34,500 nucleotides of DNA from Bacteriovoracaceae bacterium (lineage in GTDB: Bacteria; Bdellovibrionota; Bacteriovoracia; Bacteriovoracales; Bacteriovoracaceae): the NCBI GenBank assembly GCA_023954635.1, contig JAGSHI010000027.1, positions 1-34,500 of the forward strand. The letters run 5' to 3'. How positions within the stretch are numbered: position 1 is the first letter of the stretch; the number at the start of each line of letters is the position of its first letter. Made by a program: the position numbers and the translations under genes. The notes under the pieces were generated by a model. That model had not been told where the DNA came from. It searched no databases and saw nothing but the letters and a program-made list of their open reading frames with translations. This document shows positions 1-34,500 of the stretch, one piece after another.

Positions 1-497
1 TCAGAATTTTTGGAGTAATTAAAGACTTGAACCTGTCCTTCATACTGATAAATAGAGGCCTGAACTAAATCTTTTTTCAAGAACCAAGCAGCATCATGCA
101 ATAAGTACTTTGTCGCAAAGTTATCACAGCAATCAATCACCATATCAAATTGATTCATAATTTTATTAACATTTATTGGCGTGAGTTTTTCAACAATCGA
201 GCTTACTTTTATATAAGGATTCTGTTTTTTTACTCTTAAACCTAATATCTCTGCTTTAAATTTACCTAAATCTTCTAGAGTAAAACATACTTGCCGATTG
301 AGATTACTTTCTTCTACTTTATCAAAGTCTAAGATAGCAATCTCTCCAAAACCAGCCGAGGCAAGATAAGTGGCCACAGGATGACCTAGCCCACCCGCTC
401 CAATAATTAAAACTTTGGAGTTAGAGATCTTGAGCTGACCTTCTTCTCCAACTTCTTTCAGTATTGTTTGCCGAGAGTAATAATCACGCTTTGACAT
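1..497 (-). CDS. moeB: ThiF/MoeB-family adenylyltransferase (E1-like), partial
   Basis: About 165 N-terminal residues are visible and the frame runs off the left edge. The family adenylates the C-terminal Gly-Gly of MoaD (or ThiS) so that it can be thiolated. Visible features are the nucleotide-binding loop GAGGLGHP near residue 33, an acidic strand end followed by NLNRQ (the Arg-finger region), and a CCDNF segment matching the metal/ATP Asp region of MoeB. The ATG at 495-497 overlaps the 3' end of moaE by 14 bases, so it is the last visible gene of the cofactor operon. ThiF and MoeB cannot be separated on sequence alone; the moaD/moaE context favours MoeB. Whether a C-terminal rhodanese domain follows lies outside the window. 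Confidence 0.9.
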   Translation of the reverse strand, partial: MSKRDYYSRQTILKEVGEEGQLKISNSKVLIIGAGGLGHPVATYLASAGFGEIAILDFDKVEESNLNRQVCFTLEDLGKFKAEILGLRVKKQNPYIKVSSIVEKLTPINVNKIMNQFDMVIDCCDNFATKYLLHDAAWFLKKDLVQASIYQYEGQVQVFNYSKNS

Positions 498-963
498 GAC
501 TCTCCCCGTGATCATGATCATGGTTGTGGGAATGATTATGTGAACTACAACGGTGACACTCAACCCATTTTGCAGGCCTGTCTTTGTAATGCTCTTTTTT
601 CCACATAGGAACTCGAGCTTTAATTTCATCAATAATATATTGGCAAGCATCGAAAGATTCTTGCCTGTGCGAAGAGCAGACTCCTACCCATACAGCAATA
701 TCTCCAATTTGCAGATGACCCACTCGATGAACACAATAAGCATTATGAATATCAAACCGATCGAGTGCTTCTTTAACGATTTTTTGACCTTCTTTTTGGG
801 CCATACTTTCATAAGATTGATACTCAAGTGAGTTCACTTGATATCCTTCATTATGATTTCTAACTCTTCCATCAAAAAAGACCATTCCCCCAGCTCTTGG
901 ATCTTCCAATATTTGGGCCAGGTCATTATGAATGAGGGGTTCTGTTGATATCTTAAACATCAT
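484..963 (-). CDS. moaE: Molybdopterin synthase catalytic subunit MoaE with His-rich tail
   Basis: MoaE, 159 aa, is the large subunit of molybdopterin synthase. It takes sulfur from MoaD thiocarboxylate to turn cyclic pyranopterin monophosphate into molybdopterin in the cytosol. Family motifs are clear: FDGRVRNHNEG near residue 30, LEYQSYESMA, HRVGHLQIGD, and the C-terminal RVPMWKKEHY with the catalytic lysines. Its start abuts the moaD stop. The unusual part is the last ~20 residues, where Cys and Ser are followed by a run of alternating His with Asn or Asp (about seven His). This resembles metal-binding tails of nickel or zinc chaperones and is not a standard MoaE feature. Confidence 0.96.
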   Translation of the reverse strand: MMFKISTEPLIHNDLAQILEDPRAGGMVFFDGRVRNHNEGYQVNSLEYQSYESMAQKEGQKIVKEALDRFDIHNAYCVHRVGHLQIGDIAVWVGVCSSHRQESFDACQYIIDEIKARVPMWKKEHYKDRPAKWVECHRCSSHNHSHNHDHDHGESHVKA

Positions 964-1202
964 TAACCACCTGCAACCGGTGGAATGAAAACAACAGTGT
1001 CATTCTCATTTAACTTCGTTGAAAAAGGAACGTACTCTTCATTTACAGCTACTTTTAAATGTTCTTTTGTTAACTTAAATTCATATTTTTTCATTAACTC
1101 TAAAAATAGCTCTTCAACATTTGTCGCATCTGTTAGTAACTTTTCTTCTGAAAGTCCCGCTGTCTCTCTCATGGCAGCAAAGTACATAATATTAACTTCC
1201 AT
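963..1202 (-). CDS. moaD: Molybdopterin synthase sulfur carrier MoaD
   Basis: A small ubiquitin-fold sulfur carrier of 79 aa ending in the obligatory Gly-Gly (PPVAGG), which is adenylated by MoeB and thiocarboxylated. The beta-grasp pattern (VNIMYFAAMRE at the start, NDTVVFIPPVAGG at the end) is typical. A longer frame could begin at a TTG at 1214, but the ATG at 1200-1202 has GGAG six bases upstream and gives the usual MoaD N-terminus, so I chose it. It overlaps the end of the mobB/mobA fusion by 11 bases and is followed directly by moaE, so the two synthase subunits are probably made in balance by coupling. Confidence 0.95.
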   Translation of the reverse strand: MEVNIMYFAAMRETAGLSEEKLLTDATNVEELFLELMKKYEFKLTKEHLKVAVNEEYVPFSTKLNENDTVVFIPPVAGG

Positions 1203-2325
1203 GTCTTTCTCCAATCATTGAACTTTGAATATTTTGAAAATCTTGAGGAGTATTTGCATTTTGCAAAATCCGTTCTTCAACAGGGTCTAAGCATTCAACT
1301 CGTGAATTCATGAGGACTTTTCTTGGACAAGGTTTCCCCATAGCTAAGTAGTACCCTAATTTAGTGGCGGCCTTAGGTTCATAAATAGCACAAAGAGGTT
1401 CAGGCCATTTTTTTTCAGAATTATTAAAACAAGTAACCATTCGATAAGGATTTCTTTTCTCAATGAGTTCTTGAATTGATCTCTCATTTACAAAAGGCAT
1501 ATCACAGGCCAGGACAAACCAAGCGGCATCTGGTTGCTCTTGAAAAGCACTTAAAATTCCACCCGTTGGCCCAAAACCTACGTAATGATCTGTTATACTA
1601 GGGAAATTTTGAATATGAGAAGAACTAACTTGATCAGTTCGACAAGAGACAAAAGTATTATCAGTAAAGGTATCGAGTAATTCATAGAGATGAGCAACTT
1701 GAGATTTACCATGATACTCAAGCGCTCCTTTATCTTTACCCATTCTTTTAGAATGTCCTCCAGAGAGGATAAGAGCATTAAGTGGTCTTGAGTTAATTTT
1801 CTCTTTCCAAAAGAGATCAATGAAGTTGTAAATTCCTTCTATGTCATCTCTTTGAAAGTATGGAACTTTTGTAGAAGGACCAGACTCACCTGCTCCAACA
1901 ATAGCAAGGAGGTGTTGTTTTGGATTTGAAAGGTATCTTTCAAGAAGAGCTTCATCTTCTGAAGTTCCACTCCAAACTAAAATTTTACTACATAGTGAAT
2001 CTTTATAACCTTCAATGATTACAACATCTGAATCTATATAGTTTTGCTTAATCAAAAATCGATCGTTTGAATTAGTAATGATGAGAGCCGTTTTTTCAGG
2101 AGAGGATATGGCCACTTGATTTGCACCAGCTTCTTTGGCCCGAAAAGTATCTTTGCCTTCTCTGTCCATCTCGAATCGATGAGCATCATGTTTAATATAT
2201 CCAACAGAGAGATTTTTTGAAAACCGCTCTATTAGCTTAATAGAAAGAGTTGTCTTTCCACTACCCGAGTGGCCACAAATTGAGACTTCGAGAGGGTGGA
2301 AAAGATCATTAGCTTTGGTAGTCAC
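1192..2325 (-). CDS. mobA: MobB-MobA fusion for MGD synthesis
   Basis: A two-domain protein of about 377 aa. The N-terminal half is MobB-like (P-loop GHSGSGKTT near residue 18, then GYIKHDAH and a DVVIIEGYK segment); this domain binds GTP and helps deliver MGD. The C-terminal half is MobA (LILSGGHSKRMGKDKG near residue 186, GPTGGILSA, ACDMPFV), which joins GMP to Mo-molybdopterin to form the MGD cofactor of DMSO-reductase-family enzymes. I place the start at GTG 2323-2325 because AGGAGG lies five bases upstream and the overlap with moaC shrinks to 17 bases; an ATG at 2358 would add 11 residues without an obvious ribosome site. The order MobB then MobA is the reverse of the MobA-MobB order I know from annotated fusions. 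Confidence 0.93.
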   Translation of the reverse strand: MTTKANDLFHPLEVSICGHSGSGKTTLSIKLIERFSKNLSVGYIKHDAHRFEMDREGKDTFRAKEAGANQVAISSPEKTALIITNSNDRFLIKQNYIDSDVVIIEGYKDSLCSKILVWSGTSEDEALLERYLSNPKQHLLAIVGAGESGPSTKVPYFQRDDIEGIYNFIDLFWKEKINSRPLNALILSGGHSKRMGKDKGALEYHGKSQVAHLYELLDTFTDNTFVSCRTDQVSSSHIQNFPSITDHYVGFGPTGGILSAFQEQPDAAWFVLACDMPFVNERSIQELIEKRNPYRMVTCFNNSEKKWPEPLCAIYEPKAATKLGYYLAMGKPCPRKVLMNSRVECLDPVEERILQNANTPQDFQNIQSSMIGERHGS

Positions 2326-2779
2326 TCTTCCCTCCTTTTTTTTCAATAAGTCTTCCATTTGTAATTTTCATTTCATGCCCAAAGGCCTTACACATATCGT
2401 AGATAGTCAGTGCTGCCATCTGAGCACCAACCAAGGCCTCCATTTCCACACCTGTTTTACCAAACGTTCTCACACTACAATCAACAACAGCATTTTCACC
2501 GACTAATTTAATTTCAACTTTCGAACCTTCGATATTCAACTGATGACAAAAAGGAATCAAGTTCGCGGTTTGTTTTAAGGCCATCGTCCCAGCAATAATG
2601 GCCGTTTGAAAGACAGGGCCTTTTTTTGATCTGATATCTCCATCAACAAATTGTTCACGGACGATTTTCGGTAACCAAACTTCTGTTCTGGCCAAAGCGT
2701 AGCGAGAAGTTTCCTTTTTCTCGGAAACATCTACCATACATGGATTATTTTCTTTATCGACATGGCTAAATTCTTTCAC
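2309..2779 (-). CDS. moaC: Cyclic pyranopterin monophosphate synthase MoaC
   Basis: MoaC, 156 aa and full length, converts the MoaA product (3',8-cyclo-GTP) to cyclic pyranopterin monophosphate. Family motifs are present: KKGPVFQTAIIAGTMALKQT near residue 53, the LIPFCHQL histidine segment, and TGVEMEALVGAQMAALTIYD followed by MCKA, which carries the active-site Asp and Lys. The start is GTG at 2777-2779, right after the moaA stop; the moaA terminal Gly-Gly codons double as its ribosome site (GGAGGA). It sits between moaA and the MobB-MobA gene in one operon. Confidence 0.97.
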   Translation of the reverse strand: MKEFSHVDKENNPCMVDVSEKKETSRYALARTEVWLPKIVREQFVDGDIRSKKGPVFQTAIIAGTMALKQTANLIPFCHQLNIEGSKVEIKLVGENAVVDCSVRTFGKTGVEMEALVGAQMAALTIYDMCKAFGHEMKITNGRLIEKKGGKSDYQS

Positions 2780-3721
2780 CTATCCTCCAATCTGGTTCAT
2801 TGGTTGAGACACATCATAGATGCGATCAATCGGCTTCAACGCCATTGTTTTATGCAAGAGCTCTAAGATTTCTTCTTCATTTTTATTAATAAGTGAAAAG
2901 CCTTCGCTCTTCATCAAACAAGGTCTGATTTGTCCATCTGCAGAAAGTCTCAGCCTCGAACAACCCCCACAAAAAGGTCTCGACTCAGAAGCAATAAATC
3001 CAATTTGAGCACCATTATCTAAATGATAATTAAAAGAAGTTGAATCTATAGGACGTTCAACTGGCTTAAGCTGAGAGAGAGTTTCAATTTCTTTTATAAC
3101 TTCTTCAGCACTAATAAAATGTCTTTCAAAACTCTCTCGTGCCTCACCTATTCTCATTAACTCGAGAAATCGAACTTCAATTTCATATTTTCCTGAGAAC
3201 TCAACAAAGTCTAAAATTTCACGACTATTAATCCCTTTCATCAAGACCACATTCAGTTTCACATTAAATCCAAGTTCTTTTGCCATAAAAACAGACTCTA
3301 AAACTTTCTTTAGGTGTGGAGAACCAGTCATGGCCTCAAACCCAGCTTTATTTAAGCTATCAAGACTGAAGTTAATATTGCTTAAATTTGTTTTAGAAAG
3401 TTCAGGGAGAATTTTTTCAAAATGTAGACCATTTGTCGTAAGACCAAGTTTTTTTAAGTTAAGGCTCGATAGATCTCTAACGATATCAAGAAAGTCAGTT
3501 CGAAGAGTCGGCTCACCTCCTGTTATTCTAATCTCATCAATTCCATATCCGAGGAGAATTTGAGATATTCTAAAAATCTCATCTCTTGGAATTAGTTTCT
3601 CATTTGGCAAAAACTTTGGATTCTTCGGCATGCAATAAACGCATCTGAAGTTACATGCATCTAATAATGCTAATCTTAGTTTATGAATGTGCCTTCCTTG
3701 AGGATCAATTAACTTATTCAT
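2780..3721 (-). CDS. moaA: GTP 3',8-cyclase MoaA (radical SAM)
   Basis: MoaA, 313 aa from ATG 3719-3721, is the radical SAM enzyme of the first cofactor step, acting on GTP. Two iron-sulfur sites are visible: CNFRCVYC near residue 24 for the SAM cluster, and a C-terminal FCGGCSRLRLSADGQIRPCL that ligates the substrate cluster. The protein ends in Gly-Gly, as active MoaA proteins do. The frame stays open for 40 codons upstream inside moeA, but the start used here matches the family N-terminus, has GGAG upstream, and leaves a one-base gap to the moeA stop. Confidence 0.97.
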   Translation of the reverse strand: MNKLIDPQGRHIHKLRLALLDACNFRCVYCMPKNPKFLPNEKLIPRDEIFRISQILLGYGIDEIRITGGEPTLRTDFLDIVRDLSSLNLKKLGLTTNGLHFEKILPELSKTNLSNINFSLDSLNKAGFEAMTGSPHLKKVLESVFMAKELGFNVKLNVVLMKGINSREILDFVEFSGKYEIEVRFLELMRIGEARESFERHFISAEEVIKEIETLSQLKPVERPIDSTSFNYHLDNGAQIGFIASESRPFCGGCSRLRLSADGQIRPCLMKSEGFSLINKNEEEILELLHKTMALKPIDRIYDVSQPMNQIGG

Positions 3722-3722
3722 G

Positions 3723-4928
3723 TTATTTACTGCTCCAAGGAAAAAATTTGAATACTTCTCCCGCCTTGAACTCTGTACGACTAGCTGGAAGTTCGATAAA
3801 TCCCTGGCTCTCACCAAGGCTTGAGAAATCACCAGAGCCATTTGAGTTTAAAGGTGTCGCTAATACAAAACCATCATCTGCAGACATCGTGGTTACAGCT
3901 TTAAAGAGAGCAAAATCTTTTTTAAAAGTGACATCTTCAGACAAAACGACATTGTATGAGCTTTTTTCTTTATTTAGTGACTTACATAAACTCGGAATAA
4001 CATATCTGCGCATACAAACAAGTGCTGAAACAGGGTTACCCGGGAGAGCAAAAACAGTCTGTTCACTTTTTCCCGTTCCAAAGAACATAGGTTTACCTGG
4101 CTTTTGTTTGATTTTATAAAATCGTGTTTCTACCCCAAGGTCGGCCATAACAGATTGAACGAAATCAAATTTACCCATCGATACGCCACCTGAGATAATG
4201 AGAGTTTCAAAATTTTCAAGGATATCAGTGAGAGCACTAAAGACAACTTCCCTTTTATCCTCAAGATGAAATAGTTCAATATTACTATCAGGAACTCCAA
4301 GCCCCTTCAGTTCTGCCTTTATTCCATAAGCATTTGATCGCCATATTTGCCAAGGTTTACACTCTTTACCTGGTTCAATTAGTTCATCTCCAGTACTAAT
4401 GATCGCAATACGTGGAAAGCTTACAACTTCTGCTTTTGTAAGACCCTGACTCGCAATAATAGCAATTGAAGTCGAGTTAAGAGTTTGTCCAATATTAAGT
4501 AGAACTTCTCCTTCACTATAATCACTGGCCTCAAAATGGATATTTTGCGCTTTCTCAACTTCAACATTTTCATTGATTGTGGCCAAACCATCTTCAATTG
4601 AGATTTTTTCATATGGAATTACAGTATCTGTTCCAATTGGTAAGACTGCTCCAGTCATGACTTCTAATGCTGCTTCAGTCTTTTCGAGAGTAAGTGCAGC
4701 TCTTCCGGCCTTTTGAATTCCTTCTATTGGAAATGAGTTCTTCGAAAGAGAATTATAGTTAATTGCAATCCCATCCATTGCAACTCTATCAAAAGGAGGT
4801 TGTTTACGAGTTGACTTGACGGGGCAACTTAAGACTCGTCCCTCTAAATTTTCGAGGTCAATCAACTCATTAGGTAATCTTAGAGAATGGCGAAGCACCA
4901 GCTCTTCAGCTGTCTGAACATCAATCAT
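3723..4928 (-). CDS. moeA: Molybdopterin molybdenumtransferase MoeA
   Basis: MoeA, 401 aa, inserts molybdate into adenylated molybdopterin. Motifs include PPFDRVAMDGIAI near residue 42 (usually PxFDNSAMDGYA, so Arg replaces Asn), STGDEL, SGGVSMGKFDFV, QKPGKPMFFG and LPGNPVSALV. The ATG at 4926-4928 is preceded by GGAGGGG at three bases. It is the first gene of the cofactor operon, and the 251 bases upstream face nnrS. No mogA/moaB gene, which makes the MoeA substrate, is visible; it may lie past the left edge. Confidence 0.96.
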   Translation of the reverse strand: MIDVQTAEELVLRHSLRLPNELIDLENLEGRVLSCPVKSTRKQPPFDRVAMDGIAINYNSLSKNSFPIEGIQKAGRAALTLEKTEAALEVMTGAVLPIGTDTVIPYEKISIEDGLATINENVEVEKAQNIHFEASDYSEGEVLLNIGQTLNSTSIAIIASQGLTKAEVVSFPRIAIISTGDELIEPGKECKPWQIWRSNAYGIKAELKGLGVPDSNIELFHLEDKREVVFSALTDILENFETLIISGGVSMGKFDFVQSVMADLGVETRFYKIKQKPGKPMFFGTGKSEQTVFALPGNPVSALVCMRRYVIPSLCKSLNKEKSSYNVVLSEDVTFKKDFALFKAVTTMSADDGFVLATPLNSNGSGDFSSLGESQGFIELPASRTEFKAGEVFKFFPWSSK

Positions 4929-5093
4929 ATTCCCCTCCAAACACGGGAGACACTCTCGTTTCCAAAAATGCCGTATCGTCCTGAAAGTCATAGTTGCCCG
5001 TAGACTTCTCAAGATAAGGAATTTTTAATAACTGTAGAATAGGCTAAAACATACAGAATTAGAATGGCTTAGCTCAACATCCTCTAGACCGAT

Positions 5094-5104
5094 TGTGCAT
5101 CACA
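5094..5104. promoter_or_regulatory. Candidate CRP/FNR-type half-palindrome between moeA and nnrS
   Basis: TGTG-CAT-CACA is an 11-base perfect inverted repeat in the divergent intergenic region. Its centre (5099) is about 42 bases before a start expected from a TATATG -10 near 5129-5134 for the nnrS side. CRP/FNR/NnrR-family activators bind sites with such TGTG/CACA arms, but the normal spacing between arms is wider, so this is a weak candidate. Nitrogen-oxide control would suit the flanking genes. Confidence 0.25.
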
Positions 5105-5131
5105 GAATTTCACTTTGAAGAGGTACAATAT

Positions 5132-5170
5132 ATGGGAAATATTGGTGTTTTTAGAAAAATCATCAGTTAA
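5132..5170 (+). CDS. Possible 12-codon upstream reading frame ahead of nnrS
   Basis: ATG GGA AAT... encodes MGNIGVFRKIIS and stops with TAA nine bases before the GTG start of nnrS. A GAGG at 5119-5122 is suitably spaced upstream. nnrS itself has no good ribosome site, so translation of this short frame could deliver ribosomes by coupling, or it could be a chance open frame. There is no similarity evidence for the peptide. Confidence 0.3.
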   Translation: MGNIGVFRKIIS

Positions 5171-5179
5171 ACTTTAATA

Positions 5180-6337
5180 GTGAAGAATAAAATTCCATTA
5201 CTTTCAATTGGGTTTAGACCTTTCTTTTTATTGGCGAGTCTTATTGCTGTCTTAAATCCAACCTTTTGGATCTCTAGCTTTAAGGGTTATTCTGAAATTT
5301 CTCCTTTTGGTAATCCTCTCTTTTGGCATGCTCACGAGATGATTTTTGGGTTTTCATCTGCTCTTCTCGCAGGTTTTCTCTTAACGGCCTCTTCAAATTG
5401 GACAGGGAAGGAACCCTATAAAGGTTTTACTCTTTTATTTTTGATTGTGCTTTGGTGCCTAGAAAGGGCTTCTTTTTTTCTTCCTTTAAGTGACCTTACA
5501 TTTTTAGTGTTATCAAATTTATTCTTACCGACGTTAATACTTTTGCTTGGCCTTAAACTCCATGGTTTCCCAAAACAACAATTTGTCTTCATTCCATTTC
5601 TCATGGCCTTATTTATTGCGAAAGTTTCCCATTCAGTTGGCTTTGTCTATGCTGAAAATCATTTTGAAATTTTAGGTGCAAATTCAGGAACGGCCTTGAT
5701 TAGATTTATCGTATTCTTAATTGCAGGGCGTGTTTTGCCATTCTTCACGCAAAAAAGATTAGGAATAAAGATTCCTGATATTCCTAAGGATGCAAAACTT
5801 ACAGCTTTAATCCCTCTAGGCATCCTTTGTATTCCAACTTTTGATGAGTATACTATCCCCTATCTCATCGCCTTAGTTATTGCTCTCATTGCAAATGGAT
5901 ATCGCAATTATTTAATGTTTCACAAAGGTTCTTTAAAAGTTCCAATGCTTCTCATTTTACATATTGGCCTTAATTTTATGGTACTTGCTTTGGTCTTAGA
6001 GGCATTTGCTATTTTCTTTCCATTTTTGAATTCGAATCGAGAAGTTCTTCATGCCACCATGGCGGGAGGATTTAGTATCGTTGGAATCGGTATCATGACA
6101 AGAGTCTCTCTCGGGCATACCGGAAGAGAAATAAAGGCTGATTACACAATCAAGATTGCTTACTTTTCTATTATATTAGGGGCAATCATTAGAGTTTTTT
6201 TCTCACTCTTGTTTCCTGGGAAATATGAAGATGGTCTTCATTATGCGAGTGGGCTTTGGACTTTGGGATTTCTGATTTTTTTCTTCAGATTTTTAAAGGT
6301 ACTTACTTTTTCCAGGCCGGATGGAAAAGTTCACTAA
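5180..6337 (+). CDS. nnrS: NnrS family membrane protein
   Basis: A polytopic inner-membrane protein of 385 aa with about 12 hydrophobic segments. The N-terminal GFRPFF motif near residue 11, LFWHAHEMIFGF near residue 47 and AGFLLTASSNWTG near residue 64 are diagnostic of NnrS, a haem/copper protein linked to denitrification and resistance to nitric oxide. Later conserved patches include GRVLPFFT and HATMAGGFSIVGIGIMTRVSLGHTGR (read in two parts). The start is a GTG; an in-frame stop at 5168-5170 rules out anything longer. Its 3' end overlaps modC by four bases, tail to tail. The location between cofactor and molybdate-uptake genes suggests nitrate or nitric-oxide metabolism in this strain. 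Confidence 0.92.
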   Translation: MKNKIPLLSIGFRPFFLLASLIAVLNPTFWISSFKGYSEISPFGNPLFWHAHEMIFGFSSALLAGFLLTASSNWTGKEPYKGFTLLFLIVLWCLERASFFLPLSDLTFLVLSNLFLPTLILLLGLKLHGFPKQQFVFIPFLMALFIAKVSHSVGFVYAENHFEILGANSGTALIRFIVFLIAGRVLPFFTQKRLGIKIPDIPKDAKLTALIPLGILCIPTFDEYTIPYLIALVIALIANGYRNYLMFHKGSLKVPMLLILHIGLNFMVLALVLEAFAIFFPFLNSNREVLHATMAGGFSIVGIGIMTRVSLGHTGREIKADYTIKIAYFSIILGAIIRVFFSLLFPGKYEDGLHYASGLWTLGFLIFFFRFLKVLTFSRPDGKVH

Positions 6338-7017
6338 AGAAATTCAGTCATCTCTTCTTTAAATTCTTCGACACCTATTGGTTCTCTCGACTTTCCATTT
6401 TCAATACAAATAACTGAGTCTGCAATTTTTAAGACTTCATTTACAGAATGTGTAACAAGTATAATAGGTAAAGAGTATTTCTTATTTACATCTTTTAAGT
6501 ATTTAACAATCTTTGATTTTCGTCTTATATCGATAGAAGCAAGAGGCTCATCTAAGAGAAGAAGTTTTGGTCCACTTAGAAGTACTCGCCCGATTGAAAG
6601 TCTTTGGGCCTCACCACCTGATAGTTTAGACGCTTTTTTCCCCATTAGTTCTTCTAGGTCTAACTCTTCAATACATGATGATATCTCGACCTCTGGAGCA
6701 CCAGCATTCCGATAAGGAATTCCAAACTCTAGATTTTGTCTGACACTAAGATGAGGAAAAATTCGAGACTCTTGAAAAACATAACCGACTTCTCTTTTTT
6801 GAGTTGGGACATTAAAAGTATCTTTTTGCCAATCCTTCCCTCCAAAGTTCAAAGCCCCAGCTGCTGATTGCAAACCGGCCATCCATCTAAGTAACGAGGA
6901 CTTCCCACACCCAGAAGGCCCAAAGATTGCAGTTATATGTGGTTTTTCAATATCTATGGAGAAATTTAATTGAAACGCATCATAAACAATTTCGACATTT
7001 CCCTGAAGTCTACTCAT
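6334..7017 (-). CDS. modC: Molybdate ABC transporter ATP-binding protein ModC (short form)
   Basis: An ABC ATPase of 227 aa. Walker A is GPSGCGKSS near residue 34, the signature is LSGGEAQRLSIGR, Walker B is LLLLDEP, and the switch His is in LVTHS. It powers the ModB permease. The ATG at 7015-7017 overlaps the modB stop as ATGA and has GGAGG eight bases upstream, so it is preferred to a start five codons earlier. It ends shortly after the ATPase core; the C-terminal Mop/TOBE molybdate-binding domain of classical ModC (about 350 aa) is absent, so import is probably not gated by that domain. Confidence 0.93.
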   Translation of the reverse strand: MSRLQGNVEIVYDAFQLNFSIDIEKPHITAIFGPSGCGKSSLLRWMAGLQSAAGALNFGGKDWQKDTFNVPTQKREVGYVFQESRIFPHLSVRQNLEFGIPYRNAGAPEVEISSCIEELDLEELMGKKASKLSGGEAQRLSIGRVLLSGPKLLLLDEPLASIDIRRKSKIVKYLKDVNKKYSLPIILVTHSVNEVLKIADSVICIENGKSREPIGVEEFKEEMTEFL

Positions 7018-7679
7018 TTGCCAATCCTCCATTTATTTCCAAGGCCATAAATAAAAATGAGTATAACAAAAGAAAAAATGAGTAATCCAGCAGAGAGCGA
7101 ATGTGCTTTTGAATATTCGAGTGCTTCAACATGATCATAGATACTAACAGACAATACTTTCGTTTTTCCTGGGATATTTCCACCTATCATCAATACAACT
7201 CCGAACTCACCTATCGTATGTGCAAAACCTAATACAGCACCAGCGATGATTCCAGGTTTCGCTAATGGGATTGAGACTTTAAATAATGTATCTTTCAGCG
7301 GAGCTCCTAAGCTCATTGCGACTTCTGAATACTTATCACTTACTGATTCAAAAGAGTTTTGAATTGGCCCGAGAACAAAAGGAAAAGAATAAATAATTGA
7401 ACCTAGAACAAGTCCTTTAAAACTAAATGCAAAACCTTCGATATCCAAAAAGCTTGTTAGCTTTCCAATAGGGCCATTGCTACCAAAGGCCATGAGTAGG
7501 TAAAATCCTAAGACAGTAGGAGGAAGTACTAAAGGAAGAGCAAAGACAGCAGAGACAAAAGGCTTCAAGGGCGATCGAATAGTGGCTAACCAATAACCGA
7601 CTGGAATACATATTATAAGCAATATCAGGGTGCTCATTGTGGCTAACTTAAGTGTTAAGAATATCGATTCCCAGTCCAT
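7014..7679 (-). CDS. modB: Molybdate ABC transporter permease ModB
   Basis: A permease of 221 aa with about five to six membrane segments. The EAA loop that docks to the ATPase is seen as EVAMSLGAPLKDTLFKVSIP followed by LAKPGIIAGA, and GFAHTIGEFG downstream is characteristic of molybdate/tungstate permeases. It begins five bases after the modA stop; ATG 7677-7679 is chosen, but a GTG three bases earlier is also possible. It shares ATGA with modC. Confidence 0.93.
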   Translation of the reverse strand: MDWESIFLTLKLATMSTLILLIICIPVGYWLATIRSPLKPFVSAVFALPLVLPPTVLGFYLLMAFGSNGPIGKLTSFLDIEGFAFSFKGLVLGSIIYSFPFVLGPIQNSFESVSDKYSEVAMSLGAPLKDTLFKVSIPLAKPGIIAGAVLGFAHTIGEFGVVLMIGGNIPGKTKVLSVSIYDHVEALEYSKAHSLSAGLLIFSFVILIFIYGLGNKWRIGK

Positions 7680-7684
7680 CACTT

Positions 7685-8419
7685 TTATAACTCTTTTATC
7701 GTGTAACCTGATCGTTTAATCAATTCGATGATAGGCTTTTCATTCAAATAATTTAAAAATTTATTTACGAGTTGTTTATTCTTAGTTCTTTTAAGTGCAA
7801 CTACACCTTGAGCAATTGGTGTATAAGAAGATTCTGGAATTAAAATATAATCGCTTTGGCTAATGACATCAATGACTTGAGAAAGTGCGACAAACCCAGC
7901 ATTCGCATTCCCTAGTCTTGTAAATAGAAATGTTTGAGAAATATTTTCTCCTCTAACCAACTTACTTTTTAATTTTTTATAATTTCCAGTTTTTATTAAG
8001 AACTCTTTTGCAGCGATACCATAAGGAGCATGAACTTCATTGGCCATACTTATGTACTTTATTTTGGGATCAAACAGTGAGTTGGTATTTAAATTTGATT
8101 TATTAGGATACCAAAAAACAAGTTTTCCAATGGCATATGTAGAAACTTCTCCAGAAACAAATCCCATATCTCGTAATTTTTGGGGGTGTTTAGTGTCTGC
8201 ACCAAAAAAAATATCAAAAGGAGCACCATTTAAGATTTGAGCAAAGTGTTTCCCTGTAGAGGCAAAACTCAATTTGACCTTGTGTCCTGTCTCTTTTTGA
8301 AAAGACTTAGCTATCAATTTTGACGTTTTTTGAAAGTTTGAGGAAACCGCAATATTTAGCACTTCCGCACGAGAGCCAAAACTTAGAAGAAGTGAAGAAA
8401 TAATAAAAAGCTTAAGCAC
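7685..8419 (-). CDS. modA: Molybdate ABC transporter substrate-binding protein ModA
   Basis: A periplasmic oxyanion-binding protein of about 244 aa. After a hydrophobic signal peptide (LKLFIISSLLLSFGSRAE) comes LNIAVSSNF, where the Ser binds the oxyanion, then SFASTGKH, GAPFDIFFGAD and the late FLNYL region. The frame is open to 8518, but the signal peptide fits a GTG at 8417-8419 (or TTG at 8422) with AAGG upstream, so the longer version is unlikely. It heads modABC. Molybdate versus tungstate preference cannot be read from sequence. Confidence 0.91.
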   Translation of the reverse strand: MLKLFIISSLLLSFGSRAEVLNIAVSSNFQKTSKLIAKSFQKETGHKVKLSFASTGKHFAQILNGAPFDIFFGADTKHPQKLRDMGFVSGEVSTYAIGKLVFWYPNKSNLNTNSLFDPKIKYISMANEVHAPYGIAAKEFLIKTGNYKKLKSKLVRGENISQTFLFTRLGNANAGFVALSQVIDVISQSDYILIPESSYTPIAQGVVALKRTKNKQLVNKFLNYLNEKPIIELIKRSGYTIKEL

Positions 8420-8563
8420 CAAAGGTCGCCTTCTGTATTTAGGAATACTTTCATAGATATTACGTGAAGCTATGTGAAGTTTTAACCAAAATAAATACCC
8501 ACAACCTACTGAAAACACTGACCTATTTTTTTTAATTTCCTTTCACAGTCATCTTGTAATTTC

Positions 8564-8592
8564 TTCACAAATTCCACTTTCTTCCCTAGAAA
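8564..8592 (+). promoter_or_regulatory. Candidate sigma-70-type promoter for the 8638 gene
   Basis: TTCACA (8564-8569), a 17-base spacer and TAGAAA (8587-8592). The -35 differs from consensus by one base and the -10 is weaker. It would start transcription near 8599, about 40 bases before the ATG. Confidence 0.35.
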
Positions 8593-8637
8593 ATTCAAAA
8601 ATATGCCATGGTAGCCAAAATCTACGGGGAGCAACTC

Positions 8638-9132
8638 ATGAAAAAGTTAATTGTTTTAATAACTCTATTGGCCTCAGTGTCTGCCATGTCTAATCCGAAT
8701 ATCGAAATCACGATAGTTGGAGACAGTGACCTAACAGGAACGGCAGGCGGTCGTTACTTAGCAAAGAAAGATTCATTCTTTTGTAGAGAATTTTCTATGA
8801 ATGATGGTTCACCTACTCGAATCCAAAAAGTTAGGTACAAGTATTACTCAGCTGAAAACGGAATCGTAGATGTCCCAGGAAAAATAAAGTCTCGATGTAT
8901 GTATGAAAGAATTGGCGGAGCTTCTTTAGCCTTTGAGATTAAGGGTAAAGCAGAACCTTATAATGTTGTATCAGTTTTCCAAGGTGGTGGTGATGACCTC
9001 GAAGAACAGATCGTAAAATGTAAGCAAATCATATCTGGACCGAGTGGTAAAAAAAGAAAAATGATCCGTTGTTATGGAGACATTCGAACAGACTCTGAAG
9101 GAAGAGCTGTAGTCACAGTCATAAAACAATAA
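8638..9132 (+). CDS. Small exported protein of unknown function
   Basis: A protein of 164 aa that I do not recognise. The ATG at 8638 is preceded by GGGGAG at six bases and opens a clear signal peptide (MKKLIVLITLLASVSA, probable cut after SA). The mature part has four cysteines (FFCREF, SRCMYE, VKCKQI, IRCYGD) that could form two disulfides, which fits periplasmic or surface location. It is followed after about 30 bases by a good terminator, so it is monocistronic. It is not obviously linked in function to modABC on the other strand. Confidence 0.8.
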   Translation: MKKLIVLITLLASVSAMSNPNIEITIVGDSDLTGTAGGRYLAKKDSFFCREFSMNDGSPTRIQKVRYKYYSAENGIVDVPGKIKSRCMYERIGGASLAFEIKGKAEPYNVVSVFQGGGDDLEEQIVKCKQIISGPSGKKRKMIRCYGDIRTDSEGRAVVTVIKQ

Positions 9133-9159
9133 TTGATTTGATATTATAGTTAAAACAAC

Positions 9160-9184
9160 AGGCCGGATTTTTTCGGCCTTTTTA
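9160..9184 (+). terminator. Intrinsic terminator after the 8638 gene
   Basis: Stem AGGCCG (9160-9165) pairs with CGGCCT (9174-9179), with an eight-base loop and a T run to 9183. Confidence 0.85.
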
Positions 9185-9311
9185 ATGCACGTCACAAACT
9201 ACTTCACTTGCTGTGAATAAAGTTTCTTATTTCCATATATATTAATACCTTGAAAACTCGAAGGCCGTTACAATTGTTTAGAATCAAATGATCTAATACT
9301 GGGGGGTATAC

Positions 9312-9836
9312 ATGATTAAACTGATTAGAGGGTCTGTATTTTGTTTGTTCTTAGTTTTTAATCCAGCTCTAGCATCACTGGATTGCGAAAGTGAGGAAAG
9401 CCTTACTCTTCTTCATAAACGAATCATCAAAATATTTACAACTCACCCTGATTCTCTTTCAAAAAATTGTTCAGATCGAATAACATTTGATCATCAACTC
9501 CTTACTTGTTCTGAATCTTTTATCAAAGCAAACTTTTCGGTAAAAACGATTTCCTCAAAAGGGACTTTCCAGCAATCTTTTATTTTCAATGCTGACCTTC
9601 GAGGTGACTCTCCAAAAGTTACTTTTAGACCATCGACAGCCAAGTCCTTTAAAAAGCTTAGTTTGAATCAATACACAATGAATCTCGAATATAAATCTAG
9701 ACCTAGTAATGAAAGGTCATCAAAAATAAAAATAAATTTCAAGTTAGATAATAGTGATAATGTTGAAACTTTTAAAATCTCAAAGCGTCTTTCAGGTTGG
9801 TTTCAAAAAACTAAGACTTGGAAATGTTTTAATTAA
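9312..9836 (+). CDS. Small exported protein of unknown function
   Basis: A protein of 174 aa, not recognised. It begins at ATG 9312 with a GGGGGG ribosome site and a signal peptide (LIRGSVFCLFLVFNPALAS). The mature chain is rich in Ser, Lys and Phe with alternating beta-type patterns (KANFSVKTISS, QQSFIFNADL), and has Cys residues near both ends (DCESEE, WKCFN) besides two internal ones, suggesting a disulfide-stabilised periplasmic beta fold. Its last eight bases overlap the convergent 9829 gene. Confidence 0.75.
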   Translation: MIKLIRGSVFCLFLVFNPALASLDCESEESLTLLHKRIIKIFTTHPDSLSKNCSDRITFDHQLLTCSESFIKANFSVKTISSKGTFQQSFIFNADLRGDSPKVTFRPSTAKSFKKLSLNQYTMNLEYKSRPSNERSSKIKINFKLDNSDNVETFKISKRLSGWFQKTKTWKCFN

Positions 9837-10260
9837 GGTTAATTGTTTTTTTTAAATCAGTTTGTTCATCTGTAATAATAATATGGTCAGCTTTTATATC
9901 CCATTTCGGTTGTGGCAATCTCATCTTAGAATTATTGTGTCCTTTATACTTCCAAGGGTAATCACCTAAAAACTTCTTTTTCGACTTGTCATAAATGATA
10001 GCGTAATAGATATCGACCAATTTAAATGTTCCGGCCATTCCCGTAAAATATATGATGAGTTCATGCTTCTTTCCCAAAGCTCTAGTTTCTATAATTTTGC
10101 TTTTTCCAGTTCTTTTTGTAATTAATGATTTTATTCCTTTCTCTTCTTTATGCTTTAGCCAATGTTCTCCTTTTTCTTCCACAATTAACCACTCTTTCAC
10201 ATCTCCGCGTGCCTGGAGAGAGCAGATAATGAGAATATGAATCAGTAAAATCTTTAACAT
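9829..10260 (-). CDS. Small exported basic protein of unknown function
   Basis: A protein of 143 aa. The ATG at 10258-10260 has AAGGAA at seven bases. A signal peptide (LKILLIHILIICSLQARG) is followed by a Lys-rich, predicted beta-type chain with several Trp and Tyr (VKEWLIVEE, DIYYAIIYD, GDYPWKYKG). No known motif is visible. It is convergent with the 9312 gene and stands alone on its strand. Confidence 0.72.
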   Translation of the reverse strand: MLKILLIHILIICSLQARGDVKEWLIVEEKGEHWLKHKEEKGIKSLITKRTGKSKIIETRALGKKHELIIYFTGMAGTFKLVDIYYAIIYDKSKKKFLGDYPWKYKGHNNSKMRLPQPKWDIKADHIIITDEQTDLKKTINLN

Positions 10261-10374
10261 TTTTGAGTTCCTTTAATATATATAACTTATCGACTTTCCT
10301 CAGAAAATGATGAGTCAGCGAACCCCAGAGGTGTCACTTAACTTACTGATAATACAATAAAAAAGATATTGCCC

Positions 10375-10404
10375 AAGGAGAATATTATTAAGTAATATAT
10401 ATTT
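10375..10404 (+). promoter_or_regulatory. Distant ribosome site with a hairpin between it and the ATG
   Basis: AAGGAG lies at 10375-10380, 24 bases before ATG 10405, too far for normal use. In between, ATATTA (10382-10387) can pair with TAATAT (10393-10398) across a five-base loop. Folding that out leaves seven bases of effective spacing. The stem is only A-T pairs, so it would be weak and temperature-sensitive. No in-frame ATG, GTG or TTG is nearer: a stop lies at 10393-10395. Confidence 0.35.
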
Positions 10405-11367
10405 ATGAAAGGAAAACTTAAACAGCAATATGAAGCAATATCAGAGCTAACAAAAAGTGACGCTTTCAATAACGCTGACATTCAAAAGTTTTCAAAGATG
10501 GTTGTAAAAAAAGCCTCTGAGATAATTGATGTAAAGAGAGCTGGTATATGGTTCTTTGAAGATAATTGGAAAGTGTTAAAAAGTACTTGTTTATACGAAA
10601 AAAATAAATATCTCAAAAACATTTCTATCAACTCCTCTGATTATCCGAACTACACTAATGCTCTAAAAGTAAAAAGATCCATTGTTGCGAATAATGCTCT
10701 TACACATAAAGAGACAAAAGAACTTGGCCCTGACTATCTAGACAGATTAGGCATTTCTTCAATGCTCGATTCAGGTATCCGAGAAGGTAAATCTATGCTT
10801 GGCGTTCTTTGTCTTGAACACATAGGACAACAGAGAAATTGGTCTATTGAAGAAATTAGTTTTGCTGGAGTTCTGTCAGATTTGTTAAGCCAAGCTTTTA
10901 TCTTAAAAGAGATCAAAGAAGCAAAGAAAGAGTTATTAGAAAACAGAAAAGAGTTAGAAGAGGCCAATATTACTCTCAAGAGTATTCTTCAACGATTTGA
11001 GAATGAAAAGAACTCACATAATGAAAATATTGCAAACAATATAGAAAAAAATATCCTTCCTATCATTAATGAAATGAGAAATAGTAAGATGCAATCCCCA
11101 GAACTAATCAAACAGTTAGAAGTTAGCATCGGAAACCTGAGTTCAAACTTTTACAAAAAGTTAGCTAAGTTTAATATGAATTTAAGTCCTGCAGAAGTAA
11201 AGATTTGCCAAATGATTAAGTCTGGTTATCAAGGTAAAGAAATAGCTGAGATGTTGAATGTAACATTTAGTACCGTTGAGACTCATAAGAAGAATATTCG
11301 GAAAAAATTGGATTTAACGGGAAAAACAGTAAACCTCAAAGTATATCTAAATGACCTTGAGGTTTAA
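10405..11367 (+). CDS. GAF-domain LuxR-type transcriptional regulator
   Basis: A cytosolic regulator of 320 aa. Residues ~15-170 look like a GAF sensor domain (RAGIWFFEDNWKVLKSTCLY, ISSMLDSGIREGKSMLGVLC). Residues ~168-215 are a Glu/Lys-rich coiled coil, and residues 260-315 form a LuxR helix-turn-helix (LSPAEVKICQMIKSGYQGKE, then IAEMLNVTFSTVETHKKNIR). The pattern matches GAF/PAS-LuxR regulators without a receiver domain. Ligand and targets are unknown. It ends six bases from the convergent XRE gene. Confidence 0.85.
   Translation: MKGKLKQQYEAISELTKSDAFNNADIQKFSKMVVKKASEIIDVKRAGIWFFEDNWKVLKSTCLYEKNKYLKNISINSSDYPNYTNALKVKRSIVANNALTHKETKELGPDYLDRLGISSMLDSGIREGKSMLGVLCLEHIGQQRNWSIEEISFAGVLSDLLSQAFILKEIKEAKKELLENRKELEEANITLKSILQRFENEKNSHNENIANNIEKNILPIINEMRNSKMQSPELIKQLEVSIGNLSSNFYKKLAKFNMNLSPAEVKICQMIKSGYQGKEIAEMLNVTFSTVETHKKNIRKKLDLTGKTVNLKVYLNDLEV
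11331..11365. repeat. 9-bp inverted repeat over the end of the GAF-LuxR gene
   Basis: AAACCTCAA (11331-11339) and TTGAGGTTT (11357-11365) pair perfectly with a 17-base loop. On the minus strand it is followed by ACTGTTTTTC, so it may terminate the XRE transcript inside the opposing gene. The plus side lacks a T run. Confidence 0.35.
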
Positions 11368-11373
11368 GATTTC

Positions 11374-11685
11374 CTAGCCTGCAAAATTTGAACTATTAAT
11401 TGAATTGTTTATTACGCTTACTTCTTCTGAGCTTAAGTAATTATCTAAAGTCTTTTCCATATCCTTCAAAAGGGCATCTTTTAAAGTAATAGGATCAATA
11501 TCTAGTGTTCTTGTTAACAAAGATAACGACTTTACAGGTACAGAACATAAACCTCTTTCGATGTTACTTATGAATTGTCCATTTTTATATCCAAGTTCTG
11601 TAGATAATTCAGTTTGACTGAACTTCTTTGGATGACTCAATCTAGATGATTTAATTAGCTGCGCGATATGTCCAAAATGTCTCAT
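11374..11685 (-). CDS. Small XRE-family helix-turn-helix regulator
   Basis: A protein of 103 aa. Residues ~6-62 form a Cro/CI-type helix-turn-helix: IAQLIKSSR, FSQTELSTELGYKNGQFISN, then IERGLCSVPVKSLSLL. The tail (DALLKDMEKTLDNYL) may be a dimerisation helix. The ATG at 11683-11685 has GGAGG six bases upstream. A perfect palindrome over the likely -10 box suggests that it represses itself. It is tail-to-tail with the GAF-LuxR gene. No phage genes are nearby, so it is probably a housekeeping regulator. Confidence 0.85.
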   Translation of the reverse strand: MRHFGHIAQLIKSSRLSHPKKFSQTELSTELGYKNGQFISNIERGLCSVPVKSLSLLTRTLDIDPITLKDALLKDMEKTLDNYLSSEEVSVINNSINSSNFAG

Positions 11686-11701
11686 TTAATGCCTCCATAA
11701 A

Positions 11702-11719
11702 ACTGATCTGAATATCAGT
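11702..11719. promoter_or_regulatory. Candidate operator of the XRE gene
   Basis: ACTGAT-N6-ATCAGT is a perfect 18-base inverted repeat starting 17 bases upstream of the XRE start codon. On the minus strand it overlaps TATACT (11717-11722), a good -10 box, as expected for an autorepressor site. Confidence 0.6.
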
Positions 11720-11722
11720 ATA

Positions 11723-11744
11723 AACCTCAGGACAACCTTAGGTC
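11723..11744. repeat. Two 11-base direct repeats upstream of the XRE promoter
   Basis: AACCTCAGGAC (11723-11733) is followed directly by AACCTTAGGTC (11734-11744), nine of eleven bases identical, and each contains a near-palindromic CCTNAGG. The period is about one helical turn, as for cooperative binding on one DNA face. They sit just upstream of the -10 on the minus strand. Confidence 0.4.
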
Positions 11745-11914
11745 ATTTTTTTTTCAGGTAGAGAACGGGGACAAAACAGGTAACGAATATACCCGAAAAG
11801 GGTAGATTCCCTAAAATAACAAGTATTTATCAACAATATTTAGCGTGGTCTAAAAAGCGTAAAGTTAAAACAAATTCTTTTTATGCCAAAGGTGGCGTAA
11901 AAAGAAAAGCAACC

Positions 11915-12421
11915 CTATATAAACCGTAAGATTTTCTTTACAAAGGAACTGACTTGATCAAAAACCACATGGCAAATATCGGCTCCAACCATTCCAATAA
12001 ACAACCAAGTGAAAATTTTATATTCAATAAGTTCATACTTATAGTTTTTTAAAAATGATAGAACGAAATTAAAAAAGTCATTCGCGCCAATACTGACGTA
12101 ATCCATTCCATTTAAAACAAAGAGCATTATTCCAAAAATGATGACTCCATATATAACTCGAATGATAGTTCCCACTAAAATCATATGACTCACACCACGG
12201 TGTTTAAATAAAATGGAGTAAGGATATAAGAAGAACTGAAGAAAGCCAGATCTCTTCTTTGGCATAACATCGGTATCGGGGGAAAAAATTAGTGTTGCGA
12301 ATAACCAGCCAATGACGAAACTAAGGACGACAGGAACACTCCTCTCAAAGCCTAAAAGGCAGCCAGTTAGGATCGCTCCTGTTCCAAGGTTAACTTTGTC
12401 ATGAAACTTTCCAGAGGCCAT
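11915..12421 (-). CDS. DUF2227-like membrane metal-binding protein
   Basis: A protein of 168 aa with about four membrane segments. HDKVN near residue 7, FSPDTDVMP near residue 46 and FKHRGVSHM near residue 72 match the His/Asp pattern of DUF2227 (putative metal-binding) and related YdjM-type membrane hydrolases. A late GADICHVVFD supplies further possible ligands. Its ATG overlaps the upstream stop as TGATG and there is no ribosome site, so it relies on translational coupling to the beta-barrel gene. The reaction is unknown. Confidence 0.75.
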   Translation of the reverse strand: MASGKFHDKVNLGTGAILTGCLLGFERSVPVVLSFVIGWLFATLIFSPDTDVMPKKRSGFLQFFLYPYSILFKHRGVSHMILVGTIIRVIYGVIIFGIMLFVLNGMDYVSIGANDFFNFVLSFLKNYKYELIEYKIFTWLFIGMVGADICHVVFDQVSSFVKKILRFI

Positions 12422-13731
12422 CAGAAGAAGCGAGAGAGATTCATAAAGAGATAACTATCACCATCTAATGACTCAAGTCCTTCTTTAATAGCTGGATTTT
12501 TTTGAGGGGCCTCAATTATGCGAACACCAGTTTTTATTTTCCAATTATCACTTAAACGTTGCGTGTAGTTAAAGTTAATAAGATATTCTGTTTCCCTTTC
12601 AATATCACCTATAGCAGTAAGGTAAATTTCCTTGCCCATTAAATCATTAAAGGCTACCCGAAACCCAAGCATAACATCTCTTTGGAAAGTCGACATATCT
12701 ACTCTTTCAACTTCATCTACTCCAAATATTCCATTACCTTCAGCAAAAAGATTTAGATCAACTCCACCCTCAAGAGAGATAATGTACTCCATTCCAAAAG
12801 CAGCTTCAGTGTGATTCTCTACGATTTTTGTAGCCCCAGATCCACCCCCAAGAACAACACTTTTTGTGGTCAAGATAGGTGTTTCTTGTTCGAAAGACCT
12901 ATTTGCAAATTCAAATTTCAAAATAAGGTCGCCAAAAACTTGTTGATAGGTTCCCCCAATTTGCTGAACTCTAAAAAAGTAAGGTGTAGACTCTGTCGTT
13001 AGTGGTGTCACACTCCCTGGAACCAAAACCGTACTGTACTTATGAGTTCCTACTATCGGCATATTTCGATCAATATGGTTTAAGAAATGAAAACTGACAT
13101 CAGCATCAAAGAGAGATTGAGTTACCCTAAATCCATACTGGGGAGACCAATAATCATTCGTAGTCGTATCAACACCATCGACCACAACTGATCGTTGTAG
13201 GACGACACTACTTATTCTAGATTTTTCTCCAGGGTATTCAGGCTCTTCAAATCTTGGGAAATAATAAAAAGAAAAAACTCCATCAAAAAATGGCGCTTCA
13301 AACTCAAGAGTTATTTCACCTTTCTTTTCTAGGTTTTCCAAGTTGCTATCAAAATTTCTACTGTTAATAACATCTGCTGGATGAAAAGCTTCTGTCGCAG
13401 TCCAATTAAACAACCGATAGCCTGCACTCACTTTATACTCTGTTGCTAAAAAAGTTGAAAAGTAAGCATCTTCAAGGGCAACGAATGCACGGTTTTGATC
13501 TTTCTTATCTACTCTAGCATATCCTCTGAAGACATGTGAGAAGGGATCACTTTCATACCTTTGTTCAAGTCTAGTAAATATTGATATATTTGTATCTTCA
13601 GTTAGTTCACTTTGATCTTTTTCAAACTGCCTAAACTCTAAAGCAACTTCACCTTGTCCACTATAATCAGAGTCTTGAGCATAGAGTGAAAAGCAAAATG
13701 AAAATATGATTAAAGCAAAAGTTATCTGCAT
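12421..13731 (-). CDS. Outer-membrane beta-barrel protein
   Basis: A protein of 436 aa with a signal peptide (MQITFALIIFSFCFSLYAQD). The whole mature chain alternates short amphipathic beta strands and turns and ends in an aromatic Phe-Phe, the typical outer-membrane insertion signal. Features such as YRLFNWTATEAFHPADVINS resemble DUF1302-like barrels that travel with LolA-like partners. It starts at TAATG shared with the LolA-like gene and ends at TGATG shared with the DUF2227-like gene. A role in moving hydrophobic molecules to or through the outer membrane is inferred from the partners only. Confidence 0.75.
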   Translation of the reverse strand: MQITFALIIFSFCFSLYAQDSDYSGQGEVALEFRQFEKDQSELTEDTNISIFTRLEQRYESDPFSHVFRGYARVDKKDQNRAFVALEDAYFSTFLATEYKVSAGYRLFNWTATEAFHPADVINSRNFDSNLENLEKKGEITLEFEAPFFDGVFSFYYFPRFEEPEYPGEKSRISSVVLQRSVVVDGVDTTTNDYWSPQYGFRVTQSLFDADVSFHFLNHIDRNMPIVGTHKYSTVLVPGSVTPLTTESTPYFFRVQQIGGTYQQVFGDLILKFEFANRSFEQETPILTTKSVVLGGGSGATKIVENHTEAAFGMEYIISLEGGVDLNLFAEGNGIFGVDEVERVDMSTFQRDVMLGFRVAFNDLMGKEIYLTAIGDIERETEYLINFNYTQRLSDNWKIKTGVRIIEAPQKNPAIKEGLESLDGDSYLFMNLSRFF

Positions 13732-14522
13732 TACTTTAATGACCTTTTATCAAAGTCTCTAGACTTATGTTTGATTCCAAGCTTTCTAGATTTCCAAGTA
13801 AATATAGATTGCTTTTTAGTTTGAACATTCTTCATATGAATTTTAGAAGCTCGGTATAACTTCTTTTTTCCAACTTTATAAACTTTATATTTGCTAAAAA
13901 CTGCAGACTTTAAGAGTTCACCCTTTCGGTCATAATAATCAATCTTTACTGGGTTATTCTTTTTCTTAGAAACGTACATAACCATTTTACTATAACCAGA
14001 TTTCTTCTTTGGAATCCTCTGGAGAACCCAAAGAGCTTCACCTTTTTTAGTTTTGCTGTCTTTTAGCCACTTATAATTGTATTTTTCAATCTCTTGAGAA
14101 CCCAAGTCTTCATACGAAAACTCACTTCCCATAAATGAACTCGACTTGTTCCTGGAAGAAATCCTTTTCACTCTCCTAAGAGATGGAAGAAAAAGCCACT
14201 GATCATCGTCATCATTTTTATGAGAGTGAGTCAGCATTTTAGTGCCCTTCACATCTTTAGGGTTCAAAAATACCATCAGAGATCTATCACCATCAGAACC
14301 GTCTTCCCTAACCTTACTCTTCATCTGACGGACAGTTTTAGCTTTATAAGCATCAATCAGGACCATCTCCATACTTGATTCTTCACCTTTAAAACCTTCA
14401 TTAGCTTTTCGAGTTATTTTGGCAATTTTCAATCCTTTTTGCTCAGGAGAATCCTTAGCAATAGCTTGAAAATTGACTATAAATGTAAGTAGAAAAACAA
14501 AACTGGTAATTTTAATGCTCAT
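13731..14522 (-). CDS. LolA-like outer membrane lipoprotein-sorting protein
   Basis: A protein of 263 aa with a signal peptide (MSIKITSFVFLLTFIVNFQA). The mature part carries the hallmark of the LolA_like family (PF17131): DDQWLFLPSLRRVKRISSRN near residue 110, followed by SSFMGSEFSYEDLGSQ. Related proteins are periplasmic carriers of lipoproteins or lipids and commonly neighbour RND exporters and beta-barrels. ATG 14520-14522 has AGGAG at five bases. The frame extends 40 codons upstream but without a better start. It is the first of three coupled genes. No RND pump is present here. Confidence 0.88.
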   Translation of the reverse strand: MSIKITSFVFLLTFIVNFQAIAKDSPEQKGLKIAKITRKANEGFKGEESSMEMVLIDAYKAKTVRQMKSKVREDGSDGDRSLMVFLNPKDVKGTKMLTHSHKNDDDDQWLFLPSLRRVKRISSRNKSSSFMGSEFSYEDLGSQEIEKYNYKWLKDSKTKKGEALWVLQRIPKKKSGYSKMVMYVSKKKNNPVKIDYYDRKGELLKSAVFSKYKVYKVGKKKLYRASKIHMKNVQTKKQSIFTWKSRKLGIKHKSRDFDKRSLK

Positions 14523-14585
14523 GGTTACTCCTGAGGAAAATATCATGAAAATTCTACTAACAATTGGCCTCACTGACCAGCTTAG

Positions 14586-14615
14586 TTGACGGTTATTTAT
14601 CGAGAGAGTTATCTT
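14586..14615 (+). promoter_or_regulatory. Candidate promoter for the HAD nucleotidase gene
   Basis: TTGACG (14586-14591), an 18-base spacer and TATCTT (14610-14615). It gives a start near 14621, about 36 bases before the ATG. The -10 is imperfect. Confidence 0.35.
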
Positions 14616-14656
14616 AAATTGAGTTAATAAAACACATTGCACAAAAGAGTTAAATT

Positions 14657-16024
14657 ATGGCCATATATATAAATAGAACATTGAACATGAAAAGGATCAA
14701 GGCCATAGGTTTTGATATGGACTACACCATCGTAAGGTACAACTCTGAAGCCTTCGAAGAGTTTACTTACGCAGCGGTAATCGAAAAGCTTATTAGTGAA
14801 AAAGATTATCCAGTAGATATAAGAAAGTTCAAATTTGACTTCCACTTAGTTATTCAAGGGCTCGTGATTGATAGAAAAAGAGGAAATATCCTTAAGGTTT
14901 CGAGGTTCGGAAAAGTAAAGTCAGCTTCACATGGAACAAAATTTTTAGATTATCAAAGTCAGCAAAAAATTTATTCAAACCGAGTTATTGATTTAAATGA
15001 TTCAAATATCCAAAGTCTAGATACTTCATTTTCAATTTCAAATGGAGTTGTTTTTGCTCAACTAGTAGATCTAAAAGACGCAGGTGTTGATCTCCCAACT
15101 TACGACACAATGGCCCTCGATATAAAAGAAGTCCTCGATTTGGCCCATGCAGATGGAACCCTGAAGGCTGAAGTTCGTAATAATATCTCTAAATATATTA
15201 TTCAAGATCCGGCCATCGTAAATTTATTTGAAAGATATAAAAGATATGGAAAGAAATTACTTGTTATAACGAACTCTGATTTTGCTTATTCTGAATTACT
15301 TTTAGATTACACAATCACTCCTTTTCTAAAGGAACATAAATCCTGGAAAGAGCTTTTTGATATTACGATTACCCTATCTGGGAAGCCTGGATTTTTTACC
15401 AACCGGAATAGATTTTTAGCAGTTGATCCAAAAACGGGCCTTATGAGTAATCATGAAGGACCTGTCGTTCCTGGAATTTATCAAGGTGGACACGCTGGAA
15501 AACTACAAAAAGATTTGGGCCTTGAAGGTGATGAGATACTCTACCTCGGTGATCATATTTATGGTGACGTTGTTTCAATTAAAAAAACTTTTAATTGGAG
15601 AACAGGGATGGTTCTTGATCCTCTCGCTGAAGAAGTTGACTCTATTGTCAAATCTACACCTATTCAAAATGAGATTGATGATCTTATGAATAACAAAGAG
15701 GAACTCGAAGCAAAGCTTAACGACCTAGACCTTCGGAAAAAAGAAGGTAACGAAGAGATTAACAAGAATGAAATTAACCGCCTCTTTTCTGATATCGAAA
15801 AAGTAAATACTAAGATTTCTGAGTTACTGACTCAATACCGATCGCACTTTAATCCGATGTGGGGAGAAATGATGAGGGCCGGACAAGAGGAAAGTCGTTT
15901 TGCAGACCAAGTTGAAAAGTATGCTTGTATTTATATGCAAAAAGTCTCAGACCTTTTGAAGTATTCACCCAAAACTTACTTCAGGCCTCTAAAAAGAGTT
16001 CTTCCTCATGAGGAACTACTCTAG
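14657..16024 (+). CDS. HAD-superfamily purine 5'-nucleotidase-like protein
   Basis: A cytosolic protein of 455 aa of the HAD-IG / NT5C2-like 5'-nucleotidase family (PF05761). Motif I is GFDMDYT near residue 18 (nucleophile Asp20 and acid/base Asp22), motif II is VITNSD, and motif IV is YLGDHIYGD. A Glu/Lys-rich helical stretch around residues 335-395 is the coiled-coil insert of the family. Relatives dephosphorylate IMP and GMP. ATG 14657 is chosen because homologues begin with a similar VNRTLN segment; a second ATG lies at 14687, and neither has a strong ribosome site. It overlaps the convergent hydrolase gene by nine bases. Confidence 0.93.
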   Translation: MAIYINRTLNMKRIKAIGFDMDYTIVRYNSEAFEEFTYAAVIEKLISEKDYPVDIRKFKFDFHLVIQGLVIDRKRGNILKVSRFGKVKSASHGTKFLDYQSQQKIYSNRVIDLNDSNIQSLDTSFSISNGVVFAQLVDLKDAGVDLPTYDTMALDIKEVLDLAHADGTLKAEVRNNISKYIIQDPAIVNLFERYKRYGKKLLVITNSDFAYSELLLDYTITPFLKEHKSWKELFDITITLSGKPGFFTNRNRFLAVDPKTGLMSNHEGPVVPGIYQGGHAGKLQKDLGLEGDEILYLGDHIYGDVVSIKKTFNWRTGMVLDPLAEEVDSIVKSTPIQNEIDDLMNNKEELEAKLNDLDLRKKEGNEEINKNEINRLFSDIEKVNTKISELLTQYRSHFNPMWGEMMRAGQEESRFADQVEKYACIYMQKVSDLLKYSPKTYFRPLKRVLPHEELL

Positions 16025-16993
16025 GATTTGTTCAAGGAATTGAGAATACACTTCCCAACTAAACTTTCCATATCCACCTGACATTAACCAGCATTGAGCG
16101 ATTCCTCTTTCTTTAAAGAAATTATAAACCATCAGGTCTCTCTCCAACATTTGCTCTTTAGAAAGTCTCAAGAACTGAGTACTAGGTAGTTCATCAAGTT
16201 CATATGGATCAACTCCTGCATTCACAACCACAAAGTCAGGTTTGTCAGGGTTATGATCCCAAAGTTTATTCAGTCCTTGCCGTAGTCTTTCGTTGTAAAA
16301 GCTTTCTTCTTCACAATCCATTTCGATATCGACATCACTAGGAATTTTAGAGGGGTGCTGAAGGTCCGGATGATCAAGAGGCCATCCTTTTTTCATATGA
16401 ATACTTAAAGTTTTTATACTTGGATCTTTATGAGTAATTTCCGAAGTTCCATCACCTTTATGAGCATCTGTATCAATGACCCAGGCACGCTTTATTTTAT
16501 TTGAATCTTGTAGTGCTCTTATACCGACAACAATGTCATTAACGAGGCAAAAACCACTCCCCTTATTAGTTCGAGCATGGTGCATTCCACCGCCAAGGAA
16601 AAAAGTGAATCCCTTTTCTAAAGACTTTTCCATGGCATACTTACTGGCCGAGACATGGTGTAAAATGGAATCAAAAAACTCACTCCAATTTCTCTTAGCT
16701 AAGGCCGGGTTGTATCGGTTGTAGTTCCCTTTTCCATCTACCAATTCAAAGCAGTCTAGAATTTCAGACTCTAGTTTTTGACCGTACAAATGATCGATAA
16801 ATTCTTTGGAGTGAACTCTAAGTAAATCCTCTTGAGTGACAATCTCAAGATCTGACTTATTAAGCTCTAAGAGATTGGCCTTTCCAAGGGATCTTAAATG
16901 TTCAAAAACACGTTTTGATCGATCATCCCGTAGGGGAATGAGAATTCCATATTCACCCCAATTCGGGGATAAATCTGAATGGTATAAAATCAT
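16016..16993 (-). CDS. Histone deacetylase-family (AcuC-like) zinc hydrolase
   Basis: A protein of 325 aa of the arginase/deacetylase fold. Visible are GGGMHHA near residue 134 (active-site His pair), GSGFCLVND, VIDTDAHKGDG (zinc Asp and His), GVDPYELDEL (zinc Asp) and SGGYG with the catalytic Tyr. The family removes acyl groups from lysines, polyamines or acetoin-linked substrates; the true substrate here is unknown. ATG 16991-16993 has GGAG at five bases. It is not in an operon and is convergent with the HAD gene. Confidence 0.92.
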   Translation of the reverse strand: MILYHSDLSPNWGEYGILIPLRDDRSKRVFEHLRSLGKANLLELNKSDLEIVTQEDLLRVHSKEFIDHLYGQKLESEILDCFELVDGKGNYNRYNPALAKRNWSEFFDSILHHVSASKYAMEKSLEKGFTFFLGGGMHHARTNKGSGFCLVNDIVVGIRALQDSNKIKRAWVIDTDAHKGDGTSEITHKDPSIKTLSIHMKKGWPLDHPDLQHPSKIPSDVDIEMDCEEESFYNERLRQGLNKLWDHNPDKPDFVVVNAGVDPYELDELPSTQFLRLSKEQMLERDLMVYNFFKERGIAQCWLMSGGYGKFSWEVYSQFLEQILE

Positions 16994-17104
16994 GGCCTCT
17001 CCATACGCATTTTTGTGCCCTCAAAATTGTCTATTTTATGGTCAATGTCAACGTCTTGGACAGCATCGTGTACATATTATTAAGTAGTTAGGTTAATTTT
17101 AAAC

Positions 17105-17120
17105 TGGCACGCGATATGCA
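17105..17120 (+). promoter_or_regulatory. Near-consensus sigma-54 (RpoN) promoter
   Basis: TGGCACG-CGAT-ATGCA matches the RpoN consensus TGGCACG-N4-TTGCW at all but one base. The invariant GG (17106-17107) and GC (17118-17119) are exactly 12 bases apart, as needed for -24/-12. Transcription would begin near 17131. It points at the orphan unit that ends at the terminator at 17364-17402, not directly at a long gene. Confidence 0.7.
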
Positions 17121-17130
17121 TTTATATAAG

Positions 17131-17402
17131 ACAAGTTACATAGGGTGTAAGAGTTCATGCTAATGCAGAAGCTAAAGTGAAATCTCCCCGTTGAAGTTCA
17201 AGCTCAAGTTGTTACACAGTTAAAGCGAATGAGAATGTGAACGTTGAAGTTGTTAAAGTTGAAGTTAAAATTGAAATTCTATCTGAAGCGAATGTTGAAG
17301 TTGTATAAGTTGAAGTTAAAAGCTGAAGAAGTTGTGAAATAGGTTCTTTCCCCCCTATCACTTAAAAAGGGTAGCTCTTCCCCCGGGGCTACCTTTTTTT
17401 TT
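17131..17402 (+). ncRNA. Orphan transcript: candidate non-coding RNA or decayed small gene
   Basis: The 489-base gap between the deacetylase-like gene and the saccharopine dehydrogenase holds this unit: a sigma-54 promoter upstream and a strong terminator downstream, about 270 bases in all. The tract 17190-17340 is built from imperfect GTTGAAGTT/GTTAAAGTT units. No frame stays open; the longest piece is 23 codons from GTG 17237 (VNVEVVKVEV...). Read with frame changes it spells Val/Glu/Lys/Ala-rich peptide and ends AEEVVK-stop just before the terminator, which could mean a frameshifted remnant of a low-complexity gene. The alternative is a regulatory RNA with unpaired GUUGAAGUU repeats. The sequence cannot decide. 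Confidence 0.45.
17364..17402 (+). terminator. Strong intrinsic terminator of the orphan unit
   Basis: GGTAGC (17370-17375) pairs with GCTACC (17388-17393), flanked by an A run before and nine Ts after (17394-17402). It separates the orphan unit from the following gene. Confidence 0.92.
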
Positions 17403-17482
17403 GTCCTTAAGCCTTTGAAATAACAAATAAGAATCTTTACATCTGACTATCATTTTAGGACGAATTGCGTTATATTCCGCTC

Positions 17483-18616
17483 ATGCAAAAGCGAACTCTC
17501 TGGCTACGCCACGAAACCAAACCATTCGAGCAAAGAACAGCATTGACGCCTAAAGGTGTTAAGAAGCTCATGGATGCTGGTCACCACGTAGTTGTTGAAG
17601 AGTCTTCATCAAGAGTTTTTGATCTTCAAGAGTACAAAGACCTTGGCGTCGAAATTGCTCCAATGAATGCATGGATCCATCGAGCTCCTGAAGAAGCAAT
17701 CATTATTGGTTTAAAAGAATTAGAAGAAAAAGGGTTTCCCCTTATTCACAGACATATTCATTTCGCCCATTGTTTTAAAGGACAGAAAGGCTCGAAAGAA
17801 ACTCTAACTCGGTTTGCAAAAGGAGGAGGACTCCTTTTCGATTTAGAATACCTCGTCAATGAAAATGGAAAAAGAATTGCAGCTTTTGGAGTATGGGCCG
17901 GTTACACAGGGGCTGCCCTTGGGATTTCTCTTTGGTCTTCTCAACAGCTTGGAGAATGTTTAAATAATGAAGCTCCCTTAACTCCTTTTTCTAATAGCAC
18001 AACCATGGCCGAAGAAATGTCGAGAAAACTGGCTAAGGTCAATAGAAAACCTTCTGTACTTATTATTGGTGCGAATGGAAGATGTGGAATTGGTGCACAA
18101 AAGCTTTTAGAAAGTCTTGATATTGATGCAACTCTTTGGGGTTCAAAAGACACCAAAGGTCGTGGGGCCATCAGAGAAATTCTCGAATTTGATATTTTAA
18201 TTAATACTGCACTCATGAAAACTAAAGTTGCTCCTTGGCTTACTAACGAATTAATTGATGAGAAAAGAAATCTTACGGCAATCAGTGACGTTAGTTGTGA
18301 CCCAACAGGACCTTGTAATCCTCTTCCCATTTATTCAGAGGGGACGACTATGGATGTTCCAGTAAGAAACTTAAGGGAAGAAAAAGTTCTAGATATAACA
18401 GCAATTGATCACTTACCTTCTCTCTTGCCAAGAGAATCAAGTGAAGATTTCTGTAACCAACTTATGCCTCATTTATTAAATTTCCTGAGTGGAGAAATTG
18501 AGAACTCACCTTGGGAAAGATCACTCTCTTACTTTTTTGCTAAAACTGAAGAGCTAAATCTCGGTGATATAAAGATTCAAAATGGTCGCTCAGAAGAGTC
18601 TCAACTTCTTAATTAA
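17483..18616 (+). CDS. Saccharopine dehydrogenase, lysine-forming (LYS1-like)
   Basis: A protein of 377 aa closely patterned on fungal Lys1, which interconverts saccharopine and L-lysine plus 2-oxoglutarate using NAD. Visible are LRHETKPFEQRTALTP with Arg18, IIGLKEL with Lys78 and HFAHCFK with His96 (the catalytic pair of the fungal enzyme), the dinucleotide loop IIGANGRCGIGA near residue 195, and SDVSCDPTGPCNPLPIYSEG. ATG 17483 gives the family N-terminus; a TTG at 17465 with AGGA four bases upstream would add six residues. It is a single gene following a terminator. It may serve lysine breakdown or a non-standard synthesis; no partner gene is in view. Confidence 0.92.
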   Translation: MQKRTLWLRHETKPFEQRTALTPKGVKKLMDAGHHVVVEESSSRVFDLQEYKDLGVEIAPMNAWIHRAPEEAIIIGLKELEEKGFPLIHRHIHFAHCFKGQKGSKETLTRFAKGGGLLFDLEYLVNENGKRIAAFGVWAGYTGAALGISLWSSQQLGECLNNEAPLTPFSNSTTMAEEMSRKLAKVNRKPSVLIIGANGRCGIGAQKLLESLDIDATLWGSKDTKGRGAIREILEFDILINTALMKTKVAPWLTNELIDEKRNLTAISDVSCDPTGPCNPLPIYSEGTTMDVPVRNLREEKVLDITAIDHLPSLLPRESSEDFCNQLMPHLLNFLSGEIENSPWERSLSYFFAKTEELNLGDIKIQNGRSEESQLLN

Positions 18617-19446
18617 GAACTTTCCTTTGCAAAATTAACCCATGCATCGACTATCGCATAGTTTTCCATATTTTTATGTTTAACATATCCCATTTTTAGA
18701 ATTTCACCTTTCTTTATAACTTCAGCTAAAACAGATTGCCGTTGTTCATTTGTGAGATTTCTAATTTCAAGTATTCTCATAAGAGACTTAATTCTCCAAA
18801 AATCCATGGCCACATATTTTCTTGAAAGTTGGTCTTCATGTCCACCGTACTTATTAATGATGGGCTCCTCAATAAAACCAACTTCATAAAGGCTTGTTAA
18901 CTTTAACCATAGATCATAATCCTCACAAACAATGAACTCTTCATCAAATAATCCAAGTTCTTCAAGAACATCTTTTTTAATGAGAGAGGCCGAAGGAGAA
19001 ATGAGACAGAGTGGAATACAATTTAAGAAAATATCACCACCATATTTTCGATGGATCTTTTTTTGATTTACTCTCTTTCCATTCCTAATCCAGATTTCTT
19101 CACCATGAACTAGAGGTATATTTGGATTAGATTCAACGAAGTTAACTTGTTTTTCTAATTTGTTTGGTAACCATTCATCGTCACTATCAAGCAAAGCGAT
19201 CCAATGACCTGAAGACTTCTCAATTGCAATATTTCGAGCAGCAGAGACTCCTCTATTTTCAGTTTTGATAATTTGAATTAAGGGATTGGAAGAATACTTT
19301 AACAAGATGTCACTAGTCTTATCAGTTGATCCATCATCAACGACAATCAACTCATGAGGCTGAATACTTTGCATTAACACAGAATTAATCGCTCGTTCTA
19401 GAACATGAGAACGATTATATGTTGGAATGACGACACTAATCTTCAA
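18613..19446 (-). CDS. Family 2 glycosyltransferase
   Basis: A GT-A fold transferase of 277 aa. It shows SVVIPTYNRS at the start, VVDDGSTD near residue 35, the metal-binding LLDSDDEW near residue 86, and the later CEDYDLW, where the Glu-Asp pair is the usual catalytic base. It transfers a sugar from a nucleotide donor to an unknown acceptor, probably a surface polysaccharide. The start is a TTG at 19444-19446 with GGAG seven bases upstream, inside the end of the aldo/keto reductase gene (11-base overlap), so both are one operon. It overlaps the convergent dehydrogenase by four bases. Confidence 0.92.
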   Translation of the reverse strand: MKISVVIPTYNRSHVLERAINSVLMQSIQPHELIVVDDGSTDKTSDILLKYSSNPLIQIIKTENRGVSAARNIAIEKSSGHWIALLDSDDEWLPNKLEKQVNFVESNPNIPLVHGEEIWIRNGKRVNQKKIHRKYGGDIFLNCIPLCLISPSASLIKKDVLEELGLFDEEFIVCEDYDLWLKLTSLYEVGFIEEPIINKYGGHEDQLSRKYVAMDFWRIKSLMRILEIRNLTNEQRQSVLAEVIKKGEILKMGYVKHKNMENYAIVDAWVNFAKESS

Positions 19447-20374
19447 GAATAATCTCCATAACTTTCTTCATAACATCATCAGAAGGTCTATTAGAAGTTG
19501 CATTTACAACACCTTCAAGTTGTTGATCATTTCTAGCTCCACATAAAACCATAGAGCATGATTCATTTGATAAGTTGTAACCGATAGCTAACTCAATAGG
19601 AGTATGACCATACTCTTCAATCAATGGCCAAATCCTCTTAAGTTTTTCAAACTTAGGTTTATTGTCCATTTGTTTCCACCATGGGGCCCATGAGCGACAA
19701 TCTTCTTTATCGTATGTTCGAGATTCATCAACTCTCTTAGATAGAATTCCTTTATCAAGAGTTCCCCAGCTCATGAAACTAATCTCTTTATCATCTAAAT
19801 AAGGAAATAGTCTCTCGACAACTTCTTGTTCAAAAAGGTTTAACTGACACTGAACTGCTTCTACTCTATCTATCTCAAAGGCCTTGTTTAAATCTTCCTC
19901 AAAAGTATTACAAAGTCCGATATGTTTGATTTTCCCTTGCTCTTTTGCTTTTGATAAAACTTCCATTGGTTTTCTTATATCTACTTTTTCATCAGGCCAG
20001 TGAATCATATACAAATCAATATAATCACTCTGTAAGTCTCTTAGGCTTTGCTCTAACATTTTCTGAGTTTCTTTTGGGTCGTTAGTCATATTGACTCTTT
20101 TATTTTCATGCCAAGAGACACCCGACTTAGAAACTAAAAACACCTCATCACGGTTTTTAGCGAAGGCCTTTCCCATTCGTTTCTCACTGACGCCAAAGCC
20201 ATAAATCGGAGCGGTATCAAACAGCTTGACTCCCATATCCTTTGCCGTGTTTAGAAGTCCAATGGCATCATCTTCTGAGATCTGACCGAAACCATAACCT
20301 CCGCCTTCACCAGATATTGCAGCTCCACCAAAACCTAGTGGTATATTTGAGATATTTTCTAATAGTTTCCCCAT
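19436..20374 (-). CDS. Aldo/keto reductase
   Basis: An NADPH-dependent reductase of 312 aa with the AKR tetrad: Asp and Tyr in LFDTAPIYGFG near residue 50, Lys in FLVSKSG and His in YMIHWPDE. Also present are SLRDLQSDYIDLY and the C-terminal cofactor loop VLCGARNDQQLEG. ATG 20372-20374 has AAGGAG seven bases upstream and is preferred to an upstream start at 20407. The downstream overlapping glycosyltransferase suggests that the substrate may be a sugar or sugar-derived aldehyde, but this is a guess from position. Confidence 0.92.
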   Translation of the reverse strand: MGKLLENISNIPLGFGGAAISGEGGGYGFGQISEDDAIGLLNTAKDMGVKLFDTAPIYGFGVSEKRMGKAFAKNRDEVFLVSKSGVSWHENKRVNMTNDPKETQKMLEQSLRDLQSDYIDLYMIHWPDEKVDIRKPMEVLSKAKEQGKIKHIGLCNTFEEDLNKAFEIDRVEAVQCQLNLFEQEVVERLFPYLDDKEISFMSWGTLDKGILSKRVDESRTYDKEDCRSWAPWWKQMDNKPKFEKLKRIWPLIEEYGHTPIELAIGYNLSNESCSMVLCGARNDQQLEGVVNATSNRPSDDVMKKVMEIILED

Positions 20375-20414
20375 ACTTGGACTCCTTTTCAGCCTCTTAG
20401 TTCTCATAGGCCAT

Positions 20415-20443
20415 TTGACTTGTCATAACGCATTCGGTAATTT
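20415..20443 (+). promoter_or_regulatory. Candidate promoter giving a leaderless mRNA for the 20450 gene
   Basis: TTGACT (20415-20420), a 17-base spacer and TAATTT (20438-20443). The start would fall at about 20450, the A of the ATG. No ribosome site precedes that ATG, consistent with leaderless translation. Confidence 0.4.
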
Positions 20444-20449
20444 CTCGCC

Positions 20450-21484
20450 ATGCAATTACTTACTTTCGCCCATAGAGGAGAGGCCAAGGCCTTTTTCGAA
20501 CATCTCGAACTCGAAGCTATCGATGGGAACACATTGTACAAGTTTACAGATGGACTCGTACTAATAATGGGTGAAGGTGTTTTTGACCCTTTAAGCAAAG
20601 TTTCAAAGGTACTCGCTCTTTATCCTGAAATATCAGAGATCATTAACCTTGGTGTTGCCGGTGCACTTAACCCGAACTTAAATAAAGATGAAGTAATTCA
20701 GGTAAGAAGCTCTTATCTCGAACTAGAAGGCAATCCACAGTTTCATTCATTTACGATGAGAAATAGAGACCTGCCTTTCAAAAAAGAAGATTGCCTAACT
20801 TCTAGCAGGCGTGTTCTATCAAAAGAACAAGCACAAAAACTTCTTCCTTTTGCTGGTATTGTGGATAGAGAACTCTGGGCCGTTGCACGAGCAAACAAAG
20901 AGAATAAACTTCCGATGACTTCACTGAAGGTAATATCTGATATTCCCTCAGAAGAAAGTGAGCAAATTTGCCAAGTTGTAAAAGAGTCAGCACTAAAGCT
21001 CTCAACAGCTCTTTACAATGCCTGGTCACAAATTGATGGTGATCAACTCCAACCAGAAGAGAAAGTTAGTATCCCCTATTTTGATCAATTTCATTTTACC
21101 AGAAGCATGAGCTCTACTCTTCAAAAAAGATGTCATCAACTAGAGATTAAATTCCCAGACAACAAGCTAGAAGAACTTATTGATTTTAATTCAATTGTAG
21201 AAAGTGAAATGCGCCCAAAAGAGAAGGCCATTCAAATTCTAGATGAAATGAACAGACTCATTAATCCTTATAGGATTTCAGTTGAAGAGAGGTTAAAAAA
21301 GTTAACTCATGGTTTGACTTCAACAGGACTAACCTGCTCATTTGATCCTCATCTAGAAAAAAGTAATCTTCATATAAAAGGTACTTTTTCAAATCCAAAT
21401 GAACTCAAAAAAGTCTCAGAGCAGCTTTCAAAGTTTGATTTTGAAAAAATGAAAAGCATTCTTGAAGGTGATGACCGTGTTTGA
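20450..21484 (+). CDS. MTAN-like nucleosidase with C-terminal extension
   Basis: A protein of 344 aa. Residues 1-195 follow the nucleoside phosphorylase/5'-methylthioadenosine nucleosidase fold: Glu11 in HRGEAKAF, EIINLGVAGALNP near residue 64, VDRELWAVA with Glu141, and KVISDIPS with Asp164. These align by pattern with the catalytic Glu12, Glu174 and Asp197 of E. coli MTAN, so hydrolysis of an adenine nucleoside is likely. Residues ~205-344 are an unfamiliar helical and alpha-beta extension (HFTRSMSSTLQKRC, then HIKGTFSNPNELKKVSEQL). Its end overlaps the radical SAM gene by 14 bases. MTANs clear 5'-deoxyadenosine, the inhibitory by-product of radical SAM enzymes, which would explain the pairing. 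Confidence 0.75.
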   Translation: MQLLTFAHRGEAKAFFEHLELEAIDGNTLYKFTDGLVLIMGEGVFDPLSKVSKVLALYPEISEIINLGVAGALNPNLNKDEVIQVRSSYLELEGNPQFHSFTMRNRDLPFKKEDCLTSSRRVLSKEQAQKLLPFAGIVDRELWAVARANKENKLPMTSLKVISDIPSEESEQICQVVKESALKLSTALYNAWSQIDGDQLQPEEKVSIPYFDQFHFTRSMSSTLQKRCHQLEIKFPDNKLEELIDFNSIVESEMRPKEKAIQILDEMNRLINPYRISVEERLKKLTHGLTSTGLTCSFDPHLEKSNLHIKGTFSNPNELKKVSEQLSKFDFEKMKSILEGDDRV

Positions 21485-22478
21485 AAAAGTTTTTGTTGAG
21501 ACTGCCGTTAAAGACCATCCTCGAACTCTACACATATTAAATAAACTAAAAAGTGACCCTGTTTTGATTGGCTCCATCGAAGATTACTTTGGAAGAGTAA
21601 GAAAACCCTATTTACAAAAACGAGATAATTTAAACTTATTCATTGGAAATAAAAAAGGACAAACAGTAAAAGAAGCTCCCAATGCCTATGGACTGGCCGG
21701 AGATCCTCATTTCTACTTTGTTCACTCTTACAATTGTATTTATGAATGTGAATATTGTTACCTTCAAGGTTACTTCAATAGCCCAGATTTAGTTTTCTTT
21801 GTGAATCACGAAGATATGGCCAAAGAAATGGAACTTATCATTTCAAAAACCCCGAAAGATAAAACTCCCTGGTTTCATGCTGGAGAATTTTCAGACTCCT
21901 TGGCCTTAAGTCATATAACGGGAGAGATTTCATTCTATTTTGATTTTTTTAAAGCTCATCCCAACGCAAAGCTTGAGTTTAGGACAAAGTCAGCAAATAC
22001 AAGAGAGATAGAGAAAATGTCTCCACTCTCAAATGTCATCACTACTTTCAGTCTCTCTCCTCAGGAGAGAACTTTAAAGACAGATAAATCATGTCCACCT
22101 GCGAGTACTCGAATTCTTTCAATGCAAAAGCTCTATAAGGCAGGTCACCCACTAGGATTACATTTTGATCCTATCATTCATACAAACAATCTCTATGAAG
22201 AATATGAACAACTTATTGATGATATCTCGGAGAAAATACCTCTCGAATACTTTGAATACGTTTCCCTTGGAGTCGTAAGGTTTACTAAAGATGTCTACAG
22301 ACAAGTTCAATTAAATTATCCAAACAGTGATCTCTTGACTGAAGAATTTATCAAACCAGAAGATGGTAAAATTCGCTACCCAGGATCGCTAAGAAAGAAC
22401 ATTCTTAAATCTATTCAAAAGCTTTGTATTGAAAAAGGATTTGTTGAGGATAAAGTCTACTTGTGTATGGAAGAATAG
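21471..22478 (+). CDS. Spore-photoproduct-lyase-like radical SAM protein
   Basis: A protein of 335 aa with the radical SAM cluster motif CIYECEYC (Cys89, 93, 96) followed by YLQGYF, as in spore photoproduct lyase. Where the lyase has its hydrogen-donating Cys141 (ACTSD region), this protein reads HAGEFSDSLAL, with no Cys, so simple photoproduct repair by the known mechanism is doubtful. Other lyase-like parts are FRTKSAN and LGLHFDPIIH. ATG 21471 is used; GTG 21477 with AAGG eight bases upstream is an equal alternative. It overlaps the nucleosidase gene, implying co-translation. It is probably a non-sporulator SPL subgroup whose substrate is not known to me. Confidence 0.85.
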   Translation: MTVFEKVFVETAVKDHPRTLHILNKLKSDPVLIGSIEDYFGRVRKPYLQKRDNLNLFIGNKKGQTVKEAPNAYGLAGDPHFYFVHSYNCIYECEYCYLQGYFNSPDLVFFVNHEDMAKEMELIISKTPKDKTPWFHAGEFSDSLALSHITGEISFYFDFFKAHPNAKLEFRTKSANTREIEKMSPLSNVITTFSLSPQERTLKTDKSCPPASTRILSMQKLYKAGHPLGLHFDPIIHTNNLYEEYEQLIDDISEKIPLEYFEYVSLGVVRFTKDVYRQVQLNYPNSDLLTEEFIKPEDGKIRYPGSLRKNILKSIQKLCIEKGFVEDKVYLCMEE

Positions 22479-23393
22479 CTACATTTCATTATAATATTTC
22501 AAAATAAGCTCCTTCAACCTTTCTGCAGCACTTTCTCTCGCATCAAAATCAAAGACTAATTCTTGAACACTTTTATTTCGGTCTGATCCAGGTTGAATTC
22601 TCTCCATAATATTCACTTGATGTTCCATCACATCAGACATTAGAAATTGTACTTCATCCTTATTTGATTCATTTAGATAACCAAGTTCAAGCAAACTATT
22701 AATGACATGCATACTAAAACTAAGATTTAAGGCAGTAGGTATCACTGTTATATCTTGAGTGACATTAGATAAAACAAGTTTCCCAAGTGTTTTTTGATCT
22801 GAGCTTTTCCAATTATATTTTTTAGCGGCCTCTAAAGAAGTAATCAAATAATTTAAGATTTTTGGATCTCGACATGTATTTAGAGTCGCCATAGAACTAT
22901 AGAATTGAAGGACATCTATTTCACTTTCTTCAAATTCATCATAATGGATCATTTCTTTGGCGTTTTCATAGGCACGAGTTGCAATCGGACGATTCATGAG
23001 AAGTCCAAGGCGGCTAACAATTTCCATAACAACTTGTGGATTTTTGTACATATCATCCTCATCATCGATGAAGTCTTCTCCTGGGACAATTTCCTCTAAA
23101 TTAACTGAACACTTTTTATCTTCTTTGGTCAGTAAATCCTGAATGGCCTTAAACTCCTTTCTAAGTCTTACGAAAGATTTATCGCTCTTCGACTTCTTTT
23201 TAATTTTCTTCTTTTTTCGAATAGGGCTTTTCTTAGTTAATTTAGAAGTAACCTTTTTAGGAGGTTCATTTTTTGAAACGACAATTTGTGGAATATCTTC
23301 TGAGTTGTCTCGTAATCCGTAACGCAAGAGTTGAATAAATGCAGCAACCACTATGAGAATTGCTGCATATTTTAGAGTGCTTTTAAACTTCAT
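22479..23393 (-). CDS. Membrane-anchored protein of unknown function, partner of the 825-aa protein
   Basis: A protein of 304 aa. One N-terminal membrane segment (YAAILIVVAAFIQLL) is followed by a Lys/Pro-rich linker around residues 45-70 (KKSPIRKKKKIKKKSKS) and a mostly helical, acidic domain with two to three Cys. It is likely anchored in the inner membrane with the rest in the periplasm. Its ATG overlaps the stop of the upstream 825-aa gene as ATGA, so the two are almost certainly co-translated. No family recognised. Confidence 0.78.
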   Translation of the reverse strand: MKFKSTLKYAAILIVVAAFIQLLRYGLRDNSEDIPQIVVSKNEPPKKVTSKLTKKSPIRKKKKIKKKSKSDKSFVRLRKEFKAIQDLLTKEDKKCSVNLEEIVPGEDFIDDEDDMYKNPQVVMEIVSRLGLLMNRPIATRAYENAKEMIHYDEFEESEIDVLQFYSSMATLNTCRDPKILNYLITSLEAAKKYNWKSSDQKTLGKLVLSNVTQDITVIPTALNLSFSMHVINSLLELGYLNESNKDEVQFLMSDVMEHQVNIMERIQPGSDRNKSVQELVFDFDARESAAERLKELILKYYNEM

Positions 23394-25867
23394 TTAATAA
23401 GGCCGAATTTTTCCTCTAGTTCCTTAGTTCTTCTACGATATTCTTCAATGAGAAGATTTTTTCTGTTGTACTTTTTCAGGGCACAGAATCTCTCCACTTC
23501 AGATTTTTCTGACTTCACAAAGAATTTCTCCTTTTTGTTCCCAAAAACTGTTGTTCTTACCTTTTGTCCAATGAAGTCTGTCCAAACAAGGCTAGGACCT
23601 TTCTTGTAAAAGTTCATCTTTACCTTAGAACAAGTATCCCAAGCTTTTTTCATTAACTTTTGGTCATCGTTTTTAAGATATGGAAGTATTCTAAAGCAAA
23701 GATCAGCTTTCTCACCAACGGCCAGAGGTTGATCAAAAGATTTATGAACACCTTTATCAAAAAAGTTCATAAAGCCACTAAAACTTTGTTTAGTAAGGTT
23801 CATACTCGTTTCTAATCCAGTATAAATTTCACCAAGAGAAACGCCTCCTGTACCTTGAGAGTAAGTGTCCATAAGAGCGTTGATAAGATCTACTCTTGTA
23901 GCATAAACCATATCTCCAACTTCATCTTCAAACTCTCCACTTAAAAATCGGGCCTCAAGTTCATAGCCAACCATATCCTTTATCTTTCTAAAAAAGACAT
24001 CGTTGCCTCTTTCAGCAAGTTTTAAAATTCGAGTAATACAAGATGTTATCTGAAAACTCTTCACTTCAATGGGATCTGTACTAATAGTACTGAACCTGTC
24101 ATCTGAAGCTGTTCGACAATCCTCAGGAAGAGAGTCTCCTGGAAGTGAACGAGGTCTAAACCCCTCCTTAACCATTTCAAGGATTACTTTATTTAAATCA
24201 GCAGTTTTCCTTGTATTCGTAATTTGAGGAGAATACTTGTGAGTGATTTCTGGTTTTAATTTTCCATTGTCCCAATAGCAATGATCTAGAACAAGATTTC
24301 CTTCAGTGTCAGTACAACCTTCTGTTGTTAAGTATTGTGCAATTCGCTCTGAATTTTCAGAAATTTTTACAAGTGCACCAATTGCATTTGTCTCTCCTCT
24401 AAGGTCACTGTTCGCTCTAACCAGAACACTGAATGAGTCAACAGATACTGTTCGCGCTCTTTCAATATTTACCTGATCAAGGACTTCCTGAACAACGGTC
24501 AGAGCATTACTAAGTGCTTCTGACCAATGAGTAAGAGTCAAGGTAACACCTTTTATACGAGTATATTCTTGCAAGCTACTACACTTTCTTTCAACTCCAC
24601 CGCCAGATGAGCACAAAGGAACATCCGTCATATTTGGATCAAAGAGTTGATAAGGTAAGAGAGTTTTATCTCTTGAGATAAAAATGGGGTTTTCAGTAGA
24701 GTTAGAGTCTCCTCCTGTTCTTCCCCATGGGCCACCACCAGAACTCGGAGTCAGTGTAGGCGAACTCATAATAGAAACGAGGTTTGCAATACCAATAGAT
24801 ACAGCTTCACTTCTCTCTCTTGGACTTGTTATGTCTGAAAATAAGCGACTTCTGATCGTCCCGTAAGTCTGGATATAGCGAAGAACTTTCTCAAGTAGCT
24901 CGGCCTGTAGAATTGGTTTCTCACGGTTTACGAGATCACCTTCGGAGGTAATAGCTGAACCTGCATAAACTTCTTGAAGCCAATGCCCAAGGTGATTCAT
25001 ATGTTTAGATAAAAGCTCTACCCCTTGAAGACGACTATCGTCTTGACCAAAGCTGTCTCTATACACATCAATTAAGCTAATTGAATCTTGAGCTTCACAG
25101 TATTGATCAGTTAAGGCCTGTGATACACATCGGACAGCTGTCGACATCTCAGCACCGTCAAGATCACCAATTGCATCGTTATATTTAAATTCATGAATGA
25201 ATCTATTTAAGGTGTGAACCATTACTCCACCCGCTGCGAGAGCAAGAGAAGTTCCAGGGTTAGTAAAAGCAGCTGCGGCCAAAAGACCATTGGAAAGCAT
25301 ACTTCCAACCATACTTGATTTTTTCTCAAAGCATGCTGGATTATCTTGCCAAGTTCCTAAGAACCCTTCAACACCTGTTAGTAATTGAGAAGCTGCCAGA
25401 GCTCTATTGTTACCAAAGTTATCAAATCTTGAAAGACGAGTATCGACAGATATGAGATCTGTCTGAGCAAGATAGATTTCATTTTGTAAAAAATATTCAA
25501 TATCAGGAGTGTGGCCGCCCTCATCAAGAAGCTGAGTGAATCTTGAGATTCTATTTTCAGCATCGACTTGGTCATCACGAGTATATCTGTAAACCTGATA
25601 CTCTTGATAAATTCTATTGTAGTTCATGAGAACTGACTCAAGTTCATTGGCTCCTGAGCAGTTTGAATCTTCTTTTAATGCCTGAATTGTGTACATCAGA
25701 CCTTCTATATTCGCTAATGAACCTTGCACATGTCTGGTTACAACTGATGGGCACTGAGTTCGAAAAGCTTGAAGTAAAGTCGAAGCTGGCTTTACCTTTT
25801 CGTTGGCATTGGATAGAGGAATAAAAAAGATGGCCAAGAGGCCAAATGAGATTAAAGATTTAAGCAT
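23390..25867 (-). CDS. Large exported protein of unknown function (825 aa)
   Basis: A signal peptide (SLISFGLLAIFFIPLSNANE) opens an 825-residue, mainly helical chain. Residues ~198-230 are a Gly/Ala-rich hydrophobic patch (LAAAAFTNPGTSLALAAGG) that could insert in a membrane. Around residue 370 there is a flexible Ser/Gly/Pro segment (TPSSGGGPWGRTGG). About sixteen Cys are spread along the chain, suggesting disulfides outside the cytosol. The C-terminus is basic and coiled (EEYRRRTKELEEKFG). AAGGA lies six bases before the ATG at 25865-25867. I recognise no family; it looks like one of the lineage-restricted exported proteins of this bacterial group. Confidence 0.8.
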   Translation of the reverse strand: MLKSLISFGLLAIFFIPLSNANEKVKPASTLLQAFRTQCPSVVTRHVQGSLANIEGLMYTIQALKEDSNCSGANELESVLMNYNRIYQEYQVYRYTRDDQVDAENRISRFTQLLDEGGHTPDIEYFLQNEIYLAQTDLISVDTRLSRFDNFGNNRALAASQLLTGVEGFLGTWQDNPACFEKKSSMVGSMLSNGLLAAAAFTNPGTSLALAAGGVMVHTLNRFIHEFKYNDAIGDLDGAEMSTAVRCVSQALTDQYCEAQDSISLIDVYRDSFGQDDSRLQGVELLSKHMNHLGHWLQEVYAGSAITSEGDLVNREKPILQAELLEKVLRYIQTYGTIRSRLFSDITSPRERSEAVSIGIANLVSIMSSPTLTPSSGGGPWGRTGGDSNSTENPIFISRDKTLLPYQLFDPNMTDVPLCSSGGGVERKCSSLQEYTRIKGVTLTLTHWSEALSNALTVVQEVLDQVNIERARTVSVDSFSVLVRANSDLRGETNAIGALVKISENSERIAQYLTTEGCTDTEGNLVLDHCYWDNGKLKPEITHKYSPQITNTRKTADLNKVILEMVKEGFRPRSLPGDSLPEDCRTASDDRFSTISTDPIEVKSFQITSCITRILKLAERGNDVFFRKIKDMVGYELEARFLSGEFEDEVGDMVYATRVDLINALMDTYSQGTGGVSLGEIYTGLETSMNLTKQSFSGFMNFFDKGVHKSFDQPLAVGEKADLCFRILPYLKNDDQKLMKKAWDTCSKVKMNFYKKGPSLVWTDFIGQKVRTTVFGNKKEKFFVKSEKSEVERFCALKKYNRKNLLIEEYRRRTKELEEKFGLIK

Positions 25868-25960
25868 AATAATTCCTTACTGTTGTGCGCGGGAATTCTA
25901 ACTGGTGAGTTGTTTACTTACAAATAACGCCACGAACTATGTACTTGAATATTGGTTGTG

Positions 25961-26419
25961 ATGAAAGAGTTTTTAAGAAATGGTTTTACAATTATAAATA
26001 TCGAGCTTCCAGACAAGATAAAAGATCTTGTGTTGGCCGAAAAGTGGACCGAGTTAGACTCTAAATTTGGAGAGCTCTTATCTCCTGGTGGTTTATTATT
26101 CAAAAAACTAAGTGACTTTGAAACGTTTCAAGAGATTGAGAGAATTATTGCAATCAGGGAGGCCCCTGATGATGAAGGGATTTGGCACGACGATGGATCA
26201 AGGAAATTAGCCTTTTCTCTATCCCTAACGATTAACCCTGAATTGGTTGAAGGGGGTGTTCTTCATTTTAGAAAAAGAAATAGTGATGACATATCCAAAA
26301 TACCTACCCTTTGTTTTGGTAGCATGATTGTTTTTCAAACAGGGCAAAATGATTTTGAACACAGAATTTCGAGTGTAAAAAAAGGAAGACGTACTATTTG
26401 TGCCGGATGGTGTACTTAG
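25961..26419 (+). CDS. 2-oxoglutarate/Fe(II)-dependent oxygenase-like protein
   Basis: A short oxygenase of 152 aa. The iron facial triad is visible as His76 and Asp78 in GIWHDDGSRK and His134 in DFEHRIS, and the 2-oxoglutarate salt bridge as Arg144 in KKGRRTICAG. Between them runs the usual double-stranded beta-helix pattern (LAFSLSLT, GGVLHFRK, FGSMIVFQTG). Such stand-alone proteins hydroxylate amino acids, peptides or nucleic acids; the substrate is unknown. ATG 25961 is used, with only a weak ribosome site; a TTG at 25952 is possible. It diverges from the 825-aa gene. Confidence 0.85.
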   Translation: MKEFLRNGFTIINIELPDKIKDLVLAEKWTELDSKFGELLSPGGLLFKKLSDFETFQEIERIIAIREAPDDEGIWHDDGSRKLAFSLSLTINPELVEGGVLHFRKRNSDDISKIPTLCFGSMIVFQTGQNDFEHRISSVKKGRRTICAGWCT

Positions 26420-26421
26420 TC

Positions 26422-26739
26422 CTACTCAAAACTATCCAGCTCAGAAAAAGCATAAACCTCAGTTTGCATATCCTCTAACTCAACTTCTCTTTCAAAGTAG
26501 TTTTGAATAGTTTGATCGACTTCTGCGACATCAGTTTTAGGAGAAGGTTGGAAAATAAAAAGAATCACTAGAAAAGCAGCGACAAGTCCACCTGAAGCAA
26601 GAATTTCAAAGTTTAACTTCTTCTTTTGGCCTGTCTCAACCCTAGTCTTTAAAACATTATTAAGAATTGTATTACTTTCACTTCTCGAAAGCTGAATCGA
26701 AGTTTTATTTTCTAATTCTTTCCTTAGTTCATCAGTCAT
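26422..26739 (-). CDS. Probable membrane anti-sigma factor
   Basis: A protein of 105 aa with a charged cytosolic N-terminus (MTDELRKELENK), one membrane segment near residues 48-65 (SGGLVAAFLVILFIF) and an acidic outer tail. It overlaps the ECF sigma gene by eight bases (ATG 26737-26739, GGAG upstream), the usual arrangement of sigma and anti-sigma. It has no zinc motif (HxxxCxxC) and is shorter than most anti-sigmas, so the role rests on topology and position. Confidence 0.75.
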   Translation of the reverse strand: MTDELRKELENKTSIQLSRSESNTILNNVLKTRVETGQKKKLNFEILASGGLVAAFLVILFIFQPSPKTDVAEVDQTIQNYFEREVELEDMQTEVYAFSELDSFE

Positions 26740-27316
26740 GTGAAACTCCTCGCAAAAGTTCACTCATTCGTTTTTTAGCTCTATGGATCAAATTTTTTGA
26801 TGCCTGAGGGGACCTCTCCAAAAATTCAGAAATCTCTTTAATCGCCATTCCTTCCATCCAAAGTCCCAAAGCTATTCTTTGATCTGTTGAGAGTAATGAT
26901 AGTGTTTTGTATATCTCCTCTTTTTGAGATTCTTTGATCATACTTGCTAGAACTTCTTCATCTTCTACAGAAAAGCTTTCAACTTGTTCAGGATCTTCAA
27001 AAACAACTTCAGATTTCTTTCTCAAGTAATCAATGGCCGTGTTTTTTCCGATACTCCAAATCCATGTTCTTACTGATGCTTTTCCATTCCAAGTGTCTAA
27101 ATATTTAAACGCCTTTAACCATGATTCCTGAACGACTTCTTTACACTTCTCTTCATTCAAAATTAGTCTAAAGACAAACCGGTACAGCCCTGCTGAATGT
27201 CTCTCATAGAGAACGGTAAACGCTTGATCATCTCCATCAACGGCCAAAGATACCAACTCAGCATCATCAAGATCGTGAAGTGATCTTTTAAAGACGAAAT
27301 TGAAATATTTCTTCAT
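26732..27316 (-). CDS. ECF-family RNA polymerase sigma factor
   Basis: A protein of 194 aa. Region 2 spans roughly residues 20-90 (AFTVLYERHSAGLYRFVFRL, VVQESWLKAFKYLDTW, ASVRTWIWSIGKNTAIDYLR) and region 4 roughly 135-190 (LLSTDQRIALGLWMEGMAIK, EISEFLERSPQASKNLIHRA). It directs core polymerase to ECF-type promoters. ATG 27316 is preferred to 27328 because the predicted promoter start would fall at about 27329, leaving no leader for the earlier codon. Its own promoter and the divergent gene share the same motif, so it probably activates both. Confidence 0.93.
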   Translation of the reverse strand: MKKYFNFVFKRSLHDLDDAELVSLAVDGDDQAFTVLYERHSAGLYRFVFRLILNEEKCKEVVQESWLKAFKYLDTWNGKASVRTWIWSIGKNTAIDYLRKKSEVVFEDPEQVESFSVEDEEVLASMIKESQKEEIYKTLSLLSTDQRIALGLWMEGMAIKEISEFLERSPQASKNLIHRAKKRMSELLRGVSHD

Positions 27317-27335
27317 AGTCGTTTCCATCGTCTTA

Positions 27336-27364
27336 TTATACGATTAAACTTTAAAAAGGTTTCA
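27336..27364 (-). promoter_or_regulatory. ECF-type promoter of the sigma gene
   Basis: On the minus strand, TGAAACC (27364-27358), a 15-base spacer and CGTATAA (27342-27336). This equals the widespread ECF pattern TGAAAC-N16-CGTA. It gives a start near 27329, just before the sigma coding region, and supports autoregulation. Confidence 0.8.
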
Positions 27365-27413
27365 TAAATATAAACCCATGATTTTACAGGGTTTTATTCT
27401 CTAAGCCGAGCCG

Positions 27414-27442
27414 TGAAACCTAATTGATTCTGGGACGTATAA
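27414..27442 (+). promoter_or_regulatory. ECF-type promoter of the divergent exported-protein gene
   Basis: TGAAACC (27414-27420), a 15-base spacer and CGTATAA (27436-27442): identical boxes and spacing to the sigma gene's promoter on the other strand. The start would be near 27449, 35 bases before the ATG of the 27484 gene. Confidence 0.82.
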
Positions 27443-27483
27443 CTTTCAGGATCCAAATTATTATTTAAATTTATGGAGGAAAT

Positions 27484-27942
27484 ATGAAATTTTTAACAAG
27501 TATTATGTCAGTAACGATGCTTCTTTTGAGCTTTTCGGCCATGGCAGAAAACGGCAAGAAAAATATCGATCCAGCACTTAAGAAACAAATCGCTAAAGAA
27601 TTTAGCTCCTTTAGAAAAGAAAATCTTCAAATGCGTGAAAAGCATCAAGACGAGCTCTACAAGTTACAATTAAAAGTTCTTAAAGAGAATCACGAACGGG
27701 CCAAAAGTTTCTTTAAAGAGCTTTCTGGTATTGAAGACGATATTGAATTTGGTAACAAAAGTGAAAATAAGAAAGTTCAAAAGAAGTTAAAAGTAAAACG
27801 TGAAGCTTTTAAGAATAAAATGAAAGCTGAAAGAAAGAAAATTAAAGAAACAATGCAAGCAAAGAGAAAGAACTTTAAAGAGAAAATGCAAAATAGAAGA
27901 AAGGATTTTAAACGAAAAATTAAGTCTATGAAGAAGTCTTAG
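27484..27942 (+). CDS. Exported basic coiled-coil protein, likely ECF-sigma target
   Basis: A protein of 152 aa. A signal peptide (LTSIMSVTMLLLSFSAMAEN) leads to an all-helical chain very rich in Lys, Arg, Glu and Gln, with the C-terminal third made of four 11-residue repeats. GGAGG lies six bases upstream of ATG 27484. Size, location and helical nature recall stress-induced periplasmic proteins of the Spy/CpxP kind, but the LTxxQ motifs of that family are not evident, and the high Lys/Arg content suggests binding to an acidic surface such as lipopolysaccharide or nucleic acid. A promoter identical to that of the facing sigma gene makes it the first expected member of that regulon. Confidence 0.8.
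   Translation: MKFLTSIMSVTMLLLSFSAMAENGKKNIDPALKKQIAKEFSSFRKENLQMREKHQDELYKLQLKVLKENHERAKSFFKELSGIEDDIEFGNKSENKKVQKKLKVKREAFKNKMKAERKKIKETMQAKRKNFKEKMQNRRKDFKRKIKSMKKS
27799..27930 (+). repeat. Four 33-base repeats encoding an 11-residue motif
   Basis: Residues 106-149 of the 27484 protein split into REAFKNKMKAE, RKKIKETMQAK, RKNFKEKMQNR and RKDFKRKIKSM. The consensus is R-K-x-F/I-K-x-K-M-Q/K-x-x. An 11-residue period fits a hendecad helix with one hydrophobic stripe (Phe/Ile and Met) and a strongly basic face. Confidence 0.75.
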
Positions 27943-27946
27943 TTTT

Positions 27947-28909
27947 TTATTGTATTATAGATGTGGAGGCTTGATATTGAGTCTCCAAAAGGTCCATAAG
28001 TTTTTCTCTTTCCATATCCTTTTCTTTTGTCCAAAAAAATCTATGTGTACGACAAATTTTTCGATCAAACCAAAACTTCCCTGACTCTAGTACTTTTTGA
28101 ACAGAGCTTAGCCATATAATCGTATCAGCCCCTTGTTCAGGTGTTCTTAACCTTTCTTCTGCCTTCTTAAAAAATTGGGGTGAATTTGTTCTGAGTGAAT
28201 TCGTTTTAACCCATCCTGGGTGCATACAGAAAAAAGAAAGATTTTTATTTGAATAACGGTTTGCTAACTCTTCATTAACTATAACTTGAGCTCTTTTGAC
28301 ATTCGCAAAAGCAATATTTTGATCAAAAGGTTCTTGAGCAAAATTAAGATCATCCAACTCTAGTTTTTTTAAATACATTTCGCCACAGGAAACCCAAATG
28401 ATCCGACAGCCAGGTGCGAGAAGGTTATTATCCATTAACCAACGAAATAAAACATAATGCCCTATGAGTTGAGAGGATAAAGTATGTTCATACCCAAAGG
28501 TGTTTAAAATTTTATTTGAGTACATTCCGCCAGCGTTAAAAATAAGAACATTAAATGGTTCTAAGTTCCTATTTTCAAGAGCTTCAATTATTTCATGATA
28601 ACTTGCAAGGTCCCCAGTTAAGAGATCAATTTTTACTTTGTCAGATTTCTTATAGAATTTTGAGATCTCTGAGATGGCATTTTTCTTGTCTCTTGAGATT
28701 ACTACTTGGGAGGCTTCGCGAATATACAGCTCTTTAAGAATAGAATAACCAATTCCTCGAGTTCCTCCGGTAACCAATACATGATGATTTTTCATAGACA
28801 AGGCCATTTCATCATCAATAAAGTTTCTTTGATGACGGCCAAATCCCGAAGCATCAAAATCCTTAAATGCATTTGCCCTTAGAAAAAAATTTAGCCATTT
28901 CCCTATCAT
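27947..28909 (-). CDS. Short-chain dehydrogenase-like protein with altered catalytic Tyr
   Basis: A protein of 320 aa with an SDR fold: TGGTRGIG at residues 47-54, NAG near 125-127 and Ser174 in WVSCGEM. The expected YxxxK reads F201-ANV-K205, so the catalytic Tyr is Phe (codon TTT). The N-terminal ~40-residue lead (FKDFDASGFGRHQ) recalls DHRS12-like SDRs. The protein may bind NAD(P) without normal redox activity, or use another residue. No clear ribosome site precedes ATG 28909; an ATG at residue 35 is possible. It is convergent with the 27484 gene, four bases apart. Confidence 0.88.
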   Translation of the reverse strand: MIGKWLNFFLRANAFKDFDASGFGRHQRNFIDDEMALSMKNHHVLVTGGTRGIGYSILKELYIREASQVVISRDKKNAISEISKFYKKSDKVKIDLLTGDLASYHEIIEALENRNLEPFNVLIFNAGGMYSNKILNTFGYEHTLSSQLIGHYVLFRWLMDNNLLAPGCRIIWVSCGEMYLKKLELDDLNFAQEPFDQNIAFANVKRAQVIVNEELANRYSNKNLSFFCMHPGWVKTNSLRTNSPQFFKKAEERLRTPEQGADTIIWLSSVQKVLESGKFWFDRKICRTHRFFWTKEKDMEREKLMDLLETQYQASTSIIQ

Positions 28910-28988
28910 TACACCATTATGCCATGGACCTTACGCTTTTTTAAAGACTTAACGCCCCGCCTTCTTACGATCGAGTTCCAAAAGCCCC

Positions 28989-29017
28989 TTGCACAATGAG
29001 ATGAAAGGTTTTATATT
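28989..29017 (+). promoter_or_regulatory. Sigma-70-type promoter of rpmB
   Basis: TTGCAC (28989-28994), a 17-base spacer and TATATT (29012-29017). Transcription would start near 29024, leaving a 57-base leader before the L28 gene. Confidence 0.65.
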
Positions 29018-29080
29018 ACCACCCTGAATTCAGTAAATTACGGTGCGAGTAGAGATACTTGCAGAGATGAGGAAGTAGTT

Positions 29081-29314
29081 ATGGCACGTGTATGCGATTT
29101 GACAGGAAAAAGAAGACTCGTTGGGAACAAAGTTTCTCACGCAAAAAATAGATCTAAAATGACTCAAAATGTGAATCTTCACACTAAGAGAGTTTTCGAT
29201 CCAGAAACTGGTCAAACAGTTAAGTTGAGACTTTCAGCTTCAGCAATCAGAACTTTAGACAAAGTTGGATCTCTATCTAAGTTTGTTAGAAAGTATAGAC
29301 ATCTATTTCAATAA
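29081..29314 (+). CDS. rpmB: Large ribosomal subunit protein bL28
   Basis: A protein of 77 aa, the normal length for bL28. It begins MARVCDLTGKRRLVGNKVSH and continues with MTQNVNLHTKRVFDPETGQT and LRLSASAIRTLDKVG, all typical. GAGGAAG lies upstream of ATG 29081. It has its own promoter and terminator and no rpmG partner, so it is monocistronic. It has only one Cys, so it is the zinc-free form. Confidence 0.97.
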   Translation: MARVCDLTGKRRLVGNKVSHAKNRSKMTQNVNLHTKRVFDPETGQTVKLRLSASAIRTLDKVGSLSKFVRKYRHLFQ

Positions 29315-29319
29315 ATAAT

Positions 29320-30201
29320 TTAAACATTTAAAGATATTGATTGGCCGGTTCTTCCGGCCTTTTTTTGTTCCATTAAATACAAAAACATCGCGAGTGGAAT
29401 TAGGCCATGAGGAAAACGGTAAAGCGTTTCCATCACCCACTGGTGAGAACTCATCCCAATTAAATTATGATCAACATGTGCAACAATTCTTGCCATCGCT
29501 GTAGTCAGACCCCAGCCAATAGAAAACGCGAGTGCAACAACTTCAGTTTTTTGAAAAAAGAGTAATATGCTAAAAAGTATATCTAGAGATCCAGCTAAAA
29601 TTAAAAAAGACCTGGCCTGACTTTCACTACTTCCAAAAACATTTATGATCATATCAATAAAAGGTCCTGGTACTGGGTGAATCCCAATGGCAAACATTGC
29701 ATGACCAATAAAAGTCATCGCAATTAAGACTTTAAAAAAAACTTGATTACGATTAAAAAAGTTATCTTTATATAAAGCAATATAGAGAACTAACGGTGCC
29801 CCCATTTGGAGAGCGTGCTCAATAAACATTCCGATATAGAAAAACTTTTCCATAAACATGAGAAATACTAATAACATTAAGGAAGCAGATCCGAGTAAAA
29901 GAAGTTTACCCATTTTCTTGCTATTTTCTGAAACAAAGATAACGACTATGCCCATGAGAAAATAGAATACTCCAAAGGCCCTGGTTAGCCCCTGAATGTA
30001 GCCGTCAACAATCGGACTAGTGACGTACTCTTTCCATGTCATAGACGTTAGACCTTCAATCAGTCCCTTTAAAAGGTCTTCATTCCATAGGACTGTTCTA
30101 AATGGTGCATCCCAAAAAAAATGCTGCCATCCCCTTCCGAGGAAAAGCAGCACACATGAAACTTTCAATATGAGTATGAATTGTTTTCTGGAAGATTCCA
30201 C
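29320..30201 (-). CDS. Polytopic membrane protein of unknown function
   Basis: A protein of 293 aa with roughly seven to eight membrane segments. Several His, Trp and Arg sit near membrane borders (LGRGWQHFFWDAPFR, FIEHALQMGAP, RIVAHVDHN, SSHQWVMETLYRFPHG), loosely like DoxX-type or other small redox membrane proteins, but I cannot name a family. It starts with GTG 30199-30201, two bases after the stop of the phosphoesterase gene, with no clear ribosome site, so it is probably coupled to it. Its 3' end carries the rpmB terminator. Confidence 0.75.
   Translation of the reverse strand: MESSRKQFILILKVSCVLLFLGRGWQHFFWDAPFRTVLWNEDLLKGLIEGLTSMTWKEYVTSPIVDGYIQGLTRAFGVFYFLMGIVVIFVSENSKKMGKLLLLGSASLMLLVFLMFMEKFFYIGMFIEHALQMGAPLVLYIALYKDNFFNRNQVFFKVLIAMTFIGHAMFAIGIHPVPGPFIDMIINVFGSSESQARSFLILAGSLDILFSILLFFQKTEVVALAFSIGWGLTTAMARIVAHVDHNLIGMSSHQWVMETLYRFPHGLIPLAMFLYLMEQKKAGRTGQSISLNV
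29343..29366 (+). terminator. Intrinsic terminator of rpmB inside the convergent gene
   Basis: GGCCGG (29343-29348) pairs with CCGGCC (29354-29359) across a five-base loop and is followed by seven Ts. It lies within the last codons of the opposing membrane-protein gene, where it encodes part of KKAGRTGQ. Confidence 0.88.
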
Positions 30202-30203
30202 TA

Positions 30204-31475
30204 CTACTTAATAGTTACGACTTCACCATTTGATGGCGTCCAGACTTCAAGATTCTCAGGAGCATTAAACCTGTCGTTAATATCGACTGATCCTACTTGA
30301 GCCGCATTATCGACCTTAATTGTTCTTAATTCTACTTTTGAGCTATCAACATGAACCCATTTAAACTGATTAAAAGAACCACTGTCTCTAGTCCAAGACT
30401 TGTTATCGTCATTATCTCTAAGAGGAGCACCCCAACAACCTTCTCCAACGTAAACAGTACCGAGTCTATTGTCTCTAACAAAACCTTCTTCACTATCGTA
30501 ACGAGTTGAAGGTCTTACAGGCCATGTCGTCTTAACTGAATGGGAATCAGATTCAAATACGAGATCCATTCCGTGATCAAAAAAGACATTTGACCAATGC
30601 ACATATTGATTTGTTCCTTCTTTTTTACGCTTTACATGAGGTCTCATTGGCTTGTGGTATTGGGCAAATAACCATCTGGCATTTTTCCCTTTCTGCTCTA
30701 AATCATTAACTAACCAATTTGTTTGATCACCACCGATAGAAGATTCTGAGTTAAGGGTATAGATACGAGCAAGTCCCCCTGCCACATCTATTGCATAATA
30801 GTTTGAAGTTGGGAGCCAAAAAAGCTTGTGAAGAATATCATTACTTTTTTCGTGATTTCCTCTCGTGGCCACCACTGGTGTAATCCTTCCATCGCTACCA
30901 ATAGTAAGTTGCCAATCGTCCAGCCATTGCCACCATTGTTTAGCTGTTCCTCTCGAAGTCATATCTCCCCCAAAGAGGACAAAATGAGGCTTGAGTTTAC
31001 TAACAAGTAAGTTTGCTGCTTTTCTTGGTTCCCTATTATTTCTAGAGTCTCCACCTGCAATAATTGATAATTTTGCAGACCTTTCAGCAGGCAGTGTTTC
31101 AAAGAAATATCTCTTACTATTCCCAAATGAGTTCTGAACTAGAAAGTAATAACGAGTACTAGGTGTTAAGTTTCTAAGCTCAACAAATGCACTAGGAATT
31201 TTTTTGTATTCACTATAGAATTGTGGCTTTACTTGATAGGCATAAGCACTAGAGTCTTCACCGTGGTCAACTGTATCAAAGAAAACCATGTCATCATCTT
31301 TATTCGACTGAAATCTATTCCAACCTAGAACAATTGTCGTAGCAGGGTCTGATTTAAGCATTGCTCTGAATTGCCCAGGAACACCATGTTCTAATTCCGG
31401 ATCAAAACATGAATTTAAAAATATGAGTGAAAATATGAGTAGTAATTTATGAAATATTACTTTGTGATGATTCAT
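30204..31475 (-). CDS. Lipoprotein metallophosphoesterase (purple acid phosphatase-like)
   Basis: A protein of 423 aa with a lipoprotein signal (LLIFSLIFLNSC, lipobox Cys near residue 23). Residues ~35-130 look like a fibronectin-type domain (LRNLTPSTRYYFLVQN). The phosphoesterase core follows: GGDSRNN near residue 142, FGGDMTSRG, TRGNHE, QYHKP and ESDSHS in place of the usual GHxH, so the last metal loop is atypical. The family hydrolyses phosphomonoesters or diesters with two metals. It is attached to a membrane facing the periplasm or outside and is followed two bases later by a membrane-protein gene. Confidence 0.88.
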   Translation of the reverse strand: MNHHKVIFHKLLLIFSLIFLNSCFDPELEHGVPGQFRAMLKSDPATTIVLGWNRFQSNKDDDMVFFDTVDHGEDSSAYAYQVKPQFYSEYKKIPSAFVELRNLTPSTRYYFLVQNSFGNSKRYFFETLPAERSAKLSIIAGGDSRNNREPRKAANLLVSKLKPHFVLFGGDMTSRGTAKQWWQWLDDWQLTIGSDGRITPVVATRGNHEKSNDILHKLFWLPTSNYYAIDVAGGLARIYTLNSESSIGGDQTNWLVNDLEQKGKNARWLFAQYHKPMRPHVKRKKEGTNQYVHWSNVFFDHGMDLVFESDSHSVKTTWPVRPSTRYDSEEGFVRDNRLGTVYVGEGCWGAPLRDNDDNKSWTRDSGSFNQFKWVHVDSSKVELRTIKVDNAAQVGSVDINDRFNAPENLEVWTPSNGEVVTIK

Positions 31476-31582
31476 CCTTGAGATCTCCGTAATTTGCCCG
31501 ATAGCTTCTGCCCTAAAATCTGCTTGAGTAGTCTATGACAGGGGACGGAAAATGTACTGAATGTAAGATTAAGTAAGACAGA

Positions 31583-31612
31583 TAAAACAAAAGGCAGCTA
31601 AACTAGCTGCCT
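31583..31612 (-). terminator. Intrinsic terminator of the subtilisin gene
   Basis: On the minus strand GGCAGCTA (31611-31604 complement) pairs with TAGCTGCC (31600-31593 complement) across a three-base loop, followed by TTTTGTTTT. It lies 28 bases after the protease stop codon. Confidence 0.9.
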
Positions 31613-31639
31613 CAAGTCTTTGAAATATGGAAATTTTAC

Positions 31640-33337
31640 TTAGTACTGGACTTCAACTTCTTCGATAACAAATCCCCACTTATTGATGGATCTGTCTGAC
31701 TTGAAAGTTACAATCATTGTGTCTCCTTCAACATAGTCTGAAGTATACTCAACACCACTTCCTGAAACTTTTTCAACTGTTTGTCTCGAGCCATTTGCAA
31801 CTTGAAGATAATCGTAGTTATTTTCAAATTCATACTTTTTAACTTTCAGCCTAATAAACTTGGCGCCAGCAACACTGAATTCTTTAGACTCTGTAGCGTT
31901 GTTTGCATATGGGTGAGCAGACTCCCATGAACTAGGCAACTGAACTTTTACCCAATCACCTGGCTTAGGCTCATTTCGAGCTGGCCTAGAATCTGTTAAA
32001 AGATTGTAAGCATCGATACGACCACCATTAATTGTTTTACCTCTAAGAGCTCCTACAGGAACAGACGTCGCGAGTAGTCTTTCTCTAAAGCTCTCAAGAT
32101 CCATTCTTCCCTCTTGAGCTATTAGAAGACCTACAACACCAGAAACGTGAGGCGTTGCCATCGAAGTCCCTGAGTAAACTTTGTAATCATTATTTTTAAC
32201 AGTTGAAAGAATCTTGTGACCAGGAGCTGCGATATGAACTGTTGATCTCCCGTAACAAGAAAATGAAGCTAGATCATTCTGTGCAGTTAATGCTGCAACA
32301 GAAACAACGTTTTTCACATCATAGTTAGATGGGTAATGAGGTCTTGAATCATTATTCGTACTTGAGTTACCCGCCGCTGCTGTGAAAACAATTCCAGCAT
32401 CAGCTGCTCTTTGAATCGCATCTTCTAGAGCTTGAGAGCGTCCACCGCCTCCCCATGAGTTCGACATAAGATCAACATTCATTTTAGTAGCATAATCAAT
32501 GGCCTTGATTGCATGCTCTGTTGTCCCCGACCCAGAATCTGTTAGAAACTTAATACCCATAATTCTAACGTCTTTCATTACACCAGCAACACCAAGTCCA
32601 TTATTATGAACGGCACCAATTGTTCCCGCACAGTGAGTACCATGGCTATGTCCATCAAGTGGATCACCGTCATTATTAGCAAAGTCATATCCGTAAACAT
32701 CGTCGACAAATCCGTTACCGTCATCATCAACTCCAGCTGTACCATTTAATTCAGCAGTGTTTGTCCACATATTATCTTTTAAGTCTGGGTGATTGTAGTC
32801 AATACCAGTATCGATTACTGCAATCGTTACATCTCTAGAACCTGTTGTTAGTCCCCAAGCTTTAACGGCATTAACATCAGCACCTGCCACACCTGTAGAT
32901 CCACCAGGCTCATTGTCACCTGTATTTTTTAAACCCCACAACTGACCAAACTTTGGATCGTTAGGAGTATATTTATATTCTGAATCTGGATAAGCTGGCT
33001 TAATCATCGAATCAAGGGTCAACTCTTCGATTGGCTTAACGATGCTATAAACAAAGTTAGGTTCGGCGTATTCAATGTTTTCATTTGAATTTAAAACTGA
33101 AAGAGTCTCGAAAGATGATTTATTCCCTAAAGACTTAACAACTGCATAGTTACCAAAAGCAACATCTACGTTTCTCAAGTGTTTAACACCTAGAGCTTTA
33201 AGTGACTTCATAAAAGACTTACTGTCTTTTAACTTTACAATGAATTCACCTGGGACAGTTTTGACATTGGCAGCAGCAGTGCCTGCAAACAGTAAAGAAC
33301 TGAGCGCAGCTGTCTTTAATAGTTGACCTTTTCTCAT
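31640..33337 (-). CDS. Secreted subtilisin-family serine protease (S8) with CUB-like tail
   Basis: A protein of 565 aa. Signal peptide (KTAALSSLLFAGTAAAN), then an I9-type inhibitory propeptide at ~28-98 (GEFIVKLKD, NIEYAEPNF), then the S8 domain with Asp176 (VIDTGID), His232 (HSHGTHCAG), Asn324 (AAGNS) and Ser392 (SGTSMATPH). A DDDGNGFVDD loop near residue 204 is a likely calcium site. The last ~85 residues form a beta-rich CUB-like domain (YDYLQVANG, VTFKSDRSINKWGF). A strong AAGGAGGG precedes ATG 33335-33337. It is exported and self-processed, acting on proteins outside the cell, as expected of a predatory or scavenging bacterium. Confidence 0.95.
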   Translation of the reverse strand: MRKGQLLKTAALSSLLFAGTAAANVKTVPGEFIVKLKDSKSFMKSLKALGVKHLRNVDVAFGNYAVVKSLGNKSSFETLSVLNSNENIEYAEPNFVYSIVKPIEELTLDSMIKPAYPDSEYKYTPNDPKFGQLWGLKNTGDNEPGGSTGVAGADVNAVKAWGLTTGSRDVTIAVIDTGIDYNHPDLKDNMWTNTAELNGTAGVDDDGNGFVDDVYGYDFANNDGDPLDGHSHGTHCAGTIGAVHNNGLGVAGVMKDVRIMGIKFLTDSGSGTTEHAIKAIDYATKMNVDLMSNSWGGGGRSQALEDAIQRAADAGIVFTAAAGNSSTNNDSRPHYPSNYDVKNVVSVAALTAQNDLASFSCYGRSTVHIAAPGHKILSTVKNNDYKVYSGTSMATPHVSGVVGLLIAQEGRMDLESFRERLLATSVPVGALRGKTINGGRIDAYNLLTDSRPARNEPKPGDWVKVQLPSSWESAHPYANNATESKEFSVAGAKFIRLKVKKYEFENNYDYLQVANGSRQTVEKVSGSGVEYTSDYVEGDTMIVTFKSDRSINKWGFVIEEVEVQY

Positions 33338-33362
33338 CAGACTCCCTCCTTGGAGTTAAGAT

Positions 33363-33379
33363 TATTGAATCCTTCAATA
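33363..33379. promoter_or_regulatory. Perfect inverted repeat upstream of the protease gene
   Basis: TATTGAA-TCC-TTCAATA (7-3-7, 17 bases). On the minus strand it overlaps TATATT, a plausible -10 box 38 bases before the start codon. It may be an operator or a 5' leader hairpin. A second inverted repeat, TTCTTC-C-GAAGAA, lies at 33404-33416. Confidence 0.45.
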
Positions 33380-33563
33380 TAACCTTGTATGAATTTTGTG
33401 CCTTTCTTCCGAAGAAGATTCCTAAGAGGGTAATTGAACGACTCAGCGCTCACCAATTAGGAATATTCTTCCATTATAGAGGTAATTTCCCGCTTACGGG
33501 TTTTTGAGAGAAAATGTTAGAATAAGTGATTGTAGTTACAAGGTTTTGAAGGATTAACTGACC

Positions 33564-34355
33564 ATGATACACGGAAGCTCAAACGACCCAGTTCTCATTA
33601 AACGGATTCCCCTGAGAATCTGGCATCTTAGAGACGAAATTGAGGCCATCGTAAAAGATCGTCTCATTGCAAGAAAGCACAATGGTGAAGAAGGTGATGC
33701 TCCATCAGTTGAGGATTTAATTCAAGAATACAAGCCTAAACCTAAACCAACCACTGATTCAGAGACTCCAGATGCCGCAGAAGGAGCCCCTAGCCTTGAA
33801 GTTATTGAAGGTGGAGAGCCAGAGACCGAAGAAGGTGAAGCCTCTGAAGGTGAAGAAGCTGCTAACCCAGAGGAAGATCAAGAAGCTGCAGATGAGGCCA
33901 AAGAGATGGTTGGTGGAAAGTCAGATGATGAACTTAAAAAAGACGCAGTCATTATCCAAAGAAGACCTCAATTAGAAGAAGATAAAGTCATTCATGCAAC
34001 AGCAATTCTTGCTGAGATTGATATGGATCATATGTATATTTTTTCCAATAATAAGTTTATTCCAGGACAGAGTATTGTTCTCGATTTTGTAGTACCAAAA
34101 CGATTCACAATCAACGCTGATGTTTTTTATTGTCGAGAGTACAATATGAGAAGTCGAATCATCAGTGACAAGAAGCTCCCCTACCGAATTGCAGTTCGAT
34201 ACACTTTTTTAAAAGAGGGAGAGAGAACGCTCCTAAGGAATTTTATTGCTTCCATCGAGCCTTCAATAGAAGCTGTAAAAGTTGTTCCAAAAATGCAATC
34301 AGCTGCAAGTGACGATGATGATGATTTTGATGAGTTGGATGATTTCGACCTCTAG
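33564..34355 (+). CDS. PilZ-like protein with acidic linker
   Basis: A protein of 263 aa. N-terminal residues 1-40 (VLIKRIPLRIWHLRDEIEAI) are followed by a long Glu/Pro/Ala-rich disordered linker at ~55-115. The C-terminal domain (~140-245) reads FIPGQSIVLDFVVPKRFTIN, then YRIAVRYTFL, then ERTLLRNFI, a beta-barrel-plus-helix pattern like PilZ domains. The RxxxR and DxSxxG c-di-GMP motifs are not clearly present, so binding is doubtful. It ends in an Asp/Glu tail (SDDDDDFDELDDFDL). AAGGAT lies nine bases before ATG 33564. It is probably cytosolic; function is unknown beyond this. Confidence 0.7.
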   Translation: MIHGSSNDPVLIKRIPLRIWHLRDEIEAIVKDRLIARKHNGEEGDAPSVEDLIQEYKPKPKPTTDSETPDAAEGAPSLEVIEGGEPETEEGEASEGEEAANPEEDQEAADEAKEMVGGKSDDELKKDAVIIQRRPQLEEDKVIHATAILAEIDMDHMYIFSNNKFIPGQSIVLDFVVPKRFTINADVFYCREYNMRSRIISDKKLPYRIAVRYTFLKEGERTLLRNFIASIEPSIEAVKVVPKMQSAASDDDDDFDELDDFDL

Positions 34356-34362
34356 GTCTTAA

Positions 34363-34500
34363 CTAGTTTTGAAATTCTGTGGCAATCGCAAATTTAATAG
34401 CTCCTGCTGCCTTTGCAATGTCCATAATTTCGACGGCCATACCGAGACGACTGGCCTGATCACCTTCAAGAATAACTAATTCCGTTTTTTCAAATTTCAA
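34363..34500 (-). CDS. ExbD/TolR-family protein, C-terminal end only
   Basis: The last ~45 codons of a minus-strand gene that enters from the right edge. The end reads TELVILEGDQASRLGMAVEI, then MDIAKAAGAIKFAIAT, the C-terminal strand-helix-strand of ExbD/TolR periplasmic domains, ending in a TAG at 34363-34365. Partners of this family energise outer-membrane transport or gliding. It is convergent with the PilZ-like gene, seven bases apart. Confidence 0.8.
   Translation of the reverse strand: MKFEKTELVILEGDQASRLGMAVEIMDIAKAAGAIKFAIATEFQN

Follow-up and report, generated by a model that had tools for sequence, protein, structure and literature searches.

The stretch of DNA analysed here (the window, 34,500 nucleotides from a Bacteriovoracaceae bacterium whose assembly is 3.70-Mb in size and 98% complete) contains a compact locus. 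A gene for an ECF sigma factor, followed by a gene for a small membrane protein, and a gene for a secreted basic protein are transcribed away from each other across a 155-bp gap (Table 1). The sequence-only reading of this DNA had placed the motif TGAAACC-N15-CGTATAA twice between the sigma gene and the exported basic protein gene, and this is exactly what an exact search of the window finds, both in location and in number. There is one copy per strand, at 27336-27364 (-) and 27414-27442 (+), each directed outward from the gap, compared to none in 100 dinucleotide-preserving shuffles. The putative anti-sigma gene at 26422-26739 goes unmentioned in that reading. No Rfam match was found between 26000 and 28200.

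Table 1. Coordinates of the features of the sigma factor locus in the window
Feature	Position	Strand	Basis
Putative anti-sigma gene, 105 aa, overlaps sigma stop	26422..26739	-	Position, hydropathy, relatives
ECF sigma factor gene, 198 aa from ATG 27328 (194 aa from alternative ATG 27316)	26732..27328	-	Pfam, NCBIfam
-10 box CGTATAA, predicted sigma-gene promoter	27336..27342	-	N16 from -35; 7 nt before first in-frame ATG (27328)
-35 box TGAAAC, predicted sigma-gene promoter	27359..27364	-	Sequence; kept in relatives
Interval separating the two -35 boxes, 49 bp	27365..27413	.	Window sequence
-35 box TGAAAC, predicted facing-gene promoter	27414..27419	+	Sequence; kept in relatives
-10 box CGTATAA, predicted facing-gene promoter	27436..27442	+	41 nt before ATG
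GGAGG ribosome-binding site, facing gene	27475..27479	+	Sequence
Secreted basic protein gene, 152 aa	27484..27942	+	Signal peptide; predicted two-helix hairpin (30-84, 92-151)

The sigma protein matches Pfam Sigma70_r2 (40-106) and Sigma70_r4_2 (137-188) above the gathering scores and has no region 3. It scores above the cut-off of the NCBIfam sigma70-ECF superfamily, while no equivalog passed. Possession of regions 2 and 4 only, together with an AAC -35 and a CGT -10 element in front of its own gene, places it among the ECF (Group IV) factors. It shares with the autoregulated members of this group also the downstream anti-sigma-like gene and the predicted autoregulation (PMC8103513). The product of that downstream gene has, by hydropathy, a cytoplasmic part of around 45 residues, one transmembrane segment (~46-64) and a periplasmic part of around 40 residues, and its position and length are conserved in relatives. 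The AF2 model, which is of low confidence (pLDDT 61, pTM 0.20), contains helices at 3-13 and 19-36 and a transmembrane helix at 44-62. Class II (CnrY-like) anti-sigma factors have two cytoplasmic helices in front of one transmembrane segment. Unlike Group IV systems with a recognizable co-encoded anti-sigma factor, neither the window protein nor seven relatives gave a relevant Pfam match, including the Class I (RseA / zinc) families. Position and topology nevertheless make this small single-span protein a probable anti-sigma factor. Convergent to its gene lies a 2OG-Fe(II) oxygenase family gene (25952-26419), which is found at the locus in G002 and G029 too. In other branches of the same sigma/anti-sigma type, a gene for a secreted DUF3106-like basic protein is located downstream of the anti-sigma gene (L017:485-904 (-), L037:4120-4611 and L039:3949-4236).

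The layout of the locus recurs in 16 Bacteriovoracales-type genomes, namely 15 that carry the facing-protein family and one (G057), itself from another family, in which the facing gene is a different one. All have a similar site on each strand at N16, counted here with no more than one mismatch to TGAAAC...CGT, and the observed pair was reached by no shuffle of any locus. Close homologues occur in MAGs labelled Bacteriovoracaceae, Halobacteriovorax and Halobacteriovoraceae. Where the facing gene stands without sigma and anti-sigma genes (L125, L128) there is no motif, and the twin motif is also absent at four loci whose sigma homologues lack a facing gene of this type (L037, L039, L042 and L043, the last from Bacteriovorax DB6_IX). 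Within a genome the two sites are more alike than sites of different genomes are. Taking one genome per genus, they are identical in seven of nine where 1.66 are expected (p about 0.0005, an indicative value, as these p-values ignore shared ancestry), and the concordance within genomes does not change when abutting geometries are left out.

Changes in the sigma protein itself are a stronger test than concordance between sites. In the structures of SigW and sigma-E, R175/R176 read G-35, T171/S172 contacts position -34, H174/F175 lie on T'-33 and K170/R171 on G'-31 (PMC6713349). The window sigma4 recognition helix K-N-L-I-H-R corresponds to K170, H174 and R175 of Bacillus subtilis SigW with an Asn in place of T171, and the two -35 boxes have the sequence GAAACCT that is also present in the SigW complex (PMC6713349). 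The protein scores far under the cut-off of the SigW equivalog NF007223 (73.6 vs 209 bits). Two departures from the common box can be compared with the protein. In G068 both sites carry TAAAAC, hence the -35 G is an A. Of the residues that the other 14 sigma proteins share without exception, its sigma factor changes a single one, the G-35-reading Arg, to Gln. In G091, G025 and G076 both sites carry TGACAC, and only these three sigma factors have Lys at 174 (H174) and Gly at 171 (Asn in the window); the Lys is the residue that faces the changed base. These three genomes may form one clade (84/81, long branches). Since both sites and the contacting sigma4 residues change together, the adjacent sigma factor very probably drives both genes. 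The earlier suggestion that the sigma factor activates itself and the facing gene thus gains strong support, as both sites are conserved in 16 genomes and change in concert, with matching changes in the sigma4 recognition helix.

Transcription from ECF promoters typically starts 5-8 nt after the -10 element. At 27316-27342 of the window, the first in-frame sigma ATG lies only 7 nt after the -10 heptamer, and the same distance is seen in G002, G016, G063 and G076. If transcription starts within the usual range, the sigma mRNA is therefore probably leaderless or nearly so. In about 11 of the 16 genomes the first in-frame sigma start lies 4-9 nt past the -10 element, while the leader of the facing gene is usually 19-41 nt long.

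The arrangement of the two promoters differs between relatives. The -35 boxes are 41-56 bp apart in the genus of the window and in G014, G093, G096 and G068, 31 bp apart in G057 and 7 bp in G029. In G016, G061, G022, G091, G025 and G076 the gap is zero and the abutting boxes are palindromic (for example AAAAGTGTCATGACACTTTT), and in G063 the -35 and -10 elements, as read by eye, are fully interleaved in the palindrome TTATACGAAACTTTTT...AAAAAGTTTCGTATAA. The six abutting twins and the interleaved palindrome all lie at the same locus (L174-L179; L123:1390-1440). Among 291 genomes of the phylum, 6 have the abutting pattern, each a single time and always here, compared to one genome for a reversed control. 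The geometry varies, yet the predicted circuit persists. The bidirectional sigma-70 promoters of E. coli can bind RNA polymerase in two mutually exclusive orientations (PMC12825309). The symmetry in G063, G016 and the others would likewise let the polymerase bind either way, whereas here it is -35 boxes that abut, or -35 and -10 elements that interleave, and the reader would be an ECF sigma factor. The window differs from the sigma-70 case in having no shared symmetric -10 element; its promoters are separate, with the -35 boxes 49 bp apart. No report of an ECF form of a bidirectional promoter was found in the literature searched. We put forward, as a speculation that may well prove wrong, that one sigma factor and a mirror-image pair of promoters evolve as a unit, and that in several lineages the pair has collapsed to a single palindromic site, with abutting -35 boxes or interleaved -35/-10 elements. 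There the RNA polymerase would have to choose a direction, self-amplification of the sigma factor would compete with expression of the effector, and the weak near-leaderless sigma start would then check the loop.

A reading in which a single site of the pair acts as an ECF promoter, its partner being a copy that arose by chance or has decayed, or else a promoter for sigma-70, finds some footing in the sigma-side sequence CGTATAAT. This includes TATAAT, and hence some sigma-70 reading of it is possible. Yet both sites are conserved and co-vary, also in the CGTT and CGTC lineages that have no TATAAT, and the intergenic region holds no sigma-70 consensus pair that would drive either gene, so that we regard this reading as highly improbable. 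The question of how far the regulon extends is a different one. The pattern GAAAC-N16-CGTAT occurs exactly twice in the assembly, both times at the twin sites, while the reversed control pattern occurs 11 times. A one-mismatch scan of the same genome (G000) with the 13-base motif gave extra matches that are intragenic or lack CGT. The proposal that the module is self-contained agrees with this, as there is no other convincing intergenic strict match in its own genome. The accompanying hope that the motif would find the rest of the regulon was not borne out, as only the twin was recovered there, and the TGAAAC-N16-CGTA pattern put forward for a genome scan performed at background level (five matches, two of them the twin, vs 10 for the control). 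The sigma factor might control a large regulon whose sites follow a looser motif and so escape the strict pattern. In favor of this are the only two extra exact intergenic sites seen across three relatives. One precedes a DUF1800 gene of G002 by 23 nt (L151:1552 onward) and the other an AcrB-type RND transporter gene of G014 by 107 nt (L146), and both genes are possible lineage-specific targets. But neither the strict nor the one-mismatch scan yields a convincing extra site in the own genome, and the DUF1800 gene is missing from G000. As a shared target this gene was discarded; it is present in G001 (60% identity) and was not shown to be general. We consider a large regulon unlikely. Because the genome scans give only the twin, the module is best taken as self-contained and the strict motif as no key to a wider regulon; on the sequence at hand it looks local. 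There are five ECF-like matches in the own genome and therefore cross-talk is possible.

The protein encoded by the facing gene carries a net charge of about +25 after residue 22. In AF2 models of three sequences (mean pLDDT 85.5) a signal peptide precedes a two-helix hairpin. With a profile of the family, relatives at E up to 0.001 turn up in 28 of the 129 genomes of the order. The weakest of them are probably unrelated coiled coils; the genes of the strong relatives mostly face a sigma/anti-sigma pair. Searches with the protein gave no significant sequence match and no Foldseek match with E below 0.001, and a plasmid search found none. Two assignments were rejected: Spy/CpxP or CnrX (LTXXQ, Metal_resist), for which none of 19 members scored above the Pfam cut-off (one reached E 0.036 to Metal_resist), and Skp/OmpH, where the OmpH-like 4kqt ranked second in Foldseek but with E 2.9. 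CpxP is the divergent periplasmic helical protein of the CpxP/CpxRA system. The facing protein could similarly be a sensor or feedback component that binds the tail of the anti-sigma factor in the periplasm, as in CpxP-CpxA or CnrX-CnrY. Its tight divergent linkage in the 15 genomes with this family, its secreted, helical and basic nature and the short periplasmic tail of the anti-sigma factor would fit. The protein is, however, retained in G008 and G139 (L125, L128) without sigma or anti-sigma genes nearby, while in L017 and L037 the same sigma/anti-sigma type is paired with a different secreted basic protein, and the window protein has no Pfam match to Spy/CpxP or Metal_resist. A sensor role is therefore conceivable but rather doubtful. 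Because the protein is kept without the sigma factor and replaced beside it, we favor an effector over an obligate sensor. In G008 and G139 a 2OG-Fe(II) oxygenase family gene adjoins the facing gene. A second copy of the facing gene, without sigma gene and without upstream motif, is present in G001:C23 (L144). The window further contains a gene for a secreted subtilisin-like protease (31640-33337 (-)), and in L125 and L132 fragments of similar proteases lie next to the facing gene.

That the sites come as a pair, are confined to this locus, are conserved and change in concert with the sigma4 recognition helix makes it highly probable that the locus encodes an ECF sigma/anti-sigma switch which regulates itself and has a single dedicated output on the divergent side. 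This is strong evidence that the predicted regulator controls the two genes and at most a few others. The designation as a stress module, which the sequence-only reading used, is suggested by the type of the ECF/anti-sigma pair. In the absence of stress the small membrane protein would hold the sigma factor. An envelope signal would free it, and the freed sigma factor would bind TGAAAC-N16-CGTA on both strands. It would then transcribe its own operon, which creates a positive loop and replenishes the anti-sigma factor, as well as the gene of the secreted helical-hairpin protein. The latter would be active in the envelope or periplasm, probably as an effector with a protective or chaperone-like role.

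The kind of circuit, an autoregulated ECF factor with a divergent target, is known. In the EcfG/NepR/PhyR loci there are also two divergent units, both on the ECF factor's own promoters (PMC8103513). There the divergent gene encodes PhyR, the regulator of a general stress response, whereas here its product is secreted and the strict motif has no other site. A membrane-held regulator and a short anti-sigma factor (CnrY) are also features of CnrYXH (PMC7406223), but no sequence similarity to this system or to CpxP/CpxRA was detected. The family is apparently undescribed in the literature searched, and the promoter geometry in its relatives is unusual. What was a guess from a motif has become a minimal regulatory circuit with good support, in a lineage that is akin to predatory bacteria (Bacteriovorax) and has been little studied. 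The locus is also a natural experiment in the co-evolution of a sigma factor and its promoters: each genome offers two promoters, the contacting residues show matching changes, and the divergent pair comes in three geometries. It makes testable whether a single Arg/Gln or His/Lys change would re-target an ECF sigma factor, and how RNA polymerase is shared between abutting or interleaved ECF promoters.
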